Source: Roseivivax sp. GX 12232
Lineage (GTDB): Bacteria; Pseudomonadota; Alphaproteobacteria; Rhodobacterales; Rhodobacteraceae
DNA: 58,394 nucleotides
NCBI RefSeq assembly: GCF_021272185.1
Contig: NZ_JAJSEC010000014.1
Span: 1 to 58,394 of the forward strand
Reading direction: 5' to 3'
The position numbers and the translations under genes are program-made. This document shows, piece by piece, positions 1 through 58,394 of the stretch (within the stretch, counting starts at the first letter, position 1; every line of letters begins with the position of its first letter). The notes under the pieces were generated by a model. It ran no database searches. It saw only the letters and a program-made list of their open reading frames with translations, and was not told the DNA's origin.

Positions 1-129
1 CCCTTTCGTGACATCGCAGTGTCCCGCGCTTTTTTCCTTTCCGACCAGCAGAATTATGCCGAGCCATCAAGCGCGTTCTGGACACTACAGCATGCCGAGC
101 CACGTAAGGAGAATAGCTTGAGGAAAAAG

Positions 130-354
130 ATGGTTTGTTTTCCAGGATCATTGAGACCACCAAAGCCGGTCCGACGCTCGGGAGTTGGTGGCGGGGCTCG
201 ACGTGTTGGCGAGGTTGATAGGCGGGATGTCGCATCGGAGAAGTCTCCAACGTCAGAGCAACTGGTCCTTACTCAGCGCGTTCTGGTGGTTGGGATCGCC
301 GTTCTGGCGATTTTGGTTACAGCATCGGCCTTCTACGCAGTCTTCTATTTGTAG
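130..354 (+). CDS. Possible small C-tail membrane protein
   Basis: I do not recognise this 74-codon frame. It has a basic, proline- and glycine-rich first half (about residues 1-45). A strongly hydrophobic stretch follows (about 46-74, starting near LVLTQRVLVVGIAV), which could form one membrane helix at the very C-terminus. The start at 130 is preferred over the upstream ATG at 19 because an AGGA sits a few bases before it. It lies in the low-GC, gene-poor left part of the window, so it could equally be a chance frame. No neighbour suggests a role. Confidence 0.25.
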   Translation: MVCFPGSLRPPKPVRRSGVGGGARRVGEVDRRDVASEKSPTSEQLVLTQRVLVVGIAVLAILVTASAFYAVFYL

Positions 355-1633
355 CGCACTGGATATCCGGCGCAGCCGACAGACGGAGTCGCTTGCTCGC
401 CTTCCTTCCGAGACACGACATACAACCTAAGCGGATTGATGCGTGCGTTGACAGGCGCTGATCTTCTCAGAAGATGAGGTTGGCCAATGTTGCAGCCGCG
501 GTAAGATATCCAAAGCGCCGCGTCCGAATCATCGAGATACACTTATTTAGCCATGGCGCGTGACGCAGCTGACCTTAGACAGCACGCATAGGCATGCTAT
601 GATCGCATCAACAGTTCCAAGGTATCTGGAAATTCTGCTCCGAAGCCAAAGCGTCAACTCCGAGCGATGGGTGGCGCGCCAACATGAGGTTGAGTGCAAA
701 AACCACAAGTCACGCGCCACCCTGGGTCGTGTCGTTACCCGTGGATGACCCTCACACAATCGAACCCACAAATAAAGATGGAAATATTGGCATGGCTATA
801 TGGTTCACTGCTACTTGTTGGGATACATGTATACCGAATGGTGGCGACAGCAGGGCGATCCCAAAGATAAATGCAACCGCAAGCTACACCCAAACGCGGA
901 TGACATTTGCGAAAAACCGTTCCTCGCGATCCAGCGTCTCAAGCTTCTTGGTTAATATCGGGTCATCGATCTCATCGGCGTCCAACAAGAACTAGCTGGA
1001 TCCGCCCGGAGCGTTTCGAGCGACTGCATGCTTCAGTTGGCTAATTGCAAGGTGCCGAAGCCCGTGCCACTTCCGCGCGCTCCGGCTTTGGCGCTACTGT
1101 TCAGTGTTTGAAGCGTTCAGGGGGTGATCGTGTGTCTGCAACTAAGAGATGAGAGGCAGTTGTTTTAGGGGGCACACGCTGAGGTTGAAAGTCTGACTGG
1201 CCCAACAATGACCCTTCGAACGCATAGGCTCGTGCGGCCGGACCGGCGGCCACGCTTACCGCAGGACAAGATTCGGAGGAATAGACTTTATAGGTGACCT
1301 GTCGCCAAAAAGTGGCGCGCCCGACCTGAAGAGGACTAGGAGCCGGTCGCGCCACTAGTGCACCATCGAACCATGGTGCCTTATCGTCGCACAGCATGAG
1401 GCCTCGGGAAAGCCCGTTTTCCTTTTGGGAACTCACAGCCGAGCCTTTGCGTTCACCAACATTGGCGTTCTTGCTAGCAACACGAAAATTGAACACTGCG
1501 AGGCAAGAGGCATTCGAGGACTAGGTTGACCCGACGTAGCCTCAATCTAGTTCCGACATCGAAAAATTTGAAGTCTTTCAGTGCGGGCGCAGCTCGTTGC
1601 GCCGTTGCTTGTAAATCTACGCTGGGGGTGGCG
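355..1633. other. Gene-poor stretch, nothing recognised
   Basis: About 1.3 kb without a coding frame I can support. Short frames on both strands have no recognisable motif, no convincing ribosome binding site and no consistent high-GC third position. Base composition is lower in GC than the core genes to the right. It looks like decayed or laterally acquired sequence at the edge of an island. Confidence 0.6.
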
Positions 1634-1858
1634 ATGAAGCGCAAGGCAGGCTCGACCTGTGACCAGGGCGAGAACGGGCACGGTCGCGGTGACACAGGCC
1701 AAGCGAAGTGGCGGCAAACGCCCAGCCGTGAAACTTGGCACCCGACGGAGAAGCGAACCAAGGATTTCGCGCGGGAAGAACGTGCGTCGGCGCGGTCATT
1801 TTGGGCTATGCTTGTGGCTTGCTTCGCCTTGGCTGCAATCTTTATTGCGAGCCTATGA
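1634..1858 (+). CDS. Possible small C-tail membrane protein
   Basis: This is a 74-codon frame of unknown family. It is hydrophilic and basic over residues 1-50 and ends in a single hydrophobic segment (about 55-74, SFWAMLVACFALAAIFIASL). The start at 1634 follows a G-rich stretch that is only a weak ribosome binding site. The length and layout match the frame at 130-354, but the two sequences do not align convincingly. It lies 70 bases left of the insertion sequence, in a region with little other coding signal, so reality is doubtful. Confidence 0.2.
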   Translation: MKRKAGSTCDQGENGHGRGDTGQAKWRQTPSRETWHPTEKRTKDFAREERASARSFWAMLVACFALAAIFIASL

Positions 1859-1919
1859 AAGGTGACAGCACCCATTGAAACCGTTTTATTGCACATTTGC
1901 CTAAGGATATGAAGCTCCT

Positions 1920-1927
1920 TAATGGTT
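1920..1927. repeat. IS target site duplication, left copy
   Basis: TAATGGTT occurs immediately outside the left inverted repeat and again immediately outside the right one (3145-3152). Eight bases is the usual duplication length of the IS1595 family. This fixes the element's outer boundaries. Confidence 0.9.
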
Positions 1928-1952
1928 CCCGCTTATCCACCGAAGAAAGCAG
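1928..1952 (+). repeat. IS terminal inverted repeat, left
   Basis: Pairs with 3120-3144. The first 13 bp are identical to the other end in inverted orientation, and the remaining 12 have four mismatches. It lies beyond the 3' end of the transposase gene, so it is the right-hand end relative to transcription. Confidence 0.9.
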
Positions 1953-2014
1953 CGGCGTTACGGCCAGCATAGCCCATATTCCTTCGAGTGGCGGACTTGC
2001 TTTCCGACCGCACC

Positions 2015-2983
2015 TTAAAGCAACACGCGCATCTGGTCGACCACCGGGATCGGCTTCCAGATCGTCGTCGAATTCTCCCGGTCGAAACCGGCCTTTGTAG
2101 TCCATTGCTTGACCACTTCCCGAACCGGGTCGCGATGGTTCCACCGCCAGACAATCTCGTCGAGGTATCGCTGAAGGTGTTGTCGACCGAAGTTGTGGTA
2201 AACCTCGACCAGAGCGCGCTGCACCTGTGAGATGACTGCTTCGGCCGTGTTGACATGGGCGCCGGTCTCCGGGTTGGCGTATTCGTGCTGGCTGTGGATT
2301 ACACGATGGTGCTCCTCCATCGTCGCGCCAATGCCGAGGTAGCTCGTGCTCCCATCCGTCATGAGCGTGATGTCCTTGGAGCCAATCCGGCCCGCAATGA
2401 TTGTCTCCAGCGAGGCGCGCTGGTCATCGGAAACAACCTTGGCGCGCGCCTGTCCGTCGCGAGAGGCCGCTACGAAGATCATCGGCTTTCCGGTGCCCTT
2501 ACCCCTTGGATTGTAGGCCCCCGAGAGGGATTTAGGGGCTCCGCCGACATAGGCCTCATCCACCTCGACGATGTCCTCCAGCGGCAGCAGCTCCGCGTTC
2601 CGGTCGTCCATCATTTCCCGGATGGCATGCCCCATCTTCCACGCGGTCTTTTGGTTCGCGCCGAGCAGCCGCGCCATCACGACCGAGGAGATACCTTTGC
2701 TCGATGTGAGCACCAGGAACATCGCGCAGATCCATATACGCAAGTCGAGCTTGGTGCCGTGCATCGGGGTCAGCGTGGTGACCGTGAACTGGCGGCGACA
2801 GTCTCGGCACTGGTAGAGCCCCGGTCGGCAGCTCCGGCCGCGCAGCGCCGAAGAGTCCACTGACCCGCAATGCGGACAGTGCCTGCCGGTCGACCATATG
2901 ATACCCTCCAGGAAGCGGCGCGCGTGCATCTCGCTCGGCATCCGCTTCCAGATGTCAGGGATCGACTTCAGTTCAGTGATCAT
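2015..2983 (-). CDS. IS1595-family transposase (ISXO2-like)
   Basis: A transposase of 322 residues that would cut and join the element's ends. An N-terminal zinc ribbon is visible (CPHC near residue 37 and CRDC near 59), followed by a helix-turn-helix-like stretch and the ISXO2 catalytic domain. That domain shows DEAYVGG (about 140), MTDGS (about 209), and a HVNTAE motif (about 247) where this family carries Asn rather than Glu. A conserved basic stretch WRWNHR follows. The ATG at 2983 is preferred over one 33 bases upstream because GGAGAG lies just before it. The frame is uninterrupted and of family length, so the enzyme is probably functional. Confidence 0.93.
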   Translation of the reverse strand: MITELKSIPDIWKRMPSEMHARRFLEGIIWSTGRHCPHCGSVDSSALRGRSCRPGLYQCRDCRRQFTVTTLTPMHGTKLDLRIWICAMFLVLTSSKGISSVVMARLLGANQKTAWKMGHAIREMMDDRNAELLPLEDIVEVDEAYVGGAPKSLSGAYNPRGKGTGKPMIFVAASRDGQARAKVVSDDQRASLETIIAGRIGSKDITLMTDGSTSYLGIGATMEEHHRVIHSQHEYANPETGAHVNTAEAVISQVQRALVEVYHNFGRQHLQRYLDEIVWRWNHRDPVREVVKQWTTKAGFDRENSTTIWKPIPVVDQMRVLL

Positions 2984-3119
2984 CAGGGCTCTCCGCTCGT
3001 TCCGCCAACCGAGCAATGTTGGCCCGGCGGGTGTTCAGCGAAGAAGAAATCTGGAAAATCGCGCAAAATGCGGCGAGATGGCGGAAAAGCTAAGCCAGGT
3101 CAGCGCCTTGCGCTATTAG

Positions 3120-3144
3120 CTGCTTTTTCTCGTGGATAAGCGGG
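3120..3144 (-). repeat. IS terminal inverted repeat, right
   Basis: Counterpart of 1928-1952. It lies upstream of the transposase start and therefore probably overlaps or neighbours its promoter. Confidence 0.9.
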
Positions 3145-3152
3145 TAATGGTT
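3145..3152. repeat. IS target site duplication, right copy
   Basis: Second copy of TAATGGTT, identical to 1920-1927 and directly abutting the right inverted repeat. Confidence 0.9.
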
Positions 3153-3427
3153 TGAGATAAAATTAGAAAGTCGTATTCCTCAAAGAAAGGAAGGGGCACG
3201 CTGGATGTAAGCGATCTTGGTGCCGACCGACGGGGCCGAACCTGCCAAGCTCAAGCAACGGATTACCTAACTAGCTTTCAGCATTTTGTATTTCGATGCT
3301 CGGGGCGGTCATGGGGCGCTGCCGCAAGGCTGCGCGCCTCGCCAGTTGGCGCGCGTGCCGCTCACGGCCCTTTACAGCCGCCCAGAAATCGGCACCATCA
3401 GCAGGGTTGTGAAAGGATCTTTTACGT

Positions 3428-4879
3428 ATGCCTGCAAACCTGCGCGATCTGGACAGTTTCGGTGAAGTAGCGGCAGAAGATGACGCCATCCTACTAAACT
3501 ACTTCCTTTCAACCGATACTGTCCAACGGGTCGAAGAAGGAGGCGCATTTCTTGTTATTGGTCGAAAAGGAGCGGGCAAGACTGCAATTGTTCGCTACTT
3601 TACAGAAGGCAATGAAAGGGACCGATCACGGGCGCTGAACCTTCGCAACTATCCGTGGAATGTCCATGCATCGCGCATAGATCGTGGTGCGGATGCTGTG
3701 GATGCATATGTCGCTTCGTGGAGATACTTGATCGCCGTCCAGATTGCTGCTTGGGCCCTCGAGAATTCCCAAGCAACATTCAATGACAACCAGCGCCCTT
3801 TGAGGGAATTTCTCGAGGCAAACTATGGCGGGCCCCGACCAAAGCTGTCTGACATCATTCGACCAGCCAAGCTGCGAGTTCGAGGGTTCAATGTTGCGCC
3901 TCAGGTCCTGGGCAACGCGCTTGGATCTGTCGATCTTGAACGCGGTGAGGGCGATCATAACCTCGGAATGGAGCTCGAGGCGCTGACGCAAGCATTACTC
4001 CAAAGTGCTGTTGCCGTTATGCGGGAGTGCCGGCTTGGAGCGTTCTACCTGCACTTCGATGAACTGGATGCTGGGCTCGAAGAGGTGAACGAGACGCGGA
4101 AGCAAATGCTGATCGGTCTCATCTTGGCGATCCGAGGGATGCGGCGCGAAATGGTGGCTCTGGAGGCCGAAGCCAAGCCGGTTCTCTACCTACGAACAGA
4201 CCTGTGGGACGATCTAACCTTCTCAGACAAGAACAAGATCACTCAAGGGCAATCTGTTTTGATTGAGTGGACCCCGGATCAGCTGAAGGATCTGGTCAAC
4301 GTGCGCCTCCGGTCGAAGCTCGGCGATGATGTCGCGTGGGGAAATATCATCGACGAAGATCTGATGCGAGGATCGCAGCCGAAATGGAACCATATCGTCG
4401 CTCGGACCTTGCGGCGGCCGCGAGATGTCATTCATTTCTTGAACGTCGCTCTGCGTGTTGCCAAGAGGCGAGACGATGCCGAACTCATATTCAGTAATCG
4501 CGACATTGTGGAGTCGAGGACCGATTACTCAGCCTACCTGAAGCGGGAACTGGACGACGAGATCTTGCCCCACTGGCGCCGATGGGAGGAAGCGCTTCAG
4601 ACTCTTTCAGCCATTGCTACGGAGACCTTCAGTGCCGAGGGTTTTGGGGAGGAATACCCACGCAAAAAGTCGGCGGGGAATCCTTGCGACGCTGGGGAAG
4701 CGCTGAGGTTGCTGCACAGGTTCTCGGTGATTGGCTACTTGAAACGCAGTGGCTACGGCGGATCAAGTTGGGCGTTCATGTATGAAGAACCTGATCGCGG
4801 TTGGGACGCGCATGCAACTCAGTTCAAGGTGCATCCCGGACTGAAGGAGCACGCTGGGTTGCGTGAGGAGCGTAGGTAA
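3428..4879 (+). CDS. P-loop ATPase, Sll1717-like, orphan
   Basis: A cytoplasmic protein of 483 residues. The Walker A motif GRKGAGKT is at residues 45-52, and a Walker B-like FYLHFDELD is near 207-215. The N-terminal layout (FLVIGRKGAGKT after a short acidic leader) resembles the 'P-loop ATPase, Sll1717 family' class of STAND/KAP-like NTPases. The rest is helical and hydrophilic, with no membrane segment or nuclease motif I can see. AAAGGA lies upstream of the ATG. Base composition is lower in GC than core genes. It stands alone between the insertion sequence and a GFA gene, with 283 bases upstream that hold nothing recognised. Such orphan ATPases on islands are often suspected of anti-phage or stress roles, but nothing here proves one. 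Confidence 0.6.
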   Translation: MPANLRDLDSFGEVAAEDDAILLNYFLSTDTVQRVEEGGAFLVIGRKGAGKTAIVRYFTEGNERDRSRALNLRNYPWNVHASRIDRGADAVDAYVASWRYLIAVQIAAWALENSQATFNDNQRPLREFLEANYGGPRPKLSDIIRPAKLRVRGFNVAPQVLGNALGSVDLERGEGDHNLGMELEALTQALLQSAVAVMRECRLGAFYLHFDELDAGLEEVNETRKQMLIGLILAIRGMRREMVALEAEAKPVLYLRTDLWDDLTFSDKNKITQGQSVLIEWTPDQLKDLVNVRLRSKLGDDVAWGNIIDEDLMRGSQPKWNHIVARTLRRPRDVIHFLNVALRVAKRRDDAELIFSNRDIVESRTDYSAYLKRELDDEILPHWRRWEEALQTLSAIATETFSAEGFGEEYPRKKSAGNPCDAGEALRLLHRFSVIGYLKRSGYGGSSWAFMYEEPDRGWDAHATQFKVHPGLKEHAGLREERR

Positions 4880-5258
4880 CCGCTCTGCCCTCTGCCCACC
4901 GACACGGGCCCGTTCGACGTTCAAGTTTCCCTACCAGGGAGGTTACCACTGTCTGCTACAAAGCGAACCGCTCTCTCGGCGCCCCTTCGCAGCGAATTTC
5001 TGCTTTCCGCCCAAAACGACCGTTCTGGTGGCGGAAAGCTTCGCAGTTGCAGCATGGGCAGGTATGTGATGATCGGCCTGGAGCGGACCCTAAATCGGTC
5101 TTAAGGATGCTGCAGTCCCCAGCTCAATGCAGACCTTGACGTAACACGCATAGGCTACTCGCTTTAGTGACTGGGAACCAGACAGGGCTACTGCGGAACA
5201 TTCGATCCAATTCGGTTTCGTGGCAATGGCATCCGGTGCCCGGTCGCTCCTAACCGCG
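4880..5258. other. Intergenic stretch with 10-bp inverted repeat
   Basis: No gene seen between the convergent ATPase and GFA genes. It holds a perfect inverted repeat, GCTTTCCGCC (5002-5011) and GGCGGAAAGC (5030-5039), separated by 18 bases and flanked by TTCGCAG-like words on both sides. No T-run follows, so a simple terminator is unlikely. From memory it resembles an interspersed noncoding sequence seen in Rhodobacterales genomes, but I could not check this. Confidence 0.5.
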
Positions 5259-5747
5259 TCAGCCGCCCACAATGTGAGGTGAAGCGTGTGTGGTTGGTTC
5301 GAGCGGAGTTCCGTCGTTCTCGGTCGCATGGCGGTCGAAGGTCTTGAATCCTGTCGGCAAGATCGTCCCTGGCTGCGCCTCGGAGACGAAGATATGTTTA
5401 GTGTTTTCCGTTGTTGCCGACACAGCCGAAGGCATATCCAGCGTCCCTGCGTATATGCCGATCCGATCGGGCCAGCGCTCGAAGGTCAAGGCCAGCTTGG
5501 TGCCGCAGTCAGAGCAGAAATGCACGCTTATTTCTTTGCCGCTTCCCTCCGAGGGGAGGGTAAAAACAGCGGGCATTGCGTTCTTGAATGCGAATGACGA
5601 GCGCTCGAAGATCGGCTCGATCATCCGGTCCGATCCCGTGGCGCGCTGGCAGAACCGGCAATAGCAAACAGTGATCCAAAGCGGGTCATTACCAGTGTCG
5701 TAGCTGATTTTGCCGCAAAGACAGCGGCCCTCGTGTCCAGCAGACAT
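5259..5747 (-). CDS. GFA family zinc-binding protein
   Basis: A protein of 162 residues with the glutathione-dependent formaldehyde-activating (GFA/CENP-V) fold. The zinc cysteines are visible: CLCG near residue 9, CYCRFCQR near 28-35, and HFCSDCGTK near 76. Family members bind two zinc ions. Some act with glutathione on formaldehyde, while most have unknown substrates. The start at 5747 is supported by GGGAGG just upstream. It is a single gene on the island side of tRNA-Phe, and no formaldehyde-pathway partner is adjacent. The family assignment is firm, but the reaction is not. Confidence 0.85.
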   Translation of the reverse strand: MSAGHEGRCLCGKISYDTGNDPLWITVCYCRFCQRATGSDRMIEPIFERSSFAFKNAMPAVFTLPSEGSGKEISVHFCSDCGTKLALTFERWPDRIGIYAGTLDMPSAVSATTENTKHIFVSEAQPGTILPTGFKTFDRHATENDGTPLEPTTHASPHIVGG

Positions 5748-5964
5748 GTTTCCCTCCCTTGCCCGCGCGGATCAGATAGATCGAGATCAATATTGGAACG
5801 GAAAGACCTGTATCGGCAATACAAAGAGCGGGATGAACGGCAGCTTCTCAACATTCTCTATTGAGGGTGCGCACCCGCAGAGAATGTCTGGTCCCCGCCA
5901 AAGGCGATCCAACGGCCGAAAGCGCCCACTGCGTTAGGACACAATATATCATATCGGTAAAATG

Positions 5965-6039
5965 GTGCCCGGGGGCGGAATCGAACCACCGACACGAGGA
6001 TTTTCAATCCACTGCTCTACCCCTGAGCTACCCGGGCAC
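5965..6039 (-). tRNA. tRNA-Phe (anticodon GAA)
   Basis: A 75-base cloverleaf with encoded CCA. The acceptor stem is GCCCGGG/CCCGGGC, the anticodon loop is TTGAAAA, and the T arm is GGTGG-TTCGATT-CCGCC. The anticodon stem GTGGA/TCCTC has a U-U mismatch at its second pair, and the D loop is short. The 3' end points left toward the low-GC region, the expected arrangement when an island has integrated into a tRNA 3' end. Confidence 0.96.
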
Positions 6040-6220
6040 GGGTGAGGGCTGACCCTCGGGTGAGGCGGGGTCTAGCCAAAGGGCGCACGGGTGTCCAGAG
6101 GCTCCGGGGCAAAAAATTCCGCCGTCGCGGCATCCGCCGCGGAAGACCCGAGGGCAGGGCGCCCGCGCCCCGCGGGCAAGAGGCTTTCCCTCCAACGGGC
6201 AAGGGGCTAGATCGGGGATC

Positions 6221-7288
6221 ATGCCCATCGCACCCGACAGCCTTCCGGCGCTTCTCGACCATGGTTTCGACACGGTGATCGACGTGCGCTCGCCCGCCGA
6301 ATTCGCCGAGGACCACGTGCCGGGCGCGATCAACCTGCCGGTGCTCGACAACGCCGAGCGCGCGCGGGTGGGCACGATCTACAAGCAGGAGTCGCCCTTC
6401 AAGGCGCGCAAGATCGGCGCGGCGCTGGTCTTCAAGAACGCCGCGCGGCACATCGAGGGGCCGTTGGCCGGCCACGAGGGCGGCTGGCGTCCGTTGGTCT
6501 ATTGCTGGCGCGGCGGGCAGCGTTCGGGCTCGCTGGCCTGGATGCTGAAAGAGATCGGCTGGCGCTCGGAGGTGATCCAGGGCGGTTACAAGACCTACCG
6601 GCGGCTGGTGACGGCGCGGCTCTACGACCAGGGGCTGGGGCTGCGGCTGGTGCAGCTCGGCGGCTATACCGGCACCGCCAAGACCGACCTTCTGCACCGG
6701 CTCGCGGCGCGGGGCGTGCAGGTCATCGACCTCGAGGGGCTGGCGCGGCACCGGGGCTCGCTCCTCGGCGACCGGCCGGGCGGGCAGCCGAGCCAAAAGG
6801 CCTTCGAGAGCGCGCTGGCGCGCGAGCTCCTGGCGCTCGATCCGGCGCGGCCAGTGGTGGTCGAGGCGGAATCGAGCAAGATCGGTCAGGTGATCCTGCC
6901 GCCGGCGCTCTGGGCCGCGATGAAGGCCGCGCCCTGGATCGAGGTTTCGGCGCCGGTCTCGGCGCGCACGCATTACCTGGTCGAGGCCTACGAGGACGTG
7001 CTGGCCGACCCCGAGCGCCTGCGCGACAAGCTTGCGCCGCTGCAGCGGCACCGGGGGCGGGCGCTGATCGAGACCTGGTTCGAGCGCATCACCGAGGGCG
7101 ACCAACCGGGCCTCGTCGAAAGCCTGATGACCGCGCATTACGACCCGGCCTACGACAAGTCGATGAAGGCCATGGCACCGGAAATTGCGGCGCGGATCGA
7201 GATGGCGCGGCTGGACCCGGAGGCGCTGGAGAGGGCGGCGGGCGATATCGCGGCGGCGCTGGAGCGGATGCCGAAGGTCTGGGCTTAG
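6221..7288 (+). CDS. mnmH: tRNA 2-selenouridine synthase
   Basis: MnmH (SelU/YbbB), 355 residues, replaces sulfur in 2-thiouridine at wobble position 34 of certain tRNAs with selenium from selenophosphate, via a geranylated intermediate. The rhodanese domain spans about 1-130, with catalytic Cys95 in YCWRGGQRSGS. A P-loop-like GGYTGTAKT at 147-155 opens the C-terminal nucleotide-binding domain. Length is as usual for the family. It faces the selD fusion gene tail to tail across 128 bases, so donor and user of selenophosphate sit side by side. No selA, selB or selC is in the window, so use of selenium in proteins cannot be judged here. Confidence 0.95.
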   Translation: MPIAPDSLPALLDHGFDTVIDVRSPAEFAEDHVPGAINLPVLDNAERARVGTIYKQESPFKARKIGAALVFKNAARHIEGPLAGHEGGWRPLVYCWRGGQRSGSLAWMLKEIGWRSEVIQGGYKTYRRLVTARLYDQGLGLRLVQLGGYTGTAKTDLLHRLAARGVQVIDLEGLARHRGSLLGDRPGGQPSQKAFESALARELLALDPARPVVVEAESSKIGQVILPPALWAAMKAAPWIEVSAPVSARTHYLVEAYEDVLADPERLRDKLAPLQRHRGRALIETWFERITEGDQPGLVESLMTAHYDPAYDKSMKAMAPEIAARIEMARLDPEALERAAGDIAAALERMPKVWA

Positions 7289-7416
7289 GGCCGGCGGGCT
7301 GGTTGCGCCTGTCTTTCCAAACGGCGCATTTATTATTTTAATTCAGTGGATTGCGGGGTGGAGCTCATCCATTGCGGCAAGCCTCAACCATCCACCAGCG
7401 GGCCACCGCCCCCACC

Positions 7417-9630
7417 TCACACCACGTCCACGCGCCCGACGCTCTCGGTCAGCGTGCCGATCTCTTCCGCGGGATAGCCCGCCTCGCGCAGCGCGGCGAG
7501 GGCCGGGCCGGTGGCCTCGGGCGGCAGGGCGGCGAGCATCCCTCCGGCGGTCTGCGGATCGAAGAGCAGCGCGTGGCGCGGGCTCTCGGGCAGATGTGGC
7601 GCGACGCGGCGGTTCTCGCGGTAGAGCGAGGAGTGATGACCCGCCTGCGCCAGCGCCTCGGCCCCGGGCATGAGCGGCACCGAGGCCAGTTCCAGCCGCA
7701 GCCCGCAGCCCGAGGCGGCGGAGATATTCACCGCGTGGCCGATCAGACCGAAGCCCGTCACATCGGTCATCGCACGGGCCTCGCCCAGGCAGGCGGCGGC
7801 GCTCCATTGCTCGCGGCACATCATCTGCCAGCACTGCGCCACGGCGCGGCCCGGCGCGGCGCTTAACATCTCGGCGGCGAGGATCGTGCCCGAGCCGATG
7901 GGCTTGGTCAGCACCAGCCGGTCGCCGGGCCGGGCCCCGCTCAGCGTGATCGGCGCGCGCTCCAGAAGGCCCGTGACCGAGAAGCCCACCGTCAGCTCGT
8001 CGCCGATCGAGGAATGGCCGCCCACGACCTCGGCCCCGGCGGCGGTGATGACCTCGGCGGCGGCGGCGGCGATCTCGGAGAGCGTGCGCCCGGTCAGCGC
8101 GTCCGAGGCGCGCGGCAGCACCAGGTTCAATGTCGCGGCCTGCGGCGCGGCGCCCATGGCGAGGATGTCGCCCAGGGCGTGATGCGCGGCGATGCGGGTC
8201 ATCAGGACCGGGTCCTCGACGAAGGCGCGCAGGTGGTCGGTCGAGAGCACCTGCCGGGTGCCGCCGGTCTCCAGAAGCGCCGCGTCGTCGCCGGGCAGGG
8301 CGGTCACATCCCCGCGCCGGGGCGGGCCCAGGACCGAGAGCGCGCGCGACAGCGTGGATTGCCCGACCTTGGCGCCGCAGCCGCCGCAGAGCGGCTTGTC
8401 GCCAAGCGCCTCCTCGAGTCCCGCGGCGCGGATCTTCGGCGGCGCGGCGAGCGGCATGGCGGGCAGCTCGCGGAAGCGTTGCATGAACTTCAGGTCGATG
8501 TTGGTCTTCCAGCGCCAGACCCAGGCGCCCGAGAAGGTCAGCCCGAAGCGCTCGCCCATGGCCGCCTGACGGCCCAGCGAGACGAGCTTCAGGTAGTCGC
8601 GCTGCGGGCGGTAGGGGCGCATCTCCCCGGCGCCGAGCGTGGCGCGCAGGTTGTCGTAAAGGACCGGCGCGGCGCGCACCGCGTAGACGCCTGCCTTGGG
8701 GCGCGGGGCGAAGGCCAGATGCGCGCAATCGCCCGCTGCGAAGATCGCCGGATCGCCGCTTTGCAGGTGTTCGGAGACCGAGAGGAACCCCTGGTCGTGC
8801 GGCAGGCCCATCTCGGCCACCCAAGGGTGCGGCCGGGCCCCGGCGGCGCCCACGACCAGCGCGGCAGGCAGTTCGCGGCCGTCCGAGAAGACCACGCTTT
8901 GCGGCGTGATTTCGGAGATATCCGCGTATTCCGAAACCCTTATGCGGTAGTCCTCAAGTGCCGCGCGAAGCCGCGCGCGGGCCCGGCGCGAGAGCCCCGC
9001 GAGCAGCGTCTCGCGTTCGAGCAGCACCACCTCGGCGGGCCTCTGGCGCAGGGCATGGGCCATGGCCAGCGCCAGCTCGACGCCCGCGACCCCGCCGCCG
9101 ATCACCACCACCCGGGCCGGGCCGCTTTCGGCCAGGAAGCGCTGCCAGCTCTCGCGGTCGGCGGCGCGCGGGCGGCCGGTCTCGGTCTCGGCGAGGAACC
9201 GGCGCCAGCGGTCGGCGAAGGGACCGAGCGGCTTGGCGCCCACCGCGTGCTCTCCGAAGCCCTTGAGCCCGGGCATGGCCGAAGTCACGCCCACGTCGAG
9301 GGACAAGACGTCGTAGCCGACCGGCGGGCGGCCCGGCACGGTCACCTCTCGCGCCGCGGGCGAGACCGCGGTGGCCGCACCGAGGATCAGCCGGGCGCCC
9401 GCGGCGCGCGCCAGCCGCACCAGGTCGATGTCCAGCGCCTCGCGGGTGTAATGGCCCGCCACATGGCCCGGAAGCATGCCCGAATAGGCGGTCACGGGGC
9501 CCGGGTCGATCAGCGTCAGCCGCGCGCCCGGCAGCGGGTCCATGGCCCATTTGCGCAGCACCAGCGCATGGGTGTGCCCGCCGCCCACCAGGACGAGGTC
9601 ACGGGTCTTCGGCAGCGGCGGCTGATGCAT
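7417..9630 (-). CDS. selD: FAD oxidoreductase-SelD fusion
   Basis: A protein of 737 residues made of two enzymes. Residues 1 to about 400 form an NDH-2-like FAD/NAD(P) oxidoreductase, with LVLVGGGHTH near 12-21, VVVIGGGVAGVE near 175-190, and a C-terminal FAD motif IFAAGDCAHL. Residues about 410-737 are selenide, water dikinase, which makes selenophosphate from selenide and ATP. Its nucleophile loop LCGGCGAKVG (about 411-420) carries Cys, not Sec, and GDDAALL and GGHSSIGDE follow. The start at 9630 is chosen for the AGGAGG nine bases upstream; an in-frame ATG at 9759 lacks one. This fusion is known in some bacteria, and the oxidoreductase half may supply or reduce selenium. It is divergent from the Anbu operon. 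Confidence 0.93.
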   Translation of the reverse strand: MHQPPLPKTRDLVLVGGGHTHALVLRKWAMDPLPGARLTLIDPGPVTAYSGMLPGHVAGHYTREALDIDLVRLARAAGARLILGAATAVSPAAREVTVPGRPPVGYDVLSLDVGVTSAMPGLKGFGEHAVGAKPLGPFADRWRRFLAETETGRPRAADRESWQRFLAESGPARVVVIGGGVAGVELALAMAHALRQRPAEVVLLERETLLAGLSRRARARLRAALEDYRIRVSEYADISEITPQSVVFSDGRELPAALVVGAAGARPHPWVAEMGLPHDQGFLSVSEHLQSGDPAIFAAGDCAHLAFAPRPKAGVYAVRAAPVLYDNLRATLGAGEMRPYRPQRDYLKLVSLGRQAAMGERFGLTFSGAWVWRWKTNIDLKFMQRFRELPAMPLAAPPKIRAAGLEEALGDKPLCGGCGAKVGQSTLSRALSVLGPPRRGDVTALPGDDAALLETGGTRQVLSTDHLRAFVEDPVLMTRIAAHHALGDILAMGAAPQAATLNLVLPRASDALTGRTLSEIAAAAAEVITAAGAEVVGGHSSIGDELTVGFSVTGLLERAPITLSGARPGDRLVLTKPIGSGTILAAEMLSAAPGRAVAQCWQMMCREQWSAAACLGEARAMTDVTGFGLIGHAVNISAASGCGLRLELASVPLMPGAEALAQAGHHSSLYRENRRVAPHLPESPRHALLFDPQTAGGMLAALPPEATGPALAALREAGYPAEEIGTLTESVGRVDVV

Positions 9631-9809
9631 CTCGGGTCGACCTCCTGACGGCGGAGCCTGCGGGTTGCGCCGCCTTACGGCAAGCGCAATTGGACCGCAA
9701 ATTTCGGGCCTTGCGACCCGGATGTTCGGCTGCGAGACCCGGCGCCACGCCGAAAGCATTGCCTTTCCGGCCCGCAGCGTGTGTCCTGACGGGGCAGTGA
9801 GGAGTTCGA

Positions 9810-11222
9810 ATGCCAGAGACCTTCAACGAGATGATCGACGGCGGGCAGGTGCGCCCGGCCTACCAAAGCCTGGAGCGGTGGCAGAACGAGATGCCCGCCG
9901 ACCTGAGGCAGATGAAACAAAGCGAGGCCGAGGCGCTGTTCCGCCGGGTGGGGATCACCTTCGCGGTCTACGGCGAGGGCGGCGACCCCGAGCGGCTCAT
10001 CCCCTTCGACATGTTCCCGCGGGTCTTCACGGCTGGCGAATGGCGCAAGCTGGAACGCGGGATCAGGCAGCGGGCGGCGGCGCTCAACGCCTTCCTGGCC
10101 GATGTCTACGACCAGCGCGAGATCATCCGCGCGGGCAAGATCCCCGAACATCTCGTCACCCATAACGAGGCCTTCGAACGCGCCGTGGTGGGCATGCGCC
10201 CGCCGCGCAACGTCTGGAGCCATATCGTCGGCGTCGACCTGGTGCGCACCGGGCCCGACCAGTTCTACGTGCTCGAGGACAACTGCCGCACGCCCTCGGG
10301 CGTCTCCTACATGCTGCAGAACCGCGAGATCATGATGCGGATGTTCCCGCATCTCTTCGTGGAGAACCGCATCGCGCCGGTCGACGGCTATGCCGATGCG
10401 CTGCGCCACACGCTGGCCTCGGTCGCGCCGAAGAAATGCGACGGCGATCCGACGGTGGTGATCCTCACGCCGGGGCAGTTCAACTCGGCCTATTACGAAC
10501 ATTCCTTCCTCGCGGACCTCATGGGGGTCGAGCTGGTCGAAGGGCAGGACCTCTTCGTGGAGGGCGACTTCTGCTGGATGCGCACCACCGAGGGGCCGAA
10601 GAAGGTCGACGTGATCTACCGCCGGATCGACGACGCCTTCCTCGATCCGCTGTGCTTCCGGCCGGACTCGATGCTGGGTGTGCCGGGGCTGATGAACGTC
10701 TACCGCTCGGGCGGGGTGTCGATCTGCTCGGCCCCGGGTGCGGGTGTCGCCGACGACAAGGCGATCTACACCTTCGTGCCCGACATGATCCGGTTCTACT
10801 TGGGCGAGGCGCCGATCCTCGAGAACGTGCCGACCTGGCAATGCGCCAAGCCCGACGAGTGCAAATACGTGCTCGAACATCTCTCGGAGCTGGTGGTCAA
10901 GGAGGTGCACGGCTCGGGCGGCTACGGCATGCTCGTCGGGCCCAAGGCCGACCAGAGCCAGATCGAGGCCTTCCGCCACAAGATCACCGAGAAGCCCTGG
11001 AACTACATCGCCCAGCCGACGCTGGCGCTCTCGGCCTGTCCGACCTTCGTGGAAGAAGGCGTGGCGCCGCGCCATGTCGACCTGCGCCCCTATTGCCTGG
11101 TCGGCGAACGTATCGAACTCGTGCCCGGCGGCCTGACCCGCGTGGCCCTGAACGAGGGATCGCTTGTCGTGAACTCGAGCCAGGGCGGCGGCGTCAAGGA
11201 CACCTGGGTCCTGGCGGAGTGA
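9810..11222 (+). CDS. Circularly permuted ATP-grasp protein
   Basis: A protein of 470 residues of the circularly permuted type 2 ATP-grasp family (DUF404/DUF407). Conserved stretches include FYVLEDNCRTPSGVSYML (about 150-167), VDVIYRRIDDAFLDP near 267, KEVHGSGGYGM near 366, and the C-terminal LVVNSSQGGG. ATP-grasp enzymes usually join a carboxylate to an amine or thiol, so this one may build a peptide-like or gamma-glutamyl bond. It is the first gene of a four-gene operon (4 bases before the alpha-E gene) with transglutaminase-like and Anbu peptidase genes, the arrangement typical of Anbu clusters. The substrate is unknown. Confidence 0.92.
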   Translation: MPETFNEMIDGGQVRPAYQSLERWQNEMPADLRQMKQSEAEALFRRVGITFAVYGEGGDPERLIPFDMFPRVFTAGEWRKLERGIRQRAAALNAFLADVYDQREIIRAGKIPEHLVTHNEAFERAVVGMRPPRNVWSHIVGVDLVRTGPDQFYVLEDNCRTPSGVSYMLQNREIMMRMFPHLFVENRIAPVDGYADALRHTLASVAPKKCDGDPTVVILTPGQFNSAYYEHSFLADLMGVELVEGQDLFVEGDFCWMRTTEGPKKVDVIYRRIDDAFLDPLCFRPDSMLGVPGLMNVYRSGGVSICSAPGAGVADDKAIYTFVPDMIRFYLGEAPILENVPTWQCAKPDECKYVLEHLSELVVKEVHGSGGYGMLVGPKADQSQIEAFRHKITEKPWNYIAQPTLALSACPTFVEEGVAPRHVDLRPYCLVGERIELVPGGLTRVALNEGSLVVNSSQGGGVKDTWVLAE

Positions 11223-11226
11223 CATC

Positions 11227-12180
11227 ATGCTGAGCCGCACCGCATCACACCTTTACTGGATGGCCCGCTACATCGAACGCGCCGAGACCACGGCGCGGCT
11301 GTTGCAGATGGGCGCAAGAAACGCGCTTCTGCCGGACATCGGCGGGGGCTTCCGCAACGACTGGGAGGCCGTCCTCCAGGCGCTTGGCCAGCTCGAGGCC
11401 TTCCGCGAGAAATACGGCGACCCCGTGCAGCGCAACGTCGAGACCTTCCTGTTCTTCGACGCCTCGAACCCGGCCTCGGTCATGTCCTGCTTCTCGGCGG
11501 CGCGCGAGAACGGGCGGGTGGTCCGCACCGCGCTGACGAGCCAGGTCTGGGACGCGATCAACACCACCTTCCAGGAGATGCAGGCGCTGCACCGGATGGA
11601 GCGCTCCAAGCTGATCGTGAACGAGCTGGCCGACTGGACGCTGCGCTCGGGCGCGCTGATCCGCGGCGCCATCGAAAGCACGCAGCTGCGCAACGACGGC
11701 TTCCGCTTCATGGGGCTCGGCCATTCGATCGAGCGCGGCGACAACACCGCGCGGCTGCTCGACGTGAAGTATTACGTGCTGCTGCCCAGCCTCTCCTACG
11801 TCGGCTCGGCGCTCGACCAGTCGCAATGGGCGACGCTTCTGCGCTCGATGCATGCGCATCGCGCCTTCGTCTGGACCTACAAGGGCGAGATCACCGCCGC
11901 CAAGATCGCGCATCTGCTGATCCTGAACCGGCAGTTCCCGCGCTCGCTCCTCTCGGCGACCCAGGCGACGGTGGACCACCTCGACGCGCTGGCGCGCGGC
12001 TACGGGATCACGCCCAAGGCGACCTCGCTGGCGCGCGGGCACCTGGGCGAACTGGCCGAGGCCCATGTCGAGGACATCTTCGACGAGGGCCTGCACCAGT
12101 TCCTCCTGCGCTTCATGGGCCGCAACGGGGAAATCGCCCAGGCCGTGCAATCGAGCTATCTTGTGGGGGTGCCGGAATGA
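11227..12180 (+). CDS. Alpha-E domain protein (DUF403)
   Basis: An all-helical protein of 317 residues of the alpha-E (DUF403) family, recognised from its start (MLSRTASHLYWMARYIERAE) and the later GLGHSIERGDNTARLLD and FVWTYKGEI stretches. In many genomes it accompanies, or is fused to, the permuted ATP-grasp protein and is thought to be its structural or catalytic partner. It starts 4 bases after the ATP-grasp gene, and its stop overlaps the start of the transglutaminase gene (ATGA). No signal peptide is present, so it should act in the cytoplasm. Confidence 0.92.
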   Translation: MLSRTASHLYWMARYIERAETTARLLQMGARNALLPDIGGGFRNDWEAVLQALGQLEAFREKYGDPVQRNVETFLFFDASNPASVMSCFSAARENGRVVRTALTSQVWDAINTTFQEMQALHRMERSKLIVNELADWTLRSGALIRGAIESTQLRNDGFRFMGLGHSIERGDNTARLLDVKYYVLLPSLSYVGSALDQSQWATLLRSMHAHRAFVWTYKGEITAAKIAHLLILNRQFPRSLLSATQATVDHLDALARGYGITPKATSLARGHLGELAEAHVEDIFDEGLHQFLLRFMGRNGEIAQAVQSSYLVGVPE

Positions 12181-13013
12181 AACTCAGCGTCAGCCATGTC
12201 ACCCGCTACGTCTTCGAGACCCCGGTCACGCGGTTGATCCAGTCGCACCGGCTCACGCCCTCGCGCTGCGCCAACCAGCGGGTGATCTCCTGGGAGGTCA
12301 ACATGCTGAAGGCGGTGCGCGGCGCGGCCTTCCGCGACGGCGCCGGCGACTGGACCGAGACGGTCAGCGTCGACGGGCCGCTCGATGCCTTCGAGATCGA
12401 GGTCACCGGCGAGATCGAGACCGAGGATTTCGCCGGCGTCCTGCGCGACCACCGCGAGAAGGTGCCGCCCTCGGCCTATCTGACGCCCACCGCGCGGACC
12501 TGGCCGAGCCAGCCGCTGCGCGAGCTGGCCGAGGACACTTTGGCCCCGCTCGACGGGCGGCCGGCGATCGAACGCGCCCACGCGCTCTCGAACGCCGTGG
12601 CCGATGCGGTGGAATACGTCCCCGGCGAGACCGAGAGCCTGACCACCGCGGCCGAGGCCCTGGAAGGCGGCAAGGGTGTCTGCCAGGACCAGACCCATGT
12701 GCTGATGGCCGTGGCGCAGATGTCCGGCGTGCCGGCGCGCTACGTCACGGGCTATCTCTTCAGTGCCATGCCCGACCATATCTCCGAGGCGAGCCACGCC
12801 TGGGCGGAGCTTTACGTGGATGACCTGGGCTGGGTCGGCTTCGACCCCTCGAACCGGGTCTGCCCGGATGACCGCTACATCCGCCTGGGCTCGGGCTACG
12901 ATTCCCAGGACGCGGCCCCGATCCGGGGCGTGGTCTCGGGCGGGGCGGGCGAGCGGCTCGACGTCAGCGTGAAGGTGCGCGACATCGCGGCCAGCGAGCA
13001 ACAGCAGCAGTAG
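12177..13013 (+). CDS. Transglutaminase-like cysteine peptidase
   Basis: A protein of 278 residues with an N-terminal bacterial transglutaminase-like beta region (from KLSVSHVTRYVFETPV) and a transglutaminase-like catalytic core. The triad is visible: Cys in GGKGVCQDQTHV (about 167), His in EASHAWAELYV (about 204), and Asp in VGFDPSNR (about 219). Such enzymes cleave or form amide bonds. The ATG overlaps the stop of the alpha-E gene, and 97 bases separate it from the Anbu peptidase gene. In the operon it may process the product of the ATP-grasp enzyme, as an opposing or trimming activity. That role is inferred from context only. Confidence 0.9.
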   Translation: MKLSVSHVTRYVFETPVTRLIQSHRLTPSRCANQRVISWEVNMLKAVRGAAFRDGAGDWTETVSVDGPLDAFEIEVTGEIETEDFAGVLRDHREKVPPSAYLTPTARTWPSQPLRELAEDTLAPLDGRPAIERAHALSNAVADAVEYVPGETESLTTAAEALEGGKGVCQDQTHVLMAVAQMSGVPARYVTGYLFSAMPDHISEASHAWAELYVDDLGWVGFDPSNRVCPDDRYIRLGSGYDSQDAAPIRGVVSGGAGERLDVSVKVRDIAASEQQQQ

Positions 13014-13110
13014 GACAGGGGCCCCCGGGGCGGGCTGCCGTGGCGGCGGCATTGCGCCCGGGGGCGGCTTGGCAGTATCCCTCGACGGCTGCTGGAATAG
13101 GAATGATTCG

Positions 13111-13830
13111 ATGACCTATTGCGTGGGTCTCCTGCTGAACGAAGGCATGGTGCTCCTGGCCGACACGCGCACCAACGCGGGGCTCGACAACATCTCGACC
13201 TACCGCAAGATGTTCACCTTCGAGGCGCCGGGCGACCGGGTCGTGGCGATCATGACCGCGGGCAGCCTCTCGGTCACCCAGACCACCATCGCGCGGCTGA
13301 CCGAGGCGATCGAGACCCAGGACGAAAGCCGCTCGATCATGCATGCGCCTTCGATGCTGGGCGTGGCCGAGATCGTCGGCACCACGCTCGGCGAGGTCAC
13401 CCACGAGGTGCGCGGCAAGATGCAGCGCCAGGACAGCGTCTCGGCCTCCATGCTGGTGGCCGGCCAGCGCCGCGACGGCGGGATGCGGCTTTTCCTGATC
13501 TACTCGCAGGGCAATTTCATCGAGGCCACCGCCGAGACGCCTTACCTGCAGATCGGCGAGCACAAGTACGGCAAGCCGATCCTCGACCGGGTAATCACGC
13601 CCGAGACCTCGCTGGCGGATGCCGAGAAGGCGGTGCTTCTGTCGATGGATTCGACGCTGCGCTCGAACCTCTCGGTGGGCATGCCGCTCGACCTCGTGGT
13701 GATCGGCAACGATGCGCTGGAGATCACCCGCGCGCGGCGGATCGAAGCCGAGGATCCCTCGTTCCAGCAGATGAGCCAGGCCTGGTCCGAGGCGCTGCGC
13801 CGCGCCTTCCAGGAGATCGACGCGGCCTGA
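13111..13830 (+). CDS. Anbu proteasome-like peptidase
   Basis: A protein of 239 residues of the Anbu (ancestral beta-subunit) family, a bacterial relative of HslV and 20S beta subunits. After removal of Met the chain begins with Thr, the expected nucleophile (start MTYCVGLLLNEG). The supporting Asp17 (ADTRTNAG) and Lys32 (STYRKMF) are in the proteasome positions. The ATG at 13111 is chosen because it exposes this Thr and has AGGAA before it; an upstream in-frame start at 13069 would bury it. It closes the ATP-grasp, alpha-E and transglutaminase set, the classic Anbu neighbourhood. Known Anbu proteins form open ring or helical assemblies. Natural substrates are unsettled. Confidence 0.93.
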   Translation: MTYCVGLLLNEGMVLLADTRTNAGLDNISTYRKMFTFEAPGDRVVAIMTAGSLSVTQTTIARLTEAIETQDESRSIMHAPSMLGVAEIVGTTLGEVTHEVRGKMQRQDSVSASMLVAGQRRDGGMRLFLIYSQGNFIEATAETPYLQIGEHKYGKPILDRVITPETSLADAEKAVLLSMDSTLRSNLSVGMPLDLVVIGNDALEITRARRIEAEDPSFQQMSQAWSEALRRAFQEIDAA

Positions 13831-13957
13831 GCGTTTCCATTACGGAAAAACTGCGGAGCCGGGCATCAACGTGATTGCCCGACGCGGGGGCATGTGGATA
13901 AGATTCTTGCGATCCTGTCGGTTCGCCGCAGCCCCAGCGTGAGGCACGTCTTTTCCC

Positions 13958-15250
13958 ATGTGTATCTACTGCGACAAGTCCGCCGCCATCAATGCCGAGA
14001 CCAACACGGGCGCGGGGGGCTGGGCCGGGCTGGCCGCGACCTCGCCGCTGCCGACCACCTACACCGACGCCATCGACTGGGGCACCCAGGTGACCTCGGG
14101 GCAGGTGAACGGCGACGGCGACATGGTCATCGACTATTACTTCGCCCCCGAGGGCGAGCGCTTCGGCTTCTTCACCTGCGAGGAATGGACCGACTACGAG
14201 AAGGCCCAGGTAGAGGCCGCCTTCGACACCTTCGAGGTCTTCCTCGACGTCGAATTCGTCGAGACCACCAACCCCGGTGACGCCGAGTTCGAACTGCACA
14301 AGTTTGATGCGAGAGACCTCTTTCTCGGCGTGATGAACCCGCCCGGCCTTTTCAACGAAGGCGACGCGGGCTTCAGCAGCACCGGCATCGGCTGGAACGA
14401 CCCCGGCGCGCTCGAGCAGGGCGGCTTCAGCTTCGGCATCCTGATCCACGAGTTCGGCCACGGGCTGGGGCTGGCGCATCCGCATGACACCGGCGGCGGC
14501 TCCTCGGTCCTGCCGGGGGTCTCCTCTAGCGCGGACACCGGGCTTTTCGACCTCAACCAGGGCGTCTACACGATGATGTCCTATATCGACGGCTGGGCGA
14601 CCAACCCCGACGGGGCGCTCTCGCCGGTGGTGACGGCGGACTACGGCTACCAGGGCACGCCCATGGCGCTGGACATCGCGGTCCTGCAGGACAAATACGG
14701 CGCCAACATGGACCATGCCACGGGCGACGACACCTATACACTGGCCGATGTGAACGCGCCGGGCACCTTCTACAGCTGCATCTGGGACGCGGGCGGCACC
14801 GATGAGCTGCGCTACGACGGCAGCGCCGACGCGGTGCTGGACCTGCGGCCCGCCACGCTCGAAGTCGAGGAGGGCGGCGGCGGCTGGATTTCCTACGCCG
14901 AGGGCATCTACGGCGGCTACACCATCGCCAACGGCGTGGTGATCGAGAATGCCACCGGCGGCTCGGGCGATGACGCGCTCGTGGGCAATGCCGCCGACAA
15001 CGTGCTGACCGGCGGGGCGGGGGACGACACCTTCATCTTCGTCGAAGGGCAGGGTGGCTACGACACGATCACCGACTGGGGCAACGGCGACGACCAGCTC
15101 GACCTGTCGGACTACGGGCGGATCGGGCTGCGCAACTTCTCCTTCGACCGCACGCCGGAAGGCTTCGAGCTGAGCTTCTTCGACCAGACGATCCTCTTCG
15201 AGGGCATCGGCGCTTCGACCACCGCGGCGGAGGCGGAGTATCTGGTCTGA
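13958..15250 (+). CDS. Serralysin-like M10 metalloprotease
   Basis: A protein of 430 residues predicted to be secreted by a type I system, since no N-terminal signal is seen. The zinc site HEFGHGLGLAHP is at 164-175, and the Met-turn TMMSY is at 205-209, the metzincin hallmarks. A beta-roll of calcium-binding repeats follows at about 333-363 (GGSGDDALVGN, LTGGAGDDTF), then the Peptidase_M10_C tail. It lacks the long repeat arrays of adhesins and is near the usual 450-480 residues. The start at 13958 has no strong ribosome binding site. It lies 127 bases after the Anbu gene on the same strand, and no type I transporter is adjacent. Confidence 0.9.
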   Translation: MCIYCDKSAAINAETNTGAGGWAGLAATSPLPTTYTDAIDWGTQVTSGQVNGDGDMVIDYYFAPEGERFGFFTCEEWTDYEKAQVEAAFDTFEVFLDVEFVETTNPGDAEFELHKFDARDLFLGVMNPPGLFNEGDAGFSSTGIGWNDPGALEQGGFSFGILIHEFGHGLGLAHPHDTGGGSSVLPGVSSSADTGLFDLNQGVYTMMSYIDGWATNPDGALSPVVTADYGYQGTPMALDIAVLQDKYGANMDHATGDDTYTLADVNAPGTFYSCIWDAGGTDELRYDGSADAVLDLRPATLEVEEGGGGWISYAEGIYGGYTIANGVVIENATGGSGDDALVGNAADNVLTGGAGDDTFIFVEGQGGYDTITDWGNGDDQLDLSDYGRIGLRNFSFDRTPEGFELSFFDQTILFEGIGASTTAAEAEYLV

Positions 15251-15416
15251 GGCGGGGGCTGGTTGGTGTGTCGGTCTGTCCGGCGGTGGAGTGATCCTGG
15301 GCGCGGGCTTGGGCTCACGCTGCGGCGGCCGTGCGAGGGTCGCGCGGTACATCAACTGCACCTTCTAAGGCATTGATTAAAAGGGTAAGCCGCGCCGTCT
15401 CACCGGCGCCACCCCC

Positions 15417-16289
15417 TCAATCAATCAGCCGTTTCAGATACCGTCCGTAGTCATTCTTCCCGAAGGACTCCGCCCGCGCCGCCACCTGCGTGGCATCCAC
15501 CCAGCCGGCCATATAGGCGATCTCGTCGGGATTGCCGATCTGCAGCCCCTGCCGCTCGACCAGCGTGCGGACGAAGTTGCCCGCGTCGAGAAGCGAGCCA
15601 TGGGTGCCGGTGTCGAGCCAGGCATAGCCCCGCCCCATGCGCCGCACCTCGAGCTGGCCTTCGTGCAGATAGCTCTCGAGCAGCGTGGTGATCTCCAGCT
15701 CGCCCCGGGCCGAGGGGGTGACCGCGCGGGCGCGCTCGGGCGCCGTGCCGTCGAGGAAATAGAGCCCCGTCACTGCGTAGCGCGAGGGCGCGACCTCGGG
15801 TTTCTCGACGATCTCGGTGACCCGGCCCTGAGCGTCATAGGCGACCACGCCGTAGCGCTCGGGGTCCGAGACCTGGTAGCCGAAGACCGTGCCGCCCGTG
15901 GTCCGCCCGTCGGCCTCGGCCAGAAGCTCCGGCAGCCCGTGGCCGAAGAAGACGTTGTCGCCCAGGACCATGGCCGAGGGCGCGCCGTCGAGGAACTCCT
16001 CGGCCAGCAGATAAGCCTGGGCCAGCCCCTCGGGCGCGGGCTGTTCGACGTAGCTCAGGGACAGCCCCCATTGCGCGCCGTCGCCCAACGTCCGGCGGAA
16101 CTGGTCCTGGTCCTGCGGCGTGGTGATCACGCAGATCTCGCGGATGCCCGCCAGCATCAGCACCGAGAGCGGGTAGTAGATCATCGGCTTGTCGTAGACC
16201 GGCAGGAGCTGCTTCGAGACCCCCATAGTGATCGGGTAGAGCCGCGTGCCGCTGCCGCCGGCGAGGATGATGCCCTTGCGCTGGGTCAT
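15417..16289 (-). CDS. rfbA: Glucose-1-phosphate thymidylyltransferase
   Basis: RfbA/RmlA, 290 residues, makes dTDP-glucose from dTTP and glucose-1-phosphate, the first step to dTDP-L-rhamnose. The nucleotide loop [11 protein letters not shown] (about 9-19) and [16 protein letters not shown] are typical, as is [12 protein letters not shown] near 107. The start at 16289 overlaps the rfbD stop (ATGA) and gives family length; the frame remains open upstream into rfbD without coding sense. It is the last gene of the GT-rfbB-rfbD-rfbA operon. rfbC does not follow, and the next 160 bases hold no gene. Confidence 0.96.
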
Positions 16290-17128
16290 GTCATCTCCTT
16301 CAGGATAAGGCTCAGATGGTGGCGCCAATCGGGCCGGGAGAGGCCGAAGGTCGCCTCGGTCGCGCTGGTGTCGAGCCGCGAGTTGGCGGGCCGCCGCGCC
16401 GGGGTCGGATAGGCGCTGGTCGGGATGTCGCTGACCCTGCAGTCGAGCCCGGCCTCGGTGAAGATAGCGCGGGCGAAATCGGCCCAGCTCACGTCGGGTG
16501 CGCCCGCGAAATGGTAGGTACCGGCGGTCTCCGGCGAAGCGATCAACGTCTCGGCGATGCCCAGGCAGGCCTCCGCGATGGCCGCCGCCGGGGTCGGCCC
16601 GCCGACCTGGTCCGCGACGATGTTCAGCGCCTCGCGCTCGGCCCCGAGCCGCAGCATGGTCTTCACGAAATTCGCGCCGGTCGCCGAGAAGACCCAGGAG
16701 GTGCGCAGGATCACATGCACCCCGCCGGCGGCGCGCAGCGCCTCTTCGCCGGCGAGCTTGCTTTGGCCGTAGACATTGAGCGGTCCGGTGGGATCGCCGG
16801 GGCCGAAAGGCGCGCTGCCGCTGCCGTCGAAGACGTAATCGGTGGAGATATGCACCAGCGGCAGGCCCCTGGCGGCACAAAGCGCCGCGATCCGGCCCGG
16901 GGCCTCGGCGTTGAGGGCGAAGGCGGCCTCGGGCTCCTCCTCGGCGCGGTCGACCGCGGTGTAGGCGGCGGCGTTGATCACTGCGCGCGGAGCCACGGCG
17001 TCGAGCGTCGCCTCCAGCGCGCCCGCTTCGGTCACGTCGCAGGCCGCCCGTCCGCGCGTCACCACGCCGGGATGGCGGGCGAGCGCCGTGGCGACCTGGC
17101 CGGTCTCTCCGAACACCAGAAGGCTCAT
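16286..17128 (-). CDS. rfbD: dTDP-4-dehydrorhamnose reductase
   Basis: RfbD/RmlD, 280 residues, is an extended short-chain dehydrogenase that reduces the 4-keto sugar to dTDP-L-rhamnose in the last step. It has [14 protein letters not shown] at the N-terminus for NAD(P) binding, ISTDYVFDG near 100, and the catalytic YGQSK motif near 124. The start at 17128 overlaps the rfbB stop by 4 bases (ATGA) and begins directly at the Rossmann strand; a longer in-frame start adds 18 residues without homology. The stop overlaps rfbA by the same ATGA device, implying translational coupling. Confidence 0.95.
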
Positions 17129-18165
17129 GCCCGCGTCCCCAGCCGTTCGCCCACGCCCCCGCGGGTCAGCAGCGGGCGCCACCAGTCCTCATGCGCGAGA
17201 TACCAGTCGACGGTGCGGGCCAGCCCCTCGGACAGCGTGACCGAGGGCTGCCAGCCCAGCTCCTCGCGGATGCGGCTGGCGTCGATCGCATAGCGCAGGT
17301 CGTGGCCGGGGCGGTCGGCCACGAAGGTGATCAGATCGGCATGGGGCGCGCCCCCCGGACGGCGGGCATCGAGCAGCGCGCAGATCTCGCGCACCAGCTC
17401 GATATTGCTGCGCTCGTTGTTGCCGCCGATGGCATAGCTGCGTCCCTGTGCGCCGCGCATCAGCACGGTCAGCAGCGCCTCGGCGTGATCCTCGACATAA
17501 AGCCAGTCGCGCACATTGGCGCCCGCGCCGTAGACCGGGATCGGCGCGCCGTGCAGGGCGTTCAGGATCACCACGGGGATCAGCTTTTCGGGGAAGTGAT
17601 AGGGCCCGTAGTTGTTCGAGCAGTTCGAGAGCACCACCGGCAGCCCGTAGGTCTCGCCCCAGGCGCGCACCAGGTGGTCCGAGGCGGCCTTGGAGGCGGA
17701 ATAGGGCGAGCGCGGGTCGTAAGCCGTGTCCTCGGTGAAATGCCCGGTCGGGCCGAGTGAGCCGAAGACCTCGTCGGTGGAGACGTGGTGGAACCGGAAG
17801 TCGTCGGGCCGGCCGCGGGAGACCCAGTAATCCCGCGCGGCCTCGAGCAGGTGGAAGGTGCCGGTGACATTGGTCTCCATGAAGGCCGCGGGCCCGTCGA
17901 TCGAGCGGTCGACATGGCTTTCGGCGGCCAGGTGCATGACGGCATCGGGGACATGCGCGGCGAAGACCCGGTCGAGCGTCGCGCGGTCTCGGATGTCGGC
18001 CTTCTCGAAGGCATAACGCGGGTTCTCGGCGACCTCGGCGACATTGGCGAGGCAGGCCGCATAGGTCAGCGCGTCGAGGTTCACCACCTCATGCCCGCGC
18101 GCGATGGCCAGCCGCACCACCGCCGAGCCGATGAACCCCGCGCCGCCGGTGACGAGAATCTTCAT
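17125..18165 (-). CDS. rfbB: dTDP-glucose 4,6-dehydratase
   Basis: RfbB/RmlB, 346 residues, converts dTDP-glucose to dTDP-4-keto-6-deoxyglucose. Its features are the NAD motif [12 protein letters not shown] at 5-16, [10 protein letters not shown] near 80, the STDEVFG catalytic Asp-Glu near 132, and [10 protein letters not shown] with catalytic Tyr and Lys near 157. Length and motifs are standard. It sits about 100 bases after the glycosyltransferase gene and overlaps rfbD, so it belongs to the rhamnose operon. Confidence 0.96.
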
Positions 18166-18265
18166 GCCGTCCGCCTCCTTCTGTCGCGCGCTCCCGCGCC
18201 TCAGCGTTAGCGGGAATATGCGCGCAAGACCATTGAGCGCGGGGCGCGCGCGGTGCGGTTGTGGC

Positions 18266-19360
18266 CTAATCGCTGCGCGGGGCGAGCAGGTCGAAATAGC
18301 CCTCGGCGATCTCGGCCCAGCGGTAGCGGGCCCGCGCCAGCGCCGCGAGGGCCCGGCCCTGGTCGGCGCCCTCGGGAGCCAGAAGGCGCGGGGCCTGGGC
18401 GGCGAGGCTCGCGCCGTCCTCGAAGTAGAAGGCCCGCCCCGCCGTGGTCTGCCGGTTCGAGGGCGTGTCGCAGGCCAGGACCGGCACCCCGAAGAACATC
18501 ATCTCGACCAGCGAGGGATTGGTGCCCCCGGCGGAATGGCCGTGCAGATAGGCCCGCGCGCCCTCGCGGATCCAGCGCAGCGGGCCCGGCGCATAGGTGG
18601 CGGGCAGAAGGTGCAGCCGCGGGTCCTCCCGATACCGCGCCAGGAGCGCGCGGCCATGGGCCGTGTCCTGCCAGTTCGAGACCACCACCAGGGGCAGATC
18701 GCTGGCCCCGGGCCAGGTCTCGAGGATCAGGGCGAGGTTGTTCTCGGGCTCGGCCCGGCAGATCGCCAGCGCGTAATCTTCGGGGAGGGTCACCCCCGGC
18801 AGCGGCTCGGGCGGATGGGCCAGCGCCTGGTCGCCGCCATAGGCCAGCACCTGCGGCGCGCGCCCGTAGCGGGTCAGAAGGCCCTCGGCCACCGCCGGGT
18901 TGTCGGCCACGAGGGCATCCGACCAGCGCACCGCCGCCGCCTCGGAAAGCCGCAGGACGATGCGCGCGAGCGGCCCCCATTTCGCCCGCCGCCATTCGCA
19001 GCCGTCGACATTGGTGACGATGCGCGCATCGCTCAGTCGCCGCACCAAGGGCAGGGCCCAGGCGCCCGAGACACCCAGCAGCAACACCGCGTCGTCCCCC
19101 CGCCGCGCCGCGTCGAGAAGCGCCAGCGCATCGTAAAGCACCGATTCCGCGCCATTGGCCCGCAGCGGCAGGTAGCGCAGCCGGGCGCCTTCGCACTCCG
19201 CGCGCCGGGGCATCTGGCGTGCCGAACAATAGACCGCCAGCGCCGCATTGCCGCGCCGCGCCGCATGGTGCCGCGCTAAGGCCTCGGCCAGCGTCTCGAA
19301 GCCGCCGTAACAGGCGGGAATGCCGACGGTGCCGACGATGGCATAGCTGGCGGCGCGCAT
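18266..19360 (-). CDS. DUF1972 family glycosyltransferase, likely rhamnosyl
   Basis: A GT4-like glycosyltransferase of 364 residues. The N-terminus [20 protein letters not shown] is the signature of the DUF1972 group, whose members include rhamnosyltransferases of capsule and O-antigen synthesis. The C-terminal donor site shows [18 protein letters not shown] near 283, with the Glu conserved in GT4 enzymes. The start at 19360 places GAGGGG about ten bases upstream and begins at the first Rossmann strand. Two further in-frame ATGs upstream lack that support. As first gene before rfbB, rfbD and rfbA, it probably uses the dTDP-rhamnose they help to make. Confidence 0.85.
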
Positions 19361-19603
19361 GGCGGGGCCCCTCGGGACATGGGTCAGAGGGCCCATCCTC
19401 GCGCCAAGGGATGTGGGTTTGGTTAACGGCGGTGAAGCGCAGCCAACCCGCAAGGCCCGGCGCAGCCCCCCACCTCACGCACAGATGATCCTCGCGCGCG
19501 ACCAAAGTCGTAGAGCGTCGCGCTCCCCGGAGACGCGATCCGTATTAGGATGAACCACCCAGCGGTGACATGCATAAACAAGAATACGACAGGGAGGACC
19601 GTC

Positions 19604-19903
19604 ATGTGCCAGGTATTCGCGGGCCAGGACCCGCAGCGCTACAAATCCGCGACCCGGCGGCTGCGGCTCAACGGGCAAAGCACCAGCATCCGGCTCGAGA
19701 ACGCCTTCTGGGACATCCTCGACCGCATCGCCGAGCGCGACGGCGTCTCCACGCCGCACTTCCTGTCGCAGCTGCATGCCGAGGTGCTCGAGACCCGGGG
19801 CGAGCCCGAGAACTTCTCGTCGCTCCTGCGCACGACGGCGCTGATCTTCGTGGGCCAGACCGCCGCTGAAGGGCCGGGCGACAGGACCATCGCGGCGGAA
19901 TGA
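19604..19903 (+). CDS. Ribbon-helix-helix domain protein
   Basis: A protein of 99 residues with a ribbon-helix-helix DNA-binding core at about 23-66 (the STSIRLE strand, then WDILDRIAERDGVS and FLSQLHAEVLE). It resembles the small RHH proteins common in alphaproteobacteria. The start at 19604 follows a strong GGGAGG; an earlier ATG at 19550 has none. It may repress itself or neighbours. A 7-bp inverted repeat 28 bases after its stop (19932-19949) is a candidate site. The target is not established. Confidence 0.8.
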   Translation: MCQVFAGQDPQRYKSATRRLRLNGQSTSIRLENAFWDILDRIAERDGVSTPHFLSQLHAEVLETRGEPENFSSLLRTTALIFVGQTAAEGPGDRTIAAE

Positions 19904-19931
19904 ACCCCCGCCCGGGCCGCCCATCGGCCCT

Positions 19932-19949
19932 GTAGTAAGGGTTTACTAC
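19932..19949. promoter_or_regulatory. Inverted repeat, candidate operator
   Basis: Perfect arms GTAGTAA and TTACTAC separated by GGGT. It is AT-rich inside GC-rich surroundings and lies 58 bases before the VOC gene start. No T-run follows, so it does not look like a terminator. It could be bound by the RHH protein encoded just upstream, which is inference only. Confidence 0.45.
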
Positions 19950-20007
19950 CCGCCGCCCGTGGATCCGGCCGATCCTCTTCCCGACACGATCACCACGGGG
20001 AGCAGGC

Positions 20008-20403
20008 ATGGCCAAAGCCATTCACAGCATGATCCGCGTTCTCGACGAGGCGCGGTCGATCGCATTCTACAACACCGCCTTCGGGCTCGAGGTCGCCGAC
20101 CGGCTCGACTTCGACGATTTCACCCTGGTCTACCTCAGGAACGCCGAGAGCGATTTCGAGGTCGAGCTGACGGTGAACAAGGGGCGCACCGCGCCTTATG
20201 ACCTGGGCGACGGCTACGGACACCTGGCGGTCTCGGTCGCCGATCTCGATGCCGAACACGCCCGCTTCGAGGCCCAGGGCCTCAACCCCCGGAAACTGGT
20301 GGAATTTGCGCCCGGCGGCACGCTGGTCGGGCGGTTCTTCTTCGTGGCCGATCCCGACGGCTACCAGATCGAGGTGCTCGAACGCTCGGGCCGCTTCACG
20401 TGA
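20008..20403 (+). CDS. VOC family protein (glyoxalase-like)
   Basis: A protein of 131 residues with two beta-alpha-beta-beta-beta modules of the vicinal oxygen chelate fold. It resembles lactoylglutathione lyase in length and pattern: His in AIHSMIRVLD near 6, Glu in DFEVELTV near 53, His in GYGHLAVSV near 73, and Glu in YQIEVLER near 123. These four are the usual metal ligands, so a metal-dependent glyoxalase I activity is plausible. GGGGAGCAGG precedes the start. It lies 77 bases before the Tat-exported dehydrogenase subunit but may be a separate unit. Confidence 0.85.
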   Translation: MAKAIHSMIRVLDEARSIAFYNTAFGLEVADRLDFDDFTLVYLRNAESDFEVELTVNKGRTAPYDLGDGYGHLAVSVADLDAEHARFEAQGLNPRKLVEFAPGGTLVGRFFFVADPDGYQIEVLERSGRFT

Positions 20404-20480
20404 GCTGAGACAGTGGTGCGGGGCGCGCCTGAGGCCGCGGCCCACGCCTTCCATTCGGTCCATCAGAGGGAGGAGAACTC

Positions 20481-21005
20481 ATGACCGAGACCATTCACAT
20501 CCGGAAGATGACACGCCGTCAGCTTCTGTCGCGCGGCGTTGCGGCGGGGGCGGGGCTGGTCGTCGGCTCGGGCTTCGTCGCCGGTCGCACTGCCGCCTGG
20601 GCGACCGAGATGAACGCGCTCAAGCCGGAAACCATGGCGACGCTCATTCAGATGGCGCGCGACATCTACCCTCACGACAAGGTCGGCGACGAATATTACG
20701 CCGCCGCGGTCAAGGGTTACGACGTCCCCGAGGAGGCCGAGTTCACCGAGGCCGGGATCCTGGCGCTCGACGAGGCGGCGCAGGCACGGGGCCACGCGGG
20801 CTACCTCGCCATCGGCTGGGAGCGCGACCGCGTCGACGTGCTGCGCGCCATGGAGGACACGGCCTTCTTCCAGCGCATCCGCGGCGGGCTGGTGACCGGG
20901 CTTTATAACCAGAAGGCGGTCTGGCCGATCTTCGGCTACGAGGGCGAGTCCTATTCCAAGGGCGGCTACATGTACCGCGGCTTCGACGACATCGCGTGGA
21001 TCTGA
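20481..21005 (+). CDS. Tat-exported dehydrogenase small subunit
   Basis: A protein of 174 residues with a twin-arginine signal peptide (TRRQLLSRG near 11-19, then a hydrophobic AAGAGLVVGSGFVAG). The mature part resembles gluconate 2-dehydrogenase subunit 3 / gamma subunits of FAD-dependent sugar dehydrogenases. Those small subunits carry the Tat signal and bring the flavin subunit across the membrane with them. The start is preceded by GAGGGAGGAG. It lies 18 bases before the GMC subunit gene, which has no signal of its own. This fits co-export to the periplasm. Confidence 0.85.
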   Translation: MTETIHIRKMTRRQLLSRGVAAGAGLVVGSGFVAGRTAAWATEMNALKPETMATLIQMARDIYPHDKVGDEYYAAAVKGYDVPEEAEFTEAGILALDEAAQARGHAGYLAIGWERDRVDVLRAMEDTAFFQRIRGGLVTGLYNQKAVWPIFGYEGESYSKGGYMYRGFDDIAWI

Positions 21006-21023
21006 GGCAGGGGGAGAAGAACC

Positions 21024-22592
21024 ATGGCTGCACCTTTTGACATGAGCGACGACAACGTCGTCGTCATCATCGGCACGGGCGCCGGCGGCGGCGTCCTGGC
21101 CAACGAACTGGCCCAGAAGGGCGTGAGCGTCGTCGCCCTCGAGGCTGGCGGGCGCTACCTGCCCGAGGATTACATCAACGACGAATGGGACAGTTTCGGC
21201 CAGCTTGCCTGGCTCGACACGCGCACCACCTCGGGCAGCTGGCGGGTCTCGGACGACTTCCCGAACCTGCCCGCCTGGATCGTGAAGGCGGTGGGCGGCA
21301 CCACGACCCATTGGGCCGGCGCCTCGATCCGCTTCCAGGAGCACGAGTGGAAGGCGCTGACGAACTACGGCGCGGTGGAGGGCGCGAACCTGCTCGACTG
21401 GCCGATCGACGGCAGTGAGATGGCGCCCTGGTACGACCTCGCCGAGAAGAAGCTCGGGGTGACGCGCACCAACGGGCTCGAGGGCCTGCCGGGCTGCAAC
21501 AACTACAAGGTCTTCGAGGCCGGGGCGAAGAAGCTCGGCTACAAGGAGGTCCACACCGGCCGGATGGCGATCAACAGCCAGGAGTATGACGGCCGCATGG
21601 CCTGCCAGCAGACCGGCTTCTGCTTCCAGGGCTGCAAATGGGGTGCCAAGTGGTCGGCGGCCTATACCGACATCCCGCGCGGCGAGGCGACGGGCAACCT
21701 CGAGGTGCGCGAGAAGGCCCATGTGGCGCGCATCCTGCACGACGACAGCGGCAAGGTGACGGGGGTCGAGTATTTCGATGCCGAGGGGAATCTGCAGATG
21801 CAGCGCGCCCGGGTGGTCTGCGTCGCCGGCAACTCCTTCGAGAGCCCGCGGCTCCTCTTGAACTCGGCCTCCTCGATGTTCCCCGAGGGGCTGGGCAATT
21901 CCTCCGGGCAGGTCGGGCGCAACTACATGCGGCACATGACCGGCTCGGTCTACGGCGTCTTCGAGGAGCCGGTGCGGATGTGGCGCGGCACCACCATGGC
22001 CGGGATCATCCAGGACGAGGCGCGGCACGACCCCTCGCGCGGCTTCGTCGGCGGTTACGAGCTCGAGACGCTGTCGCTGGGCCTGCCCTTCATGGCGGCC
22101 TTCCTCGATCCCGGCGGCTGGGGGCGCGAGTTCACCACCGCGCTCGACGCCTACGAGAACATGGCCGGCATGTGGATCGTCGGCGAGGACATGCCGCAGG
22201 AGGGCAATGGCGTCACCCTTTCGGAGGCCGAGGACCAATACGGGCTCAAGGTCGCCAACGTGCATTTCGACGATCACCCCAACGACGTCGCGATGCGCAA
22301 CCACGCCTATGCCCAGGGCGCCAAGGTCTACGACGCGGTGGGCGCGACCCGGACCTTCCCGACGCCGCCCTATCCCTCGACCCATAACCTCGGCACCAAC
22401 CGGATGTCCGAACGGCCCGAGGACGGGGTGGTCAACCGCTGGGGGCAGAGCCACGACATCGAGAACCTCTTTGTCTCCGACGGCTCGCAGTTCACCACCG
22501 GGGCTGCCGAGAACCCGACGCTGACCATCGTGGCGCTGGCGATCCGCCAGGCCGACCACATCGCCCGGGAGATGTCGGCGCAGAACCTCTGA
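21024..22592 (+). CDS. GMC oxidoreductase large subunit
   Basis: A flavoprotein of 522 residues of the glucose-methanol-choline family, closest in pattern to gluconate 2-dehydrogenase / FAD-GDH catalytic subunits. It has VVVIIGTGAGGGVLANEL for FAD near 13-30, GGTTTHWAGAS near 90, and a C-terminal STHNLGTNRM and GAAENPTLT with the usual catalytic His region. A cysteine cluster (ACQQTGFCFQGC near 193-204) matches the place where FAD-GDH enzymes hold a 3Fe-4S cluster. It probably oxidises a sugar or polyol in the periplasm with the Tat subunit upstream. A dedicated cytochrome c subunit is not adjacent. A terminator follows. Confidence 0.88.
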   Translation: MAAPFDMSDDNVVVIIGTGAGGGVLANELAQKGVSVVALEAGGRYLPEDYINDEWDSFGQLAWLDTRTTSGSWRVSDDFPNLPAWIVKAVGGTTTHWAGASIRFQEHEWKALTNYGAVEGANLLDWPIDGSEMAPWYDLAEKKLGVTRTNGLEGLPGCNNYKVFEAGAKKLGYKEVHTGRMAINSQEYDGRMACQQTGFCFQGCKWGAKWSAAYTDIPRGEATGNLEVREKAHVARILHDDSGKVTGVEYFDAEGNLQMQRARVVCVAGNSFESPRLLLNSASSMFPEGLGNSSGQVGRNYMRHMTGSVYGVFEEPVRMWRGTTMAGIIQDEARHDPSRGFVGGYELETLSLGLPFMAAFLDPGGWGREFTTALDAYENMAGMWIVGEDMPQEGNGVTLSEAEDQYGLKVANVHFDDHPNDVAMRNHAYAQGAKVYDAVGATRTFPTPPYPSTHNLGTNRMSERPEDGVVNRWGQSHDIENLFVSDGSQFTTGAAENPTLTIVALAIRQADHIAREMSAQNL

Positions 22593-22615
22593 GCACCCGA
22601 GGAGGTTCGCTTAGC

Positions 22616-22648
22616 GGCGCGGAGGAGGGCTCTCCGCGCCGTTTTTTT
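22616..22648 (+). terminator. Rho-independent terminator after GMC gene
   Basis: Nine-base perfect stem GGCGCGGAG/CTCCGCGCC with a 7-base loop, followed within one base by seven T. It closes the dehydrogenase transcription unit. Confidence 0.92.
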
Positions 22649-22820
22649 GGGGTTTGGGAAGGTGGTTGGGGTGTCAGCTAAGCGGCGCGCTTGGCCACCC
22701 GAACCAAATTCGCTGCTGGCTCAGACCGGCGCAAAGTTCGCCGCGCGCGCATCTCCCGCGCAGCGCCACTGAGCGCACCGAAGGCGCGCGACAAAGCCAC
22801 TGATTTTCCGGGGGGGAAGG

Positions 22821-22894
22821 TGGAGGCGAGTACCGGAATCGAACCGGTGTACACGGATTTGCAATCCGCTGCGTAACCACTCCGCCAACTCGCC
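22821..22894 (-). tRNA. tRNA-Cys (anticodon GCA)
   Basis: A 74-base cloverleaf with acceptor GGCGAGT, anticodon loop ATTGCAAAT centred on GCA, T arm ACCGG-TTCGATT-CCGGT and an encoded CCA. It sits between convergent transcription units, downstream of the GMC terminator. Confidence 0.96.
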
Positions 22895-22995
22895 GTCGCT
22901 TCGTGCTGGAGAGGGCTTAACGGCTTCCTCGGCTGCCCGCAAGGGGCCTCTGCGCGGTTAATTGCGGCCCGGTGGCGCGGGCCCGAAAGGGCCCT

Positions 22996-23745
22996 TCAGT
23001 GCTCCTCGAAGATCCGCCCGCGGCCGCGCAGCTGGTCGGTGATGCCGGCGCCGCGGAGGGCGTGCCAGGCGCTGACCGTGTTGATCGAGATCACCGGTTT
23101 CTCGAGCCAGCGTTCGGCCTCGGCGGCGACCGCGGCACCGGCGAGATTGGTGCCGACCTGCACCAGTGCCTCGACCTCGGGGGCGTCGAGGGCGCGCAGG
23201 GCGCTCCGGATCCGCGCCTCGGGCACCTCGGCGATGGCCCGCGGGCTCGCGCATTCGAGCCCGGTCAGGGCCAGCACCTCGAAGCCTGCTTCCTCGAGCC
23301 ATGTGCGGACCTGCTCGTCGCCCTTGGGCATATGCGGGGTCAGCACGGCGATCTTTGTCGCGCCGAAGGCCCGGAGCCCGGCGGCCACCGCCTCGGAGCC
23401 CAGGACCACCGGCACGCCGGCGTGCGCCTCGAGCTTGGCGGAAAGGTCCCGCGAGCCCTCGAGCCCGCCCCAGAAGGCCTCGAGCGCCACGCCCATGATC
23501 AGCCGGTCGACCCCGGCGGTCATCACCTGCGAAGCCGCGGTCTCGATGCCCGCCCGCATTGCGGCGACGTGATCGAGAAAGTTGTCCGAGGAGATCGGCT
23601 TGTTGCTGATCGGGATGCGGCCGAGGTGATAGGTCACCCCGGGCAGCCGCAGGGCGTCGGTCTCGGGCTGCACGATGGTGTTGGTGGAGGGCACCACCAC
23701 GCCGATCTTCTGGCGATATCCCAGGGCGTCGGTTCCGGAGGTCAT
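22996..23745 (-). CDS. Asp/Glu racemase superfamily protein, Cys-less
   Basis: A protein of 249 residues of the maleate isomerase / arylmalonate decarboxylase branch, recognised from IGVVVPSTNTIVQPETD (about 14-30) and KPVISINTVSAWHALRGAG near the end. Active members use one or two cysteines, placed after the third strand and in a [C/G]TSG-type loop. Here those places read LIMGVALEAFWGG and VQVGTNLAG, with no Cys; the only Cys is in LECASPRAI. Function may therefore differ from maleate isomerase. It is the last gene of the catabolic operon and overlaps the monooxygenase stop by ATGA. In nicotinate-type pathways a maleate isomerase ends the route, which suggests but does not prove the role. 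Confidence 0.8.
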   Translation of the reverse strand: MTSGTDALGYRQKIGVVVPSTNTIVQPETDALRLPGVTYHLGRIPISNKPISSDNFLDHVAAMRAGIETAASQVMTAGVDRLIMGVALEAFWGGLEGSRDLSAKLEAHAGVPVVLGSEAVAAGLRAFGATKIAVLTPHMPKGDEQVRTWLEEAGFEVLALTGLECASPRAIAEVPEARIRSALRALDAPEVEALVQVGTNLAGAAVAAEAERWLEKPVISINTVSAWHALRGAGITDQLRGRGRIFEEH

Positions 23746-24962
23746 CGGGCAGGGCTCCTTTCTGTGTCGGACAGCGCGGCGAGGCCGGCGATCAGCGAGG
23801 CGTTCATCACCCAGGCGCGGTGGCGCTCGGGGTCGGCGCAGGTGGCGCGCAGCTCCTCGGCGGCGGCGCGGCGGGCCTCGGGGGTGCGCGCCTCGAGGCG
23901 TTTCTTGTTCTGGATGGTCTGGGCCTGCACGTAGCGGTCGGCCATGCCGCGCCGCTCGCGGTCGTAGGCCTCGAAAAGCGCCTCGGCGTCACCCGGCGCG
24001 GCGCGGGCGGCGACCAGCTTTTCCGCGAGGTTGATCGCGTCGTGGATGCCCGAGTTCATGCCCAGCCCGCCGAGCGGGTTGTTTACATGCGCCGCATCCC
24101 CGGCCAGGAAGACCCGGCCCTTGCGGAAGGCCGCGGCCACGCGCTGGTTGACCGCGTAGATGTTGCGATGGGCGATGTCGGGCAGGTCGAGCGTGCTGTC
24201 GAGCCCCTGGATCTGCGCGCGGACGTAGTCGTCCGAGGTCGGGTCCAGCCCTGCATCGGCGGCGGGCGCGGGAAAGACGATGCGCCAGAGCCCCGGCGGC
24301 CCCTCGTGCGGCACCTTGAAGAGCGCGCACCACTGGGTCGGATCCAGCACGTAATTCCGCACCCGGAAGCCCCGGTCGAAGAAGTCGCGCGGGGTGGTCA
24401 GCACGAGAAAGCGTTCCTCGTAGGTGAAGCCTTCGAAGGCGATGCCTAGGGTCTTGCGGGTGGCGCTGCGCCCGCCGTCGCAGCCGACCAGGTAGTCGAC
24501 GCGCTGCTTGTGCGACCCGTCTGGCCCCCGGGCGGTGAGCGTCACGCCCTGGGCGTCCTGGGTGAATCCCGTCACCTCGGTCGCGAGGCGCAGCGTGCCG
24601 GGGCGGAGCGCCTCGATGGCGCGGGCATTGGTGTCGGCGACCTTGAACTGCTCGCATTGCACCGCAAAGGGGTAGGGCGTCGCGCCTTCGAGCCGCCCGT
24701 AGTCGTATTCGGCGAGGATCTCGTCCGAGGCGCGGTCGCGGAACTGGAAGACCGGCGCCTTCAGCCCCTTCGCGATGATCTCCGCCCCGGTGCCGAGCTC
24801 GGAGAGCATCTCCAGCGTCGGGGGTTGCAGCGTCGCGGCGCGGGGATCGGCGGGCAGGCTGGCCTCGCGCTCGTAGAGCGTGACCTCGAAGCCTTGGCGC
24901 AGCAGCGCCAGCGCCATGCTGGTGCCCACGGGGCCGGCCCCGATGACGGCGCAGGATGTCAT
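23742..24962 (-). CDS. FAD-dependent aromatic monooxygenase
   Basis: A flavoprotein of 406 residues of the PheA/TfdB/UbiH-like group that hydroxylates aromatic rings using NAD(P)H and oxygen. It shows FAD motif GAGPVGTSMALALLRQG at 8-24, the GCDGGRSATRKTLGI DG motif near 160, and RVFLAGDAAHVNNPLGGLGMN near 275, which holds the GD motif. It lies between the molybdenum hydroxylase and the racemase-like gene with 4-base overlaps at both ends, so all three are translationally coupled. In context it may act on the product of the hydroxylase. The substrate is unknown. Confidence 0.9.
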   Translation of the reverse strand: MTSCAVIGAGPVGTSMALALLRQGFEVTLYEREASLPADPRAATLQPPTLEMLSELGTGAEIIAKGLKAPVFQFRDRASDEILAEYDYGRLEGATPYPFAVQCEQFKVADTNARAIEALRPGTLRLATEVTGFTQDAQGVTLTARGPDGSHKQRVDYLVGCDGGRSATRKTLGIAFEGFTYEERFLVLTTPRDFFDRGFRVRNYVLDPTQWCALFKVPHEGPPGLWRIVFPAPAADAGLDPTSDDYVRAQIQGLDSTLDLPDIAHRNIYAVNQRVAAAFRKGRVFLAGDAAHVNNPLGGLGMNSGIHDAINLAEKLVAARAAPGDAEALFEAYDRERRGMADRYVQAQTIQNKKRLEARTPEARRAAAEELRATCADPERHRAWVMNASLIAGLAALSDTERSPAR

Positions 24963-27262
24963 GGCGTCTCCTTTTGGTTGAGGGCCTGCCAGACCCGCGC
25001 CGGGGCAGCGGGCATGTCGATGGGCCCCGCGCCGGCCGAGGCCAGGGCGTTGTTGACCGCGTTCATCACCGCCGGCAGCGCGCCGACCGTGCCGCTTTCG
25101 CCCGCGCCCTTGGCCCCCAGCGCATTGGCGGTGGTGGGCGTCGGGCAGGGGGTGAGCCCGAGGAAGGGCAGGTCGTTTGCGCGGGGCAGGGCGTAATCCA
25201 TGAAGGAGCCGCTCAGAAGCGCGCCGGAGGCTCGGTCGAAGACCATCCGTTCGCAGAGCGCCTGGCCCAGCCCCTGGGCGATGCCGCCATGCATCTGGCC
25301 CGCGGCGAGAAGCGGGTTGATCACCGTGCCCAGGTCGTCGGCGACCCGGTAGGAGAGCACCGAGACGGCGCCGGTCTCGGGGTCGATCTCGACCTCGGCC
25401 AGGTGCACGCCGTTGGGGAAGGTGCCCGCCTCGGTCGCCTCGAAGGCCTCGGCGGCATAGGCGCGTCCGGTGGCGCGGCAGAGCTCCTCGAGGGTGACGA
25501 AGCGGTTGCCGCCCTGGGCGTGGAAGCTGCCCTCGCGGAATTGCACCTTGTCCTCAGGGGCTTCGAGAAAGCCCGCCGCATCGGCGCGGGCGGCGCTCAG
25601 GATGTCGCGCGCGGCCTTCGCCATGGCGTGGCCGGCCGAGGACATGGTGCGCGAGCCGAAGGTGCCGGTGCCGAGCCGCACCGCGTCGGTGTTCCCGGCG
25701 GTGACCTCGAAGGCGCCGGACCAGCCCAGAAGGTCGTGCAGGATCTGGCGGTAGGCGGTGGCATGGCCCTGGCCTGCGTCGCCCGAGCCGATGGAGAGCC
25801 GCGCGCCACTCTCGGCGCCGATCTCGAGCCGGGCGAACTCGGGTAGCTGCGCGCCCTTGGGCCCGCCGCCCGCCGGTTCGATCGCCGCGGCGATGCCGAG
25901 GCCGCGCAAGCGCCCCAGCGCCTCGGAGCCCGCGCGCCGCTGGGCAAAGCCCGCGCGGTCTCCGGCCCTCAGCGCCAGCTCCAGCGCCGCCGGGAAATCG
26001 CCGCTGTCGTAGAGATAGCCGAGCGGCGTGGCATAGGGCATCTCCTCGGGGCCGATCATGTTGCGGCGGCGCAGATCGGCGGGGTCGAGGCCCAGCCGCG
26101 CGGCGGCGATGTCGACCATGCGCTCGACGATATAGATCGCCTCGGGCCGCCCGGCGCCGCGATAGGGCGCCATATGCATGGTGTTCACGAAGACGCCGCG
26201 CATCACCGTGTGCAGGACCGGCGTGCGGTAGACCCCGGCGAGCCCCGGCAGGTTCGAGGTCATCGGATGCATGGACATCTGCCCGAGCTGCGCGCCGACC
26301 GGGGCGTAGCCGTCGACCCCGAGCCCGAGGAAATGCCCCTCGGCATCAAGCGCCAGCGTGGCGTCGACCGACATCTCGCGTGACTGGGTGTCCGACAGGA
26401 AACTGTCCGAGCGGGTCGCGCGCCAGCGCACCGGGCGGCCGGTCCTGCGCGCGGCCAAGAGGACCAGCGCATCCTCGGGGTAGGCGCCGTTGCGCATCCC
26501 GAAGCTGCCGCCGGTCTCGGAGACCTCGATGCGCAGGTCTTCGGGCGCGAGGCCCAGGACATGCGCCAGCTCGCCGCGCACGCGGTGCGGGGCCTGGGTG
26601 CCGGTGCGCAGCGCCAGCCGCCCGTCGGGCAGGGGGCGGGCCAGCGCGTTCCGCGGCTCGAGCGCCACCGCCGCGACGCGGCTGATCTCGAGCCGGGCGG
26701 TGACGACGTGATGCGCCTCGTCCAAGACCGCTTGCCAGGCTCCTGGGTCGCCCAGCTCCTGCGTGAAGGCGAGGTTGGGCCGGTCGGCCCAGACGCGCGG
26801 GGCCGCGGGGTCGGAGGCGGCGCGGGGCTCGGTCACCGCCGGGGCATCCTCGATCTCGGCGAGGATCAGCTCGGCGGCGTCGAGCGCCTCGGCCTCGCTG
26901 TCGGCAATCACTGCCGCGATGGGCTCTCCGGCCCAGCGGACGGCACCCCGGGCGAGCGGGTAAAAGGGCGTGGGCGCCACCTCGCAGCCCGGCGGCACGT
27001 AGCGCAGCGCGAAGGGCGCGAGCTCCGCCATGTCCTCGCCGGTCAGGATCAGCCGCACGCCCGGTGCCGCGCGCGCCTCGTCGAGGTCGAGCGCCGCGAT
27101 CCGCCCGGCGGCATGGTCGCTGCGCAGGACATGCAGCCAGAGCGCGCCCTCCTCGGCGGCGTCATCGGCGTAAAGCCCCGCGCCGCGCAGCAGCCTGTCG
27201 TCGGCGGGCCGGGTCTCGGCCCGGCCGATCCGCCGCCAGCCGGCGGGCCGCGGCCCGCTCAC
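24959..27262 (-). CDS. Molybdenum hydroxylase large subunit
   Basis: A protein of 767 residues of the xanthine dehydrogenase / CO dehydrogenase large-subunit family, which binds molybdopterin cytosine dinucleotide and hydroxylates heteroaromatic or aldehyde carbons. It has the N-terminal hammerhead domain (DDRLLRGAGLYADD near 21-34), GGSFGMRNGAYPEDALV near 250, and APYRGAGRPEA near 363. The last is the form II pattern, not AYxCSFR of true CO dehydrogenase. A C-terminal GAKGAGESGTVGALPAVMNA carries the catalytic Glu. FAD and 2Fe-2S subunits are not encoded next to it, unusual for this family. It overlaps genes on both sides by 4 bases. Confidence 0.9.
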   Translation of the reverse strand: MSGPRPAGWRRIGRAETRPADDRLLRGAGLYADDAAEEGALWLHVLRSDHAAGRIAALDLDEARAAPGVRLILTGEDMAELAPFALRYVPPGCEVAPTPFYPLARGAVRWAGEPIAAVIADSEAEALDAAELILAEIEDAPAVTEPRAASDPAAPRVWADRPNLAFTQELGDPGAWQAVLDEAHHVVTARLEISRVAAVALEPRNALARPLPDGRLALRTGTQAPHRVRGELAHVLGLAPEDLRIEVSETGGSFGMRNGAYPEDALVLLAARRTGRPVRWRATRSDSFLSDTQSREMSVDATLALDAEGHFLGLGVDGYAPVGAQLGQMSMHPMTSNLPGLAGVYRTPVLHTVMRGVFVNTMHMAPYRGAGRPEAIYIVERMVDIAAARLGLDPADLRRRNMIGPEEMPYATPLGYLYDSGDFPAALELALRAGDRAGFAQRRAGSEALGRLRGLGIAAAIEPAGGGPKGAQLPEFARLEIGAESGARLSIGSGDAGQGHATAYRQILHDLLGWSGAFEVTAGNTDAVRLGTGTFGSRTMSSAGHAMAKAARDILSAARADAAGFLEAPEDKVQFREGSFHAQGGNRFVTLEELCRATGRAYAAEAFEATEAGTFPNGVHLAEVEIDPETGAVSVLSYRVADDLGTVINPLLAAGQMHGGIAQGLGQALCERMVFDRASGALLSGSFMDYALPRANDLPFLGLTPCPTPTTANALGAKGAGESGTVGALPAVMNAVNNALASAGAGPIDMPAAPARVWQALNQKETP

Positions 27263-28584
27263 AGCCGCACCTCGGGCAGCCAGAGCGCCAGCGCGGGCAC
27301 CGCGATCAGCAGGATCAGGAGGATCAGATCACACAGCAGGTAGGGCGCCGCCGCCCGGGCGATGGTCCAGTAGCTGGTGCCCGGCGGCGCCACCCCCTGC
27401 ATGACGAACAGCAAGAGCCCGAAGGGCGGGGTGGTGCCGCTCATCTCGATGGCGAGCAGCATCACCAGCCCGAACCAGATCGGATCGAAGCCGATGGCCT
27501 GCGCGATGGGGAAGAAGATCGGGATGGTCAGCAGCATCATCGAGATCGCGTCGACGAACATCCCCAGCACCAGAAGCACCGCGAACATGATCAAAAGCAT
27601 GGTGATCGCATCGAGCTCGAACCCCGTGGCCCAGCGGATCAGGCCCGAGGTCGCCCCCGAAAAGGCCAGCACCTGCGAGAAGGTCTTGGAGGCGATGATG
27701 ATGAAGAACACCATGACCGTGACGCGCAGCGTTCCGTCGAGCGATTTCACGATCATCGCGACGTTGAGCCGTCCGTAACAGGCCGAGAGGAAGAGCACCG
27801 AGAGCACCCCGAAGGCGGCGGCCTCGGAGGGCGTGGTGATGCCCAGAAGGATCAGCCCGACGACCGAGAAGACCACCAGCGACATCGGCAGGATGTAGAC
27901 GCAGACCAGGCGCAGCTTCTCCAGCGTGTTCACCGTCTCGACGTCATAGGCCGGGGCGATCTCGGGCCCGCCGCGGCGCAGTTGCAGCCAGATCGTCGCG
28001 AGGTAGAGCAGCGCCAGCACCAAGCCCGGCAGCACGCCCGCCAGCAGCAGGTCGGCGATGCTGATCTGCGCGATCGAGCCCAGAAGCACCGCCAGCGTCG
28101 AGGGCGGGATCAGCAGCGCCAGCCCGCCCGAGCCGATGATCGGCCCGATCGACATGTGCCGGCGGTAGTTGCGCTTTTCCATCTGCGGCAGGAGCAGGCT
28201 GCCCATCATCGCCGTATTGGCCATGTTCGAGCCCGAGAGCGCCGCGAAGATCGTCCCGCAGAGCACCGAGATGTAGCTCAGCCGCCCCGGCGCCTTGCGC
28301 AGCGACTTGTCCAGCGTCTCGATGATCTTCAGCGCGATGCCCGAGTGGAAGAAGAGGTTCCCCATCAGGACGAACATCGGCACGGTGACCAGCACGAAGC
28401 TGGTGACCGCCTCGCCGGTATTGGCGGCGAGCTGCTCGATGCCGATCCAGCCGCCCATGAAGATATAGGCCCCGATCAGGTTCGCGATCAGGAAGGCGAA
28501 GGCCACCGGCACGCAGAGCGCCATGAGGCCGATCACCATGCCGAGCATGACGAAGGCCGCTTCCCACCATTCCATCATCACCAT
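27259..28584 (-). CDS. dctM: TRAP transporter large permease DctM
   Basis: A protein of 441 residues with about 12 hydrophobic segments, the large membrane subunit of a tripartite ATP-independent periplasmic transporter driven by an ion gradient. Family stretches include MGNLFFHSGIALKIIETL, SGSNMANTAMMGSLLLPQM and GLALLIPPSTLAVLLGS. It lies 3 bases after dctQ, and its stop overlaps the hydroxylase start, so uptake and first oxidation are coupled in expression. This implies that the transported acid is the substrate of the following enzymes. Confidence 0.95.
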   Translation of the reverse strand: MVMMEWWEAAFVMLGMVIGLMALCVPVAFAFLIANLIGAYIFMGGWIGIEQLAANTGEAVTSFVLVTVPMFVLMGNLFFHSGIALKIIETLDKSLRKAPGRLSYISVLCGTIFAALSGSNMANTAMMGSLLLPQMEKRNYRRHMSIGPIIGSGGLALLIPPSTLAVLLGSIAQISIADLLLAGVLPGLVLALLYLATIWLQLRRGGPEIAPAYDVETVNTLEKLRLVCVYILPMSLVVFSVVGLILLGITTPSEAAAFGVLSVLFLSACYGRLNVAMIVKSLDGTLRVTVMVFFIIIASKTFSQVLAFSGATSGLIRWATGFELDAITMLLIMFAVLLVLGMFVDAISMMLLTIPIFFPIAQAIGFDPIWFGLVMLLAIEMSGTTPPFGLLLFVMQGVAPPGTSYWTIARAAAPYLLCDLILLILLIAVPALALWLPEVRL

Positions 28585-28587
28585 GGC

Positions 28588-29094
28588 TCAGAGGCTCTCT
28601 GCGTCGGGGTCGATGCCGCGGTAGAGCGACTCTCGGGTGATCAGGAAGCGGGCGAATTGCACCGCCGAGAGGCCGAAGCACAGCACGATCGGGGCGTAGA
28701 GCAGCCAGCGGGTCAGGAAGTTGGCGCGGATGTCGACCACGCCGATGTTCTGCAGCGTGACCGGCACGGCGGCCCAGGCGACCACCAGGCAGGCGGTCAC
28801 GCAAAGCAGGATCACCAGGACCTCGATCACCCGGTTGACCCTTGCGGGCAGCATGGCGCGGAAGGCCTCCATCGAGACATGGCCCTTTTCGCGCAGGAGC
28901 CAGGGCGTGCCGAGCGCCGCGATATAGAGAAGCGCGTATTCGGTGATCGCCACCGCCCAGTTGATCTGGAACATGCGCAGGCTGCGCGTGGTGACGTCGT
29001 AGATGATCGCGGCGAAGACGAAGGGAAGGATCGCCGCCGCGATCAGGGCCAAGGCGTTCAGCACCCGGTCGAATAGGGACCAGAAGGTCTGCAT
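28588..29094 (-). CDS. dctQ: TRAP transporter small permease DctQ
   Basis: A protein of 168 residues with four predicted membrane helices, typical of the DctQ small permease subunit that pairs with DctM. The stretch EKGHVSMEAFRAMLPARVNRVIE between helices 2 and 3 is characteristic (shown here by its ends EKGHVSM and RVIE). It lies 26 bases after the binding-protein gene and 3 before dctM. Confidence 0.92.
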   Translation of the reverse strand: MQTFWSLFDRVLNALALIAAAILPFVFAAIIYDVTTRSLRMFQINWAVAITEYALLYIAALGTPWLLREKGHVSMEAFRAMLPARVNRVIEVLVILLCVTACLVVAWAAVPVTLQNIGVVDIRANFLTRWLLYAPIVLCFGLSAVQFARFLITRESLYRGIDPDAESL

Positions 29095-29120
29095 GGAAGT
29101 CTCCCGGGGGCTGGCGCCCG

Positions 29121-30119
29121 TCAGCTGGCGTTGGCCGCGTCGACGATCTTGCGGAACTCCGCGGCGCGCTCTGCGCCGAGCGTCTCGGAGACGCTTTCCC
29201 AGAAGGTCTCCTGGAAGGCATTGGTGATCTGCGCCTCGCCCGCGCCCTCGAGCACGATGTCCTCGACCCCGGCCTCGGCCAGTGCGGCGCTGTCCACCTT
29301 CTCGAGGTTCTGCGCCGCCTCATAGGCCAGCATCTCGTGCTTCATCACCATCTCCATGAGATAGTTGCGCTGGGCCTCGGTGAGCCCGTCGAAGCTGGCG
29401 GCGTTCATCGCCAGGATCGTGTTGCCCTGCCGCCAGGTCGGGAAGATGCGGTACTTCAGGAACTCCTGCCAGCCGCCCGAGCTGACGCCGATGGTGGTGA
29501 AGCCGATGCCCTCGACCAGGCCGCGCTCGAGCGCGGTGTAGATGTCGCCCGCCGGAATATCGACGCGGGCGATGTCGAGCGCGGAATACATCGGATCGTA
29601 GCTCGAGCCGCCGCGGATCTTCATGTCGGCCAGCGCGATGGTGCCGTCCTCGGCGATCTCGGGCTTCTCGGTGGTGTAGAACTGGAAGGCGTAGCCGGTG
29701 CCCATGGCGCCGAGGAAGGCCACGCCCGCGCGTTCGCGCGAGGCGGCGTCGATGGCCTCGTGCAGGCCCGCGGCGCGCAGCTTGTCGGCGGGCACCGAGG
29801 CCGCGTCGAGCGGCGTCAGCTCGGGGATCTGGCGCTGGTAGTAACCCGCCGGGCCCATGTACATGTCGATGATCCCGCGCGAGACGGCGTTCATCTGCTC
29901 GTTGCGCGGGATGATCTCGGTGCCGCCGCGCAGATCGATCTGCAGCACACCTTCGCCATTGGCGTTCACGTCCTCCACGAAGGCCAGGTAGCTCTTCATC
30001 AGGTCGTTGGTGGAGGGCAGCGAATAGACCGCCGAGATGGTCGCCTCTTCGGCGCTGGCGATCCCGGCGGTGACGACAAGCGCGGCGGCCCCCGCCTTCA
30101 TGCGAGTGATAAACGACAT
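29121..30119 (-). CDS. dctP: TRAP transporter binding protein DctP
   Basis: A protein of 332 residues with a Sec signal peptide (about 1-23, RMKAGAAALVVTAGIASA). The mature part is a TRAP solute-binding protein that captures an organic acid in the periplasm. The family's carboxylate-binding Arg is likely in ADMKIRGGSSYD near 165. The start at 30119 begins the signal peptide directly; the frame continues open upstream without sense. As the first gene of the dctPQM-hydroxylase-monooxygenase-racemase operon, its promoter should lie in 30120-30300. Confidence 0.92.
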   Translation of the reverse strand: MSFITRMKAGAAALVVTAGIASAEEATISAVYSLPSTNDLMKSYLAFVEDVNANGEGVLQIDLRGGTEIIPRNEQMNAVSRGIIDMYMGPAGYYQRQIPELTPLDAASVPADKLRAAGLHEAIDAASRERAGVAFLGAMGTGYAFQFYTTEKPEIAEDGTIALADMKIRGGSSYDPMYSALDIARVDIPAGDIYTALERGLVEGIGFTTIGVSSGGWQEFLKYRIFPTWRQGNTILAMNAASFDGLTEAQRNYLMEMVMKHEMLAYEAAQNLEKVDSAALAEAGVEDIVLEGAGEAQITNAFQETFWESVSETLGAERAAEFRKIVDAANAS

Positions 30120-30272
30120 AGTGAGTCCTTGCCTCCTGCTGGCGTGACGGAGCGAAGTCAGGGCCGAGAGGGCGCGCGGCGGCGGCCGGTCCGACGGGTC
30201 GGACAAGCCTCGCCCTGACCGCAGCACTCCTGCCTCCGGATGTGGGCGAGCCCGCGCCGAGTTGCGCGGCCT

Positions 30273-30286
30273 CAATGTATACTAAA
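30273..30286 (-). promoter_or_regulatory. AT-rich GTATAC site before dctP
   Basis: The plus strand reads AATGTATACTAA, a short palindrome-like word in an AT-rich pocket about 155 bases before dctP. It could be a -10 element on the minus strand or an operator. GntR regulators of the FCD group, common with TRAP operons, bind GTATAC-centred sites. No such regulator gene is in the window. Confidence 0.3.
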
Positions 30287-30632
30287 TTTCCGGGCGTTTG
30301 CGATTCGCGCAAGGATTTTCGGTCAGAGATCGCGCGGGCGCAGGAATGTTTCGCGGGGTGGGTGTGGCGGATTTTTTGTGACGGGTCAGGGCGGTCTTAC
30401 GATAAATCACATTATTTCTGTGGCTTGCGGCGCGTTCTTCAGAGCCTCGTTCGGCGCGCAAAATTCCCCAGCGTGGATGCGGAAAATTTGGGCGCTCAAT
30501 CAGCGCCTCCGATTTGGGATACAAAATCGCCCCTCTCGGCCCCCTCGCACCACCCCGCCAGACCCGCCGCGCAGCCCCCGATCCGCCCGTGCCGCTCCGC
30601 AGCATCGACGCCCGAAAGCCCGTCCGGTCCCG

Positions 30633-30658
30633 GGAACCTCCGGCGGGGGCGCGGCGTT
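30633..30658 (+). promoter_or_regulatory. EcfG-type stress promoter
   Basis: GGAAC at 30633-30637 and CGTT at 30655-30658 with a 17-base spacer. This is an exact match to the general stress promoter form (GGAAC-N16/17-CGTT) used by EcfG sigma factors in alphaproteobacteria. It lies 34 bases before the start of the DUF883 gene, a class often under stress control. Whether this organism has EcfG is not visible here. Confidence 0.55.
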
Positions 30659-30691
30659 TTCACCGCGACCCACAGAAGGAGACGCTCGAAA

Positions 30692-31051
30692 ATGGCCCAA
30701 AGCCAGTCCAACGCGAACATCAAGGACGTCGAGTCCCAGGCCGCGCGCTCGACCGGCAGCGACACCGAGGCGCTCAAGGCGCAGATCGACTCGCTGAAGG
30801 CGGATCTGGCCTCGATCACGGAACTTCTGGGCGACATCGGCGCACGTCGGAAGGACGAGACCGTCGAGGCGGCCCGCAAGCGCTACGATTCCGCCCGCCG
30901 GGACGGCGAGCGCATGTATGAGGACGCCCGCGACCGCGCCCAGGAGGCGCAGGACCAGGCGCTCGAGGCGGTGCGCCGCCAGCCGGTCACCGCGCTCGGC
31001 ATCGCCGTGGCGGCGGGCTTCTTCGCGGGCCTCCTGACCAGCCGGAAGTGA
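30692..31051 (+). CDS. YqjD/ElaB-like DUF883 membrane-anchored protein
   Basis: A protein of 119 residues with a hydrophilic, Ala/Glu/Arg-rich coiled-coil-like body (about 15-92) and a single C-terminal membrane helix (PVTALGIAVAAGFFAGLL near 95-113). This matches the DUF883 family (YqjD, ElaB), inner-membrane proteins that in E. coli bind ribosomes in stationary phase. The start at 30692 follows AGAAGGAG; the frame is open farther upstream without family similarity. It ends 1 base before the holin-like gene and lies behind an EcfG-type promoter, in keeping with stress expression. Confidence 0.85.
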   Translation: MAQSQSNANIKDVESQAARSTGSDTEALKAQIDSLKADLASITELLGDIGARRKDETVEAARKRYDSARRDGERMYEDARDRAQEAQDQALEAVRRQPVTALGIAVAAGFFAGLLTSRK

Positions 31052-31052
31052 C

Positions 31053-31394
31053 ATGGCGCTGATCCCGCAATTCGAACTGGCCGCGCGGCGCAAGCTGCGC
31101 GGCGCCGCCTTTTCCATCGTCGGCGTGCTGCTGATCCTGGCGGGCGCCGGCTTTCTTTGCGTCGCACTTTTCATCGTGCTGGCCGAGCTGCGCGACACGC
31201 TGTTTGCCACGCAGGTCATCGGCGGCGGGCTCTTTGCCTTCGGGCTGATCTTCCTGGGCATCGGCAAGATCATCTCGCGCCGCCCGCGCTACGTGGCACC
31301 GGTCGGCGGGGCGGCCGCCGCGCTGCCCATCGCGCAGCTGATCGAGGGCTTCGTGGTGGGGCTCGAGGCCGGGCGCCGCTCGCGCCGCCGTTAA
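31053..31394 (+). CDS. YqjE-like holin-superfamily membrane protein
   Basis: A protein of 113 residues with two strong membrane helices (about 18-45 and 54-75) and a charged tail. It resembles the family annotated as phage holin superfamily, of which YqjE is the chromosomal member. Its position directly after a YqjD-like gene matches the yqjDE pair. No phage genes surround it, so a lysis role is unlikely. The function of YqjE-type proteins is unknown. Confidence 0.75.
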   Translation: MALIPQFELAARRKLRGAAFSIVGVLLILAGAGFLCVALFIVLAELRDTLFATQVIGGGLFAFGLIFLGIGKIISRRPRYVAPVGGAAAALPIAQLIEGFVVGLEAGRRSRRR

Positions 31395-31467
31395 TCCCGC
31401 GCCGGACGGCGGGCCGGGGCGTCTGTTCATCTGACTGACCGGCCCCGCTGCCGGGCTGGAGGCTTTC

Positions 31468-32544
31468 GTGAGGCAACGCAAGGACGGCATGGCGACCGCG
31501 CTGGTGATCGTGGCCAGCATCCTGGTCGCCGGGGTGCTTTATGTCTCGCAGGACATCGCGGCGCCGATGACGCTGGCGATCATCACCGGCATCATTTTCG
31601 CCCCGGTGATGGAGGCCTTCGACCGGATGGGCCTGCCAAAGGGCCTCGGCGCGGCGCTGATCCTTCTGTTCACCCTCGGCGCGCTGGCCACGGCGGTGGT
31701 CTCGCTCGAGCCGGTGTTCTGGCGCTTCGTCGATGCGGTGCCCGCGATCCGGCGCGAGATCGAAGAGATCGTCTTCCTGTTCCGCGACACGCTGCAGAGC
31801 CTCGGCAACGTCAACGAGGAGGTGAAGGAAGCCCTCGGCGGCGGCCCCGGCGGCGCCTCGGGCGGCGGCGAGGAGGAAGAGGCCGCGGTCCCCAGCCTGA
31901 CCGACGCGCTCTTTGCCGCGCCCGCGGTCTTCACCCAGTTCCTGATCTTCGCCGGCACCTTCTACTTCTTCCTGGTCAACCGGCTCTCGGTCTATTCCTT
32001 CCTGGCCGGGCGGCTCAGCGCGGCAGGCGAGGGCGAGACCATCAAGACCCGCTTCCGCGTCGCGGAATACCTCGTCTCGCGCTATTTCATCGCCATCACC
32101 ATCGTGAACTTCGGCCTGGGCTTCGCCACGACCGCGGTGATGACCGCCTTCGGCATGCCGCTGCCTTACGTCTGGGGCTTCGCGGTGGCGATCATGAACT
32201 ACGTACTCTACCTCGGGCCTGCGCTCATGGTGGTGCTCCTGCTGGTCGCAGGCCTCGTCAACTTCGAGGGCATCATGGTCGCCGCCCCCGCCGCCGCCTT
32301 CCTGACGCTCAACATGATCGAGGCGCAGTTCGTCACCCCGGCCTTCGTCGGGCGGCACGTGAAGCTCAACCCGCTGGTGGTCTTCCTCTCGCTGGTCTTC
32401 GGGCTGTGGTTCTGGGGCCCGATCGGCGGCATCGTGGCGATTCCCGTCCTGGTTTGCGGGCTGGCCATGGCCGACGACAAGATCATCGCCCGCTACAACC
32501 AGACCCGCGGCATCGGCCGCCCGCCCGAGCCCCGGGACGTGTGA
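31468..32544 (+). CDS. AI-2E family transporter
   Basis: A membrane protein of 358 residues of the AI-2E / PerM family with about seven to eight helices in two blocks (roughly 8-85 and 150-340). A long cytoplasmic or periplasmic insert between them is rich in Gly and Glu (near 117-140). Family members export small molecules or act in ion-coupled transport; the autoinducer role applies to only a few. Translation starts at GTG, with GGAGG eight bases upstream. It is separated from the holin-like gene by 73 bases and may share its transcript. Confidence 0.88.
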   Translation: MRQRKDGMATALVIVASILVAGVLYVSQDIAAPMTLAIITGIIFAPVMEAFDRMGLPKGLGAALILLFTLGALATAVVSLEPVFWRFVDAVPAIRREIEEIVFLFRDTLQSLGNVNEEVKEALGGGPGGASGGGEEEEAAVPSLTDALFAAPAVFTQFLIFAGTFYFFLVNRLSVYSFLAGRLSAAGEGETIKTRFRVAEYLVSRYFIAITIVNFGLGFATTAVMTAFGMPLPYVWGFAVAIMNYVLYLGPALMVVLLLVAGLVNFEGIMVAAPAAAFLTLNMIEAQFVTPAFVGRHVKLNPLVVFLSLVFGLWFWGPIGGIVAIPVLVCGLAMADDKIIARYNQTRGIGRPPEPRDV

Positions 32545-32665
32545 TCCTGACAACGAAGTGATCGGCATCCGCCCCGAGCGGCGATTTAGGCGGTTCGGTT
32601 TGTTGCCGCCTCCGGTAAGCTGTGGCAGAACCGGAGGTGATTTACTGAACGAAAGAGTTTAGCGG

Positions 32666-33319
32666 ATGCAAGACTACGCGACCCTCCGCCGGGTGATGGT
32701 GGACACTCAGGTCCGCCCCTCGGATGTCACCAAGTTTCCGATCATCCAGGCCATGCTCACCGTCCCGCGCGAAGCCTTCCTGCCCAACGACAAGGCCGAG
32801 GTCGCCTATGCCTCCGAACATGTCGCGCTGACGCCCGACCGCACGGTGCTGGCGCCGCGCACCTTCGCCAAGATGCTCGAGGCGCTGAACGTGACCTCGG
32901 ACATGCTGGTGCTCGATATCGGCTGCGGCTACGGCTACTCGGCGGCGGTGCTGGCGCATATCGCAGAGGCGGTCGTCGCGGTGGAGGACCTCGAGGAGGT
33001 CACCCCCGAGATCGCGCAGCTTCTGTCGGATCATCACGCCGACAACGTCGTCCTGCACCAGGGCCCGCTGACCGAGGGCGCCGCCGAACACGGCCCCTAT
33101 GACGCGATCATGGTCGAGGGCGGCATCGAGGAGCTGCCCGAGGGGCTCGAGGCGCAACTCAAGGAGGGCGGGCGCATCGTCTGCCTCTTCGTCGAGGGAC
33201 GGCTCGGCACGGTGCGCGTCGGTCACAAGATCGACGGCCATCTGAACTGGCGCTACTCCTTCAACGCCAGCGCGCCGGTGCTGCCGGGCTTCGCGACCGA
33301 ACGGGCCTTCGCGCTGTAA
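32666..33319 (+). CDS. pcm: Protein-L-isoaspartate O-methyltransferase
   Basis: A cytoplasmic SAM-dependent methyltransferase of 217 residues that repairs isoaspartyl damage in proteins. It has MVDTQVRPSDVTKFPIIQAM at the start, typical of the alphaproteobacterial branch. SAM motif I is VLDIGCGYGYSAAVLA near 90-105. The substrate loop SEHVALTPDRTVLAPRTFAK corresponds to the family's GQTISQP region in changed form. It lies 57 bases before the tolC gene on the same strand, an order seen in related bacteria. Confidence 0.9.
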   Translation: MQDYATLRRVMVDTQVRPSDVTKFPIIQAMLTVPREAFLPNDKAEVAYASEHVALTPDRTVLAPRTFAKMLEALNVTSDMLVLDIGCGYGYSAAVLAHIAEAVVAVEDLEEVTPEIAQLLSDHHADNVVLHQGPLTEGAAEHGPYDAIMVEGGIEELPEGLEAQLKEGGRIVCLFVEGRLGTVRVGHKIDGHLNWRYSFNASAPVLPGFATERAFAL

Positions 33320-33376
33320 GCGCGAGGCAGGGCCCGGGGCGGCCCGCGAGACAACAGGGACAGGGCAGGGACCGCC

Positions 33377-34783
33377 ATGCGCACAGGTGTCATCTTCAAG
33401 GCCGCGGCTCTGGCCGCGACGCTGGTTTCGGGCGCGGTGGCCCAGGCCGACACGCTCGCCGACGCGATGGTCGGCGCCTATAACACCAGCGGCCTGCTCG
33501 AGCAGAACCGCGCGGTGCTGCGCGCCGCCGACGAGGATGTCGCCCAGGCGGTCTCGGCGCTGCGCCCGGTGCTGAACTGGTCCGCCGATGTGACCCGCAG
33601 CTTCAGCGAGAGCCGCACCTCCAGCAGTTTCGGGCAGGTGGTCAACCGCGTGACCGAGGAAGCCTCGATCGGGCTCACCGCCTCGCTCCTGGTCTATGAC
33701 TTCGGCCGCACCCGGCTGGGTGTCGACGCCGCCAAGGAGGCGGTGCTGGCGACCCGCTCGCAGCTGGTCTCGATCGAGCAGCAGGTGCTCCTGCGCGCCG
33801 CCCAGGCCTTCTTCAGCCTCGAGCGCGCCCAGCAGACCCTGCGCCTGCGGCAGAGCAACCTCAACGTCATCAGCCGCGAGCTGCGCGCCGCCCGCGACCG
33901 CTTCGAGGTCGGCGAGGTCACCCGCACCGACGTGGCCCTGGCCGAGGCGCGCCTGGCCGAGGCCCGCAGCCAGCTCGCCGTGGCCGAAGGCGATGTCGCC
34001 ACCGCCAAGCAGGAATACCTGCGCGCCACCGGGCGCCAGCCGGGCGGGGTGAACATGCCCGCCCGGGTGCCCGCGATCCCCTCTTCGCTCGAGACCGCGA
34101 CGAGCATCGCGCTGCGCACCCATCCCGACCTCGCCGCGGCTCAGCACCAGGTGGCGCTGGCCGAGCTGAACATCGCCATCGCCCGCGCTACGCTGAAGCC
34201 CCGGGTCGAGCTGTCGGGCAACTACGGCGTGACCCAGGATCTCGAGGATCACGACAACTACCAGCAGGGCGGCTCGATCTCGCTCGGCGCCTCCGGGCCG
34301 ATCTACCGCGGCGGCGCGCTGACCTCGGCGCTGCGCCAGTCGGTCGCCAACCGCGACCAGAACCGCGCCAACCTGCATGTCGCCTCGGAGCAGGTCCGCC
34401 AGAACGTCGCCAATGCCTATGTGAACCTCCAGGTCGCCCGCTCGGCCATCGAATCGAGCCAGCGCCAGGTCGAGGCCGCCCAGGTCGCCTTCAACGGCGT
34501 CCGCGAGGAGGCCCAGCTGGGCGCGCGCACCACGCTCGACGTGCTGAACGCCGAGCAGGACCTTCTGGACGCGCGCACGCTGCTGATCTCGGCCCGGGTC
34601 GACGAATATGTCGCCGCCTACAACGTGATCTCGGCCATGGGCCGGCTGACCGTGGGCGAGCTGGGCCTGCCGGTCCAGCAGTACGACCCTTCCGCCTATT
34701 ACAACCTGGTCAAGGACGCCCCGGCGCTGTCCTCGCAGGGCGAACAGCTCGACCGTGTCCTGCGTGCGATCGGAAAAGACTAA
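33377..34783 (+). CDS. tolC: TolC family outer membrane channel
   Basis: A protein of 468 residues with a Sec signal peptide (about 1-24, RTGVIFKAAALAATLVSGA) and two repeated OEP halves. These form the outer-membrane barrel and periplasmic helical tunnel of type I secretion and efflux systems. Typical phrases are LLVYDFGRTRLGVDAAK near 97, RFEVGEVTRTDVALAEARL near 176, and GARTTLDVLNAEQDLLDAR near 379. It could serve the secretion of the RTX-type proteins of this window, but that link is inferred. It follows pcm, as in related genomes. Confidence 0.93.
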   Translation: MRTGVIFKAAALAATLVSGAVAQADTLADAMVGAYNTSGLLEQNRAVLRAADEDVAQAVSALRPVLNWSADVTRSFSESRTSSSFGQVVNRVTEEASIGLTASLLVYDFGRTRLGVDAAKEAVLATRSQLVSIEQQVLLRAAQAFFSLERAQQTLRLRQSNLNVISRELRAARDRFEVGEVTRTDVALAEARLAEARSQLAVAEGDVATAKQEYLRATGRQPGGVNMPARVPAIPSSLETATSIALRTHPDLAAAQHQVALAELNIAIARATLKPRVELSGNYGVTQDLEDHDNYQQGGSISLGASGPIYRGGALTSALRQSVANRDQNRANLHVASEQVRQNVANAYVNLQVARSAIESSQRQVEAAQVAFNGVREEAQLGARTTLDVLNAEQDLLDARTLLISARVDEYVAAYNVISAMGRLTVGELGLPVQQYDPSAYYNLVKDAPALSSQGEQLDRVLRAIGKD

Positions 34784-34846
34784 GGTTGTTCCGGTCTGTT
34801 GTGCGGACCCCGGCGCGCGGCTACACTTCCCGCCTGAGGCAGAGCG

Positions 34847-36268
34847 GTGAAGAACATGTCAAAACCAGTCTCGAACGTGGAAATCGAGGATGTGCTGGCG
34901 TCGATTCGCCGGCTGGTGGCCGATGACGGACGCCGGCCCGGCGCGCCGGCTGGGGCGTCTACTGGGGCGGTGAATGCGGTGCAGGAGCCGGCACTGGAGG
35001 CCGCGCCCGAGCGCGCGACCCTGCCTGCCGGGGGCGAGGCCCCCGCACGGCCCGACCGGCTGATCCTGACCCCCGCACAGCGCGTGCCCGAAGCCGCCGA
35101 AAGCGCCGCCTCGCCCGAGGCTGCGGAAGAGGCCGGGCCGATCCTGCTCACCGATCCCGCGCCGGAACTGGCCGAGGCACCCGAGGTGGACCTCTCCGCG
35201 GATCTGGAAGATGCGGTGGAGGAGGAGGAGGCGCTTGAGGCCGAGGTTGCGCCCGAGGCCGACGCCGAGGAGCTTTCCGAGGTCGCACCCGTGGAGCAGC
35301 CTTCCGAGAACTTCGAGGCCGAGACCAAAGCGGCACGTGAGGCGGGCAGGGCCCAAGCGGAGCCCGACGCGCCGCAGGCCTCCGAGACCGCCGAGGACGC
35401 CACCGCGCCCCGCGAGGAGAGCCCCGCCGATCTCGACGCCGATGCGCTGACCCGCGTGGTGCAGGACGAGCTGGCCGCGCTTCTGGCCGCCCATTCCTCC
35501 TCCGCAGCCGAGCCGCAGGAGGCACGCGAGGCGGACACCGAGGCCGCCGAACCCGCCGCCACCTTCCGCCCCGACCCCGCGCTGGGAGCCGCCCGCACCG
35601 GCGCCGCGGCGCGCAGCGCGGCCGAGATGCTGCGCGCGCTTTCGCCCGCCGAGGACCCGGCGACCGAATCCGAGGCCGACCCCAGCCCTTCGACCATGCC
35701 CGGCCAGCGCCGCGCGGCGCCCGAGGTCTCCGAGACCCCCGCCGCGGGCCGCCCGACCGAGGCGCCCAGTGCCGCCGAGGCCGAGGAGATGGCGCGTTTC
35801 GACCGCCCCCGCCCGACGGGTCTCAGCCTCGAGGAGAAGATCGCCGAGCTCGAGACCATGATCGGCGGCAAGGCCCAGGGTTGGGGGGAGGGTGCATCCA
35901 CTGAGACTGCGCCCGAGACCGCGCCCGAAGAGGCCGCGCCCGCCGCCAGCGTGGGCCCGGAGGCCGCCGTGCAAGGCGTGCCCGCCGAGCCGCTCGAATG
36001 GGAGGATTCGCCCTACGGCAGCGCGCTCTTCCAGTCGCGCCGCGCGGGCAAGCTCGCCCGCATGGCCGAGGACCTGGGCAGCGACCTGCCCGAGGAGCCC
36101 GCGCCCCAGGCGCTGCCCGCCATGGACGAGGCGGCGCTGCGCGAGCTGGTGGCCGAGGTGATCCGCAAGGAGCTGCAGGGTGTCCTCGGCGAGCGCATCA
36201 CCCGCAACGTCCGCAAGCTCGTGCGCCGCGAGATCCAGCGCACGCTGGCGAGCCAGGACTTCGAGTAA
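34847..36268 (+). CDS. PopZ-like disordered protein, unassigned
   Basis: An acidic protein of 473 residues. A short conserved N-terminus (VEIEDVLASIRRLVADD at 11-27) is followed by about 380 residues rich in Glu, Ala and Pro with no predicted fold. The C-terminal helical segment (about 425-473) is rich in Leu, Arg and Glu and contains ALRELVAEVIRKEL and NVRKLVRREIQRTL. This three-part plan and both end motifs resemble PopZ (DUF2497), the polar scaffold of Caulobacter, which has an EEILASIRR-type N-terminus and a helical assembly C-terminus. The overall sequence is too diverged to name it. The ATG at 34847 and another three codons in are both possible. It may organise a cell pole. Confidence 0.6.
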   Translation: MKNMSKPVSNVEIEDVLASIRRLVADDGRRPGAPAGASTGAVNAVQEPALEAAPERATLPAGGEAPARPDRLILTPAQRVPEAAESAASPEAAEEAGPILLTDPAPELAEAPEVDLSADLEDAVEEEEALEAEVAPEADAEELSEVAPVEQPSENFEAETKAAREAGRAQAEPDAPQASETAEDATAPREESPADLDADALTRVVQDELAALLAAHSSSAAEPQEAREADTEAAEPAATFRPDPALGAARTGAAARSAAEMLRALSPAEDPATESEADPSPSTMPGQRRAAPEVSETPAAGRPTEAPSAAEAEEMARFDRPRPTGLSLEEKIAELETMIGGKAQGWGEGASTETAPETAPEEAAPAASVGPEAAVQGVPAEPLEWEDSPYGSALFQSRRAGKLARMAEDLGSDLPEEPAPQALPAMDEAALRELVAEVIRKELQGVLGERITRNVRKLVRREIQRTLASQDFE

Positions 36269-36452
36269 GGCCCGAGGGGCCGCTCAGGCGGGCCGCAGAC
36301 GGGCAGGGGCTTCCTTGGGGGCTCCGTGGTCAGTGCAGGGCAGGGAAAGCCTGTGTGCGCCTGTGAGAGCCTCTGACCGGCCCCTTAGGAGAGGGGCGCT
36401 CTCCTCCGCGACCCGACGCGCCTCAAAACGCCACCCCGCGCCAGCCACCAAC

Positions 36453-36480
36453 AAAAAAGGCGCGCCCCGCAGGACGCGCC
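36453..36480 (-). terminator. Terminator of DUF6280-like gene
   Basis: On the minus strand the sequence reads GGCGCGTC, a six-base loop, GGCGCGCC, then six T. The stem is eight pairs with one G-U. It lies 27 bases after the stop of the gene at 36507-36827. Confidence 0.88.
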
Positions 36481-36506
36481 AAATCTGAACTCTTGACTGG
36501 ATGCGC

Positions 36507-36827
36507 TCAGGCGGCTTCCGCCTGAAGCGCGGCGTTGCGCCGTTCGCTTTCCTCGCGCGACAGCGCCACCGAGGTGCGCACGCCTTTGCCGACGAATTCC
36601 ATCAGACCTTCGACAACACGCTCGTTGGGGTCGATCCCGGCGCAGCTCAGCACCTCACGACCATCCCGCGAGCGCGCCCAGCGGGCGATCTGCTCGGGAC
36701 CGTTGCCGTATTTCTTGTCATCGGCGATGGCATCGTCGAGCGCAGCAAGCACAACGGCAGCGAAGAGCTTGCGGGCACGGTTGCCCTGCTCGGAATTGAA
36801 GGCCGTTGCGTCAACGAAATCTCGCAT
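36507..36827 (-). CDS. Small conserved protein, possibly DUF6280
   Basis: A cytoplasmic protein of 106 residues, mostly helical, with MRDFVDATAFNSEQGNRARK at the start and a charged tail. I recall this as a short family confined largely to Rhodobacterales (DUF6280-like), without known function; the name is tentative. The start is supported by AAGGAC just upstream, and a clear terminator follows. It is divergent from efp across about 210 bases. Confidence 0.7.
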   Translation of the reverse strand: MRDFVDATAFNSEQGNRARKLFAAVVLAALDDAIADDKKYGNGPEQIARWARSRDGREVLSCAGIDPNERVVEGLMEFVGKGVRTSVALSREESERRNAALQAEAA

Positions 36828-37041
36828 GGGTCGTCCTTTAAATTATTGCTCTTGTGTTTCGGGCGTAGGGGGCCTTATGGCGTATTTGGTTCGATTCGGA
36901 TACAGCATAAACGCATAGCTCGCTTGCATCCGGTGCATATCTCTGGCGCGCCCGTCACAGGATCTGGTGAGGTTGCAGGCGTGCTGATGGCCAGATATAG
37001 GGTCGGCCAAGCACCGATCAACCTTTTGCCACGGTTTTGCC

Positions 37042-37605
37042 ATGCCCAAGATCAACGGAAACGAAATCCGCCCCGGGAACGTCCTGGAGCACGCCGGAGG
37101 CCTCTGGGCCGCGGTCAAGGTCGACCACGTGAAGCCCGGCAAGGGCGGGGCCTTCGCCCAGGTCGAGCTGCGCAATCTGCGCAACGGCTCGAAGCTGAAC
37201 GAACGCTTCCGCTCGGCCGACAAGGTCGAACGCGTGCGGCTCGAACAGCGCGACATGCAGTTCCTCTTCGAGGCCGACGGCCAGCTGACCTTCATGGATG
37301 CCGAGACCTTCGACCAGGTGACGCTCGACGCCGAGATCCTCGGCGAGCGCCGGCCCTTCCTGCAGGACGGCATGACCATCGTGGTGGAATTCTACGAAAG
37401 CGAGGCGCTGAACGCGACGCTGCCCCAGAAGGTCACCTGCACGGTCGTCGAGACCGAGCCGGTGGTGAAGGGCCAGACCGCGGCGAACTCCTTCAAGCCT
37501 GCCGTCCTCGACAACGGCGTGAAGGTCCAGGTGCCGCCCTTCGTCGGCCAGGACGAGGCCATCGTGGTGAACACCGAGACGATGGAATACGCCGAGCGGG
37601 CGTGA
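37042..37605 (+). CDS. efp: Translation elongation factor P
   Basis: EF-P, 187 residues, binds the ribosome between P and E sites and relieves stalling at consecutive prolines. Three beta domains are evident: KOW-like 1-65, OB 66-125 and C-terminal OB to 187. The tip loop [10 protein letters not shown] places Lys34 where E. coli EF-P is lysylated. The C-terminal signature [20 protein letters not shown] is intact. Length is standard. A strong terminator follows at 37687. Confidence 0.96.
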
Positions 37606-37686
37606 GGTTATCCGGGCGCGTCGGGGGGACCCGGGGCGCCTGATCCGATAGACCGCGCGGGGTGGGACCCCGCACGGGCATCTTTG

Positions 37687-37720
37687 GCAAAACCCCCGCC
37701 CGATTGGGCGGGGGTTTTGC
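37687..37720. terminator. Strong bidirectional terminator
   Basis: A 15-base perfect inverted repeat, GCAAAACCCCCGCCC and its complement, around a GATT loop. A-rich and T-rich inner flanks allow use from both sides. It lies 82 bases after efp. Confidence 0.9.
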
Positions 37721-38083
37721 GTGTCAGGGGGCGCTGCCCCCTCTGCGGGCCTTGTCGGCCCGCAATCACCCCCGAGGTATTTTTGCCAAGCTGAAGCCTG
37801 TGGGGGTGGTGCATGTTGGGGTGCTGCGCGCCGGGGGCGGGGCGTGTTTGGAGTTGTTGTGTGGGGCGCCTGTGGTGAGGGCTGTGCGCCGTGTGGGCCG
37901 GGGGCGCGGTTTTTGGGGGATTGCTGGCGCGCGGGTGAGCGGGGCCGAGTGTGTGTCGGTTGGTGCGCTCATTGTGAGGGCGCGCTGTGCGGGGATCGTG
38001 TCGGGCGGTGCCGCCATGGCTGAAGGCGGGCGCCTCAGGGCCCGCTCTGCGGTGCGAGCGGCCCGCGCGCCCCTCCGTGGCGC
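37721..38083. other. Intergenic region, motif and GT-rich tract
   Basis: No gene seen. At 37768-37796 is the word CACCCCCGAGGTATTTTTGCC continuing as AAGCTGAAG; from memory, near copies recur between genes in Rhodobacterales. From about 37800 to 38010 the plus strand is almost entirely G and T, a strong strand asymmetry without codon structure. Confidence 0.5.
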
Positions 38084-38884
38084 TCAGGCGCCGGCTTCGG
38101 TGAGCAGGCGGTCGACCAAAGGCGCATAGCTCTCGCCGAAGAGGCGCAGGTGCACCAGCGCGGGCCAGAGCTTGTAGATCGGGTCGCGCTCGGAATAGCC
38201 GGGCTCGAGCTTGCCGTAGCCGCGCCAGAAGGCGGGGTCGGGCTCGCCGAAGAGCGAGAGCATCGCCAGGTCGACCTCGGAGTGGCCGTAATAGGCGGCG
38301 GGGTCGATCATCACCGCGCGCTCGGCGGTGAAAATGAGGTTCCCGGTCCAGAGATCGCCGTGCAGCAGCGCGGGCTTCGGCGCGCGCGGCAGGTGCTCGC
38401 CCAGGCCCGCGCAGAGCGCCTCGATCCGGCTGCCGAGCCCGGCGGGCAGATAGGGCAGGAAGGGCAGGAGCCGGCGCTCGGCCCAGAACTCGGGCCAGGT
38501 CGGCAGGGTCTCGTTGGGGATGCGCAGGCTGCCGAAGGCGTAGTCCTCGCCCCAGCCGTAGCCCTGGCCGTCCCAGGAGTGCATCCGCGCCAGCGCCTGG
38601 CCGAAGTCCGACCAGCGGCGCGGGCCCGGGGCGGCCTCCTCGAGGTATTCCAGGCAGATCAGCCCGTGTTCGGCGTGCAGCACCTCGGGCACCGGCGCGT
38701 AGAGCATCGCCATGGTCGAGAGCATCCGCGCCTCGGCATCGACCAGCGGGCCGCGCTTGGCGACCAGCCGCTGGCCGTCGTCGAGGGTGACCAGCGCCAC
38801 CTCGGAGAGATCGCCGCCGTGCAGCGGCTCGTGGCGCACCACATGGCTGCCGTAGGTGTCGAGGAGCGCCTGGGGAAGGCTCAT
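38084..38884 (-). CDS. Fructosamine kinase family protein
   Basis: A protein of 266 residues with the aminoglycoside-phosphotransferase-like kinase fold. It has VAKRGPLVDAEARML for ATP binding near 41-55, the catalytic HGDLWTGNL near 180, and the metal-binding IDPAAYYGHSEVDLAML near 198. Fructosamine kinases phosphorylate sugars bound to lysine or ribulosamine and so help undo protein glycation. The start overlaps the ygfZ stop by ATGA, giving a two-gene unit. The link to folate-dependent Fe-S repair is unclear. Confidence 0.9.
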   Translation of the reverse strand: MSLPQALLDTYGSHVVRHEPLHGGDLSEVALVTLDDGQRLVAKRGPLVDAEARMLSTMAMLYAPVPEVLHAEHGLICLEYLEEAAPGPRRWSDFGQALARMHSWDGQGYGWGEDYAFGSLRIPNETLPTWPEFWAERRLLPFLPYLPAGLGSRIEALCAGLGEHLPRAPKPALLHGDLWTGNLIFTAERAVMIDPAAYYGHSEVDLAMLSLFGEPDPAFWRGYGKLEPGYSERDPIYKLWPALVHLRLFGESYAPLVDRLLTEAGA

Positions 38885-39624
38885 GCCTGCACCTTGACCC
38901 GGGCCGCGCCGGCCTCCATCTCGCCGCCCGCGCGGGCAAAGCGCAGGAAGGCCAGCCCGGCGCCGCCGGCCTGGGTGAAGAGCGTGCCCGCGGGCTTGCC
39001 GTCGCGGGTGATCTCGGTGCCGGGCTCGGCGCTGCCCGCGACCTCCACGAGCGCGAGGCCCTTCTTAAGCTCGGTCTTGTGCTTCATCCGGGCGGTGACC
39101 TCCTGGCCGACGAAGCAGCCCTTGCGGAAGTCGACGCCGTTCAGCCGCTCGAAGCCCATCTCGAGGATGTAGCTGTCAGGCGTCAGCTCGACGCCCGAGG
39201 CGGGCACGCGGGCCTGGACGCGCAGCGCGTCCCAGTCGACGCCCTCTTCGGAGGGGCGGCCGTCGTAGGCGCGCCAGCCCATGCGCGGGTCGCGCGGGTC
39301 GGCGAAGGCGCCCTCGGGCGCGGGGCCGGTGCCGCGGGCGACCGCGATCTCGGTGCGCTCGATGGTGACCTTGGCGCGCAGATTGTAGAGCGCCAGCGCC
39401 TTCTCGAGGTCGTCGGCCAGGGGCGCGGCCACGTCGAGCAGGATGCCCGCCTCGCCGTCGGAGACCAGCATGAAATCGGCGCGATACTTGCCCTGCGGCG
39501 TCAGAAGCGCCGCATAGACCGGCCCTTCGTGCAGGCGGTCGAGGTCGTTGGTCACCAGGTTCTGAAGGAAGTGATGGGCCTCCGCGCCGGAGATGCGGAA
39601 GACCCTGCGGTCCGTCTCGCTCAT
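38881..39624 (-). CDS. ygfZ: Folate-binding Fe-S protein YgfZ
   Basis: YgfZ/GcvT-like protein, 247 residues, needed for assembly or repair of certain iron-sulfur enzymes with the help of tetrahydrofolate. The family signature KGCFVGQEVTARM with its conserved Cys is near 167-179. The N-terminal GAEAHHFLQNLVTNDL matches GcvT-type folds. The start at 39624 begins directly at this domain; the upstream in-frame ATG at 39753 would run into the next gene's 3' end. It is coupled to the fructosamine kinase gene by a 4-base overlap. Confidence 0.92.
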   Translation of the reverse strand: MSETDRRVFRISGAEAHHFLQNLVTNDLDRLHEGPVYAALLTPQGKYRADFMLVSDGEAGILLDVAAPLADDLEKALALYNLRAKVTIERTEIAVARGTGPAPEGAFADPRDPRMGWRAYDGRPSEEGVDWDALRVQARVPASGVELTPDSYILEMGFERLNGVDFRKGCFVGQEVTARMKHKTELKKGLALVEVAGSAEPGTEITRDGKPAGTLFTQAGGAGLAFLRFARAGGEMEAGAARVKVQA

Positions 39625-39682
39625 GTCTGCCTCGTGTTGTCGGGGGAACTGTAGCCTTTGTGGCGGCGGGCTCGCAACCGGG

Positions 39683-41482
39683 CTAGCGGGAGCTGTCGAC
39701 CTGCAGGCGGTGCAGATCGGCGTAAAGCCCGCCCTCTGCGAGCAGGCTTTCATGGGTGCCCTCCTGCGCGACCCGGCCTTCCTGCAGGACCACGATGCGG
39801 TCGGCGTCGCGGATGGTCGAGAGCCGATGCGCGATGACCAGGCTGGTGCGGCCGCGGGCGAGCCGGTCGAGCGCCTCCTGCACCTCGGCCTCGACGCGGG
39901 CGTCGAGCGCGGAGGTTGCCTCGTCCAGAAGCAGCACGGGCGTGTCGCGCAGGATCGCGCGGGCGATGGCCACGCGCTGGCGCTGCCCGCCCGAGAGCTT
40001 GGAGCCGCGCGGGCCGACCGGCGCGTCGAGCCCGCCCTCGATGTCGGGCAGGAAGCTTGTCACATGGGCGGCGTCGAGCGCGGCCTGCAGGCGCTCCTCG
40101 GAGATGTCCTCGCGGCCGAGCAGGATGTTGTCGCGGAGCGATTCGTCGAAGAGCAGCGCATCCTGCGAGACCACCGAGTAGAGCGCGCGCAGGTCGCCGA
40201 GCTTCATCTCGTGGGTCGGCACGCCGTCGAGCGTGACCGCGCCGTTTTTGGGGTCGATGAGCCGCGTGAGGAGGTTGAAGACCGTCGATTTGCCCGCCCC
40301 GGACGGGCCGACCAGCGCGGTGACCTTGCCGGCCTCGGCGGTGAAACTGGCGCCGCGCAGGACGGCGGTGTCGCCGTAGCCCGCGGTGACCGCCTCGAGC
40401 CGGACCTCGGGCATGGAGGCGGGCGCGGGCTTCGGCCGGGCGGGGTCGCGCACCTCGGGCTCGAGGTCGAAGAGCTCGCGCAGCCGCTCCAGCCCCGCCA
40501 GCGCGGGCTGCAGCGTGCCCGAAAGCGCGCCGAGCCGGCGCAGCGGCTCGAAGGCCAGGCCTATGGCGGTGAAGAAGGCGACGAAATCGCCGACCGTCTT
40601 GTCGCCCGACATGATCTCGGAGCCGCCGAAATAGAGGACCGCGGCGAAACCCATGCCGGACATGATGTCGATGAGGCCGGGCACCGCCGCCGAGGCCGCG
40701 GAGCTGCGGATCTTCACCCAGAGCAGCCGGTCGGCCAGGGCCCGGAAGCGGCCCGCCTGGTAGTCTTCCAGCGTGTTGAGCTTGATCGGCACGATGCCGG
40801 TGAAGATCTCGTTCAGACGGGTCGAGAGGCCCGCCTGCATGTCGCGCGCCCGCCGCGAGGTGCCGCGCAGGAAACGCTGGATCGCGAAGGCGGGCAGTAT
40901 CAGCACCGGCGCGCCGACGAGCGCCACCAGCGTCCACTGCCAGTCGATCGCGAAGGCCACGCCGAAAAGCGAGATCAGCGCCACCGCGTCGCGGCCCGCG
41001 CCGGTCAGCACCGCCTTCCAGACCGAGTTGATGGTGTTCACGTCGCCGCTCAGCCGCTGCATCAGGTAGCCCGGCCCGTAGGTCTGGTGGAAGCTGCCGT
41101 CGAGCCGCATGACGTGGCGCAGAAGGTCCTCGCGCAGCTCGTTCACGCTGATCTGCGAGACCCGGCCGAGGATCGTCTTCTGGGCGATGCCGGCGATGGC
41201 GCGGATGGTGAAGATGCCGAAGAAGATCAGCCCCACGAGGCCGATCATATTGGCCTCGCCGCCGACGAAGACCCGGTCGAACATCGGCTTCATCATGTAG
41301 GAGAGCGCGCCGAACATGGCGCCCTCGATCGACATGAAGAAGAAGGCCGCGATGAACCAGGCCCAGTGCTTGGCCAGGTAGTCGCGGCCGATCCAGCGCA
41401 CCAGTGCCAGGCGTTCGCCGAAGGTGTTGTCCTCCGGGGTGATGTCGTCCTCGGTCGAGCGGAGCGGGCCCTTGGTCTGCAT
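39683..41482 (-). CDS. MsbA-like ABC exporter
   Basis: A protein of 599 residues with one six-helix transmembrane domain (about 40-340) followed by one nucleotide-binding domain, so it works as a homodimer. Walker A is GPSGAGKST near 400, the signature is LSGGQRQRVAIA near 502, and Walker B is VLLLDEATSALD near 522. The half-transporter plan and family phrases fit the MsbA lipid flippase group, but several copies usually occur per genome, so the substrate is open. Its start overlaps the phosphatase stop by one base (TGATG). The open frame extends far upstream and is not coding there. Confidence 0.9.
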   Translation of the reverse strand: MQTKGPLRSTEDDITPEDNTFGERLALVRWIGRDYLAKHWAWFIAAFFFMSIEGAMFGALSYMMKPMFDRVFVGGEANMIGLVGLIFFGIFTIRAIAGIAQKTILGRVSQISVNELREDLLRHVMRLDGSFHQTYGPGYLMQRLSGDVNTINSVWKAVLTGAGRDAVALISLFGVAFAIDWQWTLVALVGAPVLILPAFAIQRFLRGTSRRARDMQAGLSTRLNEIFTGIVPIKLNTLEDYQAGRFRALADRLLWVKIRSSAASAAVPGLIDIMSGMGFAAVLYFGGSEIMSGDKTVGDFVAFFTAIGLAFEPLRRLGALSGTLQPALAGLERLRELFDLEPEVRDPARPKPAPASMPEVRLEAVTAGYGDTAVLRGASFTAEAGKVTALVGPSGAGKSTVFNLLTRLIDPKNGAVTLDGVPTHEMKLGDLRALYSVVSQDALLFDESLRDNILLGREDISEERLQAALDAAHVTSFLPDIEGGLDAPVGPRGSKLSGGQRQRVAIARAILRDTPVLLLDEATSALDARVEAEVQEALDRLARGRTSLVIAHRLSTIRDADRIVVLQEGRVAQEGTHESLLAEGGLYADLHRLQVDSSR

Positions 41483-42207
41483 CAACTTCCCTTCGCCGCC
41501 GTGGCCTCCGCGGGCGGGCGGCCCGCGTCGAACTCGGCCTGCATGGTTTTCGCGTGGTATTCCGTGGCGATCCAGTCCTCGAAGCCGATCACGCCCTTGG
41601 CCTGGCGGGCCTCGAAGACGTCGAGGATGTAGTCCTGGATGCCGGTCTTGGTGGACTTCAGGTGCACGTAGCGCAGGCCCAGCTGCTTGCGGGCCTCGGC
41701 GATCGAGGCGCCCTCGAAGACCAGCAGGTAGACCGCGCTCATGATCCCGGTGCGGTCGGCGCCGGACTTGCAGTGGAAGACCACCGGCTTCTCGGCCTCG
41801 CGCAGCGCGGCGATGGCGGTCAGGAAGCGTTCGCGGCTCGAGGCCTGGCGGGCCCAGAGCTTGGCGTCGATCAGCTTCAGGCCAAGCTCGTCGCAGATTT
41901 CCTTCTCGAAGAGGTAGAAGGAATATTTGTCCGGGCCGCGCAGGTTCACCACCGTCTTGATGCCGCGTTGGCGGAAGCGGCGGAAGCGGCGGTGGGTGGG
42001 ATGGTTCGAGCGGAAGACCCCCGGCGCGATCTCGTAGAAATTGGTCCAGAAGCCGCGCAGGATCGCGTGATCGAAGAGCGAGAAATGCACATGCGCCAGC
42101 GCGCGCTGCATCGGGGTCGAGATATCCCGCCCGAAGGAGCGCATGAGGCGGCGTTCGGCCTCGCCGATCCGGGTCCAGAGGGTCTTGATCATGACGTCCG
42201 ACTTCAT
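41482..42207 (-). CDS. Tyrosine/dual-specificity phosphatase
   Basis: A cytoplasmic protein of 241 residues with the cysteine phosphatase loop HCKSGADRTG (CX5R type, near 143-152). GVFRSNHPTHRRF and VVNLRGPDKYSFY, typical of bacterial tyrosine phosphatase-like proteins, come upstream. The general acid Asp is probably in LKLIDAKLWAR near 110. It is coupled to the ABC exporter gene by the one-base overlap TGATG. Such phosphatases beside lipid or polysaccharide exporters may act on a lipid phosphate or regulatory protein; this is inference. Confidence 0.88.
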   Translation of the reverse strand: MKSDVMIKTLWTRIGEAERRLMRSFGRDISTPMQRALAHVHFSLFDHAILRGFWTNFYEIAPGVFRSNHPTHRRFRRFRQRGIKTVVNLRGPDKYSFYLFEKEICDELGLKLIDAKLWARQASSRERFLTAIAALREAEKPVVFHCKSGADRTGIMSAVYLLVFEGASIAEARKQLGLRYVHLKSTKTGIQDYILDVFEARQAKGVIGFEDWIATEYHAKTMQAEFDAGRPPAEATAAKGS

Positions 42208-42370
42208 CCTGCGTGCGGGGGTCTACCGGCTTACGCCCCGGGGGGAAAGCCTTTCCCCGGGCCTTGGGCGATTTGCCCCGCTCGGGCGTTGACGCGGCAG
42301 ACCCGGTAGCTAGTCTCCGCCCGACCCCTCTGCAAGTGGCAGGCGGGAGAGGAAAGGAACCCCCCCCCGG

Positions 42371-43567
42371 ATGTCGCTTGCCCACGGCCGCCCCTATCTT
42401 GCCATCCCCGGCCCCTCGGTCATGCCCGATGCGGTGCTGCAGGCCATGCATCGCGCCTCGCCCAATATCTACGAGGGCGAGCTGGTCGAGATGGTCGCGG
42501 GCATCGCGCCGGACCTCAAGCGGGTGGCCTGCACCGAAGGCCATGTGGCGATCTATATCGCCAATGGCCACGGTACCTGGGAGGCGGCGCTGGCCAATGT
42601 CGCCATGCCCGGCGAGCGGGTGCTGGTCTGCGCCACCGGGCGCTTCGGCCACGGCTGGGCCGAGATGGCCGAGCGCATGGGCATCGAGGCCGAGATCCTC
42701 GAGTTCGGCCGCCAGGCGCCGATCGACCCCGAGGCGCTGAAGGCCCGGCTGGCCAAGGACGCGGGCCAGGAGATCAAGGCGGTCCTGACGGTCCATACCG
42801 ACACCTCCAGCTCGGCGCGCTCGGACATCGCCGAATGCCGGCGGGTGCTCGAGGAGGTCGGCCATCCGGCGCTTCTCATGGTGGATTGCATCGCCTCGCT
42901 GGGCTGCGACCGCTACGAGATGGACCTCTGGGGCGCGGATGTGACCATCACCGCCTCGCAGAAGGGGCTCATGGTGCCGCCGGGCCTGGGCTTTGTCTTC
43001 TTCAACGACCGCGCCGCCGAGGTGCGTCGCGCCATGCCGCGGGTCTCGCGCTACTGGGACTGGAGCGAGCGCGCCGCGCCCGAGATGTTCTACCAGTATT
43101 TCGGCGGCACCGCGCCGACGCATCACCTCTACGGGCTGCGCGCCGCGCTGGACCTGATCCACGACGAGGGGCTCGAGGCGGTCTGGGCGCGCCACGCGGT
43201 CCTGGCCCGCGCGATCTGGGCCGCGGCCGAGGTCTGGGGCGAAGAGGGGCCCCTGCGGCTCAACATTCCCGATCCCGCGCATCGCAGCCACGCGGTTACC
43301 GCGCTGCGGCTCGGGGCGCCGCATGGCGCGCGGCTCCGGGCCTGGACGGCGGAACAGGCGGGCGTGACGCTGGGCATCGGGCTCGGCATGTCCGAGGAGG
43401 GCGACCCCAAGGGCGAGGGCTTCTTCCGCTTCGGCCACATGGGCCATGTGAACGCCCATATGATCCTGGGGCTCCTGGGCACGGTCGAGGCCGGGCTTTC
43501 GGCGCTTGGCGTGCCGCATGGGCCGGGCGGCGTCTCGGCGGCGGCGCGGGTGATCGCGGGGGGCTGA
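42371..43567 (+). CDS. Class V aminotransferase, SgaA/AGXT-like
   Basis: A PLP enzyme of 398 residues of the serine-glyoxylate / alanine-glyoxylate aminotransferase group. The Schiff-base Lys is Lys198 in TASQKGLMVPPG. Other family stretches are YLAIPGPSVMPDAVLQAMH at the start, VDCIASLGCDRYEMD near 175, and FRFGHMGHVNAHM near 357. It could serve glyoxylate, serine or purine-derived ureidoglycine transamination; no neighbour decides. It has its own upstream region with a run of nine C just before the start, divergent from the phosphatase gene. Confidence 0.87.
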   Translation: MSLAHGRPYLAIPGPSVMPDAVLQAMHRASPNIYEGELVEMVAGIAPDLKRVACTEGHVAIYIANGHGTWEAALANVAMPGERVLVCATGRFGHGWAEMAERMGIEAEILEFGRQAPIDPEALKARLAKDAGQEIKAVLTVHTDTSSSARSDIAECRRVLEEVGHPALLMVDCIASLGCDRYEMDLWGADVTITASQKGLMVPPGLGFVFFNDRAAEVRRAMPRVSRYWDWSERAAPEMFYQYFGGTAPTHHLYGLRAALDLIHDEGLEAVWARHAVLARAIWAAAEVWGEEGPLRLNIPDPAHRSHAVTALRLGAPHGARLRAWTAEQAGVTLGIGLGMSEEGDPKGEGFFRFGHMGHVNAHMILGLLGTVEAGLSALGVPHGPGGVSAAARVIAGG

Positions 43568-43572
43568 GGCGC

Positions 43573-43752
43573 TCAGGCGCGGCGGGCGGCCAGCCGTGAG
43601 ACCCCGAGGTTCAGAAGCCAGCCCAGCAGCAGCACCACCGGCAGGCCGAAGACAACCTGCACCACGGCGAAGATCCAGAACAGGTTGATCCCGCCCATGA
43701 TGAGCGCCGCGGTGGTGTAATCCGGTGCCCGGCCGGGCGGCCTGTCGCGCAT
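43573..43752 (-). CDS. 59-residue two-helix membrane protein
   Basis: A short gene read from the sequence. It encodes MRDRPPGRAPDY, then two hydrophobic segments (about 14-33 and 35-50, the second with FGLPVVLLLGWLL), and a basic tail ending RLAARRA. The codons show the high-GC third position of core genes, and an AGAG-rich stretch precedes the ATG. It faces the aminotransferase gene tail to tail. I recall similar orphan small membrane proteins in Rhodobacterales but know no function. Confidence 0.6.
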   Translation of the reverse strand: MRDRPPGRAPDYTTAALIMGGINLFWIFAVVQVVFGLPVVLLLGWLLNLGVSRLAARRA

Positions 43753-43843
43753 CGCTCTCTCCCGCGTCTCGACGGGGAAACGATAACGCCACGGCGGAAT
43801 TTGGGAAGGGGGCGGTCTGCCCCCGGACCGCGCTTAAGGCGCT

Positions 43844-44965
43844 TCAGCCCTCCGCCGTCTCCCGCACGTCGGCCAGCGCCAAGGGCAGCATCTCGGCCAG
43901 CACGTCGAGATCCTCGGGCGTGCCGCAGCTCACCCGGATGCAGCGGTTCTGCGGCGCGTCGAAGGGCATCCGCACGAAGACCCCGCGCGCCACCAGTGCA
44001 TCCAGCACCGCCTTGGCGAAGGCGCCGTCGCCGCCGCAGTCGATGGTGACGAAATTCGTCGCCGAGGGCAGGGCGGTCAGCCCGTTGGCCGCGGCGATCT
44101 TGGCGATCCGCTCCTTGGCCTTGGCGACCCCGGCGCGCACCTCCTCGAGCCAGACCCGGTCGTTGAGCGAGGCCAGTGCCGCCACCTGCGCGGGGCGGTT
44201 CATGCCGAAGTGGTCGCGCACCTTGTCGAAGGCCCGGATCAGCCCCGGCGCGCCGCAGGCATAGCCGACCCTGAGCCCCGCCAGCCCATGCGCCTTGGAG
44301 AAGGTCCGCATGCGGATTACCCGCGGGTCGTCGGGGTCGATGGCGGGCGCGGTGCCCGCGGGGCCGAACTCCACGTAGGCCTCGTCGAGCAGCAGCAGCG
44401 TGCCTTCGGGGATGCGGTCGAGCTGGGCGGCGATCTCCTCGCCGGACCACCAGCTGCCCATCGGATTGTCGGGATTGGCGAAATAGACCAGCTTCGCGCC
44501 GGTCTCCCGCGCGCGGTCGAGAAGCGCGGGCAGATCCTCGCGCTCGTCGGCGGCGAAAGGCACCTTGTGCAGCGTCCCGCCGAAGCCGTTCACATGGTAG
44601 TTGAAGGTCGGATAGGCGCCGAGGGTGGTCACCACCGGGTCGCCCGGCTCGATCAGGAGCCGCACCAGCACGCCCAGAAGCCCGTCGATGCCGGGGCCGA
44701 CCACGATGTTCTCGGGCCGGGCACCCATATCCTCTGCGAGCGCGCGGATCAGGTCGTGATTGGCCGAATCGGCGTATTTCCAGACCTCCGCCGCCTCGGC
44801 CTTGAGCGCCTCGACCGCGCGGGGCGAAGGGCCGAAGACCGACTCGTTGGCGCCGATGCGGGCGCGGAAGGGCTGGCCCATCTTTCGTTCCTGCGCCTCG
44901 GGGCCCACGAAGGGCACATCGGTGGGCAGGGTCTCGGCGAGGCGGGTGAATCTGGGTCCGGTCAT
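43844..44965 (-). CDS. HisC-like class I/II aminotransferase
   Basis: A PLP enzyme of 373 residues resembling histidinol-phosphate aminotransferase. It has ANESVFGPSPRAVEAL near 39-54, the FANPDNPMGSWW signature near 165, DEAYVEFG near 195, and TFSKAHGLAGLRVGY with the PLP Lys near 221. In Rhodobacterales a second HisC-like copy is common beside the true hisC, and the missing his operon here supports that. Amino donor and acceptor are unknown. The start is 35 bases from the next gene's stop on the same strand. Confidence 0.85.
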   Translation of the reverse strand: MTGPRFTRLAETLPTDVPFVGPEAQERKMGQPFRARIGANESVFGPSPRAVEALKAEAAEVWKYADSANHDLIRALAEDMGARPENIVVGPGIDGLLGVLVRLLIEPGDPVVTTLGAYPTFNYHVNGFGGTLHKVPFAADEREDLPALLDRARETGAKLVYFANPDNPMGSWWSGEEIAAQLDRIPEGTLLLLDEAYVEFGPAGTAPAIDPDDPRVIRMRTFSKAHGLAGLRVGYACGAPGLIRAFDKVRDHFGMNRPAQVAALASLNDRVWLEEVRAGVAKAKERIAKIAAANGLTALPSATNFVTIDCGGDGAFAKAVLDALVARGVFVRMPFDAPQNRCIRVSCGTPEDLDVLAEMLPLALADVRETAEG

Positions 44966-45004
44966 GCGCGCGAGTATGCAGTCCCGCGCCGGGGCGGCAA
45001 GGGG

Positions 45005-45331
45005 TCAGCGCCCGCGCAGCCGCGCCTCCTGCGCCATGGCGTGGCGCAGGCCCAGGTCGGCGACCCGGGCGCCCAGCCGGGCACGCTCTTCGGGGTCGGT
45101 GGCGCGCGCCAGGTCCGCCCGCGCGTCGCGCAACAGATTGCGCAGCTGCAGCTCCTCGGGCAGGGCGCCGGCCTCGGACATGATGCGATAGCCCGCGCGG
45201 GTCACCGGGTCGAGCCCGTCCGAGGTGTTGAGATCGGCGATCGGCCGGCCCGCGCCGGGCAGGTTGTCGAAGGCCCCGTCCTCGAGCGCGTCGAGCATCT
45301 TCTGTTCGGCGATGCGCGGGAAAAGCGACAT
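45005..45331 (-). CDS. DUF1992 / DnaJ-C28-like protein
   Basis: A cytoplasmic protein of 108 residues with the DUF1992 core (IAEQKMLDALEDGAFDNLPG at the start, then GAGRPI and a helical tail), the domain shared with eukaryotic DNAJC28. Function is unknown in bacteria. It precedes the HisC-like gene on the same strand by 39 bases and may be cotranscribed with it. Confidence 0.85.
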   Translation of the reverse strand: MSLFPRIAEQKMLDALEDGAFDNLPGAGRPIADLNTSDGLDPVTRAGYRIMSEAGALPEELQLRNLLRDARADLARATDPEERARLGARVADLGLRHAMAQEARLRGR

Positions 45332-45405
45332 GCGGGGGGTGTCCTTGTCTCGAGAGGGCGGTCCGTCGGGCCGCGCCTCAGCCTAGCGCGATCCGCACCG
45401 CCCGC

Positions 45406-46047
45406 TCAACGGGCCAGAACCGGGTCTTCGCGGATGTGGCTGCCGTCCTCGATGGCATGCACCAGGAAATGCGCCACATCGGCGCGCGAGATCAGCCCCA
45501 TGCGCCAGTCCTCGGGGCGCGAGAGCACCTTGTAGCGCCCGGTCATCGGGCGCTTGGTCAGGATCACCGGGCGGGCGATGGTCCAGTCGAGATCCGTGGC
45601 AGTGACCATCTCTTCCTGGCGGGTCTTGTCCTTGTAGGGCTCGCCCAGAAGGAAGGAATGGCCCATCCGCTCCAGCGTGGACAGCGCCGAGATCGAGCGC
45701 CCGGCGCCGATGCCGGTCACGATCAAGAGCCGCTTTGGCCCGGCCTCGCGCATCAGCGGCAGAAGCGCCTCGGTCGCCCGCGAGAACAGGCTGACCGGCT
45801 TCCAGAGCATCGAGAGGCTCTCCTTGATGCCGAGCGCGCTGACCACCGCGTCGACGCCTTCGAGCGCGGGCGCCAGGTCCTCCGCCGAGGTGGCATCGCC
45901 CGCCCAGGGCAGGAGCCGCTCGTGCTCATAGGTCATCTCGCCCGCGCCGCGCGCGAAGGCGCGCACCTCGTGGCCCCGCTCCAGGGCGTATTTCACCACC
46001 TCGAAGCCGATGCCCTTGGTGGCGCCGATCACCAGAATCCGCGTCAT
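45406..46047 (-). CDS. NAD(P)-binding NmrA/SDR-like protein
   Basis: A protein of 213 residues with an N-terminal Rossmann motif (ILVIGATKGIGFEVVKYAL) and the atypical short-chain dehydrogenase plan. It includes VDAVVSALGIKESLS near 70 and TDLDWTIARPVILTKRPMTG near 155, as in NAD(P)H-binding YwnB/NmrA proteins. The start at 46047 has AGGCAGGAC upstream; the longer frame to 46140 begins in AT-poor leader sequence without homology. Probably a redox-sensing or oxidoreductase role; the substrate is not evident. Confidence 0.82.
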   Translation of the reverse strand: MTRILVIGATKGIGFEVVKYALERGHEVRAFARGAGEMTYEHERLLPWAGDATSAEDLAPALEGVDAVVSALGIKESLSMLWKPVSLFSRATEALLPLMREAGPKRLLIVTGIGAGRSISALSTLERMGHSFLLGEPYKDKTRQEEMVTATDLDWTIARPVILTKRPMTGRYKVLSRPEDWRMGLISRADVAHFLVHAIEDGSHIREDPVLAR

Positions 46048-46169
46048 GTCCTGCCTCTTCGTCGCTTGCCCCAAAGCTAAGCGCGCGGGCGCCGAAGAAA
46101 AGGCGGGGGCGCGCTTGACCCTCGTGGGTTTAGCGATCACCTAGGCCCGAACGGCAGGAGTGGAGTGCC

Positions 46170-47456
46170 ATGGCCCGACGCACCGCGCCCTTCGCGGGCT
46201 TCGAATGGATGATCGCCTGGCGCTATCTGCGCGCCAAACGCGCCGAAGGCGGGGTCAGCGTGATGACCTGGATCAGCCTTGTCGGCATCACGCTCGCGGT
46301 CTTCGCGCTGATCGCCACGCTGGCGGTGCGCTCGGGTTTCCGGGCCGAGTTCGTCGACACGATCCTGGGCGCCAATGCCCATGTCACGGTCTACACCCAG
46401 GGCGAGATCGACGAGGCCGGCAACGCCAGCCGCACCTTCGCGGAGTTCGACGACCGCGCCGCACGGGTGGCCGAGGTCGAGGGTGTCATCCATGCCGCCC
46501 CGATCGTGCGCGGCCAGGTCATGGCCAATGCCGGCGGGCGCAACTCCGGCGTCGAGGTCTTCGGGATGCGCGCCGAGGACCTGCAATCGCTGCCCCGGAT
46601 CGTCGATCCCGAGACCGGGCGCGGGGACATTTCCGACTACGAGAGCGGCATCGCCATCGGCTCGGGCGTGGCCCGCGAGCTGGGCGTCGACCTCGGCGAC
46701 CAGGTCAAGCTGATCTCGCCCGACGGGGTGAAGACCGCCTTCGGCCAGAGCCCGCGGGTGAAGTCCTACGACGTGGTCTACATCTTCTCGGCCGGGCGCT
46801 ACGACATCGACCGCACGCGGGTCTACATGCCCTTCTCTGAGGCGCAGCTCTACTTCAACCGCGAGGGCCAGGCCGACGAGATCGAGGTCATGCTCGCCGA
46901 CCCCGAGGAGGCCGCCGCCTACCGCCCGGCGATCCAGGCCGCCGCGGGCGCGGGCACCTACCTCTGGACCTGGGAGGACGCCTCGGGCGGCTTCCTCTCG
47001 GCGCTCGAGGTCGAGGACAACGTGATGTTCGTGATCCTCTCGATCCTGGTGCTGATCGCGGCGATGAACATCACCTCGGGGCTGATCATGCTGGTCAAGA
47101 ACAAGGGCCGCGACATCGGCATCTTGCGCACCATGGGCCTGACCGAGGGCGCGGTGCTGCGGGTCTTCTTCATCTGCGGCGCCTTCACCGGGATCATCGG
47201 CACGGTGGCCGGGGTGATCCTCGGCTGTCTTTTCGCAGTCTACATCGACCCGATCTTCTCAGCGGTGAACTACTTGGCCGGCGGCGGGGTCTGGGACCCC
47301 TCGGTGCGCGGGCTCTACCAGCTGCCCGCCAAGCTCGAGGCGGGCGACGTGCTTTCCGCAGTGGCGCTGTCGCTGGGGCTGTCCTTCGTGGTCACGATCT
47401 TCCCCGCGCGCCGGGCGGCGCGCATGAACCCGGTGGAGGCCCTGCGCTATGAGTGA
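46170..47456 (+). CDS. lolC: Lipoprotein-releasing permease LolC/E
   Basis: An inner-membrane permease of 428 residues of the LolCDE complex, which extracts lipoproteins from the inner membrane for transfer to the outer membrane. It has one N-terminal helix (about 30-52, [20 protein letters not shown]), a large periplasmic domain (about 55-280), and three C-terminal helices. [21 protein letters not shown] is the family hallmark near 305. Only one permease gene precedes lolD, so it probably works as a homodimer, as in bacteria with a single LolF. The stop lies 8 bases inside lolD. Confidence 0.93.
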
Positions 47457-48135
47457 GCCGACGCTGAGCCTTGAGGGCATCGTCAAGACCTACAACAAGG
47501 GCCTGCCGGGCGAGGTGCAGGTCCTGCGCGAGGTCGACCTGAGTGTCGCCCCCGGCGAGGTCGTGGCGCTGGTCGCGCCCTCGGGCGCGGGCAAGTCCAC
47601 GCTTCTGCATATGGCGGGGCTTCTCGACACGCCCGACGCGGGCCGGGTCGCCATCGGCGGGGCGGATATGACCGGCGCCAGCGACCGCGCGCGCACCCGG
47701 ATGCGCCGCGAGGCGGTGGGCTTCGTCTACCAGTTCCATCACCTCTTGCCCGAGTTCACCGCCGCCGAGAACGTGATCCTGCCGCAGCTCGCCAATGGCA
47801 CCGAACGCAGCGCGGCGCAGGACCGCGCGCGCAGCCTTCTCGACAGCGTCGGCATCGGCGCGCGGGCCGATCACCGCCCGGCGGCGCTGTCGGGCGGCGA
47901 GCAGCAGCGCGTCGCCTTCTGCCGCGCCATGGCCAATGGCCCGCGCCTGCTTCTGGCGGACGAGCCGACCGGCAACCTCGACCCCGAGACCTCCGACAAG
48001 GTCTTCGACGCGCTCATGCATCTGGTGCGCGAGACCGGCCTCTCGGCGCTGATCGCCACCCACAACCACACGCTGGCGCGGCGCATGGACCGGCAGGTCC
48101 GGCTCGACCAGGGGCGGCTCGGCGCCTTCGCCTGA
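47449..48135 (+). CDS. lolD: Lipoprotein-releasing ATPase LolD
   Basis: An ABC ATPase of 228 residues that powers lipoprotein release. Walker A is APSGAGKST near 43-51, the signature is [14 protein letters not shown] near 146, and Walker B is [12 protein letters not shown] near 167, in the LolD/MacB style. It overlaps the permease gene by 8 bases, so both are translated together. A terminator follows 28 bases after the stop. Confidence 0.95.
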
Positions 48136-48163
48136 ACCGACCCGTCGCGGCGAATTATCGAGG

Positions 48164-48191
48164 ACCCCGCGCCACTTGCGCGGGGTTCTTT
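48164..48191 (+). terminator. Terminator after lolD
   Basis: Stem ACCCCGCG/CGCGGGGT with a CCACTTG loop, followed by TCTTTC. It closes the lol operon. Confidence 0.8.
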
Positions 48192-48311
48192 CATTGGCCC
48201 GCGCAAATTGCTGTAAACCCGAAACATTCCTTCGCATCGGCCCGAACTGGGCAAAGTTCGGCCATATTCAAACCGGATAAACAGGGGGCACGACACCTGC
48301 GAGGGCGAGAT

Positions 48312-49097
48312 ATGTCGCTTGAACTGATCTTTGCACTGGTGGCTCTCACGCCCCTGGCCCTGGGAACGGGGCTCTTGGGCATTGGCGACGGCGGCGAGGA
48401 GGAAGAGGACTTCTCGGGCGATATGGAACCCGAGAGCGACACCTTCCAGGACGTGGGCATGCTCGACATCAACCTCGAGGGCACCGACGAGGCGGATTCC
48501 CTTGAAGGCACCGACGACCAGGAGATCGCCAACCTCCTAGCCGACGACGATTTCATCGACGCGCTGGGGGGTGACGACTCGATCCTGGGCGGCCTTGGCG
48601 ACGACACCATCGAGGGCGGCGAAGGCGACGATCTGCTTTACGGCGAAGAGGGCGACGACGAGATCTTCGGCGCGCTCGGCGACGACACGATCGCCGGCGG
48701 CAGCGGCGCGGACCTCCTCTCGGGCGGCGCGGGCAACGACGTGCTGGGCGACGGCGCGGGCCGCGACAGCGACGAGGACGCCGACACGCTCGAGGGCGGC
48801 GAGGGCGATGACCTCCTCTACATGGGCGCCGGCGACAGCGGCACCGGCGGCGACGGCGTCGACACCTTCGCGGTCGACGGCTCCGCCGCGATCACCGACT
48901 TCGACGCCGAGGAGGACCAGCTGGTCATCCGCTACGACATGGAGCCCGCGCCCGAGGTCGAGAGCCAGCAGGTGACCTCGCAGGGCGTGGTGCTGAACCT
49001 CTCGGACGGAACGACGATCACGCTCGACGGTCTGACCGAAGAGGTGCCGCTCGACCGGATCGCCTTCATGGGGCCCGAGGGCGCCGAGGCGCTCTGA
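48312..49097 (+). CDS. RTX-type calcium-binding protein
   Basis: A protein of 261 residues. A short hydrophobic N-terminus (about 4-24, LIFALVALTPLALGTGLLGI) precedes an acidic linker. About six hemolysin-type repeats GGxGDDxLxG run from about 85 to 170 and would bind calcium in a beta-roll. The C-terminal part is beta-rich with DFDAEEDQLVIRYD. The net charge is very negative. The N-terminal segment suggests membrane anchoring or an unusual export route rather than plain type I secretion. Neither a partner transporter nor a catalytic domain is visible. The family is common in roseobacters; role unknown. Confidence 0.83.
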   Translation: MSLELIFALVALTPLALGTGLLGIGDGGEEEEDFSGDMEPESDTFQDVGMLDINLEGTDEADSLEGTDDQEIANLLADDDFIDALGGDDSILGGLGDDTIEGGEGDDLLYGEEGDDEIFGALGDDTIAGGSGADLLSGGAGNDVLGDGAGRDSDEDADTLEGGEGDDLLYMGAGDSGTGGDGVDTFAVDGSAAITDFDAEEDQLVIRYDMEPAPEVESQQVTSQGVVLNLSDGTTITLDGLTEEVPLDRIAFMGPEGAEAL

Positions 49098-49131
49098 GCG
49101 CCGGCCCGGAGGCGAACTTGCTTACCCATCG

Positions 49132-49152
49132 GCCCGCCCATGGCGGGCTTTT
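49132..49152 (+). terminator. Terminator after RTX-type gene
   Basis: Stem GCCCGCC/GGCGGGC with a three-base loop, followed by TTTT, 35 bases after the stop. Confidence 0.8.
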
Positions 49153-49371
49153 CTGTGTCTCGGGCCTGCGGACGGTGGGCTGTCACACGCTCTGACCCGC
49201 AGGCACGGGTCTTTGCCCGCAGCCGCCCGCCGAGGGGCGGGCTTCGCACCGGCCCGCCGCGGCTCATCCCGAGCGCCTCTCCGCCCAAGCCAAAGCTTCT
49301 CACTCAATCGTTCCTCGCTGAAACAGCTTGCGGCCCTAAGCTCCTGCGCGTCACCGAACTGGAGGAGCATC

Positions 49372-50034
49372 ATGCCGACCCACATCTCCCGCATCCCGGC
49401 CCTCGCGGGCCTTCTGGCCGTCCTGGGCCTTGCCGCGCCGCTTCAGGCCGCGCAGGTGCCCTTCAACGACAGCTGGAAGGTGCAGCGCTTCTCGCTCTTC
49501 TCGGGCAACGACTACGGCTTCGGCGGCGACAGCCTGTCGGTGGCCTCGGACGGCACCGTCTCGATCGCCTACCGCCCGCTCTCCGAAGGCGCCTGGGGCG
49601 CTGAGAGCGCCGGCTGGTCCTGGTCGGTCTCGCAGGGCGTCCCGGCGACGGATCTGACCCAGAAGGGCGGCGACGACCGCAACCTGGCGCTTTACTTCGT
49701 CTTCCTGCCCGAGGCCCGCGCCGAGGAGCTGAAGGGCGCCTCGATCACCCGGCTTCTGAACGAGGACGACATCCGCGCGCTGGTCTACGTCTGGGGCGGC
49801 GATCACGCCCGTGGTGCTGTGCTGCCGAGCCCCTACCTCGGCGCGCGCGGCAAGACCGTGGTGCTGCGCCCGGCGGGCACCGGCTCGCACCGCGAAAACG
49901 TCGATCTCGCGGCGGATTACGCCCGCGCCTTCGGCGGCAGCCCCGAGGCGCTGGTGGGCATCGCGGTCTCGGGCGACAGCGACGATACCGACAGCATGAT
50001 CCGCGCCGATGTCAGCGGTCTGACGGTGAACTGA
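49372..50034 (+). CDS. DUF3047 family exported protein
   Basis: A protein of 220 residues with a Sec signal peptide (about 1-27, ending LQAAQ). The mature DUF3047 domain has FNDSWKVQRFSLFSGNDY near the start, SAGWSWSV near 83 and LVYVWGGD near 140. GGAGGAG lies just before the start at 49372, which fits better than an upstream ATG in the same frame. DUF3047 proteins are periplasmic and of unknown function. The gene is transcribed toward the DMT gene, tail to tail. Confidence 0.87.
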   Translation: MPTHISRIPALAGLLAVLGLAAPLQAAQVPFNDSWKVQRFSLFSGNDYGFGGDSLSVASDGTVSIAYRPLSEGAWGAESAGWSWSVSQGVPATDLTQKGGDDRNLALYFVFLPEARAEELKGASITRLLNEDDIRALVYVWGGDHARGAVLPSPYLGARGKTVVLRPAGTGSHRENVDLAADYARAFGGSPEALVGIAVSGDSDDTDSMIRADVSGLTVN

Positions 50035-50047
50035 GAGGGCAGGGTGC

Positions 50048-50482
50048 TCAGGCGCGCTGGGTGATCCAGACGCCGAGCGCCATGACCGCGATCCCCGTCG
50101 CCCGCGTCAGCGTGAGCGGCGAGGGCCGCGCGCCGAAGAGCCCGAACTGGTCGATCAGCGCCGCCGAGATCAGCTGACCGATCAGCACGAAGAAGACCGC
50201 GTTCCCGACCCCGAACTGCGGCGCGATATAGGTGATCGAGAGCACGTAGAAGGCCACGAGGAGCCCGGCGAGGAAGAGGTGCCTCGGCGTGCCCGGCAGC
50301 TTCTGAAGTGCTGTCGGGCCGGTGATCAGGGTCACCATGGCCGCGGCCCCGAAGGCCACCACGAAGAGCACCGCCGCGGCCGCCGCGGGCGAGCCGATCC
50401 GCACCCCGAGCGCGGCATTGAGCGCGGCGAGGAGCGGGATGCCGATCCCGGCGAGCAGCATGATGGCGGCGTGATGGGCCAT
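50048..50482 (-). CDS. DMT-type permease YdcZ-like
   Basis: A membrane protein of 144 residues with five hydrophobic segments, of the DUF606/YdcZ branch of the drug/metabolite transporter superfamily. IGIPLLAALNAALGVRIGS is at the N-terminus, and GVGNAVFFVLIGQLISAALI is the conserved core near 90. Such five-helix proteins usually act as dimers, often from paired genes; only one copy is here. The start at 50482 is preceded by AAAAGGAGAC on its own strand. Substrate unknown. Confidence 0.85.
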   Translation of the reverse strand: MAHHAAIMLLAGIGIPLLAALNAALGVRIGSPAAAAAVLFVVAFGAAAMVTLITGPTALQKLPGTPRHLFLAGLLVAFYVLSITYIAPQFGVGNAVFFVLIGQLISAALIDQFGLFGARPSPLTLTRATGIAVMALGVWITQRA

Positions 50483-51292
50483 GGCGGTCTCCTTTTGCGC
50501 GCGACCCTGCCGCGTGGCGGGGCGGTTGTCACGGGGGGATTGTGGTGGGGGGGGTGTTTGGGTCTGGGCGGTTGAACGGAAGCAATGGGCCGATGGGCTG
50601 CGCGGGAGAACAATGATGCACTTCGGACCGCGCTCCAACCTTGCCCCCGGAACATGCCCGATTGGCCGGAAACGGCTCAGAAGTTGACGGCCTCGTCTCG
50701 CGCCGCGCACCAATTGAGCGCGAACAGCTCTAAAGGTGCCGGGCACAAATTGGGTGGAGAACTTCGAGCCGCACCCCGCGCGCCCTTTGCGCCCGAATAG
50801 CATCGAAGATGCCGGGCGCGCGCCGGACCGGCCCTATGGGCCGGCGCTCTTGTGGGTGGCGTGCTTAACTCGCCTCTAGCCCTGACCTTGCTGCCATAAA
50901 GCGCCCCGCTCAGAGAACGGCAGCGCCGGCCCCCGGTCCGGCGCGCGCCCTCTGGTGCGCGGGGTGGTGAGGGAGGCGGGACAAGTTGAAAACTGCGGCC
51001 CTCCGTGGGCGCTGGTGGTCTGGGTGATGGGCTCGGCTCCGGGTGCGCTTGGATGCAGGGCTCTTGCGCAGGATTGCTCCCAGCCGTGCCACTTATCGCG
51101 GGTCCGCCGCCGCAACCGCTCACTCGGACCGCGTCCCTCCGCCAACCTCCCCACTCCGCCCATCCAGCCCCCCCCCCAACCGTCCCACTCAGGCCACGCC
51201 CGCACCCATCCGCACCACCCAACCCGATCGAGGCTTGCGCCGCCCACCTCGCCGCGCCAGAGAATTGAACCGGAACAGCACAGGAGGGACCC
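50483..51292. other. Long intergenic region, no gene supported
   Basis: 810 bases between the divergent DMT and cytochrome genes. Frames exist on both strands but carry no motif, no ribosome binding site and no family resemblance. From about 51090 to 51250 the plus strand is strongly C-rich with runs of C, opposite to the GT-rich tract at 37800. The right end must hold the cytochrome promoter. Confidence 0.55.
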
Positions 51293-51763
51293 ATGCGCCG
51301 CACTATCATCGCCACTTTCGGTCTGGGTCTGAGCCTCGCGGCGCTGGCCGCCTGCGATCCCGGCAGCACCATGACCCCCGCCGCGGGAACCTCCGCCACC
51401 ACCACGAACGCCGCCATGCCCGGGCCCGCCGAGGGCGCGCGCCTCTACACCCAGTATTGCGCCACCTGTCACGGTGCGGACGGCAAGGGCGACGGACCCA
51501 TGGCGCGGGCCATGCGGGTGCCGCCGAAGAACCTCACGCTGCTCGCCGTTCGCTCGGGCGACAGCTTCCCCGCCGCGCGGGTGCTCTCGACCGTGGACGG
51601 CTACGCGCGTTCGGATCTCGACGGGCCGGGGATGCCGGAGTTCGGAGAGCTGCTCGCGGGCGACCTCGTGCCCTATGACAGCGGCGACGGGGTGGCGACG
51701 CCGACCCCGCGCAAGCTGGTCGCGCTGGTGGAATACCTGCGCTCGATCCAGGCCACGCGCTAG
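51293..51763 (+). CDS. Cytochrome c lipoprotein
   Basis: A protein of 156 residues with a lipoprotein signal peptide (lipobox LAAC, Cys21). After a Thr/Ala linker, a class I cytochrome c domain carries heme motif CATCH at 56-60. A likely axial Met is in GMPEFGELL near 114. It should be a membrane-tethered periplasmic electron carrier. GGAGGGAC lies before the ATG. No oxidase or dehydrogenase is adjacent, although the periplasmic GMC dehydrogenase elsewhere in the window would need such a partner. The pairing is speculative. Confidence 0.88.
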   Translation: MRRTIIATFGLGLSLAALAACDPGSTMTPAAGTSATTTNAAMPGPAEGARLYTQYCATCHGADGKGDGPMARAMRVPPKNLTLLAVRSGDSFPAARVLSTVDGYARSDLDGPGMPEFGELLAGDLVPYDSGDGVATPTPRKLVALVEYLRSIQATR

Positions 51764-51766
51764 GGC

Positions 51767-52354
51767 TCAGGCGGCGGCGAGCCGGCGGACCATGGCCCAG
51801 TAGAGCTCCTCGACCTCGGCCAGGCTCAGCCGCCCGCCGTCGCGATACCAGGTGTTCACCTGGGTCAGCATGCCGATCACCGCGAAGGCGGCGATGCGGG
51901 CGTCCTCGATACCGAAGACCCCGGCCTCGCGGCCCTCGCGCAGGATCTCGACCAGCGCTCCCTCGTAGCTGCGGCGCAGCTCCTCGATCTCGGCGAAATG
52001 CGCGGGCGTGAGGTTGCGCAGCTCCATGTAGGAAATGAAGACCGCCTGCGGCCGCTCGGAGTTGTAGCGGATGTGGAAGCGGGTGAAGGCCTCGAGCCGT
52101 CCCAGCGGATCGGCGGGTTTCGGCCAGTCGTGATAGGCCGCCAGCAGGTCCTCCATATGGGTCTTCAGAAGCGAATAGAGCAGCGTCTGCTTGTCCGGCG
52201 TGTAGTTGTAGAGCGCGCCGGCTTGCACGCCGACCCGCGAGGCGATGCGGCGCATGGAGACGGCGGCGAATCCCTCCTTGGCGAAGAGATCCAGCGCCGC
52301 GCGTTCCACGCGCGGGCCGGTGATGTCGGAATGCGATCCTCGGGTGCGGGCCAT
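51767..52354 (-). CDS. TetR family regulator
   Basis: A protein of 195 residues with an N-terminal helix-turn-helix (LDLFAKEGFAAVSMRRIASR near 20-39, then VQAGALYNYTPDKQTLL, the TetR signature) and a helical ligand domain. It should repress a target in response to a small hydrophobic ligand. Candidate targets are the divergent lipoprotein gene at 52462 or its own promoter. The 108-base gap between them would hold an operator. It ends 3 bases from the cytochrome stop, tail to tail. Confidence 0.9.
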   Translation of the reverse strand: MARTRGSHSDITGPRVERAALDLFAKEGFAAVSMRRIASRVGVQAGALYNYTPDKQTLLYSLLKTHMEDLLAAYHDWPKPADPLGRLEAFTRFHIRYNSERPQAVFISYMELRNLTPAHFAEIEELRRSYEGALVEILREGREAGVFGIEDARIAAFAVIGMLTQVNTWYRDGGRLSLAEVEELYWAMVRRLAAA

Positions 52355-52461
52355 GGGCGGCAGAGTGATATGAACGGATGTTCAGATCAAGCGGCTTCGT
52401 CCTTGCCAAGGGGCAGGGGGTCGGGCAAGACAAAGGGAGCTTCGCACCGCAAGGAGAGCGG

Positions 52462-52746
52462 ATGACCCGCGCGCTAGCCCTTCTGGCCTGCACGGCGCTG
52501 CTGGCCTGCACCGAGTTTCCCGAGCTCGACGCCACGGCGACGCCGGGGGTGGCCGAGGCCGACTACCCGCGTCTTCTGCCGCTCGACGAGATCCTGAGGG
52601 GCGCGCCGCCGCGCGCCACGCCGGACATGCGGGCGAGCCTGGTGTCTCGGGCGGCCGGCCTCCGGGCCCGGGCGGCGGTGCTGCAGGGGCCGGTGATCGA
52701 CGCCGAGACCCGGGCGCGCATGGCGCGCGGGGTCGCGCGGCCATAG
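52462..52746 (+). CDS. Small hypothetical lipoprotein
   Basis: A protein of 94 residues with a lipoprotein signal (lipobox LLAC, Cys16). The short mature part is rich in Ala and Arg and has EADYPRLLPLDEILRGAP near 34-51. The start at 52462 follows AAGGAGAG. The family is not recognised beyond similarity to small alphaproteobacterial lipoproteins I recall only vaguely. It is divergent from the TetR gene. Confidence 0.7.
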   Translation: MTRALALLACTALLACTEFPELDATATPGVAEADYPRLLPLDEILRGAPPRATPDMRASLVSRAAGLRARAAVLQGPVIDAETRARMARGVARP

Positions 52747-53105
52747 GGCGGGCGCGGGCGGCTTTGCCGGACGCAAGTGGCCGAAGCCTGGACCTGCGCA
52801 AACCTGGTGGCGAGATTTCCACGGCACCACGGCACCACGGCACCACGGCACCACGGCACCACGGCACCACAGCAAACGCGGCTGAAGGCCATGCTAACAA
52901 CCGCCGCCATTGAAAGCGCCGAGGGCAGGGGCCTCCGCCCGTCCCGCAGCACCTCCGCCCAACCGTCCCCCGCGCCCAACATCCCGGCACATAAACCACG
53001 CCGCGCCCGCCCGCGTCCCGACAGGGCGCGAGCCCGCGTTGCAGCCCGGCGCCGGACGGGCTAGAGGGGCTCTCGACAGATCACCGCCGGAAGGAGCGCC
53101 CTCTC
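52747..53105. other. Intergenic region before hom
   Basis: 359 bases without a gene, holding the octamer tandem repeat at 52819-52870 and a C-rich stretch. The hom promoter and GGAAGGAG ribosome site lie at the right end. Confidence 0.6.
52819..52870. repeat. Tandem octamer repeat, 6.5 copies
   Basis: GGCACCAC repeated six times without error (52823-52870), preceded by half a copy. Such perfect short repeats change length by slippage. It lies 236 bases before hom and 73 after the lipoprotein stop, and is not part of a gene I can support. Confidence 0.93.
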
Positions 53106-54392
53106 ATGTCTGATCCCCTGCGCCTCGGTATTGCAGGTCTCGGCACCGTCGGGGCGGGTGTGGTGAAGATCGTGCGGCAGAAGGCCAACCTCCTGGCCAC
53201 CCGCACCGGCCGCCCCATCGAGATCGTCGCCGTCTCGGCGCGCAACCGCGACAAGGACCGCGGCGTCCGGCTCTCCGATTACGACTGGGTCGACGACCCG
53301 GTGGCCCTGGCCAAGCGCGACGATGTCGACGTGCTGGTCGAGCTCATGGGCGGCTCGGACGGCCCCGCCAAGGCCGCGACCGAGGCGGCGCTGGCCGCCG
53401 GCAAGGACGTGGTCACCGCCAACAAGGCCATGCTCGCCCATCACGGCCAGCGGCTCGCCAGCCTCGCTGAGGAAAACGACGCCGTCCTGCGCTTCGAGGC
53501 GGCGGTCGCGGGCGGCATCCCGGTCATCAAGGCGCTGACCGAGGGGCTTTCGGGCAACGAGATCACCCGCGTCATGGGCGTGATGAACGGCACCTGCAAT
53601 TACATCCTGACGCGGATGGAATCGGCGGGGCTGAGCTACCGCGAGGCCTTCGACGAGGCCCATGACCTGGGCTACCTCGAGGCCGATCCCGAGCTCGACG
53701 TGGGCGGCATCGACGCCGGCCACAAGCTCGCGCTTCTGGCCTCCATCGCCTATGGCACCCAGGTCGCCTTCTCCGGCGTCACCATGGAGGGCATCGGCAA
53801 GGTCTCGATCGACGACATCCGCCAGGCCGCCGACATGGGCTACAAGATCAAGCTCCTGGGCGTGGCGCGGATGACCGGCCGCGGGCTCGAGCAGCGCATG
53901 ACGCCCTGCCTCGTGCCGCAGACCTCGCCGCTGGGCCAGCTCGAGGGCGGCACCAACATGGTGGTGATCGAAGGCGACATGGTCGGGCAGATCACCCTGC
54001 GCGGCCCCGGCGCCGGCGAGGGGCCGACCGCCTCGGCGGTCATGGGCGACGTCATGGACATCGCGCGCGGGCTGCGCATCCCGACCTTCGGCAAGCCCGC
54101 GAGCGCGCTGATCGAGGCGCAGCCCGCCAAGATGGTGACGCCCGCGCCCTATTACCTGCGGATGCGGCTACTCGACAAACCCGGCGCGCTGGCGAAGATC
54201 GCCACGGCCCTGGGCGAGGCGGGCATCTCGATCAACCGGATGCGCCAGTACGACCATTCCTCGGACACCGCGCCGGTGCTGATCGTCACCCATAAGACCA
54301 CCCGCGACGCGCTCGACCGCGCGATCGGCGCCATGAGCACCACCGGCGTCCTGTCGAGCGACCCGGTCGCCCTGCGCATCGAGCAGGTCTGA
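53106..54392 (+). CDS. hom: Homoserine dehydrogenase
   Basis: A protein of 428 residues that reduces aspartate semialdehyde to homoserine, the branch to threonine and methionine. It has the NAD(P) motif LGIAGLGTVGAGVVKIV at 6-22, the homoserine dehydrogenase signature EAAVAGGIPVIKALTEGLSG near 138-157, and a C-terminal ACT domain (about 350-428) for feedback by threonine. GGAAGGAG precedes the start. It begins the hom-NUDIX-glpX-recJ block typical of Rhodobacterales. Confidence 0.96.
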   Translation: MSDPLRLGIAGLGTVGAGVVKIVRQKANLLATRTGRPIEIVAVSARNRDKDRGVRLSDYDWVDDPVALAKRDDVDVLVELMGGSDGPAKAATEAALAAGKDVVTANKAMLAHHGQRLASLAEENDAVLRFEAAVAGGIPVIKALTEGLSGNEITRVMGVMNGTCNYILTRMESAGLSYREAFDEAHDLGYLEADPELDVGGIDAGHKLALLASIAYGTQVAFSGVTMEGIGKVSIDDIRQAADMGYKIKLLGVARMTGRGLEQRMTPCLVPQTSPLGQLEGGTNMVVIEGDMVGQITLRGPGAGEGPTASAVMGDVMDIARGLRIPTFGKPASALIEAQPAKMVTPAPYYLRMRLLDKPGALAKIATALGEAGISINRMRQYDHSSDTAPVLIVTHKTTRDALDRAIGAMSTTGVLSSDPVALRIEQV

Positions 54393-54395
54393 GCG

Positions 54396-54821
54396 ATGAT
54401 CGAGGCGTCCCTCGCGGTGGTGATCCGCGATGGGCGCGTCCTCCTGGTCCGCCGCGGGCACCGGCCCGACGCCGGGCTCTGGGGCTTTCCCGGCGGCAAG
54501 CGCGAGCGGGGTGAAACCGCCCTCGACTGCGCGCTGCGCGAACTTCACGAGGAAACGGGTCTCACGGCGACCGACGGCCAGCGCCTGGGCGCGCTGGAGA
54601 TTTCCCGCGCCGGGCGCGACTACCGTCTCGACGCCTGGGCCTGCCCAAAGGCCGCGGGCCGCGCCAGCCCCGCCGATGACGCCGAAGAGGCCGCCTGGTT
54701 CCCCATCGCCCGGGTCATCGCCGGGGCCCTTTTGATGAGCGCCGATGTCGACCGGCTGACCCTCCGGGCGGCACATCTCGGCCTTGTCGCGCGCCCGGGG
54801 GCCCAGACGCGCTTGCGGTGA
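54396..54821 (+). CDS. NUDIX hydrolase
   Basis: A protein of 141 residues with an intact Nudix box (GGKRERGETALDCALRELHE continuing ETGL, about 30-53) that binds magnesium and cleaves nucleoside diphosphates linked to another group. It starts 3 bases after hom and so is in the same operon. ADP-ribose or a damaged nucleotide is a plausible substrate. It is absent from the same spot in some relatives as far as I recall, so it may be a later insertion into the hom-glpX pair. Confidence 0.9.
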   Translation: MIEASLAVVIRDGRVLLVRRGHRPDAGLWGFPGGKRERGETALDCALRELHEETGLTATDGQRLGALEISRAGRDYRLDAWACPKAAGRASPADDAEEAAWFPIARVIAGALLMSADVDRLTLRAAHLGLVARPGAQTRLR

Positions 54822-54880
54822 GCCGCGGCCCCTTGCTAGGAGAGGGCACAACATATTGCCCGAGGATTGGAGCTTTCCGC

Positions 54881-55846
54881 ATGAGCGCGCCCAAGGATTT
54901 CAATGACCGTATGCTGTCCCTGGGCCTGGCCCGGGTCGCCGAACAGGCTGCCATCGCCTCGGCCGACTATATCGGCCGGGGGGACGAGAAGGCCGCCGAC
55001 CAGGCCGCGGTCAACGCCATGCGCGAGCAGCTCAACAAGCTCGACATCCGCGGCACCGTGGTGATCGGCGAAGGCGAGCGCGACGAGGCGCCGATGCTCT
55101 ACATTGGCGAGGAGGTCGGCGCCGGCCACGGCCCCGAGGTGGACATCGCGCTGGACCCGCTCGAGGGCACGACGCTCACCGCCAAGGACATGCCCAACGC
55201 CCTGACCGTGATCGCCATGGGCCCGCGCGGCACCATGCTGCACGCCCCCGACGTCTACATGGACAAGCTCGCCATCGGCCCGGGCTACCCCGAGGGCGTG
55301 GTCACCCTGGAGATGTCGCCCAAGGAGCGGGTGGCGGCGCTGGCCAAGGCCAAGGGCTGCCGCGAGGACGAGGTGACGGTCTGCATTCTCGAACGCCCCC
55401 GCCACGAGGAGATGATCGCCGAGGTCCGCGCCACCGGCGCCGCGATCCGGCTGATCACCGACGGCGATGTCGCGGGCGTCATGCATACCGCCGACCCGGT
55501 GACCACCGGCATCGACATGTACATGGGCTCGGGCGGCGCGCCCGAGGGCGTGCTGGCGGCCTCGGCGCTGAAATGCATGGGCGGCCAGATCTACGGCCGG
55601 CTGCTCTTCCGCAACGACGACGAGCGCAAGCGCGCCGAGAAGGCGGGGATCACCGATCTCGACCGGGTCTATACCCGCGACGACATGGTGACCGACAACG
55701 TGATCTTTGCGGCGACCGGCGTGACCTCGGGCTCGCTCTTGCCGGGGATCAAGCGCGAGGTCGGCTATCTGACCACCGAGACCATCCTGATGCGCTCCAA
55801 GACCGGCTCGGTCCGGCGCATGGTCTACCGCAACCCGACGCGGTGA
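54881..55846 (+). CDS. glpX: Fructose-1,6-bisphosphatase class II
   Basis: GlpX, 321 residues, removes the 1-phosphate of fructose-1,6-bisphosphate in gluconeogenesis. The metal and phosphate loop is VDIALDPLEGTTLTAKDMPN near 89-108, with GEGERDEAPML near 62. Length is normal. The start at 54881 is favoured because homology begins there (MSAPKDFNDRML); the in-frame ATG at 54818 falls inside the NUDIX gene. In some relatives the enzyme also handles sedoheptulose-1,7-bisphosphate. Confidence 0.95.
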   Translation: MSAPKDFNDRMLSLGLARVAEQAAIASADYIGRGDEKAADQAAVNAMREQLNKLDIRGTVVIGEGERDEAPMLYIGEEVGAGHGPEVDIALDPLEGTTLTAKDMPNALTVIAMGPRGTMLHAPDVYMDKLAIGPGYPEGVVTLEMSPKERVAALAKAKGCREDEVTVCILERPRHEEMIAEVRATGAAIRLITDGDVAGVMHTADPVTTGIDMYMGSGGAPEGVLAASALKCMGGQIYGRLLFRNDDERKRAEKAGITDLDRVYTRDDMVTDNVIFAATGVTSGSLLPGIKREVGYLTTETILMRSKTGSVRRMVYRNPTR

Positions 55847-55917
55847 GCCCCTCGGGCGGCGGGGCCCGGTCTCCGCTGCCTCTCCCGGGACAAGCGTGAA
55901 GAAGAAGGGCAGGGCGG

Positions 55918-57672
55918 TTGAGTTTCCTCGGCATCGAGCAGTCGCTGACGGGCCGGCGCTGGGTCGGACCCGCGCCCGAGGTGCAGCGCCAGGCCGAGGC
56001 CCTGGCCCAGGACACCGGGCTTGCGCCCGCGCTCTGCGGCACCCTGGCCCGGCTCGGCGTGACCCCGGGCGCGGCGGAAGCCTTCCTCGAGCCCCGGCTG
56101 CGCGACCTGCTGCCCGATCCCCGCAGCCTGCGCGACATGGAGCGCGCCGCCGCCCGGCTGCTCACTGCCGTCTCCCGCCGCGAGCGGATCGCCATCTTCG
56201 CCGATTACGACGTGGACGGCGGCGCCTCGGCGGCGCTGCTGATCGACTGGCTGCGGCAGATGGGGCGGCAGGCCACGCTCTATATCCCCGACCGCATCGA
56301 CGAGGGCTACGGCCCCAATGATGCCGCCATGGCCGAGCTGGCCGCGGGCCATGACCTGATCGTCTGCGTCGACTGCGGCACCCTCAGCCACGGGCCCATC
56401 GCGGCCGCGCGCGGGGCGGATGTGGTGGTGCTCGATCACCACCTGGCCGGCGAGACCCTGCCCGAGGCCCATGCGCTGGTGAACCCCAACCGCCAGGACG
56501 AGGACGGCGCGCTGGCTCATCTCTGTGCCGCCGCCGTGGTCTTCCTGATGCTGGTCGAATGCGGGCGGCAGCTGCGCGAGGCGGGCGCGGGCGGGCCGGA
56601 CCTCATGCAGATGCTCGACCTCGTGGCGCTGGCGACCGTGGCCGATGTTGCGCCCCTGCGCGGGGTGAACCGGGCGTTGGTGCGCCAGGGCCTTGCCGTC
56701 ATGGCCCGGCGCGGGCGTCCGGGGCTGGTGGCCCTGGCCGATGTCTCGCGGCTCGAGACCGCGCCGAGCGCCCATCACCTGGGCTTCGTTTTGGGCCCGC
56801 GGGTCAACGCCGGGGGGCGCATCGGGGCCGCCGATCTCGGCGCGCGGCTTCTGGCGACGGAAGATCCGCACGAGGCCGCGGCGATAGCCGAGAAGCTCGA
56901 CCTTCTCAACACTGAGCGCCGCGAGATCGAGGGCGAGGTCCGCGCCGCGGCGCTCGACCAGGCCGAGGCCCGGGGCCTCGACGCGCCGCTGGTCTGGGCG
57001 GCCGGCGCGGGCTGGCATCCGGGCGTCGTGGGCATCGTCGCCTCGCGCCTCAAGGAGATGACCAACCGCCCCTCCGTGGTGATCGGTCTCGACGGCGACG
57101 AGGGCAAGGGCTCGGGCCGCTCGGTCGCGGGCGTCGATCTTGGTGCGGCGGTGCAGCGGCTGGCCTCCGAGGGGCTCCTGCTGAAAGGCGGGGGCCACAA
57201 GATGGCGGCCGGGCTGACCGTGGCGAAGGATCAGCTCGAACCGGCCATGGCGCGGCTCGCGGAACTTCTGGCTAAGCAGGGCGCGGGGCAGGGCGGCGCC
57301 GCCGACCTGGCGCTCGACGGTCTGCTGATGTGCGGCGCGGCCAACCCCGAGCTGATCGAGGCGGTGGAGCGCGCCGGCCCCTTCGGCGCGGGCGCCCCGG
57401 CGCCGCGCTACGTCTTTCCCGACGCGCAGATCCTGTTCGCCAAGGAGGTCGGCACCGGCCACCTCAAGCTGACCTTCGGCGACGGGCTCGGCGCGCGCAT
57501 CGACGCCATCGCCTTCGGGGCCTTCGACGGCCCGCTCGGCCAGGCGCTGAAGGACCACAGGGGGCAGCGCTTCCACCTCGCAGGGCGGCTCGAGATCAAC
57601 GAATTCCGCGGCCGCCGCAACGTGCAGCTGCGCCTCGAGGATGCCGCGACGCCGGTCGACAAAAATTCCTGA
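55918..57672 (+). CDS. recJ: Single-strand DNA exonuclease RecJ
   Basis: A 5'-3' single-strand exonuclease of 584 residues for recombination and mismatch repair. DHH-family motifs are visible: FADYDVDGGASAALL near 99-113, VCVDCGT near 152, VVVLDHHLAGETL near 170, and the DHHA1 motif GGGHKMAAG near 423. A C-terminal OB fold ends in EINEFRGRRNVQLRLED. Translation seems to start at TTG (55918), with an AGGGCAGGG stretch before it, because the family N-terminus SFLGIEQSLTGRRWVGP begins right there. It closes the hom block and is followed by two tRNA-Glu genes. Confidence 0.94.
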   Translation: MSFLGIEQSLTGRRWVGPAPEVQRQAEALAQDTGLAPALCGTLARLGVTPGAAEAFLEPRLRDLLPDPRSLRDMERAAARLLTAVSRRERIAIFADYDVDGGASAALLIDWLRQMGRQATLYIPDRIDEGYGPNDAAMAELAAGHDLIVCVDCGTLSHGPIAAARGADVVVLDHHLAGETLPEAHALVNPNRQDEDGALAHLCAAAVVFLMLVECGRQLREAGAGGPDLMQMLDLVALATVADVAPLRGVNRALVRQGLAVMARRGRPGLVALADVSRLETAPSAHHLGFVLGPRVNAGGRIGAADLGARLLATEDPHEAAAIAEKLDLLNTERREIEGEVRAAALDQAEARGLDAPLVWAAGAGWHPGVVGIVASRLKEMTNRPSVVIGLDGDEGKGSGRSVAGVDLGAAVQRLASEGLLLKGGGHKMAAGLTVAKDQLEPAMARLAELLAKQGAGQGGAADLALDGLLMCGAANPELIEAVERAGPFGAGAPAPRYVFPDAQILFAKEVGTGHLKLTFGDGLGARIDAIAFGAFDGPLGQALKDHRGQRFHLAGRLEINEFRGRRNVQLRLEDAATPVDKNS

Positions 57673-57728
57673 AAATCCCTCTTGCAGGGGCGCGCCGCTT
57701 TTTCTAAACACCGCCCACGCCACGGCAT

Positions 57729-57803
57729 GGCCCGTTCGTCTATCGGTTAGGACGCCAGGTTTTCAACCTGGAAAGAGGGGTTCGATTCCCCTACGGGCTG
57801 CCA
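57729..57803 (+). tRNA. tRNA-Glu (anticodon TTC), copy 1
   Basis: A 75-base cloverleaf with acceptor GGCCCGT/ACGGGCT, anticodon loop TTTTCAA, T arm AGGGG-TTCGATT-CCCCT and encoded CCA. It is identical to copy 2. Confidence 0.97.
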
Positions 57804-57908
57804 CCTTCCCGCGGTGATCCTCGGGCCTTCGGGCCGGTCGGATCGGGGAGGGGCGGCAAACCCGCTTGCCGCGGGCCGCGCGACGGTCTAGGTGGCGGGG
57901 CACAGGAC

Positions 57909-57983
57909 GGCCCGTTCGTCTATCGGTTAGGACGCCAGGTTTTCAACCTGGAAAGAGGGGTTCGATTCCCCTACGGGCTGCCA
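57909..57983 (+). tRNA. tRNA-Glu (anticodon TTC), copy 2
   Basis: Identical over all 75 bases to the copy at 57729, with 105 bases between them. A tandem duplication on the same strand, probably one transcript. Confidence 0.97.
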
Positions 57984-58394
57984 CTTCCTTCTTGTGACAT
58001 TGCGATGAGTGCCGCGCCGCGCCCCATGGGCGTTGGGCGCTGTTTGCGTGGCGGGCGCTTCGGGCTGTGGTCTGTGGCGCAGAGCCGGCGGGGCAGGGGG
58101 CTTTGCAGTGAATGGCCACCCCTTCGGGCCGCTCCGTCTTTCCTAAAGTAGTCACCCCTTCAGCGAGTCGCCTGTGCTCTTCTGCTAAGAGGGGCGTGCA
58201 CCCCTCTCTTCGCAGGGTCGGGCAGGGCCCAAGACGCCCCGAAGGGTAGGGCGCCCGCAGATCCCCAGGCCGTGACTCGCCGCGCCCACCGCCGGGAACC
58301 GCACTCCCCAGTCCAGCAAAGCCCCCAAACCCAGCTCCCGCCAAGCTACCACCCGCGAAAAATGCCCCATGCGCAGGCCCTTGGCGGAAATCCG
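57984..58394. other. Intergenic tail, no gene supported
   Basis: 411 bases to the window end without a supported gene. A perfect 7-bp hairpin AGAGGGG/CCCCTCT lies at 58188-58207 around CGTGCA but has no T-run, so it is not a clear terminator. GC is high and the last 120 bases are C-rich on the plus strand. Confidence 0.55.

Follow-up and report, generated by a model that had tools for sequence, protein, structure and literature searches.

Valas and Bourne (2008) and Iyer et al. (2009) are the works that PMC5666114 and PMC6376114 cite for the Anbu operon. The available portions of the two citing papers report Anbu structures, a study of operon co-expression and a phosphate-release assay of the ATP-grasp enzyme. 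In that assay, the Y. bercovieri enzyme liberated phosphate from ATP, and Anbu, Gln and Glu all failed to stimulate it; phosphate release is the only activity of an ATP-grasp homologue given in the available text, which also records no cleavage of the tested peptides by Anbu and no co-purification of the operon proteins (PMC6376114). Anbu binds proteasome inhibitors and forms a ring-like particle with numerous identical sites, read by the authors as a degrading protease, and Fuchs et al. judged protein degradation more likely and peptide synthesis less so (PMC5666114, in the sections available).

Operon layout and catalytic residues

Positions 9810–13830 of the 58,394-nucleotide stretch analysed here (the window) carry ATP-grasp, Alpha-E, transglutaminase-like and Anbu genes in that order on the (+) strand; the first two genes are 4 nt apart, the second and third overlap by 4 nt, and 97 nt separate the last two. 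Among relatives, 80 loci were fetched and 8 were dropped because Anbu lies near a contig end; of the 72 informative ones, 67 share this order and strand, which excludes a chance grouping of the four genes, and the other 5 lack the four-gene order. The nearest neighbours tested were MnmH, a SelD fusion, an M10 peptidase and RmlD, and no AAA+ unfoldase was found among the neighbours tested. An ORF 5 kb away (3428–4879) gave a sub-threshold match to AAA_16 (24.5 vs. 32.6 bits).

The circularly permuted ATP-grasp ligase (CP_ATPgrasp_2; 9810–11222, 470 aa) contains a complete PF14403 domain (positions 1–374 of 374; 548 bits, E = 1.4e-164) and matches PDB 3n6x over residues 5–469 (636 bits, E = 3e-190). 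It is the most conserved gene of the operon, with a mean column identity to the window of 0.73 across 143 sequences. Its partner, Alpha-E (DUF403; 11227–12180, 317 aa), matches PF04168 (287 bits, E = 2.3e-85), and a phmmer search against the PDB gave no match at E ≤ 0.1. Each of the two genes is present as a single copy in the window's genome. The AlphaFold2 model of Alpha-E is all-helical (pLDDT 91.2, pTM 0.90), and half-versus-half alignment with hhalign shows an internal duplication (prob 98.7, E = 1.9e-16; reversed control, E = 0.15). The first half-repeat (11260–11523, residues 12–99) carries E17-R18 and the second (11716–11991, residues 164–255) E169-R170, all four being among the positions conserved at ≥99% in 143 sequences. 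The two proteins also occur as natural ATP-grasp/Alpha-E fusions (35 ORFs, 768–880 aa), one of which was modelled with pLDDT 87.3 and pTM 0.83.

The transglutaminase-like protein (12177–13013, 278 aa), whose ATG overlaps the Alpha-E stop codon, combines Bact_transglu_N (PF08379) and Transglut_core (PF01841) domains and contains a Cys-His-Asp triad assigned from its sequence (Cys169, His207 and Asp223). The His and Asp are kept in all 160 aligned sequences and the Cys in 155; three of the five sequences missing the Cys come from Anbu-bearing genomes.

Anbu, a proteasome beta-like Ntn hydrolase (COG3484; 13111–13830, 239 aa), starts at the ATG at 13111 and not at the TTG at 13069 of the mechanically called ORF. 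It matches PDB entries 5loy, 5nyj, 5nyf, 5nyw and 5lox over its full length (E = 2e-74 to 9e-59). Anbu as a family is also marked by an open split-ring or helical assembly and a C-terminal helix; the alignment to 5loy extends to residue 236 of 239. Three of these entries are named Anbu and two "Peptidase"; of the latter, 5lox is called Anbu in PMC8665760. Numbering from the threonine that directly follows Met, Thr1 (13114–13116), Asp17 (13162–13164) and Lys32 (13207–13209) are present in 174 of 174 aligned Anbu sequences. The S1 pocket (T20-Y30-T48-L52-T55) is of Anbu-1 type; relative to the P. aeruginosa pocket given in the available part of PMC5666114 (T20, F30, T48, L52, S55), it has two conservative changes, Tyr30 for Phe and Thr55 for Ser, both the commonest residues among relatives. 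A second proteasome-family gene, HslV-like by score, lies elsewhere in the same genome (L002).

Judged from sequence, the locus is almost certainly an Anbu-1 operon of the standard four-gene type, carried by a Rhodobacteraceae-like host with Roseivivax and Alloyangia as its closest named matches. The initial annotation, which had named four coupled genes of these families, a Cys-His-Asp transglutaminase and an Anbu protein with N-terminal Thr, Asp17 and Lys32 intact, is borne out by the Pfam and PDB matches, the gene order in relatives and the positions of the residues.

Core and optional parts of the module

We surveyed 299 Pseudomonadota genomes, in which genome counts are not phylogenetically independent. 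Alpha-E occurs in 156 of them, and strong ATP-grasp matches occupy exactly these 156. CP_ATPgrasp_2 as a whole was detected in 161 genomes, 157 above the family's cut-off, and the five outside the Alpha-E set gave E-values of 1e-7 to 4e-4. Anbu is present in 102 genomes, the same 102 by profile and by single-sequence search, and 101 of these have Alpha-E; G241 is the sole Anbu genome without the ATP-grasp/Alpha-E pair. Conversely, neither search found Anbu in 55 of the 156 genomes with the pair. The amidoligase DUF2126 is found in 83 genomes, every one with Alpha-E. Within the Rhodobacteraceae, 110 genomes carry Alpha-E; 5 of them are without Anbu, and all 105 Anbu genomes are among the 110. 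Anbu lies far from the pair in at least 13 genomes, i.e., both are retained without linkage, and in 7 of these they share a contig at a distance of 0.2–1.7 Mb.

At the level of gene content, the survey shows ATP-grasp/Alpha-E as the core, usually adjoined by the transglutaminase-like gene (one genome, G167, has no transglutaminase match adjoining Alpha-E), with Anbu, or elsewhere DUF2126, added. This distribution suggests that the putative bond-making half is the core and Anbu an optional partner. These comparative data do not place Anbu at the centre of the module.

This bears on the proposal that ATP-grasp/Alpha-E and the transglutaminase tag proteins with a peptide or amino acid and that Anbu degrades them in the manner of a small proteasome. 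In its favour, Anbu depends strongly on the pair across genomes, and the inhibitor binding and numerous identical sites of the ring-like particle noted above point the same way. However, in the 55 of 156 core-bearing genomes where no Anbu turned up, the ligase is unlikely to exist for the sake of degradation by Anbu. Moreover, no AAA+ unfoldase is known for Anbu in the available text of PMC5666114, matching the tested neighbours here, and standard substrates were not cleaved and no complex formed with operon partners in what is available of PMC6376114. Tagging followed by degradation is possible, but on balance doubtful.

Sigma-54 sites and nitrogen limitation

Strict sigma-54 sites (≥10/11 match) precede ATP-grasp in 20 of 60 cases in Anbu genomes, vs. 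0 of 60 on the reverse strand, and in 6 of 9 genomes without Anbu. Even relaxed sites (≥9/11), however, were seen in just 10 of 23 sampled families. Upstream of relocated Anbu genes, no strict site was found (0/13), and a relaxed site in 2 of 13. In at least two genomes (G212 and G167), Anbu is directly 3′ of another same-strand gene, and its promoter may therefore lie further upstream. The gene 5′ of Anbu in G167 resembles mutS by eye.

These relocated genes speak to a second alternative, in which the trio's product is a free peptide or small amide used for storage or signalling and Anbu, merely co-inherited, has a separate role. The trio without Anbu is common, relocated Anbu genes are without a strong sigma-54 site, and the location of Anbu behind a mutS-like gene in G167 fits as well. 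Against this, Anbu occurs without the pair in just 1 of 102 genomes despite being unlinked in at least 13, which makes shared ancestry alone a poor explanation. We regard this alternative as unlikely.

No sigma-54 site was found near 9810 in the window. Of 103 Rhodobacteraceae regions, 5 carry a site, against 8 when the reverse strand is read, and the window's genome has no match to Sigma54_DBD, i.e., no sigma-54.

In other lineages, nitrogen control has been measured. In a B. cenocepacia ntrC mutant, I35_5080 to I35_5083 change by -8.2, -9.4, -9.4 and -6.0 fold (PMC5491218). PP_2685 to PP_2688 of P. putida KT2440 include named proteasome-like and transglutaminase genes (PMC7801951) and appear to be the Anbu operon, the other two genes being assigned from gene order. 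Under nitrogen limitation, PP_2686 to PP_2688 rose 11- to 15-fold, while the proteasome-like PP_2685 was at 1.12; induction of PP_2686 to PP_2688 persisted in an rpoN mutant (14- to 20-fold), which argues against strict sigma-54 dependence in P. putida (PMC7801951). By contrast, PP2685 was up 11.1-fold together with its neighbours in a microarray study (PMC3325844), and all four genes were induced in earlier work cited by PMC7801951, so Anbu can follow the expression of the operon. The ligase-side genes are thus tied to nitrogen limitation in print, and for Anbu itself the published data conflict.

Induction under nitrogen limitation (PMC5491218, PMC7801951, PMC3325844) is also what would be expected if Anbu broke down proteins unspecifically during nitrogen starvation while the transglutaminase freed ammonia from glutamine residues, a possibility raised in the accessible part of PMC6376114. 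Such turnover would leave unexplained the ATP-grasp, the most conserved part, and its constant partner Alpha-E, and 55 pair-bearing genomes show no Anbu. It is very unlikely.

Proposed function and known systems

We tentatively favour a ligase-centred module in which Anbu is an optional hydrolase of the ligase product. ATP-grasp would activate a carboxylate as an acyl phosphate and, with Alpha-E as the acceptor or scaffold half, form an amide or isopeptide bond, which the transglutaminase-like enzyme may cut or transfer. Anbu, with Thr1 exposed on removal of Met, would turn over this product and not act as a general proteasome. In sigma-54 lineages the ligase side would often be switched on by nitrogen limitation; the window's genome, having no sigma-54, would fall outside that scheme. 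A more specific version, rather improbable as it stands, makes Anbu an optional eraser instead of the point at which tagged targets are destroyed, with expression largely independent of nitrogen control. Its role would be to undo or recycle what an amide ligase of nitrogen starvation (ATP-grasp with the internally duplicated Alpha-E) makes, and many bacteria would make this product without having Anbu.

The initial annotation had suggested a "tagging-and-degradation or peptide-making" system. This matches the published pair of guesses, but the comparative data centre on ATP-grasp/Alpha-E and not on Anbu. "Little-described" was half true, because those guesses are already published, along with the structures, co-expression study and ATP-grasp assay in the available portions of PMC5666114 and PMC6376114. 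What is new here is the hierarchy among the parts; the operon itself is known. Its chemistry has so far resisted structures and pull-downs, and the question shifts from the degradation targets of Anbu to the product of ATP-grasp/Alpha-E and whether Anbu cleaves it.

Among known systems, HslV and the 20S proteasome beta subunits share with Anbu the Ntn-type N-terminal Thr, Asp17 and a Lys at 32/33 (PMC6376114, available part), whereas the tested neighbours of the window Anbu include no unfoldase. The CP-ATP-grasp/Alpha-E fusion with transglutaminase and the TG-DUF2126 proteins have the core pair and a transglutaminase-like protein in common with the window operon, although neither was found in the window's genome; the fusion, unlike the window operon, joins ATP-grasp and Alpha-E in one protein, with ~27–32% identity to the window ATP-grasp (15 loci). 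Pup-proteasome tagging resembles the Anbu operon in linking a carboxylate-amine ligase to a proteasome relative, but its ligase belongs to a different family. The published Anbu operon has the same four families in the same order, with intact catalytic residues and an Anbu-1 type S1 pocket; no feature of the window copy was found outside its known range, and this locus is a further, typical copy.

The operon and its products

The initial annotation described four coupled genes, and ORFs and domain matches bear out their positions, all on the forward strand: an ATP-grasp gene (CP_ATPgrasp_2, 9810–11222), an Alpha-E gene (DUF403, 11227–12180), a transglutaminase-like gene (12177–13013), and a gene assigned by homology to Anbu, a proteasome beta-like Ntn hydrolase (13111–13830). 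The ATG of the transglutaminase-like gene, set by homology, overlaps the stop codon of Alpha-E. A mechanical ORF list opened this frame at an ATG at 11826 (395 aa), which is too early by homology, and opened Anbu at a TTG at 13069, rejected on homology and because the Thr needs exposure; the chosen start gives the N-terminus MTYC. Thr1, Asp17, and Lys32 of Anbu can be read intact from the sequence, as claimed, and the proposed Cys-His-Asp set of the transglutaminase-like protein corresponds to Cys169, His207, and Asp223. In the PDB, residues 5–469 of the ATP-grasp protein align with 3n6x, and Anbu hits five distinct sequences, of which three bear the name Anbu; a sequence search with Alpha-E gave no match at E ≤ 0.1.

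Among 80 loci of relatives, 67 carry the four genes in the same order on one strand, five have Anbu without the other three genes at the expected place, and eight were set aside because Anbu lies close to a contig end. Mean column identity to the window, mostly among close relatives, is highest for ATP-grasp (0.73), followed by Anbu (0.63), Alpha-E (0.51), and the transglutaminase-like protein (0.46). Thr1, Asp17, and Lys32 are kept in all 174 aligned Anbu sequences. In the transglutaminase-like protein, His and Asp are invariant (160/160 aligned sequences) but Cys is present in 155/160, suggesting that the third gene product is probably, though not in every case, an active Cys enzyme. The catalytic Cys is missing, with His and Asp kept, from the proteins of loci L156, L164, L234, L186, and L065. 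Two loci have an extra gene, lacking Pfam matches (E ≤ 0.001), between the transglutaminase and Anbu genes (L092, 9646–10377; L145, 9279–9908), and the Anbu frame of L074 (genome G093) contains one in-frame TAG and is perhaps a decaying copy.

By sequence comparison, the two halves of Alpha-E are related to each other: residues 12–99 align with 164–255 (hhalign probability 98.7, E = 1.9e-16; E = 0.15 for a control with the second half reversed). Each half has one ER motif (E17-R18 and E169-R170), with every residue conserved in at least 99% of 143 sequences. No statement of this duplication was found in the accessible portions of the open-access literature. An AlphaFold2 model is all-helical (pLDDT 91.2), and a search for fold relatives found none convincing. 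A paralogous system joins the two in one protein, with Alpha-E following the ATP-grasp domain (35 ORFs); the predicted structure of one such fusion (pTM 0.83) fits a fixed ATP-grasp/Alpha-E interface but does not prove it.

The genome (99.69% complete by computed estimate) contains single copies of Alpha-E, CP_ATPgrasp_2, and Anbu, and a search found no DUF2126 amidoligase. A second proteasome-family gene scores like HslV and is named provisionally by score and length. The closest named Anbu matches are from Roseivivax and Alloyangia species (73–75% identity; own-genome records possibly excluded). Upstream, domain matches mark a tRNA selenouridine gene pair (6221–9759): a SelD fused at its N-terminus to a pyridine nucleotide-disulphide oxidoreductase domain, divergent from the operon, and MnmH farther out. 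The pair is shared with Roseivivax marinus, whose locus (L106) is the only one of the 80 with SelD adjoining the operon. Directly 3′ lies a serralysin/M10-like metallopeptidase gene (13958–15250, forward strand) with a C-terminal M10_C domain and weak RTX repeats; none of the relatives retrieved has it in this position, and a search of 120 relative loci gave no match. An IS1595-type transposase with a zinc ribbon occupies 2015–3016 on the reverse strand.

Distribution of the pair, Anbu, and DUF2126

In a survey of 149 Rhodobacteraceae genomes, each from a different genus, Alpha-E is present in 110 and Anbu in 105, all within the 110. Across 299 Pseudomonadota genomes, Alpha-E occurs in 156 and CP_ATPgrasp_2 in 161 (157 above the family cut-off); the five CP_ATPgrasp_2 genomes without Alpha-E have matches of E 1e-7 to 4e-4, and all others 1e-113 or better. 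Anbu is found in 102, of which 101 have Alpha-E (Fisher p = 1.6e-37, uncorrected for shared ancestry), and a 31-sequence Anbu profile returned the identical 102 genomes. The one Anbu genome with no ATP-grasp or Alpha-E match (G241, locus L258) has an open Anbu frame starting MTYC. DUF2126 occurs in 83 genomes, all with Alpha-E; the single copy checked is a fusion with a transglutaminase domain. Of the total, 22 of the 156 Alpha-E genomes have neither Anbu nor DUF2126. ATP-grasp and Alpha-E therefore form the core, to which Anbu and DUF2126 are additions.

Anbu is retained apart from Alpha-E in at least 13 genomes (six have the two on separate contigs, and seven on one contig but over 200 kb apart), which argues for a functional tie to the pair beyond operon sharing. 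By coordinates, 15 genomes have Anbu and DUF2126 as adjacent genes on one strand, a second Anbu neighbourhood (G150, G158, G166, G174, G178, G184, G201, G205, G209, G212, G224, G271, G310, G321, and G355); G212 is also among the 13. Genome G167 has no transglutaminase gene beside Alpha-E.

In the most likely scheme, an amide bond would be made jointly by Alpha-E and the ATP-grasp enzyme and cut or transferred by the transglutaminase-like protein, and Anbu would hydrolyse the product or conjugate. The amide-bond step draws on family knowledge, action as a pair on the genome counts, and the placement of Anbu on its being dependent on the pair yet dispensable. A less likely but plausible alternative is that the pair and the transglutaminase-like protein tag proteins which Anbu then degrades; there are precedents for genomes that keep the tagging enzyme but not the protease.

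Sigma-54 sites and nitrogen control

Outside Rhodobacteraceae, 93 genomes carry Anbu, and in 60 of these we examined the sequence 5′ of the Anbu-type ATP-grasp gene. Strict sigma-54 matches (10 or more of 11 positions, with GG and GC obligatory) occur on the coding strand in 20/60 and on the reverse strand in 0/60; at 9 of 11 positions the counts are 32/60 and 1/60, and these sites spread across 10 of 23 sampled families. Most lie ~40–130 bases 5′ of the start codon, as estimated from the HMM match. Strict matches also precede ATP-grasp in 6/9 Anbu-less genomes (9 of 55 examined). Upstream of relocated Anbu genes, there were no strict matches (0/13) and two at 9 of 11 (2/13); a promoter farther 5′ of some is possible, because another gene closely precedes them. 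No statement that sigma-54 sites track the ligase but not relocated Anbu was found in the accessible open-access text.

Rhodobacteraceae gave no sigma-54 signal (5/103 regions vs. 8/103 on the reverse strand), and the RpoN DNA-binding domain was not found in the genome of the window. A palindrome, CTGCCC-N7-GGGCAG, lies 93–193 bases 5′ of ATP-grasp in Rhodobacteraceae loci such as L115, L180, and L161; it occurs in 29/102 regions vs. 3.8 expected and is weak in the window. A scan of 9500–14100 for sigma-70-type promoters and terminators gave no matching pattern.

Nitrogen control has already been published in other bacteria. In the sections available, DUF404/407, DUF403, and two transglutaminase genes of B. 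cenocepacia depend on NtrC (PMC5491218), Bradyrhizobium has a predicted RpoN site 5′ of a CP_ATPgrasp_1 gene (PMC13207237), and a predicted sigma-54 regulon includes COG3484, the Anbu group (PMC12316311). P. putida data on Anbu itself conflict: a 1.12-fold change while the other three genes rose 11- to 15-fold (PMC7801951), vs. 11.1-fold by microarray (PMC3325844), with earlier work cited in PMC7801951 siding with induction. Loss of rpoN in P. putida did not abolish induction of the other three genes (PMC7801951), an argument against their depending simply on sigma-54.

Comparison with known Anbu operons

The initial annotation, which read the operon as a tagging-and-degradation or peptide-making system, reported a real and correctly described finding, whose value is that a known puzzle becomes more testable. 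As far as the accessible text of these papers goes, the four-gene order is already in print (PMC5666114 and PMC6376114, which cite Valas and Bourne 2008 and Iyer et al. 2009), as are an open split-ring structure for Anbu and proposals of tagging, de-tagging, degradation, and nitrogen-starvation turnover (among PMC5666114, PMC6376114, PMC8665760, and PMC3597751). P. aeruginosa Anbu binds proteasome inhibitors (PMC5666114); peptidase activity was absent on standard substrates, an ATP-grasp homologue released phosphate, and the operon proteins did not co-purify (PMC6376114). The operon in the window is an ordinary representative of this known type.
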